A DNA stretch of 39,811 nucleotides from an uncultured Clostridia bacterium (lineage in GTDB: Bacteria > Bacillota > Clostridia > Christensenellales > Borkfalkiaceae): contig CANPXX010000009.1 in NCBI GenBank assembly GCA_947587085.1, positions 1-39,811 on the forward strand, read 5' to 3'. The position numbers and the translations under genes are program-made. This document shows positions 1 through 39,811 of the stretch, piece by piece. Below the pieces are notes generated by a model, which saw only the letters and a program-made list of their open reading frames with translations, was not told the DNA's origin and did no database searches. Position 1 is the first letter of the stretch. The number at the start of each line of letters is the position of its first letter.

Positions 1-903
1 CTTGCACAGCCGCGCCTGCTCCTTGGTGAGCGACGTCCCCATGCTGGCGACCACATTGCGGAAGCCCGCCTGATAGAGCGAGATGGCGTCCATGTACCCC
101 TCCACCATGATGAGGGAGGAGATGCCGCCCGCCCGCTTCTCCTTCTTGACGAGGTTGATGTTGAAGAGATTCTTGCTCTTGTTGAAGAGCACGGTCTCCC
201 GCGTGTTCTTGTATTTGGCGCGGTCGGAGGGTTTGAGGAGCCGCCCGCCGAAGGCGACCACCTCGTCCATATGGTTGATGATGGGAATGATGAGGCGCTC
301 CCCCTCCGCGTCGATGAGCCGCCCGTCGTCGGTGCGGACGCATGCGCCGCTCTCCGCGCACTCCTCGGCGGTGTAGCCGTGGGCGAGAAGGTGCGCGGGC
401 AGGGAGGTGTAGTCGAGCGAGGCGCCCAACCCGAACTTCTTGACGGTGGAGGGCGCGAGCCCGCGCTTCGAGATATATTCCACATGGGGCTCCGCGCGCC
501 CAGAATAGAGGTTGTTGAGATAGAACCGCGCCGCGTCGCGCATGAGCGCGGACAGCCTGTCCCGCCGCTTCTTTTTCTCAGCCGCCTCCTCCGCCGCCCT
601 GTCGTCGTAGGCGGGGACTTCCAGCCCCGCGCGCGCGGCGAGGATGTGCACCGCCTGCAAGAAATCCACGTTCTCGTACGCCTTCACGAATCCGATCACG
701 TCGCCCGAGACGCCGCACCCGAAGCAGTGATAGTACTTGTCCGCGGCGTTCACCGAAAAGGAGGGCGTCTTTTCGTGATGGAAGGGACAGCACGCCCAAT
801 AGTTGTAGCCGCGCCGCTCGAGCTTGGTGTACGAGCCGATGACGTCCACGATGTCGTTCTTCTCTTTGAGCAGACGGATGAACTCGGGAAAATCGCTCTT
901 CAT
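1..903 (-). CDS. dnaG: DNA primase, N-terminal part (cut by window edge)
   Basis: Synthesises RNA primers for lagging-strand DNA replication. The visible 301 codons read in one open frame and run off the left edge. The N-terminus has the CHC2 zinc ribbon (C39, H42, C60, C63). The primase core follows, with the TOPRIM signature EGYMD at residues 268-272. The ATG at 903 overlaps the dgt stop codon (ATGA), so the two genes are co-transcribed and coupled. A dgt-dnaG pair is common in Bacillota, often followed by the major sigma factor gene, which would lie outside the window. The C-terminal helicase-interaction domain is not visible. Identification is firm. Confidence 0.95.
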   Translation of the reverse strand, partial: MKSDFPEFIRLLKEKNDIVDVIGSYTKLERRGYNYWACCPFHHEKTPSFSVNAADKYYHCFGCGVSGDVIGFVKAYENVDFLQAVHILAARAGLEVPAYDDRAAEEAAEKKKRRDRLSALMRDAARFYLNNLYSGRAEPHVEYISKRGLAPSTVKKFGLGASLDYTSLPAHLLAHGYTAEECAESGACVRTDDGRLIDAEGERLIIPIINHMDEVVAFGGRLLKPSDRAKYKNTRETVLFNKSKNLFNINLVKKEKRAGGISSLIMVEGYMDAISLYQAGFRNVVASMGTSLTKEQARLCK

Positions 904-1889
904 ACGCTCCCCTCCCGCGGCACGAACAGCTCCTTGAACACGTTGACGGCATAGCGGTCGGTCATGGAGGAGATGTAGTCGCACACGGCGCGCGGCACGT
1001 CGTGCTCCGCCGTCGCGCGGTACAGCGGCGGGAGCGCTTCGGGGCGCTCCGCAAAATAGGTGTAGAGGGCGCGCAGCATGCGCTCCGCGCTCTCCTGCAT
1101 GAGCTCGTTCACGTGCTCGTAGACCCGCTCGAACATGAACGTTCTGAGCTCTTCGAGCGCCTCCTGCTTGTCCGCGGACATGCGCACGTACGGCTTGCCC
1201 GCCGAGGTCTCGCAGATGTCGAGGATGGCGGTATGGATGCGGCGGGAGGTCGCCCGCCCGAGCTCCTTCACCGCCCGCTCGGGGAGCTCGTCCGCACGGA
1301 TGAGCCCCGCGCGCACGGCGTCCTCTATATCGTGGTTGACGTAGGCGATGCGGTCGGCGAGGGAGACCGCCGCCCCCTCGAGCGTGCAGGGCGTCCCCTT
1401 CCTCGTGTGGTTGAGAATGCCGTCCCGCACCTCGTATGTAAGATTGAGCCCGGCGCCGTCCCGTTCGAGCCGATCGACGACGCGGAGGGACTGCTCGTTG
1501 TGGCGGAACCCGCCCGGACAGAGCGCATCGAGGACGCGCTCCCCGATGTGCCCGAAGGGGGTGTGCCCGAGATCGTGCCCCAGCGCGATCGCCTCGGCGA
1601 GGTCCTCGTTGAGGGACAGCTCGCGCGCGATGGACCGCGCGATCTGGCTCACCCCGAGCGTATGCGTGAGGCGGGACATATAGTGGTCGCCGTCGGGCGC
1701 GAAAAAGACCTGCGTCTTGTTTTTGAGGCGAAGGAATGCCTTGGAATAGACGATGCGGTCGCGGTCGCGCTGGAACTCGGTGCGCATGGCGCAGGGCTCC
1801 TCCGCGCGCTGTCTGCCGCGCGTCGCCTCCGACTTCGTCGCATAGGGCGACAGGAACGCCGCCTCCTTTTCATACGTCTTTTGTTTCAT
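900..1889 (-). CDS. dgt: dGTP triphosphohydrolase-like HD protein
   Basis: HD-domain phosphohydrolase of the deoxyguanosinetriphosphate triphosphohydrolase-like family, expected to split dNTPs into deoxynucleoside and triphosphate. Visible features are the N-terminal family block with LSPYA and FQRDRDRI, the metal-binding H76 and H105-D106 in GHDLGHTPFGH, and a helical C-terminus; 329 residues is normal. The ATG at 1889 is directly preceded by an in-frame GTG (1892), which would add one residue. The SD is poor: AGGTG runs into the start. It is the first gene of the dnaG transcript. I found no convincing promoter, only AT-rich sequence with a 12-bp palindrome. Confidence 0.9.
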   Translation of the reverse strand: MKQKTYEKEAAFLSPYATKSEATRGRQRAEEPCAMRTEFQRDRDRIVYSKAFLRLKNKTQVFFAPDGDHYMSRLTHTLGVSQIARSIARELSLNEDLAEAIALGHDLGHTPFGHIGERVLDALCPGGFRHNEQSLRVVDRLERDGAGLNLTYEVRDGILNHTRKGTPCTLEGAAVSLADRIAYVNHDIEDAVRAGLIRADELPERAVKELGRATSRRIHTAILDICETSAGKPYVRMSADKQEALEELRTFMFERVYEHVNELMQESAERMLRALYTYFAERPEALPPLYRATAEHDVPRAVCDYISSMTDRYAVNVFKELFVPREGSV

Positions 1890-1967
1890 CACCTGTATTT
1901 TCGAAAAGAATGCTCAAAATTCCTCTTTTTTGGAGAAATTTTCAAAAAAATTTTTTATTATGCGTGA

Positions 1968-1979
1968 CATAGTACTATG
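1968..1979. promoter_or_regulatory. 12-bp perfect palindrome upstream of dgt-dnaG
   Basis: The sequence CATAGTACTATG is a perfect 12-bp palindrome inside the AT-rich intergenic space that must contain the dgt promoter. It is long enough for a dimeric repressor half-site pair but matches no operator I recognise. Confidence 0.3.
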
Positions 1980-1987
1980 CACATATG

Positions 1988-2016
1988 AAAAATCCGCGGG
2001 ATTCCGCCGATTTTTT
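1988..2016 (-). terminator. Terminator of the aro operon, possibly bidirectional
   Basis: An inverted repeat at 1991-1999 and 2004-2012 (8 of 9 pairs, 4-nt loop) is flanked by A-rich sequence on one side and T-rich on the other. It therefore gives a T-tract on either strand. It lies about 50 nt after the SDR stop codon and before dgt, where the aro transcript should end. Confidence 0.6.
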
Positions 2017-2063
2017 CAATCTATTGTATTCCTCCGCACCCGTAGCGGACGCTGGAAAAAAGC

Positions 2064-2762
2064 TCAGATATGCAGCCCGCCGTTCACCGCGAGCACCTCT
2101 CCCGTCACATAGCCGTTCTCCGCGAGGAAGCAGACCGCCTCCGCGATCTCCTCCGCCGTGCCCATGCGCCCGAGAGGAATCTCCTCCTCAAGCGCCCGCC
2201 GTTCCGAGCGGTCCAGCCGCGCGTTCATGGCGGTATCGACGGCGCCGGGGGAGACGCAATTCACGCGGATGTTGGAGGGAGCGAGCTCCTTGGCAAGCGC
2301 CTTCGTAAAGGCGATGACGCCCCCCTTGGAGGCGGAATACACGCTCTCGCAGCTGCCCCCCGTCTCCCCCCAGACGGAGGCGACGTTGACGATGGCGCCC
2401 CCCCGCCCGAGCATCCGCTTCACCGCATGCTTACAGCAGAGGAACACGCCGCCGAGGTTGACCTTCATCAGGCGGTCGAAGTCGGAAAACGAGGTGTCCT
2501 GCACCTGTTTGAAGAGCTCGACGCCCGCGTTGCAGACGAGCACATCGAGCGAGGAAAAGCGCGAAAAGACCGCCTCGACCTCCCCCTCGTCCGAAACGTC
2601 CGCGCGCACGAACTCCGCTTGGGGGAGCACCCCGCGCGCCCGCGCCGCGTCCTCCTCCGAGCTCGAATAGAGCGCCGTGACGAGGTACCCCCGCGCCGCG
2701 AGAAGCCTGCAACAGGCGAGCCCGATGCCGCGGGTCCCGCCCGTGACGAGGGCGCGTTTCAA
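2064..2762 (-). CDS. Short-chain dehydrogenase/reductase, FabG-like
   Basis: NAD(P)-dependent oxidoreductase of the classical SDR family, 232 aa, usual length. The nucleotide-binding TGGTRGIG motif is at residues 7-14, followed by NAG near 78, a catalytic serine in NVASVW, and YSASK as the catalytic Tyr/Lys pair. The C-terminus ends in the NGG motif typical of FabG-like enzymes. The start is TTG at 2762, overlapping the aroK stop (TTGA); AAGGAG six bases upstream supports it. It is the last gene of the aro operon. The substrate cannot be read from sequence: a 3-oxoacyl-ACP reductase or a sugar/quinate-type dehydrogenase are both possible, and position alone does not prove a shikimate role. 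Confidence 0.85.
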   Translation of the reverse strand: MKRALVTGGTRGIGLACCRLLAARGYLVTALYSSSEEDAARARGVLPQAEFVRADVSDEGEVEAVFSRFSSLDVLVCNAGVELFKQVQDTSFSDFDRLMKVNLGGVFLCCKHAVKRMLGRGGAIVNVASVWGETGGSCESVYSASKGGVIAFTKALAKELAPSNIRVNCVSPGAVDTAMNARLDRSERRALEEEIPLGRMGTAEEIAEAVCFLAENGYVTGEVLAVNGGLHI

Positions 2763-3268
2763 GACAGCTCCTTCGCGATGGCAACGATCTCCTGCGCGAC
2801 GTCCTCCACCGACTTCCCGTCGGTGTCGATGATATAGTCGGCAGTCGCCTCATAGACGGGCGTGCGCTGTGCGAGGAGCTCGCCGAGCCGCTCGGCGGTC
2901 TTGCCCGTGTCTTTGAGGAGCGGTCTCGTCTCGTCGGCGCGCACCCGCTCCAACAGCGTCTCGAAGCTCGCGCGCAGGAAGAAGAGCTTCCCCCGCCGTT
3001 TGAGGAGCTCGTCGTTCTCGAATTTGAGCACCAGCCCGCCCCCCGTCGAGACGACGAGATCGTCCTTCTCGGCGAGCTCGCGCACCACGTCCGTCTCGAG
3101 CGAGCGGAACTTCTCCTCGCCGTAATACTCGAAGATATCGGAAATTCTTCCGTAGCGGTTGGTGATCACCACGTCGGTGTCCACCCACTGCCGCCGCGTG
3201 AGTTCCGCGATGCGGATCCCGACGCTGGACTTGCCCACGCCCATCATGCCGCAGAGAATGATATTCAT
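2759..3268 (-). CDS. aroK: Shikimate kinase
   Basis: Phosphorylates shikimate to shikimate-3-phosphate with ATP, step 5 of chorismate synthesis, in the cytoplasm. 169 aa, normal size. The P-loop GMMGVGKSS is at residues 7-15; the DTD motif that binds Mg/shikimate and the GGG substrate-binding loop (STGGGLV) follow, with a lid region containing DETRPLL. The ATG at 3268 overlaps the aroQ stop by four bases, and the gene ends overlapping the SDR start, so it sits inside a tightly coupled operon. The next pathway enzyme (AroA) is not encoded nearby. Confidence 0.95.
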   Translation of the reverse strand: MNIILCGMMGVGKSSVGIRIAELTRRQWVDTDVVITNRYGRISDIFEYYGEEKFRSLETDVVRELAEKDDLVVSTGGGLVLKFENDELLKRRGKLFFLRASFETLLERVRADETRPLLKDTGKTAERLGELLAQRTPVYEATADYIIDTDGKSVEDVAQEIVAIAKELS

Positions 3269-3687
3269 AGCCAAAAACTCTCCAATGCAAGCATGTAACT
3301 GTGCTTGCCGAACCCGAGGATCTCGCCGCGGCAGACCTCGGTGAGCACCGACGTGCGGCGGAACGCCTCCCGCGCGTGGACGTTGCTCATGTGCACCTCC
3401 ACCACGGGGACGGTGACCGCCGCGATCGCGTCGCGGAGCGCATACGAATAGTGCGTGAACGCGCCCGCGTTGAGCACGATGCCGTCGTACTTCCCCTCGG
3501 CGTTCTGGATCGCCGTGCACAGCTCGCCTTCGAGATTGCTCTGGAAGAAGTCGGCGCTGTGCCCGTGCGCCGCGGCGAAGGCGGCGAGCTCGGCGTTGAT
3601 GCTCCCGAGCGTCTCCTCGCCGTACACCCCGCGTTCGCGCCTGCCCGTCAGATTGAGATTGACTCCGTTCAAAACCAAAAACTTCAT
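3265..3687 (-). CDS. aroQ: 3-dehydroquinate dehydratase, type II
   Basis: Dehydrates 3-dehydroquinate to 3-dehydroshikimate (step 3). The 140-aa size and motifs are those of the dodecameric type II enzyme: NGVNLNL at the N-terminus with the catalytic Tyr in GVYG, the LNAGAFTHYSYALRDAI block, and EVHMSNVHAREAFR with the catalytic His. The family usually has NPGAYTH where this protein has NAGAFTH, a conservative variant. The ATG at 3687 overlaps the aroE stop by four bases. Confidence 0.95.
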   Translation of the reverse strand: MKFLVLNGVNLNLTGRRERGVYGEETLGSINAELAAFAAAHGHSADFFQSNLEGELCTAIQNAEGKYDGIVLNAGAFTHYSYALRDAIAAVTVPVVEVHMSNVHAREAFRRTSVLTEVCRGEILGFGKHSYMLALESFWL

Positions 3688-4517
3688 TCGTTTGCCTCCC
3701 TGTACGCATTCCATAATTTGCTCGCCTCCTGCGGGTCGGGGCGTCTGCCCGTGAACACGCAGTCGGCGTAATACGCCTGATAGAAGAGCATGGACGCGCC
3801 CGAGACGACCTTCTTCCCCAACGTGCGCGCCACCCGCAAAAATTCGCTCTCGGCGGGGACGTAGATGAGGTCCACCGCCGTCCCGCACTGTCCGAGGAGC
3901 TCGGCGCCGACGGGCGCCGCGCGTCCGCCGCGGTACTGCACCACGGGCGTCTTTCCCACCGTGTCGTGCATCCCGACGCCCGTGCAGTTGACTATGACGT
4001 CGTACGGGGCGATCGGGATCTCCGTGAGCGGGCTGAACCCGCCCAACTCGCGGTAGACGGTGAACAGACGTTCCTCGTCCCGCTCATAGGCATACACCCG
4101 CGCGCCCGCCTCGCACAGCTTCTTGATACAGCTCCTGCCCGCGCCGCCCGCGCCGAGCACGAGCGCGCTCATGCCGCGCACGCCGACGCCCGCGTTTTCG
4201 AGCATGAGGAGGAACCCCTCCCCATCGGTGTTGTACCCCGTGCGGTCGTGCACGGTCACGGTGTTCACCGCGCCGAACACGCGCGCGTCGCCCGCGAGCC
4301 GTTTGAGATAGGGGATGATCTCCCCCTTGAAGGGGATGGTCACGTTGAAGGCGTCGTATCGCCCGAACAATTCCTCCGCGCGCGACGAGAACTCCGCGGG
4401 GGGGATGGAGACGCGATCGTAGGAGCACCGCATCCCCCACCCCGCGAGGATGAAGGCGTGCATGCGCGGACTCTCGGACGCCGAGACGTCCTTCCCGATG
4501 ACGGCAAGTTTCAGCAT
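3684..4517 (-). CDS. aroE: Shikimate dehydrogenase (NADP)
   Basis: Reduces 3-dehydroshikimate to shikimate (step 4). 277 aa. The N-terminal substrate domain carries SASESPRMHAF (shikimate-binding serines), NVTIPFKG with the catalytic lysine, and GAVNTV. GYNTDGEGF supplies the conserved Asn/Asp. The NADP-binding fold follows with LGAGGAGRS. The C-terminus has the FYQAYY segment that closes the active site. The ATG at 4517 overlaps the last seven bases of aroB (ATGCTGA). Confidence 0.95.
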   Translation of the reverse strand: MLKLAVIGKDVSASESPRMHAFILAGWGMRCSYDRVSIPPAEFSSRAEELFGRYDAFNVTIPFKGEIIPYLKRLAGDARVFGAVNTVTVHDRTGYNTDGEGFLLMLENAGVGVRGMSALVLGAGGAGRSCIKKLCEAGARVYAYERDEERLFTVYRELGGFSPLTEIPIAPYDVIVNCTGVGMHDTVGKTPVVQYRGGRAAPVGAELLGQCGTAVDLIYVPAESEFLRVARTLGKKVVSGASMLFYQAYYADCVFTGRRPDPQEASKLWNAYREANE

Positions 4518-5566
4518 AGTTCCTCCCGGATCGCCGCGATCTCCTCCGCATAGCGCGCGAACGGGAGACGGACGATCTCGTATTTTCCCACGGCGGCGGG
4601 CAGGGTGAGCGTGACGGTGCCCGCCTCCGTATTTTTCTTGTCGAGAAGGGCGTGGCGGACGTCCGGGTCGGGCGCCCTCCCCCCTTCGAGCGCGGTGCGG
4701 CACAGCACGCCGAGCGCTTCGCAGAATTTTTCCTCCGCGAGGTGCATGCGCGCCGCGAGCCTGCTCTCGAAGAGGAGCCCCCACAGTACGCATTCCCCGT
4801 GCGAGAGCCCCGAGGAGAGCTCGACGGCGTGACCCGTCGTATGCCCGAGGTTGAGGCACCGCCTTATTCCCCGCTCCTCGGGGTCCCGCCGCACGACGTC
4901 CGCCTTGACGGCGATGTTTTCGGGCACGACAGACGCGAGAAAGCGGAGGTCGAAGAGGTCGGGCGCCGCGGCGAGCTCTTCGAAGAGCGGCGCGGACAGC
5001 ACCCCGTGCTTTACGATCTCTCCCAATCCGCACCGCAGTTCGCGGCGGGAGAGCGTTTGCAGGAACACGGGATCCGCATACACGGTCTCAGGCTGTTTGA
5101 AGGCGCCGATGAGGTTCTTGACGCCGCAAAAGTCGATGGCGGTCTTTCCCCCCACCGAGCTGTCCACCTGCGAGAGGAGGGTCGTGGGGACCTGAATACA
5201 GGCGATGCCGCGCATATACAGGCTCGCGGCGAGCCCGCCGATATCGCCCACCACGCCGCCGCCGAACGCGATGAGAACGGAGTTGCGGCGGAGCCCCGCC
5301 TCCGCCATGGCACGGAGGAGGGAAAGAAGAGTCTCCTCGTTCTTGTGCGCCTCGCCCGCCTCCATCACAAAGACGGGCACGCCGCCGAGCGCGCGGAGAA
5401 GCTCTTCGCGGTAGATCGCAAAGACGTTGGAATCGGTAAATACGATCCCGCCCCCGCCGAGGAGGCGCTCCCGCATGGGAGCGAGCACGGCGGAAAGCAC
5501 ATTTCTGCGGCAGACGACGGCGCTCTCCCGCCGCGTCCCCTTCGTCGCGATGCGGATGGTCCTCAT
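4511..5566 (-). CDS. aroB: 3-dehydroquinate synthase
   Basis: Converts DAHP to 3-dehydroquinate using NAD and a divalent metal (step 2). 351 aa, normal. The NAD-binding GGGVVGDIGGLAAS, the PTTLLSQVDSSVGGKTA block, and the metal ligands in LGEIVKHG (Glu), LGHTTGHAVE (His) and HGECV (His) are all present. An upstream in-frame extension exists, but the ATG at 5566 gives the standard N-terminus (MRTIRIATKG) and overlaps the aroC stop by four bases. Confidence 0.95.
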   Translation of the reverse strand: MRTIRIATKGTRRESAVVCRRNVLSAVLAPMRERLLGGGGIVFTDSNVFAIYREELLRALGGVPVFVMEAGEAHKNEETLLSLLRAMAEAGLRRNSVLIAFGGGVVGDIGGLAASLYMRGIACIQVPTTLLSQVDSSVGGKTAIDFCGVKNLIGAFKQPETVYADPVFLQTLSRRELRCGLGEIVKHGVLSAPLFEELAAAPDLFDLRFLASVVPENIAVKADVVRRDPEERGIRRCLNLGHTTGHAVELSSGLSHGECVLWGLLFESRLAARMHLAEEKFCEALGVLCRTALEGGRAPDPDVRHALLDKKNTEAGTVTLTLPAAVGKYEIVRLPFARYAEEIAAIREELC

Positions 5567-6696
5567 GCGGGGAGCCTCCCGTAGCGCGCGGCGACCTCTT
5601 CCATCGTATCGCCGCCGAGCCGCCCGAGCACGACGTCGCACAGCTCCGCCGCGAGGACGCTTTCGAGCACCGTCTCAAAGGCGAGGATGGCGCAGACGTC
5701 GCTCCGTTCCGCCGCCGCGCGGGCGGGCTCGCCCGTGCGGTAATCCACCGTCCTGAGCCCCCGCATCAGCGTGGGGATGGGCTTCATCGCGGCGCGGAGC
5801 ACGAGCTCTTCGCCGTTGGACATGCCGCCCTCGATTCCCCCCGCGCGGTTGGTCTCCCGATAAAATCCGCGCGCTTCGGAGAAGAAGATCTCGTCGTGCA
5901 CCTCGCTCCCGCGGTGCGCCGCGGCGGCGAAGCCCATGCCGACCTCCGTCCCCTTGACCGCCTGTACGCTCATGAGCGCGGCGCAGAGGCGGGCGTCCAG
6001 CTTCTCCGCATACGTCATACAGCTGCCGAAGCCGCTCTTGAGCCCGCGCACGCGGAGCTCTGCGACGCCGCCGCAGGTATCCCCCGCCGCGCGGCAATCG
6101 TCGATCTCCTTCATCGCGCGCTCGGTCGCCTCCGCGCTCATCATGCCGAGGGTGGGAATCCGCCGCCCCGCGATCTCTTCGAAGGAATAGACGGCGCCGT
6201 CCGAGACGCTCCCCACCTGCCGCACATAGCCCGCGATCTCCACGCCGAGCGCTTTGAGGAGCAGGCGGCACACCTCGCCCGCCGCGACGCGCACGGCGGT
6301 CTCCCGTGCGGAGGCGCGCTCCAAGATGTTCCGCGCGTCGTCCCCGCCGTATTTTTTCAGTCCCGCGAGGTCGGCGTGCCCCGGACGGACGCGCGTGAGC
6401 GCCCTCTCCCCGCCGTCGCACCCCTCGGGCGCCATGTATTTTTCCCAATTCGGATAGTCGCGGTTGCGCACGAGAAGCGTCACGGGACTGCCCAGCGTGC
6501 GGCGGTCCCGCACGCCCGACAAGATCTCCGCCTCGTCCCGCTCGAGCTTCTGCCGCGCGCCCCGCCCGTAGCCGCTCTGCCGCAGGGCGAGCGCCGCGTT
6601 GATGGCGGAAAGGTCGATCTCCAACCCCGAAGGCAAGCCTTCGAGGATGGCGATGAGCGCCTTCCCGTGCGATTCTCCCGCTGTCGTGATCTTCAT
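5563..6696 (-). CDS. aroC: Chorismate synthase
   Basis: Removes phosphate from EPSP to form chorismate, the last step of the pathway; needs reduced FMN. 377 aa. Signature pieces are AGESHGKAL at the N-terminus, RQSGYGRGARQKLERDE, the GSPV segment, RPGHADLAGLKKYG, and the GGMSNGE region near residue 290. The protein appears complete. It is placed first of the five aro genes, with a four-base overlap with the upstream metallo-hydrolase. Its substrate-forming enzyme AroA is missing from this cluster. Confidence 0.95.
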   Translation of the reverse strand: MKITTAGESHGKALIAILEGLPSGLEIDLSAINAALALRQSGYGRGARQKLERDEAEILSGVRDRRTLGSPVTLLVRNRDYPNWEKYMAPEGCDGGERALTRVRPGHADLAGLKKYGGDDARNILERASARETAVRVAAGEVCRLLLKALGVEIAGYVRQVGSVSDGAVYSFEEIAGRRIPTLGMMSAEATERAMKEIDDCRAAGDTCGGVAELRVRGLKSGFGSCMTYAEKLDARLCAALMSVQAVKGTEVGMGFAAAAHRGSEVHDEIFFSEARGFYRETNRAGGIEGGMSNGEELVLRAAMKPIPTLMRGLRTVDYRTGEPARAAAERSDVCAILAFETVLESVLAAELCDVVLGRLGGDTMEEVAARYGRLPA

Positions 6697-7673
6697 GATC
6701 GCACCCCCTTAGAGGTAGTTACCGTATAATTTCCGCCGCGGACGCGCACCAGAATGTGCCCGAGTTCGTCCGTGCGGTAGATGTGTTCCGTGTGCGCGGC
6801 AAGCCGTCCGAGCGCCTCCCCCGCGGGATGCCCGTAGCTGTTCCCCGCGCCGCAGGAGACGATGGCGGTCTCCGCGCCGAGCAGTTCCAGCCATTCCTCC
6901 GTAGAGGACGCCGCCGAGCCGTGGTGGGAGACGCGCAGGATATCCGTCTCGGAGAGGCGGACGGCGTACCCACCGCTGTCGAAGATGTCCTCGGAGAGTG
7001 CCGCCTCGCGCACGAGAGACCGCTCGCGCACGCCCGTGATGTCTGCCCCGAGGAGCACGTTCACCCCGCCGTAGGAGAGATAGAGCACCGCCGAGCGGTC
7101 GTTGCCGTCCGAACTCTCCTCCGCCTCCGCGGCGTGGGGCGAGATGCAGACGAGATAGGCGCCCGATTCATCCGCGATGACATCGTACCGCTTCAACATG
7201 CGGACGTCCGCGCCAACGCGCTCCGCCTCGGCGACGATCTCCTCCGAGCCCTCCGTCTGCGTGAGATAGAGCGCCTCCGCGCCGAAGCAGCCGATGAGGA
7301 ACGCCGCGCCGCCCGAATGGTCGGTATCGGGATGGGTGACGAGCACGGACAGCCGTTCGGACCCGATGCCCTTCAAATAGCGAAAGATGACGTTGTCGTG
7401 CTCAAAGGAGCCGTTGCCCGCGTCCACCACGAGGCAGTCCCCGGACGGGAATTCCACGACGGTACAGTCGCCCTGCCCCACCGAGAGGAAATGCAGCCGC
7501 AGTTCCCCCTCTTCGCGCGCGGGCAGTTGCGCCGCGGGGAGCAGGGTACGGAAGGGAAAAAGCGCGTTGAAGAGCGCGAGCACGCCGAACAGCAGAAGCG
7601 CCGCGGCGGCGAGCGCGAGCCGTTTCAGGACGGCGCGCCGCACGGGATTCCTATCTGCGCTTCCGCGAAGCAC
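6693..7673 (-). CDS. Membrane-anchored ComEC-like metallo-beta-lactamase-fold hydrolase
   Basis: A 326-aa protein with one N-terminal membrane segment (about residues 16-38, rich in Ala/Leu/Phe), then a metallo-hydrolase domain like the C-terminal domain of ComEC/Rec2. The metal motif is THPDTDHSGG, with further ligands likely in GADI and SHHGS. It lacks the channel part of ComEC, so it is a stand-alone hydrolase, probably facing outside; a nuclease or phosphodiesterase activity is inferred only. The GTG at 7673 is preceded by AAGGAGG at ideal spacing, although it overlaps the patatin gene by 23 bases. A second GTG at 7643 (after AGGA) is the alternative. Confidence 0.8.
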   Translation of the reverse strand: MLRGSADRNPVRRAVLKRLALAAAALLLFGVLALFNALFPFRTLLPAAQLPAREEGELRLHFLSVGQGDCTVVEFPSGDCLVVDAGNGSFEHDNVIFRYLKGIGSERLSVLVTHPDTDHSGGAAFLIGCFGAEALYLTQTEGSEEIVAEAERVGADVRMLKRYDVIADESGAYLVCISPHAAEAEESSDGNDRSAVLYLSYGGVNVLLGADITGVRERSLVREAALSEDIFDSGGYAVRLSETDILRVSHHGSAASSTEEWLELLGAETAIVSCGAGNSYGHPAGEALGRLAAHTEHIYRTDELGHILVRVRGGNYTVTTSKGVRS

Positions 7674-8499
7674 GCTGCGCCTCCTTCATCGCCGCGAAGA
7701 TCTCCTCCATGTGCCCCTTCGCCTCGCTGTATCCGAGCTCGAACATCGCGTCCATGGCGGCACGGGAGACGTCCGTCGCGTGGAAGTCGTGCAGATTGGG
7801 TTTGAGCATGAAATCGGCGCTCGCATACCCGCGGGACTTGCAGTCCTCGGTGTAGCGCACGGGCACGAAGGCGTTGATGGCGGTGCCGATGAGGCGGGAG
7901 ATCCTGCTCTTCTCCTCCTCGGGGCGGGCGTGCGCCGAGAGGTCCACCCCCACCGTAAAGTCGGCGCCCATCTCCTTACAGACGTCTGCGGGGACGGCGT
8001 CCGTAAAGGCGCCGTCATAGAGCCGTCTCCCGTTCAGGTCCACGCCGCGGAAGAAGGGCGGGATCGCCGCCGAGGCGGTGAGAGCGCGCGCCACGGGTCC
8101 CTCCCGCAGGACGACTGCGCTGTTCGTCTCCCCGTCCGTCGCACAGGCGGCGAAGGGAAGAGGGAGGGCGGAGAAGTCGCCTTCAAGGTATTGTTCGAGA
8201 AAGCGCTCCGCAAAGTCCATGTCGGCAAAGGGGCGCAGGTTGCGGGAGAACTCCCTGCGGTTGAGCCCCTCCACGATGCCCACCATGTCCGCCGAGGAAA
8301 AGCCCTTGGCATAGAGCGCGCCCACGATGGCGCCGATGGAAGAGCCCGCGATCACGGAGAAGGAGAGCCCCGCTTCCTCGAACGCCTTCAACACGCCGAG
8401 GTGCGCCATCCCCTTGGCGCCGCCGCTCCCGAGCGCGAGTCCGAGCCGCAGAGGCTCTCTGCGGCAAAACAAACTCTTCAAACGGGAGAATATTCCCAT
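7651..8499 (-). CDS. Patatin-like phospholipase / serine hydrolase
   Basis: RssA-type patatin-family hydrolase, 282 aa, expected to cleave acyl-ester bonds of lipids at the cytoplasmic side. The oxyanion-hole glycines (GSGGAKG, near residues 24-30), the nucleophile elbow GSSIG, and the catalytic Asp in YDGAFTDAVP are all visible, so the Ser-Asp dyad is intact. There is no signal peptide; the basic N-terminus (KSLFCRRE) is not a clear anchor. ATG 8499 has GGAGGAG upstream. It is the first gene of the patatin/ComEC-like/aro operon; why a lipase-type enzyme leads an aromatic pathway operon is not evident. Confidence 0.85.
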   Translation of the reverse strand: MGIFSRLKSLFCRREPLRLGLALGSGGAKGMAHLGVLKAFEEAGLSFSVIAGSSIGAIVGALYAKGFSSADMVGIVEGLNRREFSRNLRPFADMDFAERFLEQYLEGDFSALPLPFAACATDGETNSAVVLREGPVARALTASAAIPPFFRGVDLNGRRLYDGAFTDAVPADVCKEMGADFTVGVDLSAHARPEEEKSRISRLIGTAINAFVPVRYTEDCKSRGYASADFMLKPNLHDFHATDVSRAAMDAMFELGYSEAKGHMEEIFAAMKEAQRASRKRR

Positions 8500-8510
8500 G
8501 GCACTCCTCC

Positions 8511-8530
8511 GGCGCGGCTCCCGCCGCGCC
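8511..8530 (-). promoter_or_regulatory. 5'-UTR hairpin directly abutting the SD of the patatin gene
   Basis: Perfect 8-bp GC stem (8511-8518 with 8523-8530) and a GGGA loop on the transcript. The last paired base is followed at once by the SD GGAGGAG. With the promoter at 8543-8571 the stem begins only about six bases from the predicted mRNA 5' end. It may stabilise the mRNA or tune initiation. Confidence 0.5.
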
Positions 8531-8542
8531 CGTCCGAACTCT

Positions 8543-8571
8543 ATTTTACACGTCTTTTTGCAAAATGTAAA
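8543..8571 (-). promoter_or_regulatory. Sigma-A promoter of the patatin-aro operon
   Basis: -35 TTTACA (8566-8571), 17-bp spacer, -10 TAAAAT (8543-8548), read on the minus strand. Transcription should start near 8536, about 37 nt before the patatin ATG. Confidence 0.75.
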
Positions 8572-8581
8572 CGATTTTCAG

Positions 8582-8609
8582 CCGCTTGCGCCTGTGCAGG
8601 AGCAAACGG
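8582..8609 (-). terminator. Hairpin after the PhnP-like gene, weak terminator candidate
   Basis: Starts immediately after the stop codon at 8610. Outer 8-bp stem with one wobble pair and an inner 4-bp stem (CCTG/CAGG). The following sequence is CTGAAAATCG rather than a T-run, so termination would be inefficient. Confidence 0.35.
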
Positions 8610-9446
8610 TCAGATCTCTATCTCCATGCCGTCGTAGGCGGCGATCACGCCGAAGCGGCGCTCCGCCTCTGCGAGCCGCTCCTCCGAGGGGGCGCTGTTG
8701 TGGGAAAAGTGGGTGATCACCCGCTTGGTCTCTTTCCCGACCGCCCCCGCGGCGGAAAGCCGCCCGAGCGTGCGGACGTTCTCGTCCAACCCCATGTGGC
8801 GGGCGCCCTCCGCCGTCTCGCCGAAGAGAAAGGTACAGTCGAGGGTGACGAGATCCGCCCTCTTGCCCGTCTCTTCGAGATAGCGCACCGTCTCCTCGGG
8901 GAGCGCGCCCGTATCGGTGAGATGCAGGACGCACTTCCCTCCCTTTTCGAGGAGGAAGAGAAGGGGCTCGCGGGAGGTGTGGCGGGCGGGAAGCGGATGC
9001 ACCGTCCACTCCCCCGCGCGCACGGGGCGGAAGGGCTCGAGCGGATGGACGCGGATGCCTTCGGCGACGCTCGGTTTCATCTCGCGGCGGGTCTCCTCGC
9101 GGAAGATCTCCTCCACCTCGCGGTTGCAATAGAGGTCGAGCGCGGGAGAGGTCATGCCGTGCGCATATTTGTATCCGCGCAGGATGAGGTCGTGCGCGTT
9201 GAAGTGGTCCATGTGGGAATGGGTGACGAAGAGGAAGCGGACCGCCGAGAGATCGACGCCGAACCGCACCGCATGATAGAAGGCGTCGGGCGGGAAATCG
9301 ACGGAGAGCTCGCCGTCGAAGAGCACATGCGCGCGCGAACGGATCGCCCTGCCGCCCCGCCGACGCGCTTCGGCGCAATAGGCGCAGTTGCAAAAGAGCG
9401 CGGGCACGCCCTCCGCCGCTCCCGTTCCGAGATAGGTGACCTTCAT
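8610..9446 (-). CDS. PhnP-like metallo-beta-lactamase-fold hydrolase
   Basis: A 278-aa cytoplasmic metallo-hydrolase of the PhnP/RNase Z-like group. The cysteine cluster CNCAYC at about residues 19-24 resembles the structural zinc site of PhnP; THSHMDHF supplies the HxHxDH active-site motif, with further ligands in ARHTS, TDTG and a late HFSHNS. PhnP is a cyclic phosphodiesterase of phosphonate breakdown, but no phn genes are near, so this is more likely a general phosphodiesterase of the same family. It lies 25 nt after dtd and is the last gene of the pepP-efp-dtd transcript. Confidence 0.8.
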   Translation of the reverse strand: MKVTYLGTGAAEGVPALFCNCAYCAEARRRGGRAIRSRAHVLFDGELSVDFPPDAFYHAVRFGVDLSAVRFLFVTHSHMDHFNAHDLILRGYKYAHGMTSPALDLYCNREVEEIFREETRREMKPSVAEGIRVHPLEPFRPVRAGEWTVHPLPARHTSREPLLFLLEKGGKCVLHLTDTGALPEETVRYLEETGKRADLVTLDCTFLFGETAEGARHMGLDENVRTLGRLSAAGAVGKETKRVITHFSHNSAPSEERLAEAERRFGVIAAYDGMEIEI

Positions 9447-9471
9447 GCTTCCCTCCTTGCGGCGCCGCCGC

Positions 9472-9909
9472 TCATGCTTCGTAGAGGATGGTGACGGGAC
9501 CTTCGTTGACCTGTTCGATGTGCATGTCCGCGCCGAACACGCCCCGCTTCACGGGGACGCCGAGCCGCCCGAGACAGTCGCAGGCGTACCGATAGAGTTC
9601 GTTCGCCGCGTCGGGGCGCTCCGCCTCCGTGAAGGAGGGACGGTTGCCGTGCGACGCGTCGCCGTACAGGGTGAACTGCGAGACGAGGAGCACCTCCCCG
9701 CCCACGTCGCGCACCGAGCGGTTCATCTTGCCCGCGTCGTCCGCGAATACGCGGAGCGCCGCGACCTTCTCCATGCACTTCTCCGCCTGCCGCGCGCCGT
9801 CCCCCGCCTTCACGCCCAAATAAACGACGAGCCCGTTTCCGATCTCGGAGACGGGCGTGCCGTTGACGGAAAGCGCCGCGCGCGAAACTCTCTGCGCGAC
9901 CAATCTCAT
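9472..9909 (-). CDS. dtd: D-aminoacyl-tRNA deacylase
   Basis: Removes D-amino acids (and glycine from tRNA-Ala) mis-attached to tRNA, a translation quality-control step. 145 aa, standard length. Both active-site motifs of DTD are present: SQFTLYGD and the Gly-cisPro segment near the C-terminus (NEGPVT). The ATG at 9909 is one base after the efp stop, so it is translationally coupled to efp. Confidence 0.95.
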   Translation of the reverse strand: MRLVAQRVSRAALSVNGTPVSEIGNGLVVYLGVKAGDGARQAEKCMEKVAALRVFADDAGKMNRSVRDVGGEVLLVSQFTLYGDASHGNRPSFTEAERPDAANELYRYACDCLGRLGVPVKRGVFGADMHIEQVNEGPVTILYEA

Positions 9910-9910
9910 G

Positions 9911-10474
9911 TTACACTCTCGACATGTACTCGCCCGTGCGCGTGTCGATGCGGATGGTATCGCCCTCGTTGACGAACATGGGGACCTGGAACACCGCCCC
10001 CGTCTCCACCTTCGCCGCCTTGGTGACGTTGGTCGCCGTGTTGCCGCGTACGCCAGGCTCCGCCTCGATGACTTTGAGTTCCACGAAGTTCTCGGGCTCC
10101 ACCGAGAAGGCGTTGCCGTACAGGAAGCGGACGGTGACGATGTCGTTCTCACGGATATAGCGGAGCGCGTCCTCGACCTGATCGTGATTGAGGGGGGTGA
10201 GGTTGAACTCGTCGTCCATGAAGTAGTAGAACTCGCCGTCGTTATACGAATAGGTCATCTTCTTGGTCTCGACCTGCGCCGTCTCGAGCTTGGTCGTGGG
10301 GTTGAAGGTCTCATCGGAGAGGACCTGTCCCGTGACGACGTTTTTGAGCGTCGTGCGGACGAACGCCGCGCCCTTCCCGGGCTTGACGTGCTGGAACTCG
10401 GTGACGGTGTACACCCCGCTCTTGTATTCGAACGTCGTGCCCTTTCTGATGTCTCCTGCCATGATCTGTGCCAT
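9911..10474 (-). CDS. efp: Translation elongation factor P
   Basis: Binds between the P and E sites of stalled ribosomes and promotes peptide-bond formation at polyproline stretches. 187 aa with the KOW-like N-terminal domain ([12 protein letters not shown]), the tip loop [10 protein letters not shown] whose second lysine is the family's modification site, and two OB domains ending in [11 protein letters not shown]. The ATG at 10474 is chosen; a TTG at 10480 in the same frame is only four bases from AAGGAG. The target proteome here includes very Pro-rich proteins such as the infB N-terminus and the 37874-38488 product. Confidence 0.95.
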
Positions 10475-10496
10475 CTTCAAATATCTCCTTAATGAT

Positions 10497-11552
10497 TTAC
10501 AATATGATGAGGTTCCGATCCGTCTTATTCATGAACGAAACCACTTTTCCGTCCTTCAAGGTCACGCTGTCCTCGATGCGTATGCCGAACTCGCCCGCAA
10601 GATATACGCCCGGTTCGTCCGAGAACACCATGCCGTTTTCGAGCACCGTCTCCCCGCGCGGCGAGAGGGTGGGATATTCGTGGATCTGGAGCCCGATCCC
10701 GTGCCCCAAAGAGTGGGTGAAATAGCCGTCCAGCCCCGCCTTTTTGAGAGAGCCGCGGGCGACCTCGTCCGCCTCCCTCCCCGTCATGCCCGCGACCACC
10801 CGCTCTTTGACGAGCTCGTGCGCGCGGAGCACTTCGGCGTATGCCTTCTTGAACGCCCCGTGCCGCCCGTCGTCGCCGAAGAGGAAGGTGCGCGTGCAGT
10901 CCGAACAGTACCCCTCGTACTTACAGCCGAAGTCGATGAGCACGGCGTCGCCGAAGCAGAGCGCCCTGTCCCCCGTCTCGTGATGGGGCACGCTCCCGTT
11001 CTCTCCGAAGGCGACGATGGTCTCGAAGGAGGTCCCGCTCGCGCCGAGCTGCCGCATCCTGTATTCGAGAAGGGCGGCGACCTCCCGCTCCTGCATCCCC
11101 TCTCTTATCTCGGGAAGGATGGATAGAAGGGCGTCCTCCGCGATCGTGCACGCACGCCCGATGAGGGAGAGCTCCTCTTCCGACTTCACCATCATCGCGC
11201 GCCGCAGGGCGGGCATCGCGTCCACGAGCCCGAAGCCCTCCGCCCCGAGCGCACGGTACGCCTCCGCGCTCACAAAGGGGAACGGGACGCCGAGCACGCT
11301 CAGCCCCTTCACCGCTTCGAGCGCCTGAGGATAGCTCCCCGCCTCCACGCGGACGGGACTGCCCGCGAGCTGCCTCTGTGCCGCCTCGAAATAGCGGGGA
11401 TCGGCAAAGAGCGTACATCCTTCGCCCGTGACGACCGCAAAGCCGTCCGTCGAGCGGAAGCCCGTGAGATAGGCGCGCAGGAAGTCCTGCTCGATGAAGA
11501 GCGCGTCGGCGCCTGTCTCCTCGTATATTTTGCGCAATTTTGCCGTAAGCAT
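10497..11552 (-). CDS. M24 family aminopeptidase (Xaa-Pro type)
   Basis: Removes N-terminal residues before proline (creatinase/aminopeptidase P fold). 351 aa: N-terminal creatinase-like domain (residues 1-120), then the pita-bread catalytic domain. Metal ligands are visible: Asp in [13 protein letters not shown], His in HSLGHGIGL, Glu in DEPGVY and Glu in RIEDS. The pairing with efp is common in Bacillota. The start is unusual: the -10 box TATAAT ends one base before an ATG at 11558, and the expected transcription start falls on the next in-frame ATG at 11552. No SD is present, so a leaderless mRNA starting at 11552 is inferred. Confidence 0.9.
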
Positions 11553-11558
11553 AGCCAT

Positions 11559-11587
11559 ATTATACCAAATCTGCGCGCGTTCGTCAA
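11559..11587 (-). promoter_or_regulatory. Sigma-A promoter of pepP-efp-dtd, leaderless arrangement
   Basis: -35 TTGACG (11582-11587), 17-bp spacer, -10 TATAAT (11559-11564). Counting seven bases from the -10 box puts transcription start at 11552, the A of an in-frame ATG. Confidence 0.8.
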
Positions 11588-11600
11588 TGATTTTTTGAAG

Positions 11601-11619
11601 AAAAGGCGCCCGCCGCACC
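11601..11619 (-). terminator. Probable terminator of the nusA-infB operon
   Basis: A 5-bp GC stem with one wobble (11605-11609 with 11615-11619) and a 5-nt loop, followed on the minus strand by TTTTCTTC. It lies 24-42 nt after the last gene of the operon. The short stem makes it moderate evidence only. Confidence 0.4.
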
Positions 11620-11642
11620 GCGATTCGGCGAAATTCTCCCGC

Positions 11643-12494
11643 TCACCCCGCGAGCGCGCGGTAGACGCGCTTCATCTCGGCGGCATCCTCCGCCTGCGTG
11701 CCGTCGGACTCCGACACGATGTAGGGTTCCAGACGCTCGGCGAGGAGCGCCTCCGCGAGCGGTCCGAACTCGGGACCGTACTCCGTATCGGCGAAGGTGA
11801 GGTGCCTCAGCTCCCCCTTCGCGCCGTACATGATCTTGGAGAAATGCACATGGAACTCCCGCATGCGCTCATAGCCGAGCACGTCGAGGAGGATGCCGAG
11901 CTTTTTGCGGTAGTCCTCCGCCGTCTTTAAGCTGCCCTGCTCGCGCGCGTTCACATGCCCGAAATCCACGCACGGCGTAAAGACGGGGTCCACCGCGCAG
12001 AAGGCGGCAATCTCCTCCACCGTGCCGATCTGCGCGAGCTTGCCCATCGTCTCGGGGCAGAACATCATCCCCTCCAACCCGCTCCCATAGATACGGTCGC
12101 GCAGCGTCTTCATGCGGTCCAGCGTGCGGGCGACGGCGACCTCTCGGCTCTCCTTGCCCTGCGCCGCGGGGTGAAAGACGACGCGTCTCCCCCCCATGAG
12201 GGCGAGGGCGCGCGCGCTGTCGAGGATGTACCCGAACGACTTCTCCGCCATCTCCGCGTCGGGATTGGCGAGGTTGACATAGTAGGGCGCGTGCACGGAG
12301 AGTTCCACCCCCTCGGCGCGGAACGCCGCGCCGACGGAGCGCGCCTTCGCCTCCGTCATGCGCACCCCGCGCCCGAAGGAATATTCGAAGCAATCGAGTC
12401 CGCGCTCCTTTACAAAGCGCGCCGCGTCCTCGGTGCGCTCATAGCCCGCCGCAAAGAAGCTGTCGCTGTTGCCGCTCGGTCCGAATCGTATCAT
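11643..12494 (-). CDS. TIM-barrel protein, endonuclease IV / sugar isomerase-like
   Basis: A 283-aa protein of the AP-endonuclease-2 (TIM barrel, Nfo/xylose-isomerase-like) superfamily. Likely metal ligands are visible along the barrel: His in VHAPYY, His in VFHPA, Glu in CPETMG, Asp and His in VDFGHVNA, His in HVHFS and Glu in SESDG. This pattern fits endonuclease IV, which cuts abasic DNA, but sugar-phosphate isomerases share the fold. ATG 12494 overlaps the ribF stop by four bases; an in-frame upstream extension was rejected. It is the last gene of the rimP-nusA-infB transcript. Confidence 0.75.
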   Translation of the reverse strand: MIRFGPSGNSDSFFAAGYERTEDAARFVKERGLDCFEYSFGRGVRMTEAKARSVGAAFRAEGVELSVHAPYYVNLANPDAEMAEKSFGYILDSARALALMGGRRVVFHPAAQGKESREVAVARTLDRMKTLRDRIYGSGLEGMMFCPETMGKLAQIGTVEEIAAFCAVDPVFTPCVDFGHVNAREQGSLKTAEDYRKKLGILLDVLGYERMREFHVHFSKIMYGAKGELRHLTFADTEYGPEFGPLAEALLAERLEPYIVSESDGTQAEDAAEMKRVYRALAG

Positions 12495-13396
12495 TTGCAG
12501 AGATCCCTCCATCGTGCTTTGTCTGCGGTAAGTTGCGCCCGCAACGCCTCCGCGGAGGAGAACGCCCTCACGCCGCGGAGATATTGCACGGGGTAGACGC
12601 GCACGGTCTCGCCGTACAGGTCCCCCGAAAAGCCGTCGAGATAGGTCTCGATCTTGCGCTCCGCGACGCCGAACGTGGGGCGCGCGCCGAGATGGATGAT
12701 GCAGGGGTAGTCCCCCTTCGGCGTGCCGCAGAGACCGCCGTACACGCCGTCGGGCGGGAGCAGTTTCTCCGCGGGCGGCGTGAGGTTGAGGGTGGGAAAG
12801 CCGTATGTACGCCCCACCTCCCGTCCGTGCTCCACGCTCCCCTGCACGAAGTACGCCCCGCCGCAGAACTCCTCCGCCGAGGCGCAGAGACAGGCATTCA
12901 GTTCAGAGAGCTCGCCGCGCCGCAACAGCTCCTTGCAGAAAGAGGCGGCGAGCTTGCGGCTCCGCCCGCCCTCCCCCGATGCCCGCTTCACGAGCGGGCG
13001 CACGGTCACGGGGCAGGGGGCGACTTGCTTTAAGAGCTCCGTCGTGCCCGCGGCGTCTCTCCCGAAACGGAAATCCTCGCCGCACACGACGCGGCGCGCC
13101 CCGACGCACCCGAACAGCTTGCGCAGAAACTCCTCCGCGGAAAGAGCTCTCGTCTCCCCCGAGAGGGAGATCCCGCAGACGGCGTCCACCCCCGCCCGCT
13201 CAAAGATGAACGTCCGCTCCGCCGCGGTGAAGAGCTCTTTGCCCTTCCCGCCGTACATGGTGGTGAGGACGACGGGCGCGCCCGTCCGCTTCGCCTCGGC
13301 GATGAGCTGTCTGTGCCCGAGGTGCAATCCGTCGAAACCGCCCAAAACGAGGGTGCAGGGCTTCGGATACCGCTCGCCGAAGCAAAAGGTCAGCAT
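12491..13396 (-). CDS. ribF: Bifunctional riboflavin kinase / FAD synthetase
   Basis: Makes FMN from riboflavin and then FAD. 301 aa, normal. The N-terminal adenylyltransferase domain has GGFDGLHLGHRQLI (nucleotidyltransferase HxGH-like motif) and VCGEDFRFG; the C-terminal kinase domain has GREVGRTYGFPTLNL and LPPDGVYGG. The ATG at 13396 overlaps the truB stop (ATGCTGA), the same seven-base overlap seen at aroE/aroB. The order rbfA-nrnA-truB-ribF is typical of Bacillota. Confidence 0.95.
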   Translation of the reverse strand: MLTFCFGERYPKPCTLVLGGFDGLHLGHRQLIAEAKRTGAPVVLTTMYGGKGKELFTAAERTFIFERAGVDAVCGISLSGETRALSAEEFLRKLFGCVGARRVVCGEDFRFGRDAAGTTELLKQVAPCPVTVRPLVKRASGEGGRSRKLAASFCKELLRRGELSELNACLCASAEEFCGGAYFVQGSVEHGREVGRTYGFPTLNLTPPAEKLLPPDGVYGGLCGTPKGDYPCIIHLGARPTFGVAERKIETYLDGFSGDLYGETVRVYPVQYLRGVRAFSSAEALRAQLTADKARWRDLCK

Positions 13397-14220
13397 AGCT
13401 TCTTGTCGGCGCGGAGCACGCCGCCCTCCACGATTCCCGTGCCGTAAAACATATCTCCGCGGTACACCTTGTACGTCCCGTCGGGAAGGTCCGCAGCATA
13501 GCGGACCCCGTTGAAGTAGCGGGAATCGTCCACCCGCAAAGCGGGGAAGGGAAGCACCGTCTCGGTCGGAATGAGAAAGCGTTCCCACCCGTCGCCGAGC
13601 GCGCCGAGCGGGACGGCGTTCTCCTCCGTAAACACCCCGCTCGCCGTACGGCGGAGCGCCGAGGTATAGCCGAGCGTCCCGAGGGCGAGCGCCAGATCGC
13701 GCGAGAGGGCGCGGATGTACGTCCCCCCGCCGCAGACGATCTCGAACTCGAACTCGTCGGGCGCGGTCTGACGGAGGAGGGAGAAGGAATACACTCTCAC
13801 GCGGCGGGAAGCGAGCTCGAAGCTCTCGCCGCGGCGGGCGAGGCGGTAGCCCTTGACCCCGTTCACGCTGCACGCGCTGTAACGGGGAGGGACCTGTTCG
13901 ATCTCCCCCGTGAAGCGGGAAAGCGCCGCGCGGATCTCCTCCGCCGACGGGACCTTGCCGCCCCGCTCCAAAATGCCCTCGCGGTCGAGAGTGTCCGTCG
14001 TCGCGCCGAAGCAAAAGCGCGCCCGATACGTCTTTTTCTTTCCCGAAAAATAGTCGAAGAGGCGCGCCGCATTGCCCACGGCAACGGGCAAGACGCCCGA
14101 GGCGAGCGGGTCGAGCGTGCCCATGTGCCCGCACGGCGTATGCGTAAGATGTTTGAGGACGTTCACCGCCCGCGTGGACGGAACGCCCTCCTCCTTGTCG
14201 ATGTTGAAAAACCCGTTCAT
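13390..14220 (-). CDS. truB: tRNA pseudouridine-55 synthase
   Basis: Converts U55 in the T-loop of tRNAs to pseudouridine. 276 aa. The N-terminal motif GFFNIDKEEGVPST, HMGTLDPLASGVLPV with the catalytic aspartate, the KTYRARFCFG strand and the later GGGTYIRAL motif are all clear. The C-terminal PUA-like part is short. The ATG at 14220 overlaps the nrnA stop by four bases. Confidence 0.95.
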   Translation of the reverse strand: MNGFFNIDKEEGVPSTRAVNVLKHLTHTPCGHMGTLDPLASGVLPVAVGNAARLFDYFSGKKKTYRARFCFGATTDTLDREGILERGGKVPSAEEIRAALSRFTGEIEQVPPRYSACSVNGVKGYRLARRGESFELASRRVRVYSFSLLRQTAPDEFEFEIVCGGGTYIRALSRDLALALGTLGYTSALRRTASGVFTEENAVPLGALGDGWERFLIPTETVLPFPALRVDDSRYFNGVRYAADLPDGTYKVYRGDMFYGTGIVEGGVLRADKKLC

Positions 14221-15182
14221 TCTTCCAAATCTTGCGAGACCGCCCGCTCCACCCGTTCCACCGCCTCTTCGAGCGGTCCGAACAGCATACAGCCCGCGGC
14301 GAGCACATGCCCGCCGCCGCCGAAGCGGCGCGCCGTCTCGTTGACGTTCACCTTCCCCTTGGAGCGGAAGGAGACCTTGTACTGTCCCGTCCGCACTTCG
14401 AGCAGACAGACGCTCACCTCCGCCGTATCGACGGTGAGCCCGAAGTCCACGATCCCGTCCGTCGCGTCCGCGCCGAGCGAGCGGCGGACGAGCGCGTCCC
14501 GCGGGATGACGGCGATAACGAGGCGCCCGCCGAGCAAAAAGCGGAGCTTGGAGACGGTCTCCGCATACAGCGCCGCGCGGGCGCGCGTCTGCTTGCGGAA
14601 CACCTCATAGCCCACGCGGGCGGGGTCGGCGCCGTGGTCGGCGGCATACGCCGCCTCGCGGAAGGTATCGCCGTTGACGTCGGCATGCGAGAAGCCGCCC
14701 GAATCCGTCACCATCCCCATCATGAGGCAGTCGGCGGCTTCGCGGTCGGGCTCCACGCCGAGCGCACGGATGAGTGCGGCGATATTCTCGCAGTTGCTCG
14801 CCCGCGCGGCGACATAGTTGTATTTCGCAAAGCGCGTGTTGGAGACGTGGTGGTCGAGGTTGACCGTCACCTTCTTCCGCGCGCCCGCGCGATAGACGGA
14901 CTCGAGCGCGCCGAGGCGGGACTCCTCACTGCAATCCACGCAGATGTACGCCTCCGCGTCCAAGGTCGGCGCGCGCAAAATGCGGCGCATGCTGTCCAAG
15001 AACAGATATTTCGCGGGAATCGCGCCGTCGTTCACCGTTTCGCAACGGACCCCGAGCATGGAAAGAGCGCGGGAGAGCGCGCCTGCGCTCCCGAGCGTAT
15101 CGCCGTCGGGGCGCGTATGCGTGAAGATCACCGCGCTTTTGAGCGCCGAAAGGACGCCTGCGATCTCTTCGATCGTGTTCAT
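14217..15182 (-). CDS. nrnA: DHH/DHHA1 phosphoesterase, NrnA-type nanoRNase
   Basis: Degrades 2-5 nt RNA fragments and/or pAp. 321 aa. The DHH domain shows THTRPDGDTLGS (motif I), CVDCSE (motif II) and LDHHVSN (motif III, DHH itself), then MVTDSGGF (motif IV). The DHHA1 domain ends with RRFGGGGHVLAAGC, which binds RNA/pAp. Residues needed for catalysis are intact. Placed between rbfA and truB as in many Bacillota; coupled by four-base overlaps at both ends. Confidence 0.92.
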   Translation of the reverse strand: MNTIEEIAGVLSALKSAVIFTHTRPDGDTLGSAGALSRALSMLGVRCETVNDGAIPAKYLFLDSMRRILRAPTLDAEAYICVDCSEESRLGALESVYRAGARKKVTVNLDHHVSNTRFAKYNYVAARASNCENIAALIRALGVEPDREAADCLMMGMVTDSGGFSHADVNGDTFREAAYAADHGADPARVGYEVFRKQTRARAALYAETVSKLRFLLGGRLVIAVIPRDALVRRSLGADATDGIVDFGLTVDTAEVSVCLLEVRTGQYKVSFRSKGKVNVNETARRFGGGGHVLAAGCMLFGPLEEAVERVERAVSQDLEE

Positions 15183-15538
15183 TTCTCTTCCCTGTGCAAT
15201 CTTGCGAACAGCTCGTCCATCTTCGAGCCGTATTCCATGCTGCCGTCCTCGATGAAGGTGAGCTCGGGCACCGTGCGGACGCGCATCACGCGGGCGAGCT
15301 CATGCCGCACGAAGCCCGCGTTGCCGCGCAATACTTCGAGGCTCCTCGCCTTCTCGGCGGGAGAGGCGGCATAGACGCTCACATACACTTTCGCCGTTTT
15401 GAGGTCGGGGGCGACGTCCGCCTCCGTGACGCTGATGAGCCCCTTCAAGTCCGGTTCCCTGTCTTTGAGCGGACCGGACAGGATGGCGGCGATCTCCTTT
15501 CTCAGTTCGCTGTCCAGCCGTTCGGTGCGCTTGCTCAT
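15179..15538 (-). CDS. rbfA: Ribosome-binding factor A
   Basis: Small KH-fold protein that binds immature 30S subunits and helps 16S rRNA 5'-end maturation. 119 aa, usual length. The family pattern is visible: RTERLDSELRKEIAAIL at the N-terminus, a VTEADVAPDLKTAKVYVSV strand, and RTVPELTFIEDGSMEYGSKMDELF near the end. Overlaps both infB and nrnA by four bases. Confidence 0.95.
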   Translation of the reverse strand: MSKRTERLDSELRKEIAAILSGPLKDREPDLKGLISVTEADVAPDLKTAKVYVSVYAASPAEKARSLEVLRGNAGFVRHELARVMRVRTVPELTFIEDGSMEYGSKMDELFARLHREEK

Positions 15539-18003
15539 TTCTGTGCGATCTCCTCCACCAGATAGCATTCGATAAAGTCGCCGATCCTGATCTCGTTGAA
15601 GCCCTCGATGGCGCAACCGCATTCGAGCCCCGCCGCGATCTCGCGGACTTCGTCTTTATAGTGTTTGAGCGTCTTGACGTTCCCCTCCACGATCTGCACG
15701 TCGTTGCGGTAGATGCGGAGCTTCCCGCCGCGCACGAGGCGTCCCTCGGTGACGAGGCACCCCGCGACCGTTCCGACGCCCGTGACGTTGAACGTCTGGC
15801 GCACCTCCGCCTTGCCCACATACACGTCCTTGTACTTGGGCGTGAGCATGCCCTTCAAAATGAGCTCCATCTCGTCGAGGAGTTCATAGATGATGCGGTA
15901 CGTCCGCACCTCCACATGGCTGCGCTCCGCGAGCGCCTTTGCCTTGGAGTCGGGACGGACGTTGAAGCCGATGACGAGCGCGTGCGCGGAATCCGCGAGC
16001 GAGATGTCGCTCTCGCTGATGGCGCCCGCCGCCGCGCGGATGACCTTGACGGAGACCTCCTCGTTGCCGAGCTTTTCGACGGAGGAACGGATCGCCTCCA
16101 CCGAGCCCTGCACGTCCGCCTTGATGAGGAGGTTGAGCGACTTGCCCGTCCCCTCCGCCGCGCTGAACAGGGAGTCGAGGTCGCTCACCGAGCGGATCCC
16201 CTCGTCCTCCATCTTCTCGCGCTGTTTGTTCTTGCGCTCCTCCTGCACCTGCTTCATGAGCTCCTGTTCGACGGCGAAGATGGCGTCGCCCGCGTTGGGC
16301 ACGTCCTCGAGCCCGAGGATGGAGACCGCCGTGGAAGGTCCCGCCTCCTTTACCGTCTTGCCCGTGTCGTCGATCATGGCGCGGATCCTGCCCATCGTCG
16401 TGCCCGAGATCACGTTGTCGCCCGTGCGCAGCGTGCCGTTCTGCACGAGCACGCTCGCCATCGGTCCCTTGCCCTTGTCCAGCTTCGCCTCGATGACGAC
16501 GCCCCTCGCGCGGCGGTCGGGATCGGCGCGGAGCTCCAGCATCTCCGCTTGCAGGTCGATGCTTTCGAGGAGGGCGTCCACGCCCTCGCCCGTCTTGGCG
16601 GACAGGGGCACCACGATCACGTCGCCCCCCCATTCCTCGGGCACGAGGTCGTGCTCCAACAGTCCCTGCTTCACGCGGTCGGGATCGACGTGCGGTTTAT
16701 CCATCTTGTTCATGGCGACGATGATGGGAACGTTCGCCGCCTTGGCGTGGTCGATCGCCTCCACCGTCTGCGGCATGATGCCGTCGTCCGCCGCCACGAC
16801 GAGCACCACGATGTCCGTCACGTTGGCGCCGCGGGCTCGCATCGCCGTGAAGGCGGCGTGCCCCGGGGTATCGATGAAGGTGATCTTCTTGCCCCCGCCG
16901 AAGGTGACGGTGTACGCGCCGATGCTCTGCGTGATGCCGCCCTCCTCCCCCGCGGTTACGTTGGTCTTGCGGATATAGTCGAGGAGGGAGGTCTTGCCGT
17001 GATCGACGTGCCCCATCACCGTGACGATGGGCGCGCGCGGGACGGCGTTCGTTTCCTCGCCGCCGTGCTCTTCGAAGAGGGTCTCCTCCGCCGTCTTTTC
17101 GGGTTTGTATTCGAGGTCGATGCCGAGATCGATCGCCATGAGCGCGGCGTTGTCGTAGTCCACCGACTCGTTCACCGTCTTCATGATGCCCTCTTTGAAG
17201 AGGCGCTTGGTGATCTCCACCGCCGAGATGCCGAGCTTCTCGGAGAGCACCTTGATGGGAATCTCGCGGGTGGTCACGACGGCGTGATCGATCTTGACGG
17301 TCTGCGCTTCCTTGCGGGTCTTTTTCCCGAAGCGCGCCTTTCTGTACCCGCTCTCCTTATCGAAATCGCCGATGCTCGCCCCCTGCTGGCGCTGCAACGC
17401 GCGCTTGTTCACGGGACGGCGCTGTTGTTCGACGTACGTCTTTTCGAATTTCTTCGCGGGTTCCCTCCTCGGGGCGGGAGCGGGCGCGACGGGACGGACG
17501 GGCGTCTGCGGACGCGCGCCGAACGGCGGGCGCGCCGCAGGCGTGCGGGGCGCCGCGGTCCCCGTTCGGAAGGGCGGACGGACCGTCTTTCCCGCGGGAT
17601 TGGTATAGGAGGGACGCTGGGCCTCGGGACGGAAGGTCGCGCGGGGCGTCTCCGTGCGGGGACGGGCGGGCGCCTGCGGTTGCGGCTGTTTCCGCGTCTC
17701 CGCCGCTTGCGCCTCCCGTGCGGGTTCGGGCGCGGGGACGTCGGGCGCGGGCGCGCTCTCCGCGGCGCGCTTCGCTGCCGCCGCTTCCGCCGCCGCGCGT
17801 TCCGCCGCGGCGGCGCGCTCCGCCTCCTCCCTTCTCGCCGCTTCCTCCTCGGCGCGGCGCTGTGCCTCCGCCGCCTCGAGCTCGCCCAACTTTTTCAGAA
17901 GGTCCGAAAGACGGCGCTCGTTGGCTGCCACCTTCTTTTGAAGGGCGCCCGTTCCGTTCTCTCCGAGGACGGAGCCCAATTTTTCGATCGTTTCGTATGC
18001 CAT
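15535..18003 (-). CDS. infB: Translation initiation factor IF-2
   Basis: GTPase that places fMet-tRNA on the 30S subunit and joins the subunits. 822 aa. A variable N-terminus (to about residue 230) is Ala/Glu-rich coiled coil, then Pro/Arg/Thr-rich and disordered. The IF2N domain ([13 protein letters not shown]) follows, then the G domain: GHVDHGKTS about 331, DTPGHAAF about 378, NKMDKP about 431. Domains II-IV complete the protein (conserved GMLTPKYKD and GECGC-like late motifs). Start ATG 18003. The low-complexity N-terminus produces long false frames on the other strand. Confidence 0.95.
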
Positions 18004-18018
18004 ATTACCCTCCTGCGC

Positions 18019-18312
18019 TCATTGCGCTCCCTGCGCTTCGGCGCAGATGGCGCGCGCGAGATTGGCTTCGCGCACCGCCGCACATTTACAGCCCTCCCTC
18101 CCCACGAGCGAGCCGAGATCCTCGAACTCCACCAGCGGACAGGCGAACCGTTCTCTCAGTTTTTCCACTTCCTTGCGCGAGTTCTTTCCGATCGAGCGAT
18201 CGACCGCCAAGAGCTCGCACCGCCGCAGGGTGGAGGCGGCGAATACGCCGAGCGCGAGCTTCCCCGCGCGGCGCGCAAAGCCGAAATACGAACGCACCTT
18301 ACTTTCCTGCAA
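18019..18312 (-). CDS. rplGA: L7Ae-family ribosomal-like protein (YlxQ type)
   Basis: 97-aa RNA-binding protein of the L7Ae/L30e/Gadd45 fold, the YlxQ/RplGA protein that sits between ylxR and infB in Bacillota; known homologues bind K-turn RNA. Visible: GFARRAGKLALG near the N-terminus, typical of the family. The start is TTG at 18312 with GGAGGAG five to six bases upstream, inside the end of ylxR (14-base overlap). A GTG at 18297 is the alternative but lies far from the SD. Confidence 0.88.
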   Translation of the reverse strand: MQESKVRSYFGFARRAGKLALGVFAASTLRRCELLAVDRSIGKNSRKEVEKLRERFACPLVEFEDLGSLVGREGCKCAAVREANLARAICAEAQGAQ

Positions 18313-18568
18313 GGATCTCCTCCTCGATCCGCGCGTACACCTCGTCGGGAACGGGGGCGGAAAACGTTTTATTGAGCAGTTTCGCCCGCGCGAGCTTCTT
18401 CACGCACGCCGCGTCCCTGCAAATATACGCGCCGCGCCCCGCCGCCTTGCCCGAGAAGTCCGCAAAGATCTGCCCCTCGGGACTGCGCACGATGCGCAGC
18501 ATCTCCCGTTTGGGCTTCTCCCCGCGGCATGCGATGCAGGTGCGGAGCGGAATCTTGCGCTCCTTCAT
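18299..18568 (-). CDS. ylxR: YlxR-family nucleic-acid-binding protein
   Basis: 89-aa protein of the YlxR/DUF448 family, found directly after nusA in most Gram-positive bacteria; homologues have been linked to RNase P regulation and RNA binding. Motifs: PLRTCIACRGEKPKREMLR with the two cysteines, and GRGAYICRD followed by a conserved cysteine. The start codon is directly next to the nusA stop with no gap. Confidence 0.92.
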   Translation of the reverse strand: MKERKIPLRTCIACRGEKPKREMLRIVRSPEGQIFADFSGKAAGRGAYICRDAACVKKLARAKLLNKTFSAPVPDEVYARIEEEILAGK

Positions 18569-19660
18569 TTACTCCTCCGTGCCCGTCTCCGACGGCTCTT
18601 CGAGGTTGAGCTTCGCCGCGGCGCTCTCGCTCTTCACGTCGATCTTCCACCCCGTGAGGTGCGCGGCGAGGCGGGCGTTCTGCCCCTCCCTGCCGATGGC
18701 GAGAGACAGCTTCTCGTCGGGCACGACGGCGACCGCCGACTTCTCGCCGAGCTGGGTCACCGAGATGACCGTCGCGGGGGAGAGCGACTTCGCGATGAAT
18801 TCGAGGGGATTCTCGCTCCAAAGGATGATGTCGATCTTCTCGCCGCCGAGCTCGGCGACGACGGCGTTCACGCGGGCGCCCTTGTTGCCCACGCACGCGC
18901 CGACCGCGTCTACCCGCGGATCCTCGGAGGCGATCGCCATCTTGGTCCTGTGCCCCGGCTCGCGCGAGATCGCCTTCACGACGACCGTGCCCGCCTTGAT
19001 CTCGGGCACCTCCTCTTCGAACAGCCGCTTCACGAGCCCGGGCGCCGAGCGGGAGACGAGCACCTGCGCGTTCCTGCCGCCGCTCCGCACCCGCTTGACG
19101 TACACCTTGATCTTGTCGCCCGCCTCATACCGTTCGCCGGGCACCTGATCCTGCGGGAGCATGAGCCCTTCTATCTGTCCCTTCCCGAGCTCGATGTACA
19201 CGTTGCGCATGTCCACCTTGCGGATGAGCCCGCTCATGAGCTCGCCCTCCTTGTCCGAAAATTCGGAGAGGGTGTTGTCGCGCTCCGTCTCATGGATCTT
19301 TTGGAGGATGACCTGCTTCGCCGTCTGCGCGGCGATGCGCGAAAAGTCCTTGGGGATGAATTCCTCGGAGAGCACGTCGCCCACTTTGGCGTTCTTCTTC
19401 GTCTTGTGCGCCTCCTCGAGGGTGATCTCGCCGTCGCCGATCTCCTCCACGTCGTCGTCTACGACGGTACGCAGGATATAGAAGCGGATGGTGCTCTTCT
19501 CGGGATTGATGCGCACCTCCACGTTGCCCGTCTCCCCGTTCTCCTGCTTCTTGTAGGCGGAAGCGAGCGCATTGGAGAGCGCCTCGATGAATACTTCCTC
19601 GCTGATTCCCCGCTCGCGCTCTAAATCGGCGAGCGCCGCAAAAAATTCTTTGTTGACCAT
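18569..19660 (-). CDS. nusA: Transcription termination/antitermination factor NusA
   Basis: Binds RNA polymerase and nascent RNA to control pausing, termination and antitermination. 363 aa, the short form typical of Bacillota without the C-terminal acidic repeats of E. coli. Domains: N-terminal RNAP-binding domain (1-125), S1 domain (around 135-200, GQIEGLMLPQDQVPGE), KH1 and KH2 (GNKGARVNAVVAELGGEKIDII, then AIGREGQNARLAAHLTGW). The ATG at 19660 follows GGGAGTGG. The C-terminus ends in a short acidic tail (ETGTEE). Confidence 0.95.
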   Translation of the reverse strand: MVNKEFFAALADLERERGISEEVFIEALSNALASAYKKQENGETGNVEVRINPEKSTIRFYILRTVVDDDVEEIGDGEITLEEAHKTKKNAKVGDVLSEEFIPKDFSRIAAQTAKQVILQKIHETERDNTLSEFSDKEGELMSGLIRKVDMRNVYIELGKGQIEGLMLPQDQVPGERYEAGDKIKVYVKRVRSGGRNAQVLVSRSAPGLVKRLFEEEVPEIKAGTVVVKAISREPGHRTKMAIASEDPRVDAVGACVGNKGARVNAVVAELGGEKIDIILWSENPLEFIAKSLSPATVISVTQLGEKSAVAVVPDEKLSLAIGREGQNARLAAHLTGWKIDVKSESAAAKLNLEEPSETGTEE

Positions 19661-19683
19661 GGTTCCACTCCCGTATAAATTTT

Positions 19684-20139
19684 TCAGACTTCTATCAAAA
19701 GACACACCTTCGAGCACTTGGCGAAGGGTATGCGCTTTTCGCCTTGTTCCGTCCGCAGGGCGACCGTCTCCCCGTCGAAGGCGAGAAGCTCGCCCTCATA
19801 GTACTTTGCGCCCTCATAGGGGGCGTAGAGATGCACTTCCACCGCCTCGCCGAGGTGACGGTCGAAGTCCGCCTGTTTGCGGAAGGGACGGTCCAGCCCG
19901 GGTGAGGAGCAGTTGAGCGTGTACGGCTCGCCGAAGGTGGGGTCGAGCTCGTCGAGCGGGGCGTCGATCGCGCGGTGGAAGCGCTCGCAGAGCACGAGGT
20001 CCACCCCGCCCGGGGCGTCGATAAAGACGGTGAGCGCCCGCCCGCGCGCGTTCCACGCTACTTCCACGATCTCCACCCCCGTCTCCGCGGCGATGGGACG
20101 CAGAAATTCTTCGATCTCCGCAAGCGGCTTGACGCGCAT
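19684..20139 (-). CDS. rimP: Ribosome maturation factor RimP
   Basis: Needed for 30S subunit maturation. 151 aa. Typical blocks: GVEIVEVAW, a TVFIDAPGGVDLVLCERFHRAID stretch, and YTLNCSSPGLDRPFRKQADF (the conserved SPGLDRPL-type motif). The ATG at 20139 is chosen because GGGAGGGG lies directly upstream. A longer frame starting at TTG 20205 would begin two bases after the predicted transcription start. It is the first gene of the nusA-infB operon. Confidence 0.93.
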   Translation of the reverse strand: MRVKPLAEIEEFLRPIAAETGVEIVEVAWNARGRALTVFIDAPGGVDLVLCERFHRAIDAPLDELDPTFGEPYTLNCSSPGLDRPFRKQADFDRHLGEAVEVHLYAPYEGAKYYEGELLAFDGETVALRTEQGEKRIPFAKCSKVCLLIEV

Positions 20140-20160
20140 ATCCCCTCCCTCATAAAGAAA

Positions 20161-20182
20161 TGAGAGCGGAAGCCCGCCCTCA
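20161..20182 (-). promoter_or_regulatory. Leader hairpin between rimP promoter and SD
   Basis: On the transcript a 9-bp stem with one G-U pair (20161-20169 with 20174-20182) and a 4-nt loop; outer AAGAA/TTCTT pairing can extend it. It lies in the roughly 68-nt leader just upstream of the rimP SD. It is not followed by a T-run, so it is not a plain terminator. Confidence 0.45.
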
Positions 20183-20213
20183 ATCTCTTCTTTCAAATGG
20201 ATCAAGTATCTGC

Positions 20214-20242
20214 ATTATACCATGCCTTGCGCGAAAATGCAA
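20214..20242 (-). promoter_or_regulatory. Sigma-A promoter of the rimP-nusA-infB operon
   Basis: -35 TTGCAT (20237-20242), 17-bp spacer, consensus -10 TATAAT (20214-20219). Predicted start near 20207. It separates the polC-like gene from the translation operon. Confidence 0.78.
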
Positions 20243-20269
20243 GCGCTTTTGGGAAATTTTCTTAAATTT

Positions 20270-21778
20270 TTACCGCGGAAGTCCGTTTTTCATGCGCGTG
20301 AGCTCCAAAAAGATCTTCGCCGTGACAAATGCGTCGTCATAAGCGCGGTGGTGATGGAACTCGAACCCGAAGTGGTCCGCCACGGTGTTGAGCTTGTAGT
20401 TGCCAAGGCGGAGCATCTCCTGCGCGAAGGTGACCGTATCGTACTGCCGCTGGTCGAAGAGGAAGCCCTCCTTCTCGCCGTAGTAGCGGATGAACTTGCA
20501 GTCGAACTGCACGTTGTGCCCGACGAGCGCGCACCCCGCCGCGAACTTGTAGAAGTCCGCCATGACCGCGCCGACGGGCGGCGCGCCCACGAGCATCTCG
20601 TCGGTGATGCCCGTGAGTTCGATGATCTCCTGCGGGAGACGGACGGGACAGGCGACGAAGGAGGAGAAGCGCTCGGTGATGTTCCCCCCCGCGATCTTCA
20701 CCGCGCCGATCTCGATGATGCGGTCCATCGCCGCGGAGGACGAATTGCCGAGCCCCGTCGTTTCGAGGTCGAACACCACGAAATCGCGCTTCAAGACGGC
20801 TTCGGGCAGGGGCGCCGCGTCGAACAGCTTCGCCTGCACGAGGTCGTGCATGGGGACGGGGAATACGACGGAGTACGCCGCGGGCACGGGGCGGGAGGGG
20901 CGCTCCACGGGGGTGAACCCCTCGGGCGGGGCGCCGTAGTCGAGCATCTTCGCGCGGAAGGAGAGCCCGCCGTTGAAGAGCTCGTTGTCGCCCGTGAGGC
21001 AGACGCTGTCCCCCTGCCGCACGGCGCGGACCTTTTCGAGCGTCGCCTTTCGGGTGAAATAGGCAGTGCGGAGCGTCCCCGTGCCGTCCGAGAGGGCGAT
21101 CGAGAAATAGGGCTTGCCGTTCTTGGCGGTGCGCTCCTCGATGTAACTGACCGTGCCGCACACCGTGACGTTCGCGATCTCCTTGGTGAGGTCCGCGATA
21201 TACATGGCGCGGGAAGGCGCCGCCCCGTCCACGGCGGAATAGCCGTCGATCTCGAAGAAGCGCGGCGCGCGGATATATTCCTCGGGCGGGAGCTCCCGCT
21301 CGATCTCCTGCCGCTCCTTGGGCACGGCGCGCAGTTCCCCCAGCCAACAGCCGCAAAACTGCCTGCCGAGCTCCTCGGAGAGCGCGTCGATGACGCCGTC
21401 CTCCTTCCCCTTCGCGAACCCCGAGGCGTCCACGCCGAGATAGAACCTGCCGCCGCCCGCGTCCACCTCCGCGCCGATGTCCTCGGGCGAGACGAACGCC
21501 GCGAGGGCGGGGAAGCGCGTTTTGAGGATGTCCGCGACGGCGCGGCGGATCCCCTCCTCGCTCGGCACGGACTTGATCACTCGCGCCGAACCGCGCAACC
21601 CTTCGGGGGCATAGCGCGCCGAGACTTCGCTCGCATAGGCGACGTCCTCGCGCGAGTAGTTGGCGTCGGTGACGAGATGGAACACCGCCTCGTCCCCCTC
21701 CACCGTGATCTTTTTGAGGACGGCGCGGGAGAGCCCCTCCGCGCGCCTGATCTCGTCGAGATAGAGCTTGCTCTTCAT
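20270..21778 (-). CDS. PolC-like protein lacking PHP and polymerase domains (OB + 3'-5' exonuclease)
   Basis: 502 aa, located between ispG and rimP where Clostridia carry polC (about 1,400 aa or more). The first 200 residues resemble the PolC N-terminal region; an OB fold follows (about 203-282, NVTVCGTVSYIEER). A DnaQ-type exonuclease starts near 333: D337/E339 in FDLETTG, D426 in HNVQFD, and H477/D482 in HRAYDD, so the DEDDh site is intact. There is no PHP domain between OB and exonuclease, and translation stops cleanly after the exonuclease. Only about 130 nt separate it from rimP, with no polymerase relic. Likely a stand-alone proofreading exonuclease. The ATG overlaps the ispG stop by four bases. 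Confidence 0.8.
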   Translation of the reverse strand: MKSKLYLDEIRRAEGLSRAVLKKITVEGDEAVFHLVTDANYSREDVAYASEVSARYAPEGLRGSARVIKSVPSEEGIRRAVADILKTRFPALAAFVSPEDIGAEVDAGGGRFYLGVDASGFAKGKEDGVIDALSEELGRQFCGCWLGELRAVPKERQEIERELPPEEYIRAPRFFEIDGYSAVDGAAPSRAMYIADLTKEIANVTVCGTVSYIEERTAKNGKPYFSIALSDGTGTLRTAYFTRKATLEKVRAVRQGDSVCLTGDNELFNGGLSFRAKMLDYGAPPEGFTPVERPSRPVPAAYSVVFPVPMHDLVQAKLFDAAPLPEAVLKRDFVVFDLETTGLGNSSSAAMDRIIEIGAVKIAGGNITERFSSFVACPVRLPQEIIELTGITDEMLVGAPPVGAVMADFYKFAAGCALVGHNVQFDCKFIRYYGEKEGFLFDQRQYDTVTFAQEMLRLGNYKLNTVADHFGFEFHHHRAYDDAFVTAKIFLELTRMKNGLPR

Positions 21779-22833
21779 CGCCCGTTCCCCCGCTCCGCGA
21801 GCAGTTCTTCGAGACGGCGGAAGAACGCCGCCTCTGCCTCCGCCGCGGGAACGCGCACGGGCGCGGCGTCCCGCTCGAAGAGCACACAGTACTCCCCGCC
21901 CCCCGCGATGCCGAGGTCGCAGTCCTTCGCCTCGCCCGGTCCGTTCACCACGCAACCCATCACGGCGACTTTGAGCGGCGTGCGCACCCGCGCCACCCGC
22001 TCGCTGACCCGCGCGGCGAGTCCCATGCAATCATATCTGCAACGCCCGCACGTGGGGCAGGCGACCACTTCCACATACCCCTTTTCCAGCCCGCAGGCGC
22101 GGAGGATGTCGTGCGCGGCGTACACCTCCTCCACGGGGTCGGAGGAGAGGGAGACGCGGATGGTGTCGCCCACGCCGCCCAGCAGGAGGGAGCCGATGCC
22201 CACGCTGCTCTTGACGACGCCCATGCGCCCCACGCCCGCCTCCGTCACGCCGAGATGGAGCGGATAGTCCGTCTGCCGCGCGAGGAGGGAATACGCCTCC
22301 ACGGTGAGGGGGACGTCGGACGCCTTCACCGAGATGACGATGTTCTCCACGCCGTGCCGCTCGAAGGCGGCGACGTTGTTGAGAGCGCTCCCGACGAGGG
22401 CGCGGGCGCTCCTTCCGTAGCGGGCGAGCGCCTCCTTTTCGATGCTCCCCGTGTTCGCGCCCACCCGCACGGGCACGCCGTGCCGCTTCAAGCAGTCCGC
22501 CACATAGGCGAGCTCGCGCTCCCCCCCGATGTTGCCGGGGTTGACGCGCAGTTTATCCGCGCCCGACTCCACGGCGAGCACGGCAAGTTTGGCGGAAAAA
22601 TGGATGTCGGCGACGATGGGGACATGGACCCCCTCCCGTACCCGTCCGATGGCGCGCGCGTCCTCTTCGTCGAGCACGGCGACCCGCGCGAGATCGCAGC
22701 CCGCCTCCTCCATACGAAGAATTTGAGCGACGCTTGCCGCAACGTCGCTCGTTTTTACCGTGGTCATGCTCTGGACGGCGACGGGGGCGCGCCCGAGCGC
22801 GACCTCCCCGACCGTGACGATCTTCTTCGACAT
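21775..22833 (-). CDS. ispG: 4-hydroxy-3-methylbut-2-enyl-diphosphate synthase
   Basis: Reductive dehydration step of the MEP isoprenoid pathway; a [4Fe-4S] enzyme. 352 aa. The TIM-barrel part shows VAVQSMT, ADIHFSAKLA and RVNPGNIG; the iron-sulfur domain shows ACPTCGRC and GCVVNGPGEAKDCDLGIAGG, giving the three conserved cysteines and a glutamate. Spacing to nrdR is 18 nt. The order ispG then polC then rimP is the usual clostridial order. Confidence 0.95.
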   Translation of the reverse strand: MSKKIVTVGEVALGRAPVAVQSMTTVKTSDVAASVAQILRMEEAGCDLARVAVLDEEDARAIGRVREGVHVPIVADIHFSAKLAVLAVESGADKLRVNPGNIGGERELAYVADCLKRHGVPVRVGANTGSIEKEALARYGRSARALVGSALNNVAAFERHGVENIVISVKASDVPLTVEAYSLLARQTDYPLHLGVTEAGVGRMGVVKSSVGIGSLLLGGVGDTIRVSLSSDPVEEVYAAHDILRACGLEKGYVEVVACPTCGRCRYDCMGLAARVSERVARVRTPLKVAVMGCVVNGPGEAKDCDLGIAGGGEYCVLFERDAAPVRVPAAEAEAAFFRRLEELLAERGNGR

Positions 22834-22851
22834 AGTCCTCCCGAAAGGCGA

Positions 22852-23322
22852 TTACTTTTTCTCGCTCTCCTTCTTTTCCATCATGCGCTGTAATTCGGAC
22901 ATGAACGACGAGATATCCTTGAAGGAGCGGTACACCGACGCATAGCGCACATAGGCGACCTCGTCGAGCTCTTTGAGCCCCTCCATCACCATCTCGCCGA
23001 TCTCCTTGGAGGAGATCTCCTGCTCCATGGAATTGTAGATCTTTTTGGCGATCTCTTCGGCGAGCGCGTCGATCTTTTCGATGGGGACGGGACGCTTCTC
23101 GCACGCCTTGATGACGCCCCGCTTGATCTTCCCCATATCGAACGCCTGCCTGTTCCCGTCCGACTTCACCACGAGAATGGGCGCGACTTCGATGGTCTCG
23201 TACGTCGTGAACCTTCTTCCGCATCCCATGCACTCGCGGCGGCGGCGGATGGTCCTGTCATCGTCCGCGGAGCGGGAATCGATGACCTTGCTCTCCGTAC
23301 AGTTACAATACAGGCAACGCAT
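22852..23322 (-). CDS. nrdR: Transcriptional repressor NrdR
   Basis: Represses ribonucleotide reductase genes when dATP is high. 156 aa, standard. N-terminal zinc ribbon C3-C6...C31-C34, then the ATP-cone domain starting at about residue 49 (ILVVKSDGNRQAFD). The C-terminus is rich in Glu/Lys. First gene of the nrdR-ispG-polC-like transcript; it has its own consensus promoter and a GGAG SD. I see no NrdR box in its own promoter. Confidence 0.95.
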   Translation of the reverse strand: MRCLYCNCTESKVIDSRSADDDRTIRRRRECMGCGRRFTTYETIEVAPILVVKSDGNRQAFDMGKIKRGVIKACEKRPVPIEKIDALAEEIAKKIYNSMEQEISSKEIGEMVMEGLKELDEVAYVRYASVYRSFKDISSFMSELQRMMEKKESEKK

Positions 23323-23351
23323 AGCATTCTCCTCTTCTTTTCTTCCAACGG

Positions 23352-23380
23352 ATTATATCATATTCCGCGCGTTTTGTAAA
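23352..23380 (-). promoter_or_regulatory. Sigma-A promoter of nrdR-ispG-polC-like
   Basis: -35 TTTACA (23375-23380), 17-bp spacer, -10 TATAAT (23352-23357); start predicted near 23345, about 23 nt before the nrdR ATG. Confidence 0.8.
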
Positions 23381-23483
23381 GAATTTTCGCGAAGTTTTCG
23401 GAAAGCGCTCCGTTTCGTGCGAAAAATCGCGGACGCGAAGCGGACATCTCTACCTTTCCTTGAACGTCATGCCCCGCGCGCGG

Positions 23484-23555
23484 CTTCTATTGTAGACCAA
23501 ACGGAAGCCTTTCCCTATTGTCATTTCGACCGCACAGACTTCTATTGTAGACCAA
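23484..23555. repeat. 17-bp direct repeat, two copies 55 bp apart
   Basis: CTTCTATTGTAGACCAA occurs identically at 23484-23500 and 23539-23555. A second short motif, ATTGTCATTT, follows each copy (23517-23526 and 23611-23620), giving an A-B-A-B order with different spacings. It looks like decayed copies of a dispersed intergenic repeat rather than a CRISPR array. Confidence 0.7.
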
Positions 23556-23711
23556 GCGCGGCACGCCCCGCCCGCACGTTCACGTTCCATTTACCGAAAC
23601 ATTTCTCCCAATTGTCATTTTGCGGAGCGCGCCTCAATTTGCGCGGCTCGCCCGCGCTTGTTGTCTGAGCAAGCGATAAAGAGCCCAAAATAAGTTTCCC
23701 AGACAAGCCCA

Positions 23712-23855
23712 TTTCCGTCGCGAAATTCTTTGCCCTTATTCTTGCCCCGCAGGGAGCTTCTCTTTGGAAGAATTTCGCGAAATCTTTCCGTCGCGAAATT
23801 CTTTGCCCTTATGCTTGCCCCGCAGGGAGCTTCTCTTTGGAAGAATTTCGCGAAA
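23712..23855. repeat. Tandem 71-bp element with 13-bp terminal inverted repeats
   Basis: Unit 1 is 23712-23782 and unit 2 is 23785-23855; 70 of 71 bases are identical (T or G in the middle). Each unit contains a perfect 13-bp inverted repeat, TCGCGAAATTCTT paired with AAGAATTTCGCGA (23718-23730/23768-23780 and 23791-23803/23841-23853). It resembles a REP/MITE-like palindromic unit duplicated in tandem. Confidence 0.85.
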
Positions 23856-23870
23856 CATACGCTTTGCCAC

Positions 23871-23899
23871 AAAAAAAGGAGCGGGCATTCGCCCGCTCC
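23871..23899 (-). terminator. Strong intrinsic terminator of the GH43 gene
   Basis: Perfect 9-bp stem (GGAGCGGGC with GCCCGCTCC) and a GAAT loop on the transcript, followed by seven T, 12-40 nt after the stop codon. Confidence 0.9.
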
Positions 23900-23910
23900 C
23901 GCGCCGTTTC

Positions 23911-25302
23911 TCAGCCGACAGGGTTCGCCCAGAGGGCGTTGCCGTCGTCGAGCGTCGCCGTGATCGCAAATCCCGCCTTTCGGTTGTAGTCGATATAGGA
24001 GGGCGCCACAACGCCTTTATACTCGTTGTCTCCGATGGTGACGGTGATATAGTAATCCCCGCTGAGCTCCCACGTGCCCACTTCCGCGCCCGCCTTCGTG
24101 AGCTTGCCATCCGTGGCGAACGTGTACTCTTCGGACTTGACGATGGTGGAAGAGACTTCCGCCGCGTGCAGGATGAGATCGTACGTGCCCTCCACGTCGG
24201 AGGCGGTCACCTTTCCGAGCGTCTCCTTCGCATAGCGGTTGGGCGAGAGCACGGGCCAGCCGTCCTCGTTGAAGAAGAGCTGGTGCACTTCGAGGTGATG
24301 CATGCCGCTCAGCGCGTTTCTGACGTGGGTGACGACGAGGTACTTGCCGTCCTCGACGAGCACCGAGTTGTGACCCATCGCGCAGTGGACCTCTCCGCCG
24401 TCGAACTGATAGTTGCCCGCGAGCTTATTGCCCACGAATGCGTTCGCCTCGACCGAGGGATCTTTGCCGAGAATGTCCTCGAAGCCGCCGTTCGGCGTCT
24501 TGCTGCGCACGACGCGCATGTTGTAGTTCGTATTCAGATCGCCGTACGACGTCATGAGATAGTAATAGTCCGTCTCGGCATTGTAGAACATATAGGGACC
24601 TTCCACAACGGTGCCCCAGCCCTTCCAGATGCGCTCGCCGATGTCTCCCTCTTCCTTGGGAAGCCCGTACCGATCGCCCGAATTTTCGAGCTCGACGGTG
24701 TAGATTCCCGCGAAAGCCGAGCCGTAGACCATCCACATCCTGCCATCTTTATCGGTGAAGATGTTGGGGTCGATGGCGTTGGGTTCTCCGCTCTTGCCCG
24801 TCTGGAGCAGAATGGTGTTGTTGGAGTAGGGACCCGTCACGCTGTCCGACTCCACGCGCCCGATGACCGACTGGTTCGTCCCGAAGGTGGAGACACAGTA
24901 ATACATGTAATATTTGCCCTGATGGCGGATGACGTCGGGCGCCCAAGCGTCGAGAACAGTCGTCAATTTGAGCGCGGCGATGGTATCGGAGAGCACCTCG
25001 CTGGGCTTCCCGCCGAAGAGCGCGTTGTCTGCGGGGCGGTTCTGGCAATCGCCCTGTACCTGCGTCCACTTTATGAGGTCGTTGGACTTAGCCACGGCGA
25101 AGTGCGAGCCGAACGCATAGTAGGTCCCGTCGGAATCCTTGAAAATGGACGGATCGTGGACGGCGACGTTGGAGCCGTAATCGGGCTGGGACGGCAGCGT
25201 GGCAGGGTCGGACTTTTTCCCGCCGTCTCCGCCGCATGCGGCAAGTCCCACGGCGAGCGCCATGACCAATGCGCCGAGCGCGAGCAAAGAATGTTTCTTC
25301 AT
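23911..25302 (-). CDS. GH43 family glycosidase lipoprotein, arabinanase-like
   Basis: 463-aa secreted lipoprotein: Lys-rich N-terminus, hydrophobic stretch and lipobox LAAC (about 20-24), so anchored outside the cell membrane. The five-bladed propeller domain has the GH43 catalytic set: HDPSIFKD (general base Asp near 55), IDPNIF (pKa-modulating Asp) and the acid Glu in VVEGPYM; a HNSV block late in the domain is typical of endo-arabinanases. A separate C-terminal beta domain follows. It probably cuts arabinan or arabinoxylan; substrate is inferred. Two ATGs (25305, 25302); the second has better spacing to AGGAGG. No sugar transporter is adjacent. Confidence 0.82.
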   Translation of the reverse strand: MKKHSLLALGALVMALAVGLAACGGDGGKKSDPATLPSQPDYGSNVAVHDPSIFKDSDGTYYAFGSHFAVAKSNDLIKWTQVQGDCQNRPADNALFGGKPSEVLSDTIAALKLTTVLDAWAPDVIRHQGKYYMYYCVSTFGTNQSVIGRVESDSVTGPYSNNTILLQTGKSGEPNAIDPNIFTDKDGRMWMVYGSAFAGIYTVELENSGDRYGLPKEEGDIGERIWKGWGTVVEGPYMFYNAETDYYYLMTSYGDLNTNYNMRVVRSKTPNGGFEDILGKDPSVEANAFVGNKLAGNYQFDGGEVHCAMGHNSVLVEDGKYLVVTHVRNALSGMHHLEVHQLFFNEDGWPVLSPNRYAKETLGKVTASDVEGTYDLILHAAEVSSTIVKSEEYTFATDGKLTKAGAEVGTWELSGDYYITVTIGDNEYKGVVAPSYIDYNRKAGFAITATLDDGNALWANPVG

Positions 25303-25319
25303 CATTTCCTCCTTTTTTC

Positions 25320-25333
25320 GCCGCACACGCGGC
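25320..25333 (-). promoter_or_regulatory. 5'-UTR hairpin of the GH43 gene
   Basis: Perfect 5-bp stem GCCGC/GCGGC with a GTGT loop, about nine bases from the predicted mRNA start and six bases upstream of the AAGGAGG region. Confidence 0.4.
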
Positions 25334-25348
25334 AACTGACCATATACT

Positions 25349-25376
25349 ATTATAGCGGAATGGAAAACTTTGTCAA
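25349..25376 (-). promoter_or_regulatory. Sigma-A promoter of the GH43 gene
   Basis: Consensus -35 TTGACA (25371-25376), 16-bp spacer, consensus -10 TATAAT (25349-25354). Divergent from the promoter of the flavin-reductase-like gene; the two -35 boxes are 34 bp apart. Confidence 0.8.
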
Positions 25377-25410
25377 GGACTTTTTTCGGATTTATCAAAT
25401 TTTGAACGGC

Positions 25411-25439
25411 TTGACAAAACCCGCCCGTCCTGCTAAAAT
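25411..25439 (+). promoter_or_regulatory. Sigma-A promoter of the flavin-reductase-like gene
   Basis: -35 TTGACA (25411-25416), 17-bp spacer, -10 TAAAAT (25434-25439). Start near 25446, short leader. Confidence 0.8.
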
Positions 25440-25464
25440 AGAAAAAAATATTCGGGAGAATGTT

Positions 25465-26373
25465 ATGAGTTCCTTCAAAGACCTTCGAATCGTAGACAAC
25501 TTTTACCAGACGTCCGCCTTCTACCCCATGCCCACCATCCTCGTGGGGACGCGTTCGGAGAGCGGACAGACCAACCTCGGCTCCTACTCGCTCTGCTTCC
25601 CCTACTACATCGCGGGGAAGGACTACTATGCGATGATCTTGGAGTGCCGCAACAGCTCCAACACGGCGCAGAACATCTTGCGCGGGAGCAAGGTCTCCCT
25701 CAACTTCATCCCCGACGACGGCAAGTTCTTCCGCGAGGCGGTGCGGCTCGGCTTCCCCGGGGACACCACCGAGGAAAAGATGAAGGACTGCCTCTTCACC
25801 CTCGAGGCGGGACAGTGCGGGGGAGAGCGTCCCCTCGTCGTCAGAGAGGCGTTTCAAGTGTTCGAATGCACATGGGACAGCTCGCTCGAGGACGCCTCGC
25901 TCGACAGGGCTGGAAATCTCGAAGGGTACGAACCGCCCTACCGCAACTTCAACGGCATCACAAGCAAGTTCGGCGCGCACTTCATCTTGAAGATCGACAA
26001 GATCCTCATGAAGGAGCGGTATTGGAACGCCATCGTAAACGGCGTGAAGGCGAAGGACTTCCCCGACGTGCCCGTGGATTACGGCTACCGCGACAGCACC
26101 AATTTTTGGTACTCCCCCTTCAAGAAGCCCCGTCCCGAGAAGATTCAGGCGAAGGAGGGCAACGTGCAGTCGGTGATCTATGCCGCGGGGCGCATCGACC
26201 CCGAGGTGAAGTTCACGGACGCAGCCTGCGCCAAGCTCGTGAAGATTCCCCGCGTGTTCTTAAAAGCCGCCCTCACGCAGATGGTGAAGATCGCCAAGGA
26301 GGAGGGAATCTCCCTCATCGACGAGGAGGCGCTCGAACGCATCAACGACAAGCGCCGCAAGGAAAAGAAGTAA
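25465..26373 (+). CDS. Flavin reductase-like (FMN-binding split barrel) protein
   Basis: 302 aa, one of only two protein genes on the plus strand. The first 170 residues resemble the flavin-reductase split barrel: PMPTILVGTRSESGQTNLGSYSLCFPYYI, then an ECRNSSNTAQNI segment and SLNFIP. The rest is unfamiliar and ends in a Lys/Arg-rich helix. A role in flavin reduction or redox chemistry is family-level inference only. ATG 25465 follows GGGAG at good spacing; longer readings upstream cross the promoter and the repeat region and are rejected. It is monocistronic, followed by a strong hairpin. Confidence 0.65.
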   Translation: MSSFKDLRIVDNFYQTSAFYPMPTILVGTRSESGQTNLGSYSLCFPYYIAGKDYYAMILECRNSSNTAQNILRGSKVSLNFIPDDGKFFREAVRLGFPGDTTEEKMKDCLFTLEAGQCGGERPLVVREAFQVFECTWDSSLEDASLDRAGNLEGYEPPYRNFNGITSKFGAHFILKIDKILMKERYWNAIVNGVKAKDFPDVPVDYGYRDSTNFWYSPFKKPRPEKIQAKEGNVQSVIYAAGRIDPEVKFTDAACAKLVKIPRVFLKAALTQMVKIAKEEGISLIDEEALERINDKRRKEKK

Positions 26374-26387
26374 ATAAGAGATGGGAA

Positions 26388-26415
26388 GGGCGGCGCCGAC
26401 GGCGCCGCCCCTTTT
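26388..26415 (+). terminator. Terminator of the flavin-reductase-like gene
   Basis: Perfect 10-bp stem GGGCGGCGCC/GGCGCCGCCC with a 3-nt loop, then CTTTTC, 14 nt after the stop. It also lies at the end of the convergent tag gene and may stop that transcript, with a weaker tail. Confidence 0.8.
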
Positions 26416-27005
26416 CAACGGAACGCGCAATCCGTCGTATGGTCGTTGATGACGCCGATGGATTGCAGATAGGAATAGACGATGGTCGCGCCGACAAACT
26501 TGAAGCCGCGCCGTTTGAGCTCCCCGCTCACCCGCTCGGAGAGCGCGTCCTTGGCGGGCATCTCCCGCCAATCGGAGAGGCGGTGATCGATCGTCTTTCC
26601 CCCCGTAAAGCTCCAGATGAAGGAGTCGAAACTGCCGAACTCCTCCTGCACCGCAAGGAAGGCGCGCGCGTTGGCGACCGCCCCCTCGATCTTAGCGCGG
26701 TTGCGGATGATTCCCGCGTCTTGCAGGAGGGCTTGGATCTTCTCCCCGCCGTACCCCGCCACGACCGCGGGCTCGAAGCCGTCGAACGCCGCGCGGAAGT
26801 TCTCCTCCTTGTTGAGAATCAAATTCCAGCTCACGCCCGCCTGCATCCCCTCGAGCACGAGCATCGCAAAGAGCTCCCGCTCCCGATGCTCGGGCTTGCA
26901 CCAACGCTCGTCGTGATAGCGGAGCGCCCGCTCGGGCAGGGCGCGTCCCCCGCACGAGCAAAACCCGCATCTCTTCTCTTCCCGTCCGCTCTCTTCCATT
27001 CCCAT
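26415..27005 (-). CDS. tag: DNA-3-methyladenine glycosylase I
   Basis: Excises 3-methyladenine from alkylated DNA. 196 aa. Family blocks are clear: YHDERWCKPEHRERELFAMLVLEGMQAGVSW, FDPx-like FEPAVVAGY, LVQDAGIIR-like LLQDAGIIRNRAKI, and GFKFVGATIVYSYLQSIGVINDH. The zinc site can be formed by an N-terminal Cys (C13-C18 region), His in YHDE, and HTTDC at the C-terminus. Two ATGs (27005, 26999) each have an AGGAGG at good distance, so the true start is undecided. Downstream of a membrane protein, 22 nt apart. Confidence 0.93.
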   Translation of the reverse strand: MGMEESGREEKRCGFCSCGGRALPERALRYHDERWCKPEHRERELFAMLVLEGMQAGVSWNLILNKEENFRAAFDGFEPAVVAGYGGEKIQALLQDAGIIRNRAKIEGAVANARAFLAVQEEFGSFDSFIWSFTGGKTIDHRLSDWREMPAKDALSERVSGELKRRGFKFVGATIVYSYLQSIGVINDHTTDCAFR

Positions 27006-27027
27006 CCTCCTGCCTCCTCGCGGACGC

Positions 27028-27927
27028 TCAGTCCTTCTCCGCCGAGGGGCGGCGCGCTCCCTCCACGAGGGAGAGGACGTACGCCTCCGTGTTCATGTCC
27101 ACGATGCAGAAGGAATAGATGGCGACGGGCACCATGAGGAGCACGGCGAACAGGGGGTTGAAAAACCATAGCCCCACCGCGAGCGCGGCGTTGAACAGGA
27201 GGAAGATCACGGCGACGGCGATATAGCTCACGAGGTTGCCGCCCGTGACGACGTCGCGCAGTTTGAGTCCTTTGTCCCGATGGATGAGCCACGCCGACAG
27301 GAGGGAGAGAAATCCCGAAAAGATCGCCATCGCCACGGCGACGAGCACGCTGTACAGCCGTATGACGGAGAGGAGAAGGACAAAGACGACGATGGTCGCC
27401 CACTCCGCGACGGGCACCACGGTGTGCGCGATGAGGAATTTCTTCACCCCGCGGCGGGCGCTCCGCTTGCGCACGGCGAGCCGCGTGGCGAACACGGCGA
27501 GAAAGACGCCGAGCGCACAGAACGCGATCGCGACGGCAAGATTGGCGACCGTCCTGCTGCCGAACGCCTTGACGATGGAGAGGAAGCCGTCTCCGAAGCC
27601 CTCCGTCGCCACATTCAACGTCTCGAAGAAGCCCTCCACCGTCGCGGTCAGCCAATCGGTCTCGACGATCTGCCGCAAGGCGTCCATGAAATTTCCCCAA
27701 TCGATCTGCTCGATGGCGTACGCCAAAAACGCGTTCACGTCGGTGGACGAGCTCTCCACGGAGACGCGCAAGAGCTCGGACAGCTCGCCGATCGTCGCCC
27801 CGAGATCGTTGAACAGGGCGGTGAGGAAGAAAAATACCGCCGCCAACACAAAGAGATAGACAATGCCCATCGGGACGAACAGATAGACGAGGTTTCGGAA
27901 AAAGGTCTTGAATGCGGTCTTGATCAT
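27028..27927 (-). CDS. Multi-pass membrane protein, unknown function
   Basis: 299 aa, not recognised. It has about six membrane segments: one at residues 13-40, then a 75-residue outside loop rich in Asp/Glu/Ser, then segments around 130-150, 170-195, 200-215 and two near the C-terminus. A basic cytoplasmic patch (RKRSARRGVKK) follows segment 2. Residues near the end (SFCIVDMNTEAYVLSLVEG) are soluble. There are no motifs of a known transporter. ATG 27927 with GGAGG eight bases upstream; own promoter; co-transcribed with tag, which may be fortuitous. Confidence 0.75.
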   Translation of the reverse strand: MIKTAFKTFFRNLVYLFVPMGIVYLFVLAAVFFFLTALFNDLGATIGELSELLRVSVESSSTDVNAFLAYAIEQIDWGNFMDALRQIVETDWLTATVEGFFETLNVATEGFGDGFLSIVKAFGSRTVANLAVAIAFCALGVFLAVFATRLAVRKRSARRGVKKFLIAHTVVPVAEWATIVVFVLLLSVIRLYSVLVAVAMAIFSGFLSLLSAWLIHRDKGLKLRDVVTGGNLVSYIAVAVIFLLFNAALAVGLWFFNPLFAVLLMVPVAIYSFCIVDMNTEAYVLSLVEGARRPSAEKD

Positions 27928-27940
27928 CGGGGGTGCCTCC

Positions 27941-27956
27941 GTGCGGCGCTCCGCAC
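27941..27956 (-). promoter_or_regulatory. 5'-UTR hairpin directly abutting the SD of the membrane protein gene
   Basis: Perfect 6-bp stem GTGCGG/CCGCAC with an AGCG loop; the last paired base is followed at once by GGAGG. Same layout as at 8511-8530. Confidence 0.45.
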
Positions 27957-28012
27957 TTTGTCGGTGAGTTTGAATCAGCGGTCTCCCCCACCCATGGGAG
28001 AAACTCCATTAC

Positions 28013-28041
28013 AGTATAGCATATTCGTTCGGGAATGGCAA
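28013..28041 (-). promoter_or_regulatory. Sigma-A promoter of the membrane protein-tag operon
   Basis: -35 TTGCCA (28036-28041), 17-bp spacer, -10 TATACT (28013-28018). Leader of about 80 nt. Confidence 0.7.
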
Positions 28042-28144
28042 CCCCGAGCGCAAAACGCGCGGAATTTTTTTGCGGAACCGAACGAGCCGCCTGCCCCCTG
28101 CTTTGCCGCCCAAGGACCTTTTCGCAAAACCTCGCGCATTTCGC

Positions 28145-28172
28145 TTGCATTTTTCGGGAAACTCGTTATAAT
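28145..28172 (+). promoter_or_regulatory. Promoter of tRNA-Ser(UGA)
   Basis: -35 TTGCAT (28145-28150), 16-bp spacer, -10 TATAAT (28167-28172), about 34 nt before the mature tRNA. The sequence from 28042 to here shows nothing else. Confidence 0.75.
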
Positions 28173-28206
28173 GGAAGAATACGGCGCGACAGTACAGAGA
28201 GCGCAC

Positions 28207-28294
28207 GGAGAGATGGCAGAGCGGTCGAATGCGGCGGTCTTGAAAACCGTTGACGGGAAACTGTCCGGGGGTCCGAATCCCTCTCTCTCCGCCA
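28207..28294 (+). tRNA. tRNA-Ser (anticodon UGA), CCA encoded
   Basis: Acceptor GGAGAGA pairs with TCTCTCC; discriminator G and genomic CCA at 28292-28294. The anticodon loop CTTGAAA has TGA at 28241-28243. The long variable arm (GACGGGAAACTGTC region) and GGTCCGAATCC T-loop fit serine. Monocistronic, with its own promoter and terminator. Confidence 0.95.
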
Positions 28295-28299
28295 CCGAA

Positions 28300-28325
28300 G
28301 GGCACCCAAAAAGGGTGCCCTTTTT
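28300..28325 (+). terminator. Terminator after tRNA-Ser(UGA)
   Basis: Perfect 8-bp stem GGGCACCC/GGGTGCCC with an A-rich 5-nt loop and five T. Confidence 0.92.
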
Positions 28326-28430
28326 GTGTAGCGAAGGAAATCCCTCGCGCATTGACGAAGTTTCTACGTGATCCGTCATGCGGTTCAACACTCAGTGTAT
28401 TTGGGGGCGGGAGTATTTTTCGAGAAATGC

Positions 28431-28459
28431 TTGAAAACGCGGGCGAATCGTGATACAAT
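28431..28459 (+). promoter_or_regulatory. Promoter of the small membrane protein gene
   Basis: -35 TTGAAA (28431-28436), 17-bp spacer, -10 TACAAT (28454-28459); start near 28466, SD AAAGGAG before the ATG at 28492. Confidence 0.7.
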
Positions 28460-28491
28460 GGACAAAAAGACAGGCGGAAAGGAGCGCGACA

Positions 28492-29034
28492 ATGGGCAAA
28501 CGGGGCGACCTGAAATTACAGATTCTGCAAAATTATTTTTCCATCGACGGGAAGGTCGCGACGCTGGAACTTGTATACGATACCTTTGCCGAGCTCATCA
28601 ATCCCAATTTCGGAGATTCCAAGATCGAGAAGCTGAACGACAAGCTCTTTTCGGACATCCGCGAGGCGGTCTCGCTGTTGCCGAGAAAGTTCAAACTCAA
28701 CCTGAAGATCGTGATCAAAGACTTCGGCGACTACACCGAAACGGAATGCGCGGGCATCATCCGTCAGAACATCTATTTAGCGGCATACAGGACCATCAAG
28801 GAGAACCGCCAAAAGCTGTTGAGCGGATGCTCTCTCATCGGCGTCGGCGCGGTCGTCTTGGTGGTGAGCTATCTTCTGCGCCGATACGATCTGTGGTTCG
28901 ACCTCATCAACATCAGCGGCACGCTCTTCGTGTGGGAGGGCGTGAACATGGCGTTTTTGGAGCGCAGTCTCGAAAACAAGGCGATCCGCCGCCTTTCGAA
29001 ATCCTTCCGCAACATCTCGATCGAGGGCGCTTAG
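28492..29034 (+). CDS. Small two-pass membrane protein, unknown function
   Basis: 180 aa, not recognised. The first 115 residues are soluble and charged (GDLKLQILQNYFSIDGKVATLEL, then an IEKLNDKLFSDIREAVSLLPRKFKLN stretch). Two membrane segments follow at about 120-138 and 148-162 (CSLIGVGAVVLVVSYLL and the INISGTLFVWEGVNMAF region), then a basic tail. The layout suggests a cytoplasmic head on a membrane hairpin. Complete transcription unit of its own: promoter, SD AAAGGAG, and a strong terminator. Confidence 0.75.
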   Translation: MGKRGDLKLQILQNYFSIDGKVATLELVYDTFAELINPNFGDSKIEKLNDKLFSDIREAVSLLPRKFKLNLKIVIKDFGDYTETECAGIIRQNIYLAAYRTIKENRQKLLSGCSLIGVGAVVLVVSYLLRRYDLWFDLINISGTLFVWEGVNMAFLERSLENKAIRRLSKSFRNISIEGA

Positions 29035-29060
29035 GCGCGACCTTTTATCCCCATACGAAA

Positions 29061-29095
29061 CGGCGGGACGCAATGCGTCCCGCCGCTCTTATTTT
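29061..29095 (+). terminator. Terminator between small membrane protein and degV
   Basis: Perfect 11-bp GC stem (29061-29071 with 29075-29085), 3-nt loop, then CTCTTATTTTT. Serves the plus-strand gene; on the minus strand the tail is only TTTCG, so it may also slow the degV transcript. Confidence 0.85.
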
Positions 29096-29103
29096 TGATT
29101 CGG

Positions 29104-29976
29104 TCATCGTTTGCTTCCGAGGAAGAAGAGCGCCAGCGTGCCCGCGCCCGAATGGGTGCCGATGACTGCCCCGATCTCGGACATGAAGATCTCCCGCTCG
29201 CCGAACGCCGCTTTGACGAGTTTGATCGCATACTCCGCGTCCTCCGCGCAGTCGCCGTGGCTGACGAAGATCGGGTCGTCCGCGCCCAGCGTTGCCGTCT
29301 GCTTCATGCGCTCGACGAGCGCCGAAATGGACTTCTTTCTTCCCATCGCCTTCCCGATCGCGACGAGCTTGCCCTCGTCGTCCACGTGGAGCACGGGTTT
29401 GATCTGCAACATCGTCCCCACGAACGCCGTGGTCGCCGACACCCGTCCGCCGCGCTTCAAGTGGTAGAGATTGTCCACCGTGAAGAAGTGGCACACGCTC
29501 CCTTTGAGGCGTTCGGCGTAGTCGCGCGTCTCCTCGATGGAGGCGCCGCTGTCCGCCTTCTTCACGACATAGTCCACGAGCAATCCTTCGCCGAGCGAGG
29601 CGCACAGGCTGTCCACGACGAAGATCTTGCGCGAGGGATACCGTTCGGAGAGCTCCCGCGCCGCGATGACATAGCTCTGGTACGTCCCCGACAGTCCCGA
29701 GGAGAAGGAGATGACGAGCACGTCCTCCCCCGCCCTAACGTGCGGTTCCATATGCAGTTTCGCCTGTTCGGGCGAGATCTGGAAGGTCTTGGGCATGGAA
29801 CCGCCGCGGAGAAGCTCGTAAAAGCGCTTGACCTCGATGGTCTCCCCCTCCTCTCCGCCGTAGGTGACGCCGTCCATCGTAAAGCCCATGGGCACGTGTT
29901 CGACGCCGTGCTCTTCATAATAAGCCGCGGGAAGATCGCTCCCGCTGTCCGTCAAAATCGCAAATTGCCGCTTCAT
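29104..29976 (-). CDS. DegV family fatty-acid-binding protein
   Basis: 290 aa. DegV proteins bind a fatty acid and, as FakB, present it to the FakA kinase for phosphorylation. Motifs: the N-terminal ILTDSGSDLP, the TSQPS-like loop replaced here by PKTFQISPEQ, and ISFSSGLSGTYQS, which binds the carboxylate. The C-terminal domain has GTHSGAGTLALFF, the conserved GxH-GPG-like motif. ATG 29976 with GGGGGC upstream. No fakA gene is in the window. Own promoter. Confidence 0.9.
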   Translation of the reverse strand: MKRQFAILTDSGSDLPAAYYEEHGVEHVPMGFTMDGVTYGGEEGETIEVKRFYELLRGGSMPKTFQISPEQAKLHMEPHVRAGEDVLVISFSSGLSGTYQSYVIAARELSERYPSRKIFVVDSLCASLGEGLLVDYVVKKADSGASIEETRDYAERLKGSVCHFFTVDNLYHLKRGGRVSATTAFVGTMLQIKPVLHVDDEGKLVAIGKAMGRKKSISALVERMKQTATLGADDPIFVSHGDCAEDAEYAIKLVKAAFGEREIFMSEIGAVIGTHSGAGTLALFFLGSKR

Positions 29977-30007
29977 TTTGCCCCCGTTGTGCTGAAAATT
30001 CATGATG

Positions 30008-30036
30008 ATTGTAGCAAAATTCTTTGCCTTTGTCAA
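30008..30036 (-). promoter_or_regulatory. Sigma-A promoter of degV
   Basis: -35 TTGACA (30031-30036), 17-bp spacer, -10 TACAAT (30008-30013). The -35 box starts six bases after the minE stop, and I see no terminator between, so minDE transcripts may read into degV. Confidence 0.78.
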
Positions 30037-30042
30037 CAGCTT

Positions 30043-30270
30043 TCATCTCAGCGGCGTAAAATTTTTGACGCGGAGGACGCGGAAGGTGACGACGCCCTCC
30101 TCTCCCCCCTTCCCCTCCCGAAGGTCGAGCCGCACCTTTCCGTCCGTTTCGAAATACTCCTCCGCGACCCGCTTGAAGTCGGCGATCGCCGCCGCCCGCA
30201 CCGCGGGGTCCATCTCCGCCTTGTCGCGCAGAAGGAGCGCTTCGAGCCGCTTGTACTCCCGCGATCTCAC
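30043..30270 (-). CDS. minE: MinE-like cell division topological factor, short N-terminus
   Basis: 75 aa, directly after minD with a GTGA overlap. The sequence starts in what is normally the MinD-contact helix (REYKRLEALLLRDKAEMDP, aligned to the AKERLxxxLxxDR motif of MinE) and continues into the topological specificity domain (DFKRVAEEYFETDGKV, then VTFRVLRVK). The usual N-terminal amphipathic membrane-targeting segment is missing. GTG 30270 has GGGAGG nine bases upstream; a farther upstream start would lie inside minD. With minD it would normally place the division site, but no minC is visible here. Confidence 0.8.
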   Translation of the reverse strand: MRSREYKRLEALLLRDKAEMDPAVRAAAIADFKRVAEEYFETDGKVRLDLREGKGGEEGVVTFRVLRVKNFTPLR

Positions 30271-30995
30271 CGCTTCCGCCTCCCGAAGAGTCCCCTCCTC
30301 TCGCCTCCCGCCCCCGCGCACGCCTCGGCGAGCAGGCGGAAGGCGCGCGACCGCTCCGCGACGTTGTCGAAGAAAAATTTGTCCTCCTCGGGGATGACGC
30401 CGACGAGCGGGAGACGGAGCGCGGCGGCGAGCTCCTCGGGGCGCAGAATGTCCCCGCGGCGCGCCATGTCCCGCCGCACCAGATTGACGACCAGCCCCAC
30501 CCGCCCGAAGCGGTAGCTCTGCAACAGCCCCGCCACGCGGTCGGCGTCGCGCATCGCGGAGATGTGCGGCGTGGTGACGAGGAGCGCCTCGTCCGCGCAG
30601 GATGCGGCGCGGTGGAAGCCGTCCTCGATGCCGGCGGGACAGTCGATGAGCATGTAATCGAACTGCGGCGCGATGGAATCCAGCACCAGCCGCACCGCCT
30701 GCGGGGAGACGTAGCGCTCGGCGATCTTGTTGCTCGAAAGCGCATAGAGGGTGGGATAGCGGGGATGGCGCACGAGCGCCTGCCGCGCGCGGCACCGCCC
30801 CTCCACGGCGTCCACCACGTCGTACACGGCGAGGTCCTCCAGCCCGAGCACCACGTCCGCGTTGTTGAGCCCGAAGTCCAAATCGCACACGGCGACGCGC
30901 TCCCCCCGCCGCGCGAGCTGGACGGCGAGGTTACAGCAGACCGTCGTCTTGCCGACGCCTCCCTTCCCCGATGTGACGACGATCTTCCTTGCCAT
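30267..30995 (-). CDS. minD: Septum site-determining ATPase MinD
   Basis: 242 aa ParA/MinD ATPase that binds the membrane when ATP-bound and recruits MinE. Deviant Walker A SGKGGVGKTT near residues 9-18, DLDFGLNNAD (switch I), and LIDCPAGIEDGF (Walker B/switch II). The C-terminus ends in GLFGRRKR, basic with Leu/Phe, consistent with the membrane-binding tail though short. ATG 30995 with GGAGGGAG. Promoter not clear: TATCCT near 31030 is the best -10 and has no good -35. Confidence 0.92.
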   Translation of the reverse strand: MARKIVVTSGKGGVGKTTVCCNLAVQLARRGERVAVCDLDFGLNNADVVLGLEDLAVYDVVDAVEGRCRARQALVRHPRYPTLYALSSNKIAERYVSPQAVRLVLDSIAPQFDYMLIDCPAGIEDGFHRAASCADEALLVTTPHISAMRDADRVAGLLQSYRFGRVGLVVNLVRRDMARRGDILRPEELAAALRLPLVGVIPEEDKFFFDNVAERSRAFRLLAEACAGAGGERRGLFGRRKR

Positions 30996-31112
30996 GCTCC
31001 CTCCGCGCGCGTTTTCGAATAGGATAGCACATCTAAAGGGGCGGATCGCGGCGATGTTTGGCGAAAAACCGCATTCTTTTTCCCCTTCCGCGCGAAAAAC
31101 GGACAAGGAAAG

Positions 31113-31132
31113 GGGGCGGAGCGATGCGCCCC
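31113..31132 (-). terminator. Weak hairpin after the micro-ORF
   Basis: 6-bp GGGGCG/CGCCCC stem with an 8-nt loop, then CTTTCCTTG on the minus strand. Seven bases after the micro-ORF stop. Confidence 0.35.
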
Positions 31133-31138
31133 GTCCCC

Positions 31139-31216
31139 TCAGGTCCCGAGAAGTGTTTTGAGATATGCCTCGTATTCCTCTTCGGTGAGCTTTCGAATCT
31201 TTTTCTTCTTTGCCAT
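31139..31216 (-). CDS. 25-codon Lys-rich micro-ORF
   Basis: An ATG at 31216 with GGAAGG five bases upstream opens a 25-residue peptide that begins MAKKKKIRKLTEEEYEAYLK and ends in LLGT, then TGA. A basic head is followed by an acidic amphipathic helix, a composition that chance rarely gives in this GC-rich DNA: it uses AAG/AAA, GAA and TAC codons. It lies 52 nt after the ABC transporter stop and before minD. I do not recognise a family; function unknown. Confidence 0.55.
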   Translation of the reverse strand: MAKKKKIRKLTEEEYEAYLKTLLGT

Positions 31217-31267
31217 AGGCACCTTCCATGCGTGAACTACACGGAGTATGCCCCTTCCGCGCCCCTT

Positions 31268-34200
31268 TTATTCGGTGCGGAGCGCAATGACGGGATCCTT
31301 CTTCGCCGCCGCCTGCGCGGGGATGAGCCCCGAGATGAGGGTGAGCGCCACCGAGACGCACACCATGATGAACGCCGAGAGCGGCGGGAGCGCCGCGATG
31401 CCGGAGATTCCCGTGAGCGAGAAGATGATGAGGTTCACGACAATGGAGAGCAGATAGGTGACCCCGACGCCGATGAGCCCCGCCGCGAGACCGATGATGA
31501 AGGTCTCCGCGTTGAAGAGGTTTCGGATGTCGTGCTTGCGCGCGCCGAGCGAGCGCAGGACGCCGATCTCCTTCACGCGTTCGACGACGGACACATAGGT
31601 GATGATGCCGATCATGACCGAACTCACGACGAGCGAGATGGAGGTGAACGCCACGAGCACGATGGTGATGACGTTGAGCATCGTCTGCATCATGCCCATG
31701 AGCAGTCCCACGCGGTCGGTGTAGGTGATCTTATCCGTCTCCTCTCTCCCCTCCATCGTGTTCCATGCGTCGAGATAGCTCAGAACGTTCTCCTTCGCGT
31801 CGAAGTCGGCGGGATAGATAAACACATCGTTTGGCGCGTCGTTGCCGCCCAAAAGGCGCACGATCGTATCGGGCAGATAGGAGACGAAGAGGGTGCCCGC
31901 GAGCTTGAACCCGAGCGCGGATTCCACCCTGTCCGCGACGAGCGGTCCGCCGAGCGCCGTGGCGAGCTCCGCCTCCGTAAAGGTGGCGCTGAGGTCGCCG
32001 ATCTCCTCCATCATTTCGGCGACGATCGCCGCGCCGTTCGCACCGAGCTGAGGCGCGATGAACGACCCGTACGCCGCAAAGAACGCCAGCGCCCCCTCGC
32101 GGGAGATCTCATCCCCCGTGAGCGGGAAGGGAAGCCCCATCCCCGTGAACGCCGCGCCCGTCTGCTGTAAAAAGCCCGTGCCGTACGCGGAGGAGAGCCC
32201 GAGACGGACGGAGCCGAGGTCGAGCCCCGTGTACTGCGCATTCAGATGGGTGGAGGGAGAACGGTACATGGAGATCTCCTCGGGGTCGAGCTGCATGAGC
32301 GTGAGGAGGGATTCGGGCACCCTCGCCTCCTCGCTCTGCACCCACTTCGCGATGGCGCTCTCCTTGTTCACGGAGATATACTTTCGCAGCGCCGCCTCGG
32401 TGATGTTGAGCCCGTCCGTGAGACAGCCGTACGTCCGCCCCTCTTTGAGCCGAACGACGGCGGAGATGCGGATGGGGATGCCGAGCTCCTTGCCGCTCTC
32501 CGCGGTATTCAGCGCGTCGCGCGAGCCGCTGTACGAGAAGGACTGGTCGGTGAGCTCTCCCGTCTTCTTCTGCGAATAGACGGAATCGTTATAGTAGAGC
32601 ACATATTGCTTGGCGAGCACGTCCTCGAAGGGGATGAACTCGTGCTGCGCCGTCCCGTTCTCCTCCTTCCCCATGTTGAAGAGGTCCATGAACTTCTTCT
32701 CGGGCAGGAAGCCGAGCTGGGCGAGGGTGAGGTCGGTCGCGTCCCGATCGGACCCGACCACGAGCACCGCCTCGTTCTCGTTCTCGGGGAAGTGCATCGT
32801 CTCGGGGTCGAGCAGGTCGTACTGCGAACGCACGAACTCGGAATATTCTTCGGACGAGGGATCCTCCGTCCCCGGCATCACGCCGAGGATGTTGCCGAAG
32901 AAATCGGCGAACCGCACGAGCGCCGAATACTCGGGCGCGAGCGAGACGAGCTCGTCGGTATAGAACGATTTGAGCTCGGAGAGCGAGAGATTGCGCGTCT
33001 CGACGGGAGTCGTCTCCCCCGTCTCGCGGTTGAGCACGCCGCCCACCTCCACCGCGGTGAAGAAATTATCCACGAAGGAGACGCCATAGCCGTATTGGAT
33101 GGCGGAGATCCAGTCGGGATGCTCCTCTTTGCCCGCTTCGAGGTAGTCGATGTAGGACTCCGAGATGTTGTTGGTGACGGCGATCCCCTGCGCCAGATGG
33201 GTGAGGAAGGAATTGACGTACACCCTGTCGCCGATCTCTTGAAGGTCGGGCATGTCGGAGGAGGAAGTCACGTTGGACATGACGGCGTTGAGGTCGAAGG
33301 TGGTCTCCGAGATCTCGACGGGATAGTACGAGAGCATATCCTCCTCGGTGCGGCGGATATAGTTGTTGAACCCCGAGGAGAGGGCGAGCACGAGGCAGAC
33401 CGAAATGATGCCGATGCTCCCCGCGACGGAGGTGATGATCGTGCGCCCCTTCTTGGTGAAGAGGTTCTTCGCCGAGAGCGCGAGGGAGGTGAGAAAGCTC
33501 ATCTTCGCGCGCGGCTTCTTCGCCCGCTTCTTTCCGCCTTCGGGCGCGGGGACGGCGGGCTGAGAAGAGGCGGCGGGAGCGGGCGCTTCGGTTTCGTCCT
33601 CCCCGCCCGAATAGGGATCGCTGTCGTCCTCCACCGTGCCGTCTTTGAGGCGGACGATGCGCGTGGCGTACGCCTGTGCAAGTTCGGGGTTGTGCGTGAC
33701 CATGATGACGAGCCGCTCGCCCGAGATCTCCTTGATGAGCTCCATCACCTCCACGCTCGTCTTGCTGTCGAGGGCGCCCGTGGGCTCGTCGGCGAGCAGG
33801 ATGTCGGGATTGTTGACGAGAGCGCGGGCGATCGCGACGCGCTGCATCTGCCCGCCCGAGAGCTGGTTGGGGAGCTTGTTGAGCTCGTTCGCGAGCCCAA
33901 CCCGCTCGAGCGCCCTGCGGGCGCGCTCGCGGCGCTCCTCCTTCCCCACGCCCGCGATGGTGAGGGTGAGCTCCACGTTGGAGAGCACCGTTTGGTGCGG
34001 GATGAGGTTATACGTCTGGAAGATAAAGCCGATGCGGTGGTTGCGGTAGACGTCCCAATCGCGGTCCTTGAAGTCCTTGGTGGACTTCCCCTGAATGACG
34101 AGGTCGCCCGTCGTATAGTGGTCGAGCCCGCCGATGATGTTGAGCAGGGTGGTCTTTCCGCAGCCGCTCGCCCCGAGGATGCAGACGAATTCGTTCTTGC

Positions 34201-34285
34201 GGAATTCGAGGCTCACCCCCTTCAAGGCATGGACGACCCCCGCCGCGATCTTATAGTCCTTTGTGATTCCTGTCAATTTCAACAT
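31268..34285 (-). CDS. Fused ABC transporter: MacB-type ATPase plus FtsX-type permease
   Basis: 1005 aa. The LolD/MacB-like ATPase is N-terminal (1-230): Walker [10 protein letters not shown] at 38-46, LSGGQMQR, Walker [16 protein letters not shown] Pro/Ala linker follows ([17 protein letters not shown]), then a basic patch and a membrane segment near 290. About 530 residues are extracytoplasmic (310-840). Three membrane segments form the FtsX domain, with [20 protein letters not shown] after the second. The architecture is a half-transporter for a mechanotransduction-type exporter (lipids, peptides or antibiotics); the substrate is inferred only. Nineteen nt downstream of the MarR gene; likely regulated by it. 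Confidence 0.9.
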
Positions 34286-34304
34286 ATCTGTCCTGTCACT
34301 CTCC

Positions 34305-34757
34305 TTAACCTTTGACGACTTCCCGTTTGACGGTCGAGAACACGGAGATGAACTCCCCGTATAATTTCAGAAGGGAGTTGAGCTTGCGCTCCCCGAGCCG
34401 TGCGGCGACCTCGTCCATGATCGCATTCGCCTGTCTGCACTGCTCCTCGAAGGCGCCGAGGGCGTGCTCGGAGAGGCGGATATAGGCGATCTTGCGGTCC
34501 GTGGGGGACGGCGTGCGCTTGACGATGTCCCTCTCTTCCAGCTTTGTGACGAGCTGGGAGACCGCCGAACGCGTCACGCCCAACCTCCTCGCGAGCTCGG
34601 AGGAGATGATCTCGCGCCCCTTCTCGCTCTCCATGATGACCTCCCTCAGCAGACGGAACTCCGTCCGCGAGAGTTTGGAGGCGCCCGAAAAGAGGTCGAG
34701 CCCCTCTATCTCTTTGATAATCTGAAACAACCGCACAAGATGTTCGCTGATTTCCAT
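34305..34757 (-). CDS. MarR family transcriptional regulator
   Basis: 150 aa winged-helix dimeric repressor. The recognition helix region is SSELARRLGVTRSAVSQLVTKLEERDIVKR, with a wing carrying the conserved DRK (SPTDRKIAYIRLS). The ligand is unknown. It is first in the transcript with the ABC exporter, a typical drug- or lipid-sensing arrangement. ATG 34757 follows GGGAGG. A palindrome overlapping its own -35 box suggests autoregulation. Confidence 0.92.
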   Translation of the reverse strand: MEISEHLVRLFQIIKEIEGLDLFSGASKLSRTEFRLLREVIMESEKGREIISSELARRLGVTRSAVSQLVTKLEERDIVKRTPSPTDRKIAYIRLSEHALGAFEEQCRQANAIMDEVAARLGERKLNSLLKLYGEFISVFSTVKREVVKG

Positions 34758-34792
34758 ATCCGTCCTCCCTGACGTTTTTCCAAACACGCATT

Positions 34793-34821
34793 ATTATATT
34801 TTCCCATTGCTAACTTGTCAA
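34793..34821 (-). promoter_or_regulatory. Consensus sigma-A promoter of marR-ABC operon
   Basis: Perfect -35 TTGACA (34816-34821), 17-bp spacer, perfect -10 TATAAT (34793-34798). The strongest promoter in the window by sequence; strong unless repressed. Confidence 0.9.
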
Positions 34822-34824
34822 CAA
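34807..34824. promoter_or_regulatory. Candidate MarR operator overlapping the -35 box
   Basis: An 18-bp imperfect palindrome (TTG-T-AC--GT-A-CAA, 12 of 18 positions symmetric) overlaps the -35 box and spacer of the marR promoter. Size and position fit a MarR dimer site that would block RNA polymerase. Confidence 0.5.
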
Positions 34825-34841
34825 AATGCACGGCTTTCTAA

Positions 34842-34860
34842 ACAAAATTCACAATTTTGT
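34842..34860. promoter_or_regulatory. Perfect AT-rich inverted repeat after the methyltransferase gene
   Basis: ACAAAATT and AATTTTGT (8-bp arms, 3-nt spacer), overlapping the first base of the stop codon at 34860 and 21 bp upstream of the marR -35 box. Could be a second regulator site or a weak terminator-like hairpin. Confidence 0.4.
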
Positions 34861-35978
34861 CACCGTCCCCTCTCCCGCGCGGGGAAATAGGAATACAGCG
34901 TGCATCTGAGATTCGCATTGTAGAGCACCCGCCGCCTGTCGGGACGCCCGAAGGCGCGCTCCGCGTCGGGGCAGGCGGTGATGAAGGAGCAGTTCCAATC
35001 CTGCAAACGGCGGTAGGCGCGGGAGAAATCGCGGTAGAGCGGGAACAGGTCCCCGCGCCCCATGCGCTCACCGTAGGGCGGGTTGGAGACGAGCACGCCG
35101 CCGCGCTCCGCCGCCGCAAAGTCCTTCACGTCCGCGCACGAAAAGCGGATATCCTTCTCCACGCCCGCAAAGGCGGCATGCCGCTTGGCGATCGCGACCG
35201 CCGCGGGCGAGAGGTCGGAGGCGTAGATGGGTGCGATCTCGCCGCGGTATTCCTCCTCGCGCGCCTCCTCCCGCGCCCTGCCGAGCACGTCGCCCACGCA
35301 CCTCCACCGCGTGAAGTCGAACTGCCGTTTCCCGCCGGGCGCGATGTTGCGGGCAAAGAGAGCCGCCTCGACGGCGAGCGTCCCGCTCCCGCAGAAGGGA
35401 TCGGCAAACGCACGGTCGGGGCGGTAATAGCTGTCAAAGACGATCGCGGCGGCGGTCGTCTCGCGGAGGGGCGCCTCATAGGCGAGCACCCGATAGCCGC
35501 GGCGGTGCAGACCGTCGCCCGAGCAATCGAGGGTGAGGGTGGCGACGTCCCGATAGAGCGAGACGCCCACCACGGCGCGCTCGCCGCTCTCGTCGAACCG
35601 TGCGGCGCCCGTGCGCTCCGCGAGGCGGGAGAGAATCGCCTTCTTCACCACCCCGCCCGTCGCCTTTATCGCCATGAGCGCGCTCTCCGCGCACTTGCCG
35701 TCCATGCGGATGGCGGCGTGCGGCGTGAGAAATTCCTCCCACGGGAGGGCGCGCGCCCCCTCGAAGAGCTCCTCGAAGGTGCGGGCGGGGAACTCCCCCA
35801 CCCCGACGAGGACGCGCTCCCCCGTGCGGAGGCGTACGTTGAGACGGGCGACGTCGGACCAGTCGCCCTCGAGAAGCGCCCTGCCGCGGAGACAGGGCGC
35901 CGAAGGATATCCGAGGCGGGAGAGCTCGCGTTTGAGCGTGGACTCCAGCCCGTATGCGACGGGAATGAGAAGGCGCAT
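34860..35978 (-). CDS. THUMP-domain RNA methyltransferase (RlmL/YpsC-like)
   Basis: 372 aa, S-adenosylmethionine-dependent N2-guanine or similar 23S rRNA methyltransferase of the UPF0020 group. THUMP domain at residues 40-155 (after MRLLIPVAYGLESTLKREL). The Rossmann domain shows FADPFCGSGTLAVEAAL (motif I region), IYASDLSPAAV, and the NPPYGER signature that holds the target base. Homologues methylate G2445-type sites; the exact site is inferred. Its start is adjacent to the stop of the CNNM gene. Confidence 0.85.
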   Translation of the reverse strand: MRLLIPVAYGLESTLKRELSRLGYPSAPCLRGRALLEGDWSDVARLNVRLRTGERVLVGVGEFPARTFEELFEGARALPWEEFLTPHAAIRMDGKCAESALMAIKATGGVVKKAILSRLAERTGAARFDESGERAVVGVSLYRDVATLTLDCSGDGLHRRGYRVLAYEAPLRETTAAAIVFDSYYRPDRAFADPFCGSGTLAVEAALFARNIAPGGKRQFDFTRWRCVGDVLGRAREEAREEEYRGEIAPIYASDLSPAAVAIAKRHAAFAGVEKDIRFSCADVKDFAAAERGGVLVSNPPYGERMGRGDLFPLYRDFSRAYRRLQDWNCSFITACPDAERAFGRPDRRRVLYNANLRCTLYSYFPARERGR

Positions 35979-37043
35979 CTATTCCTCCGTCTCGTCCACG
36001 GACTCGGGCTGTTCGGGTTCGGGGATGAAGGGGTGCAGGGGGGAGGTGACGGGCGTCATGTCGTACTTGTCGTCGATGTCGCCGCCCAAGATCTCCTCGA
36101 TCATGTCCTCCCGCGTGATGAGCCCGAGGGCGTTCCCCTCCGAGCCCACGATCGCCATGTGTTCGCGCATGGACTGCATGCGCTTCATGAGCACGGACAC
36201 CTTCTCGTCCGTCGTCGTGTACGACACGGGGCGGATGATGTTGGCGAAATCCCGTCTGCCCGCGAGGAGATTCTCATAGAAATCGGCGCGGTACAACACC
36301 CCGATGATGTTCTGCTTGGTCCCCTTGTAGACGGGGATGCGCGAGAAGTTCGTCTCGCGGAAGATTTTGTACACGAGGCGGGAATTGTCGCGCACCTCCG
36401 CGAGGATGACGCGGTCGAGCGGGATCATGCACGAGCCGACGTGCAGATCGTCGTAGCGGAGGGAGCGGGTGATGAGGTCGTGCTCCGTTTCGTTGAGCAC
36501 CCCCTCCTCCTTGACGTCGGAGACGATCATCTTGAATTCTTCCTCGGTGATCTTCTTTTTCTTCTTGTTGAAGCCGAACACGAGGAACACGAGCCGCTTC
36601 CACCCCGCGAACACGAAATTGAGGGGAAGGAAGAGATAGGTGCAGACGAGGAGCGGATACGCCATGGCGCAGGCAAAGCGCTCGGGCGCCTCCTTGGCGA
36701 GCGTCTTGGGCGTGATCTCGCCAAAGATGAGGATGGCGACGGTGAGAAGAATGGTCGAGAGAGTGGGACCGAGGTCCTCCCCCGCGAGCCGCGTAAAGAT
36801 GATGGTGGAGATGGTCGCCGCCACGATATTGACGATGTTGTTCCCGATGAGGAGGGTCGTGAGGACTTTGTTGTAGTCCTCGCTCATGCGGAGCACGACG
36901 CGCGCCGAGCGCTTCTTCGCCGCATACCGCCTCATGCGGACGGTGCTGAAGCTCGTGTATGCGGTCTCCGTTGCCGAGAAGCAACCGGAGAGGAACACGA
37001 GTACGATGAGGGCAATCAACAGACCTATGTCCGTACTGTCCAT
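35979..37043 (-). CDS. CNNM/CorB family membrane protein with CBS pair
   Basis: 354 aa. DUF21 transmembrane domain (1-150) with three to four segments, including LLIGNNIVNIVAAT and the FGEITPKTLAKE motif, then a CBS pair (about 205-330, with PVYKGTKQNIIGVLY and MAIVGSEGNALGLITREDMIEEILG). Members take part in Mg2+ transport or efflux. The C-terminal CorC/HlyC domain found in many homologues is absent; the protein ends in an acidic Pro/Glu tail. Start at 37043; GGAGG lies unusually far upstream (14 nt). Confidence 0.88.
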   Translation of the reverse strand: MDSTDIGLLIALIVLVFLSGCFSATETAYTSFSTVRMRRYAAKKRSARVVLRMSEDYNKVLTTLLIGNNIVNIVAATISTIIFTRLAGEDLGPTLSTILLTVAILIFGEITPKTLAKEAPERFACAMAYPLLVCTYLFLPLNFVFAGWKRLVFLVFGFNKKKKKITEEEFKMIVSDVKEEGVLNETEHDLITRSLRYDDLHVGSCMIPLDRVILAEVRDNSRLVYKIFRETNFSRIPVYKGTKQNIIGVLYRADFYENLLAGRRDFANIIRPVSYTTTDEKVSVLMKRMQSMREHMAIVGSEGNALGLITREDMIEEILGGDIDDKYDMTPVTSPLHPFIPEPEQPESVDETEE

Positions 37044-37101
37044 GTAAAAACAATTACCTCCGTTCGGCTTGTCGCCGTTTCTTCTTTTTATTTATCGCGG
37101 G

Positions 37102-37884
37102 TCACAGCCCGTCGGGGCGAAACATCATATGCAGCAGCCCCTCGAGCCCGTGATTCCAAACCGTAAAATCGTGCCCGAGCCCCGCGAGCGTCTCGGCACG
37201 GAAGCGCTTCACACGGTCGCCCGCGCACGCCTCGAACCCCTCCGTGAGCATGCGGAAGGTGGGATAGGAGATAAGATCGCGGTCGCCGCAGACGGTGTAG
37301 AATCCCTCGAGGGAATACCCGCTCCCGCGCACGGCGACCCCCGCGAGCGCGCCGCACACGGTGGTGGGCGCACACGAGAACCCGCCGATCCAGCCAAAGA
37401 GATCGAGGGAGCGGACGCCGAAATTGACCGCCTGCATCCCGCCCATCGAGAGCCCCGCGAGCGCGCGCAACTCCCGCCGCCGCGTGAGGGAAAACGCCCT
37501 CTCCGCGGCGGGGAGAAGGTCGCCGCGCAGCTCCTCCCGGAAGCGGTAGAAGCCGCGCACGTTGGGGAGGTCCCCGATGAAGGAGCCGCTCACCGCCGAA
37601 GCGGTGCGGTCGGCAAACTGCGGGCAGGTGCGCCCGTTGGGAAAGAGCGCGACGACGGGATGACCCTCCCGCGCCGCGTCATCCAAAATTTCTTTGCAAC
37701 GGCTCGGACCCGCAACGTCGGGATAGAGCCATTCGCGCTCGTCGCCGCCGATGCCGTGCAGGAGGACGAGGAGCGGATATTCCCCCGCGCCATAGCCGTC
37801 GGGGAGATAGACGAGCGCCCGCTTCTGCGGCGCGCCCTCGATCGAGCGGGCGCGGTAGCTCAGCTCCGCGATCTCACTCGGCAT
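37102..37884 (-). CDS. Alpha/beta hydrolase esterase, feruloyl-esterase-like
   Basis: 260 aa, cytoplasmic (no signal peptide), of the esterase D / feruloyl esterase type. The nucleophile elbow GLSMGG is near residue 145; an oxyanion HGIGG is near 43; the likely Asp is in CGDRDLI and His in GLGHDFTVW. It overlaps the upstream hypothetical gene by 11 bases. It could remove feruloyl or acetyl groups from short arabinan products of the GH43 protein about 12 kb away, but that link is inference; a general acyl-ester role is equally possible. Confidence 0.8.
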   Translation of the reverse strand: MPSEIAELSYRARSIEGAPQKRALVYLPDGYGAGEYPLLVLLHGIGGDEREWLYPDVAGPSRCKEILDDAAREGHPVVALFPNGRTCPQFADRTASAVSGSFIGDLPNVRGFYRFREELRGDLLPAAERAFSLTRRRELRALAGLSMGGMQAVNFGVRSLDLFGWIGGFSCAPTTVCGALAGVAVRGSGYSLEGFYTVCGDRDLISYPTFRMLTEGFEACAGDRVKRFRAETLAGLGHDFTVWNHGLEGLLHMMFRPDGL

Positions 37885-38488
37885 GACGTTTTCTCGAAAA
37901 CCGCATGAGCACGATCTTCTCCCCCGACACCTTTCCGCGCGATACGAGGTGCGGACGGGAAGGCGCGGGCGGCTCGGGCGCGCTCGCTTCGGCGGCGGGC
38001 TCGGGCGAGGGCTCTAAGGCGGGCGCGGGCGGTACGACCTCCGAGACTTCGGGTGCAGAGGTTACGACAGGTTCGACAGGAACGACAGGTTCGGCGGGAA
38101 CGACTGGCGCGGCGGGCACAGGCTCCTCCGCGGACGGCACAGGCACGGGCTTTTCCTTCGGCGGGGCGATCGGTCCCGCGGGACGGCGGAGGGGCGCGGG
38201 GCGGGCACGGAGCCGTTCCCGTGCCGTCTGCCGAGCGGCGCGGGTGAGCACATCCGTTCCCTCTCCCCATCCGTCCGTGGAGCGCGGCAGGGGCGGCTCG
38301 GGCAAAAATCCCTCCGCGGGAGGGAGCTCGGTCGCGGCATACATTTCATAGGCGGCGGCGCACGGAAATTCTCCGTCGCGGTAACAGAAGATACAGCGCG
38401 CGTACTTCCCGCACACGTCCTCCCGAAGCACCCGCTCCGCCTTCTTCTTCTCGTTGTCGAGGTATTTTTGCAACTGTTCGCGCGTCAT
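37874..38488 (-). CDS. Pro/Glu/Val-rich hypothetical protein
   Basis: 204 aa, not recognised. The first 50 residues are a helical, charged head with four cysteines (VCGKYARCIFCYRDGEFPC: a C-x6-C-x2-C-x7-C cluster that could bind metal). Residues about 110-175 are low-complexity Pro/Val/Glu/Ala (EPVPAAPVVPAEPVVPVEP). The C-terminus is basic with FSRKRHAE. It has no signal peptide or membrane segment. Own promoter; first gene of the run that includes the esterase. The polyproline content makes it an EF-P candidate client. Confidence 0.7.
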   Translation of the reverse strand: MTREQLQKYLDNEKKKAERVLREDVCGKYARCIFCYRDGEFPCAAAYEMYAATELPPAEGFLPEPPLPRSTDGWGEGTDVLTRAARQTARERLRARPAPLRRPAGPIAPPKEKPVPVPSAEEPVPAAPVVPAEPVVPVEPVVTSAPEVSEVVPPAPALEPSPEPAAEASAPEPPAPSRPHLVSRGKVSGEKIVLMRFSRKRHAE

Positions 38489-38506
38489 ATCCGCCTCCGT
38501 TCCTCT

Positions 38507-38535
38507 ATTATACGATATTTTTCGGAGATTTACAA
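38507..38535 (-). promoter_or_regulatory. Promoter of the Pro-rich protein-esterase run
   Basis: -35 TTGTAA (38530-38535), 17-bp spacer, consensus -10 TATAAT (38507-38512), 12-13 nt before the SD. Confidence 0.7.
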
Positions 38536-38556
38536 GATGTTACACGAATAATTTTA

Positions 38557-39420
38557 TCATTTTCCCGACTCTTGCAGATATTCCTTTGCCGAATACGCCG
38601 CGACGAGCCCTTCCCCCGCCGCCTTGATGTACTGATAGGGGCGCCCCGTGACGTCCCCCGCCGCAAAGAGTCCTTTGAGATTGGTGCGCATCGCGCGGTC
38701 CACCGCGACGTGCCCGTCCTCCACCGCCAGCCCGCCGACGAGCGCCTCGGGCGGCGCCGAATTTTTGAGGAGGAACACGCCGTCCGTCTCCAACGGACCC
38801 GCCTTCGTCACGACGCGCTCCACCCGTTCCCTTCCCTCGACCGCGACGGGGACGTCCGTCCGCACCGAGATGTTGCCGCCCGCAAGGGTGGGCGCGGGAT
38901 ACAGGCAGAAACAGACGACCTTAGAGGCGAACGAAGCGAGATACCGCGCCTCCTCCTCGTACTTAGGCGAGGAGAGCACGACGGCGATGCGCTTGCCTTT
39001 GTAGAGGGCGCCGTCGCACACGGCGCAGTAGCTTAATCCCCGTCCGAGAAATTCGCGCTCGCCGCGGAGCGAGCCCTTCGTCTCCACGCCCACCGCCAGA
39101 ATGACCGCCTTGGCGGAAAAGGTCGTCTCCCCCTGCGTCAGAAGATACCCTCCCTTCACGCCATAGACGCCGTCGATTCGCGCCTCGGTGAGGTCGATCC
39201 CCTCCTCCGCGCGCTGCGCTTCGAGGCGGGCAGCGAGCTCCGCCCCGCTCCCCGAAAAGGCGGGGAAGTTGCGCACCCGCTCGGCAAGACGCACCTTGTC
39301 GCCGAAGCCGCGTTCGCCCAGCCAAAGACAGTCCATGTTCAGATTGTGCGCCGCGAGCGCCGCGGCGTATCCCGCCACGCCCGCGCCCACGATTGCAAGT
39401 TCATACGTTTTCATATCCAT
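38557..39420 (-). CDS. Thioredoxin reductase-like flavoprotein
   Basis: 287 aa (or 285 if ATG 39414 is used). FAD-binding GAGVAGYAAA at the N-terminus, a redox CAVC pair in SYCAVCDGAL (residues near 140; thioredoxin reductases have CATC), and the FAD-binding GDVTGRPYQYIKAAGEG at the C-terminus. The NADPH-binding domain is present but the GxGxxA motif is atypical (RIAVVLSSPKYEEEA), so the electron donor is uncertain; ferredoxin-type reductases of this family also lack it. No SD is visible before either ATG. No thioredoxin gene is adjacent. Confidence 0.82.
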   Translation of the reverse strand: MDMKTYELAIVGAGVAGYAAALAAHNLNMDCLWLGERGFGDKVRLAERVRNFPAFSGSGAELAARLEAQRAEEGIDLTEARIDGVYGVKGGYLLTQGETTFSAKAVILAVGVETKGSLRGEREFLGRGLSYCAVCDGALYKGKRIAVVLSSPKYEEEARYLASFASKVVCFCLYPAPTLAGGNISVRTDVPVAVEGRERVERVVTKAGPLETDGVFLLKNSAPPEALVGGLAVEDGHVAVDRAMRTNLKGLFAAGDVTGRPYQYIKAAGEGLVAAYSAKEYLQESGK

Positions 39421-39474
39421 AGTTTGTTCGGTTTTCGGCGTTCCGTGCGCCGAGAGAGACCGCTCTTGTTCCGC

Positions 39475-39503
39475 ATTGTACCATATCTTCGGAAAAAATG
39501 CAA
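39475..39503 (-). promoter_or_regulatory. Promoter of the thioredoxin reductase-like gene
   Basis: -35 TTGCAT (39498-39503), 17-bp spacer, -10 TACAAT (39475-39480). Leader of about 49 nt with a CGGCG/CGCCG hairpin and no clear SD. Confidence 0.7.
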
Positions 39504-39564
39504 GGGCGCCCGCGGATGAACGGGGCACCTCCAAAAAATTTTCCTCAAAACGCGGCGAAAACGG

Positions 39565-39593
39565 TTGCAATTTTATCTTCTTTCGTGTAAAAT
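39565..39593 (+). promoter_or_regulatory. Promoter of tRNA-Ser(GGA)
   Basis: -35 TTGCAA (39565-39570), 17-bp spacer, -10 TAAAAT (39588-39593), 14 nt before the tRNA. Confidence 0.7.
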
Positions 39594-39606
39594 AGCAACT
39601 GTCTTT

Positions 39607-39697
39607 GCAGAGATGTCTGAGTGGCTTAAGGAGCACGATTGGAAATCGTGTGATGGTGGTGAATCATCCGGAGGTTCGAATCCTCTTCTCTGCGCCA
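39607..39697 (+). tRNA. tRNA-Ser (anticodon GGA), CCA encoded
   Basis: Acceptor GCAGAGA pairs with TCTCTGC; discriminator G and CCA at 39695-39697. The anticodon stem CACGA/TCGTG encloses TTGGAAA with GGA at 39641-39643. The long variable arm and GGTTCGAATCC T-loop fit serine. Confidence 0.95.
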
Positions 39698-39705
39698 ATG
39701 GTGAT

Positions 39706-39748
39706 AGCGTTTGAACACCGAAAATGTGTTCAAACGCTGTTTTCATTT
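39706..39748 (+). terminator. Terminator after tRNA-Ser(GGA)
   Basis: Perfect 13-bp stem (39706-39718 with 39726-39738), 7-nt loop, then GTTTTCATTT. Confidence 0.88.
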
Positions 39749-39811
39749 CTTCAAGTCTGACGTTCTCGACCTCTGCCGCGTTCCCCAAACGGAAATGCGC
39801 CGTGATATAGC

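Follow-up and report, generated by a model that had tools for sequence, protein, structure and literature searches.

Related replicases and the gene at the polC locus

In Escherichia coli DNA polymerase III, the DEDDh exonuclease epsilon (DnaQ) is encoded apart from the polymerase, and its clamp-binding motif is located after the exonuclease domain. The alpha and epsilon subunits take up both pockets of the clamp, according to the available part of PMC11253446. In Bacillus subtilis, as described in the portion of PMC5627055 that was at hand, template, DnaE and PolC form a complex in which the PolC exonuclease proofreads DnaE in trans, and synthesis by DnaE is stimulated by a polymerase-deficient, exonuclease-proficient PolC, slightly more when the clamp is present. 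The accessible sections of PMC3919608 report that some Clostridia have a single DnaE1 only and that some clostridial PolCs are devoid of the exonuclease, and they propose a role in clamp-loader contact for the N-terminal region of PolC. This region is made of two domains related to domain V of tau according to an excerpt of PMC12926913, which also lists three polymerase sets, names groups of standalone DnaQ, including the mycobacterial and Treponema ones, and gives HHDHEH[C/H]DH as a signature of the PHP domain.

We analysed a window of 39,811 nucleotides (contig CANPXX010000009.1, positions 1 to 39,811) from an uncultured Clostridia bacterium. It carries a gene for a short protein that we call tPolC (truncated PolC), and the features of this gene and of its neighbours are the following.

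21775..22833, minus strand: ispG, upstream neighbour (ORF and homologues; named by reading of the sequence)
20270..21778, minus strand: tPolC, 502 aa, ATG start, overlapping the end of ispG
21215..21778, minus strand: PolC-type N-terminal region (NTD), residues 1-188 (hhalign and AlphaFold model)
20918..21214, minus strand: PolC-type OB domain, residues 189-287 (Pfam PF01336 and hhalign)
20792..20917, minus strand: linker, residues 288-329, occupying the place of PHP-N in PolC
20822..20836, minus strand: clamp-binding-like motif QAKLF, residues 315-319 (motif statistics)
20285..20791, minus strand: DEDDh exonuclease, residues 330-498 (PF00929, hhalign and catalytic residues)
20140..20269, minus strand: spacer between tPolC and rimP, 130 nt, too small for a polymerase relic (read from the sequence)
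19684..20139, minus strand: rimP, downstream neighbour, ATG start (ORF and homologues; named by reading of the sequence)

The tPolC gene is a single ORF of 502 codons plus a stop codon at 20270-20272, and its ATG at 21778 creates a 4-nt overlap with the 3' end of ispG. The likely start of rimP is the ATG at 20139, preceded by GGAGGGG; the ORF listing had placed a TTG start further upstream. The gene is thus found between ispG and rimP, as in the polC locus. Examination of 74 tPolC loci showed that ispG was directly upstream in 69, that rimP was downstream in 61 and that both were present in 58, several of the loci without both neighbours reaching the end of a contig. An assembly accident is contradicted by the repetition of this context across the 74 loci, and the local assembly deletion that the preliminary description had named as a danger was not borne out. 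In PolC loci of the same order, ispG was upstream in 26 of 30, and 10 of these 30 loci had rimP no more than 1.5 kb away on the downstream side. No polymerase relic was seen 3' of tPolC, either in the 130-nt spacer or in the 2-kb spacer between tPolC and rimP at locus L107. The latter spacer contains two ORFs (L107:4510-6350) that resemble, by eye, a uridine kinase and a zinc-ribbon protein. In the spacer of the window, a perfect extended -10 like sequence, TGgTATAAT, is present at 20222-20214 on the minus strand, and the promoter scan listed no site in 20140..20269. The genes from rimP onward may have their own promoter, judging from this extended -10 like sequence.

Domains of the 502-residue protein

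Profile comparisons with hhalign showed that the NTD of tPolC matched the NTD of PolC (P = 4e-12 over 138 columns), as opposed to the other PolC domains (P of at least 0.1); no Pfam model reached this region. The OB fold was recognized by PF01336 at residues 204-276 (29.1 bits) and matched the OB domain of PolC with P = 2.7e-21. The exonuclease was recognized by PF00929 at residues 334-490 (106.6 bits) and matched that of PolC with P = 1.5e-81. The five DEDDh residues (D337, E339, D426, H477 and D482) are all present in the protein of the window and were intact in 74 of the 74 sequences of set A1, window included, a count biased toward intact sites by the collection of most of this set through the exonuclease. 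The linker, of about 42 residues, had no significant similarity to the PHP-N of PolC (P = 0.03, hhalign), and HxHT or TDHG was found in none of the 74 linker sequences compared; within the linker, at least 90% of members retain Y302 and P307. The preliminary description had placed at these coordinates a gene encoding an N-terminal region, an OB fold and an intact DEDDh exonuclease, with PHP and polymerase gone, and the Pfam, hhalign and ORF results agree with it.

The top NCBIfam model was PolC, scoring 152.6 bits where the cut-off is 873, and the TIGR01405 model of PolC gave 137 bits (cut-off 1043), the ORF stopping after the exonuclease without a C-family polymerase domain. The general epsilon-family model TIGR00573 was above its cut-off (99.6 and 71.5 bits, respectively) and the epsilon model TIGR01406 was below (75.3 and 222.7 bits). 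The closest sequence match in the PDB was 2p1j, the PolC exonuclease of Thermotoga maritima. The AlphaFold model of the protein (pLDDT 91.9) showed the NTD as a confidently folded alpha/beta region and a linker almost without regular structure. Its residues 181-502 aligned on residues 218-603 of PolC 9qpc, and the fold matches included RNase T, TREX1 and ERI1 in a match list filled by the exonuclease part. Comparison of the window protein with that of locus L012 gave an identity of 0.58 for NTD and OB and of 0.78 for the exonuclease, so that, at the sequence level, the exonuclease is the slower-evolving part.

Comparison with PolC-type DNA polymerase III (NF001688, TIGR01405) showed that tPolC shares with it the NTD, the OB domain, the DEDDh exonuclease, the domain order and the place after ispG, but that it is devoid of the PHP domain, the polymerase and the C-terminal clamp motif, and has 502 aa rather than about 1,400-1,500. 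Instead, its linker carries a clamp-like motif that precedes the exonuclease; at this place, 0 of 61 PolCs had such a motif. Like the epsilon subunit of E. coli, tPolC is a DEDDh exonuclease whose gene is separate from that of the polymerase, but it is a trimmed PolC with NTD and OB, its motif is located before the exonuclease and not after, and the PHP site of its presumed partner DnaE is intact.

The correction of a separate DnaE by a PolC exonuclease, which we propose for tPolC, would be common with B. subtilis, where PolC is still the main polymerase, whereas just the proofreading part remains here (PMC5627055, portion at hand). Reduction of the PolC and DnaE1 pair is likewise common with the clostridial PolCs without the Exo insertion and with the single-DnaE1 Clostridia (PMC3919608, accessible sections). 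The former, having kept the polymerase and lost the exonuclease, are the mirror image of tPolC, and the latter are mentioned in those sections without a PolC remnant, unlike the genomes with tPolC. The standalone DnaQ proteins of mycobacteria and Treponema are also accessory exonucleases beside DnaE1, but the excerpt of PMC12926913 does not describe them as derived from PolC.

Distribution of PolC and of its short form

The genome of the window is a draft of 1.38 Mb in 80 contigs, 93.4% complete. A profile search of this genome showed that the sole C-family polymerase match was a 1,194-aa frame for DnaE; neither a PolC besides tPolC nor a PolC polymerase half was found in it. PolC was above the cut-off in 0 of 151 genomes of the window's family and in 3 of 14 control genomes. 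Thus the second polC that could have overturned the preliminary description did not appear, and the reliance on DnaE that it had suggested is supported. Its idea of a split replicase does not quite fit, since the polymerase half is lost and was not found elsewhere in the genome. In the class as a whole, 222 of 243 genomes exceeded the PolC cut-off, and for this reason PolC is presumably the older state.

We then sorted 151 genomes of the order, which we take to be the GTDB order Christensenellales, into 54 with PolC, 63 with full-length tPolC (a match to the short-form profile at 1e-100 or better), 14 with a tPolC whose catalytic site is ruined (a match beginning at position 1-10 and ending at position 324-461 of 506) and 20 with none of these. 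The first three sets had zero overlap. Catalytic residues were read in 32 of the 63 full-length genomes and in all 14 of the ruined-form genomes. Among the 20 genomes in no set, four had PolC fragments (G176, G196, G210 and G253), two turned out to have the ruined form (G165 and G248) and G231 matched the ruined-form profile over its full length. G188, 96% complete and from a family (f11) otherwise with PolC, had neither PolC above the cut-off nor tPolC; in the others, which are incomplete genomes, the short form or PolC was partial or missing. The tPolC lineage is therefore not local and spans many families of one order. The nearest named relative found was Candidatus Gallimonas gallistercoris (60% identity), placed by NCBI in Clostridia incertae sedis.

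Outside the order, we re-searched 12 genomes from other orders of the class, those that seemed to be without above-cut-off PolC or to have PolC in pieces, and saw among them no protein of about 500 aa with a clear NTD-OB-exonuclease layout; one of the 12 was above the PolC cut-off with its neighbours in the frame. In a phylum sample of 249 genomes, in which no other genome of the window's order was noticed, the only full-length tPolC match among the matches listed was the window's own.

The DnaE tree, for which 43 of 45 rows were taken and two fragments left out, parted 7 PolC-bearing from 36 PolC-less genomes by one branch with support of 100/100. The NTD and OB tree likewise parted 16 PolCs from the short forms once, with support of 100/100. 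The exonuclease tree, built from 81 of 153 sequences, grouped 32 short forms in one clade (98/97), and its backbone did not resolve the branching order of PolC and the other exonucleases relative to tPolC. The trees are unrooted and, as far as such sequence trees go, fit one truncation. The exonuclease tree that the preliminary description had suggested thus united the short proteins and did not tell PolC apart from other exonucleases as their nearest relative. Because of the backbone, this tree was dropped as the only proof of a PolC origin, which rests on domains and synteny. The NTD, the OB domain, the exonuclease and the chromosomal place are all those of PolC, and the derivation of the protein from PolC, at the polC locus, stands on the domain profile matches and on the ispG and rimP synteny.

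Linker motif, lost catalytic sites and possible function

The pattern Q..[LMI][FL] was present in the linker of 28 of 40 non-redundant members (below 50% identity), compared with a mean of 0.9 and a maximum of 4 in 1000 rounds of shuffled linkers. In the full set it was present in 45 of 74 linkers, compared with 1.4 in shuffles. Sequence windows outside the linker motif had it in 0-4 of 40 members. The C-terminal clamp motif of PolC was found in 25 of 30 PolCs of the order (with a looser pattern) and in 22 of 31 others. The Q, L and F of the linker motif recur while the residues around and within it vary, a pattern typical of short binding motifs; in 21 of the 74 members no Q pattern fitted. 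The motif, which the preliminary description did not contain, resembles sliding-clamp-binding motifs, and we infer from this resemblance that the protein may bind the clamp. In a group of f1, the family to which the window belongs (L055, L057, L061, L067, L068, L050 and others), V or E is found in place of Q (VKSVFD, RETTLFD) and the hydrophobic-F-D part is kept.

Examination of DnaE, the presumed partner, showed that ten checked residues of its PHP domain were present in 44 of 45 rows, the remaining row being a fragment without this region. By our own mapping onto the alignment, these ten would include the signature HHDHEH[C/H]DH. The PHP site is intact alike in PolC-bearing, short-form and ruined-form genomes, the window's included, so DnaE is not left without a proofreader and a second one is in principle unneeded. 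A clamp motif such as QMSLF was present in DnaE in 42 of 45 rows.

The 14 genomes with a ruined catalytic site belong to family f19 (8 genomes), family f16 (4) and genus g98 of family f32 (2). Their gene is located after ispG in 14 of 14 and rimP was found downstream in 12 of 14, with frames of 495-550 aa. Where intact sites have DEDHD, the catalytic positions carry HNIVT, YNLNI, ARLDE or SMTRI, among others; in that alignment, 13 of the 14 retain none of the five catalytic residues and L171 (DKAET) retains the first Asp. Two further f16 genomes read YRTDH and YKLDY. The DnaE tree, with 8 ruined-form genomes included, requires three catalytic losses, forced by well-supported branches, and the NTD and OB tree also gave three, two of them forced. 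All 14 ruined forms retain the linker residues Y302 and P307. The Q of the motif was present in 14 of 14 in one alignment and in 10 of 14 in another, the motif being often non-canonical (QxxF, then V, T or G). The dN/dS was below 1 in the pairs with finite dS, a weak indication given that dS was near saturation in most ruined pairs. In f16 the exonuclease was less constrained than NTD and OB (e.g., 0.57 and 0.33, respectively), whereas in the f32 pair it was more constrained (0.22 and 0.44). Since the protein was retained after three catalytic losses, proofreading cannot be its whole function, and something besides the nuclease was also worth keeping. The trans-acting proofreader proposed in the preliminary description is thus plausible for the window, where the site is intact, and falls short as a full account of the protein because of the three lineages with a ruined site.

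We consider it moderately probable that the polymerase and PHP domains of PolC were lost in a common ancestor shared by many families of the order, probably in a single event, and that the remainder persists as an accessory subunit serving the DnaE replicase. A more detailed form of this reading, which we put forward tentatively, is an ancient, one-time conversion of a replicative polymerase into a polymerase-free, clamp-tethered subunit of its former partner, in which an epsilon-like layout would have arisen by subtraction and by a new clamp motif, followed by three later pseudo-exonucleases with a holding role only. The linker motif would then hold the sliding clamp, and DnaE (QMSLF) and tPolC might each fill one pocket of the same clamp, by analogy with alpha and epsilon of E. 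coli. The PolC-type NTD would contact the clamp loader or DnaE, and the OB domain would handle single-stranded DNA. In the organism of the window, the exonuclease would remove the errors of DnaE in trans, beside the PHP proofreader of DnaE itself, whereas in the three lineages with a dead nuclease only the holding role would be left, a role that could outlive the nuclease.

Another reading makes of the protein mainly a non-catalytic replisome holder, acting on the clamp, the clamp loader and single-stranded DNA, with the exonuclease as an inherited extra even when intact. It is favoured by the persistence of the protein, still located after ispG and with a frame of 495-550 aa, through three losses of its catalytic site, and by the PHP site of DnaE, intact in all three kinds of genomes, but we consider it unlikely, as the catalytic residues persist throughout set A1 (gathered mostly through the exonuclease) and dN/dS in seven pairs with the window was 0.20-0.32 for the exonuclease and 0.34-0.52 for NTD and OB. 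By these substitution rates, the strongest constraint among the relatives of the window falls on the exonuclease, which suggests that the nuclease matters in this lineage. An exonuclease that left replication for general DNA repair or RNA processing, and is at the polC locus by chance, appears improbable; the many jobs of DEDDh exonucleases and the fold matches to RNase T, TREX1 and ERI1 agree with such a move, whereas the retention of the PolC NTD and OB, the clamp-like motif, the occurrence never alongside PolC and the keeping of ruined forms do not.

Two further readings fare worse. An unrelated DnaQ-type exonuclease inserted at the place of polC and fused to an OB domain would agree with the poorly resolved backbone of the exonuclease tree and with the TIGR00573 score, but it is very improbable in view of the matches of NTD and OB to those of PolC, of the best NCBIfam model and of the upstream neighbour, which is the same as that of PolC in sister families (the 26 of 30 PolC loci with ispG). 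An assembly error or a decaying pseudogene has a negligible probability even in a draft of 80 contigs, since length, place and catalytic residues are alike in many separately assembled genomes and dN/dS is below 1 in pairs with finite dS.

The reduction of PolC to its proofreading part was not found in the literature searched and may still be in print. What is new is the route by trimming of PolC, the linker motif and the later pseudo-exonucleases; the parts and the likely job were already familiar. These lineages amount to a natural test of what is worth keeping in a replicase: beside DnaE, many families could dispense with the PolC polymerase, whereas they kept its proofreading and holding part. 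The sharing of work between PolC and DnaE1 in Clostridia (PMC3919608, accessible sections) can be tested in lineages that dropped one of them. The protein may also add an independent second example of a proofreading subunit that plays a structural part at the clamp. We would expect the bacteria with tPolC to lack the target of the PolC inhibitors in clinical development (inhibitor named in the available part of PMC12592400).

Several minor observations were made during the searches. G413, which has PolC and belongs to another order of the class, carries a 481-aa frame with an exonuclease match. Three frames of 192-205 aa in the Bacillota family f143 (G565:C46:103554, G602:C18:397631 and G634:C268:802) matched the tPolC profile by an exonuclease at 218-226 bits. 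A 177-aa frame of another order (G371:C1:45540-46076), in a genome without PolC above the cut-off, had a PolC-type exonuclease match of 169 bits and is possibly, from its sequence, another PolC remnant. PolC matches extended over several frames in G492:C21:8133-11038 and G414:C15:10141-14165, by a broken gene, a frameshift or an assembly error. Within the order, L122 (G179, family f30) is a shorter, diverged member in a 466-aa frame that has the catalytic residues without the motif and is about 0.75 kb from rimP. The genome of the window contains two RNase_T-type proteins, tPolC and a weaker one at C1:4191-4676. The only change seen in DnaE in step with the loss of PolC was a set of short insertions at about residues 482-514 (L002 numbering), present in PolC-less genomes and mostly missing in the 7 PolC-bearing genomes compared.
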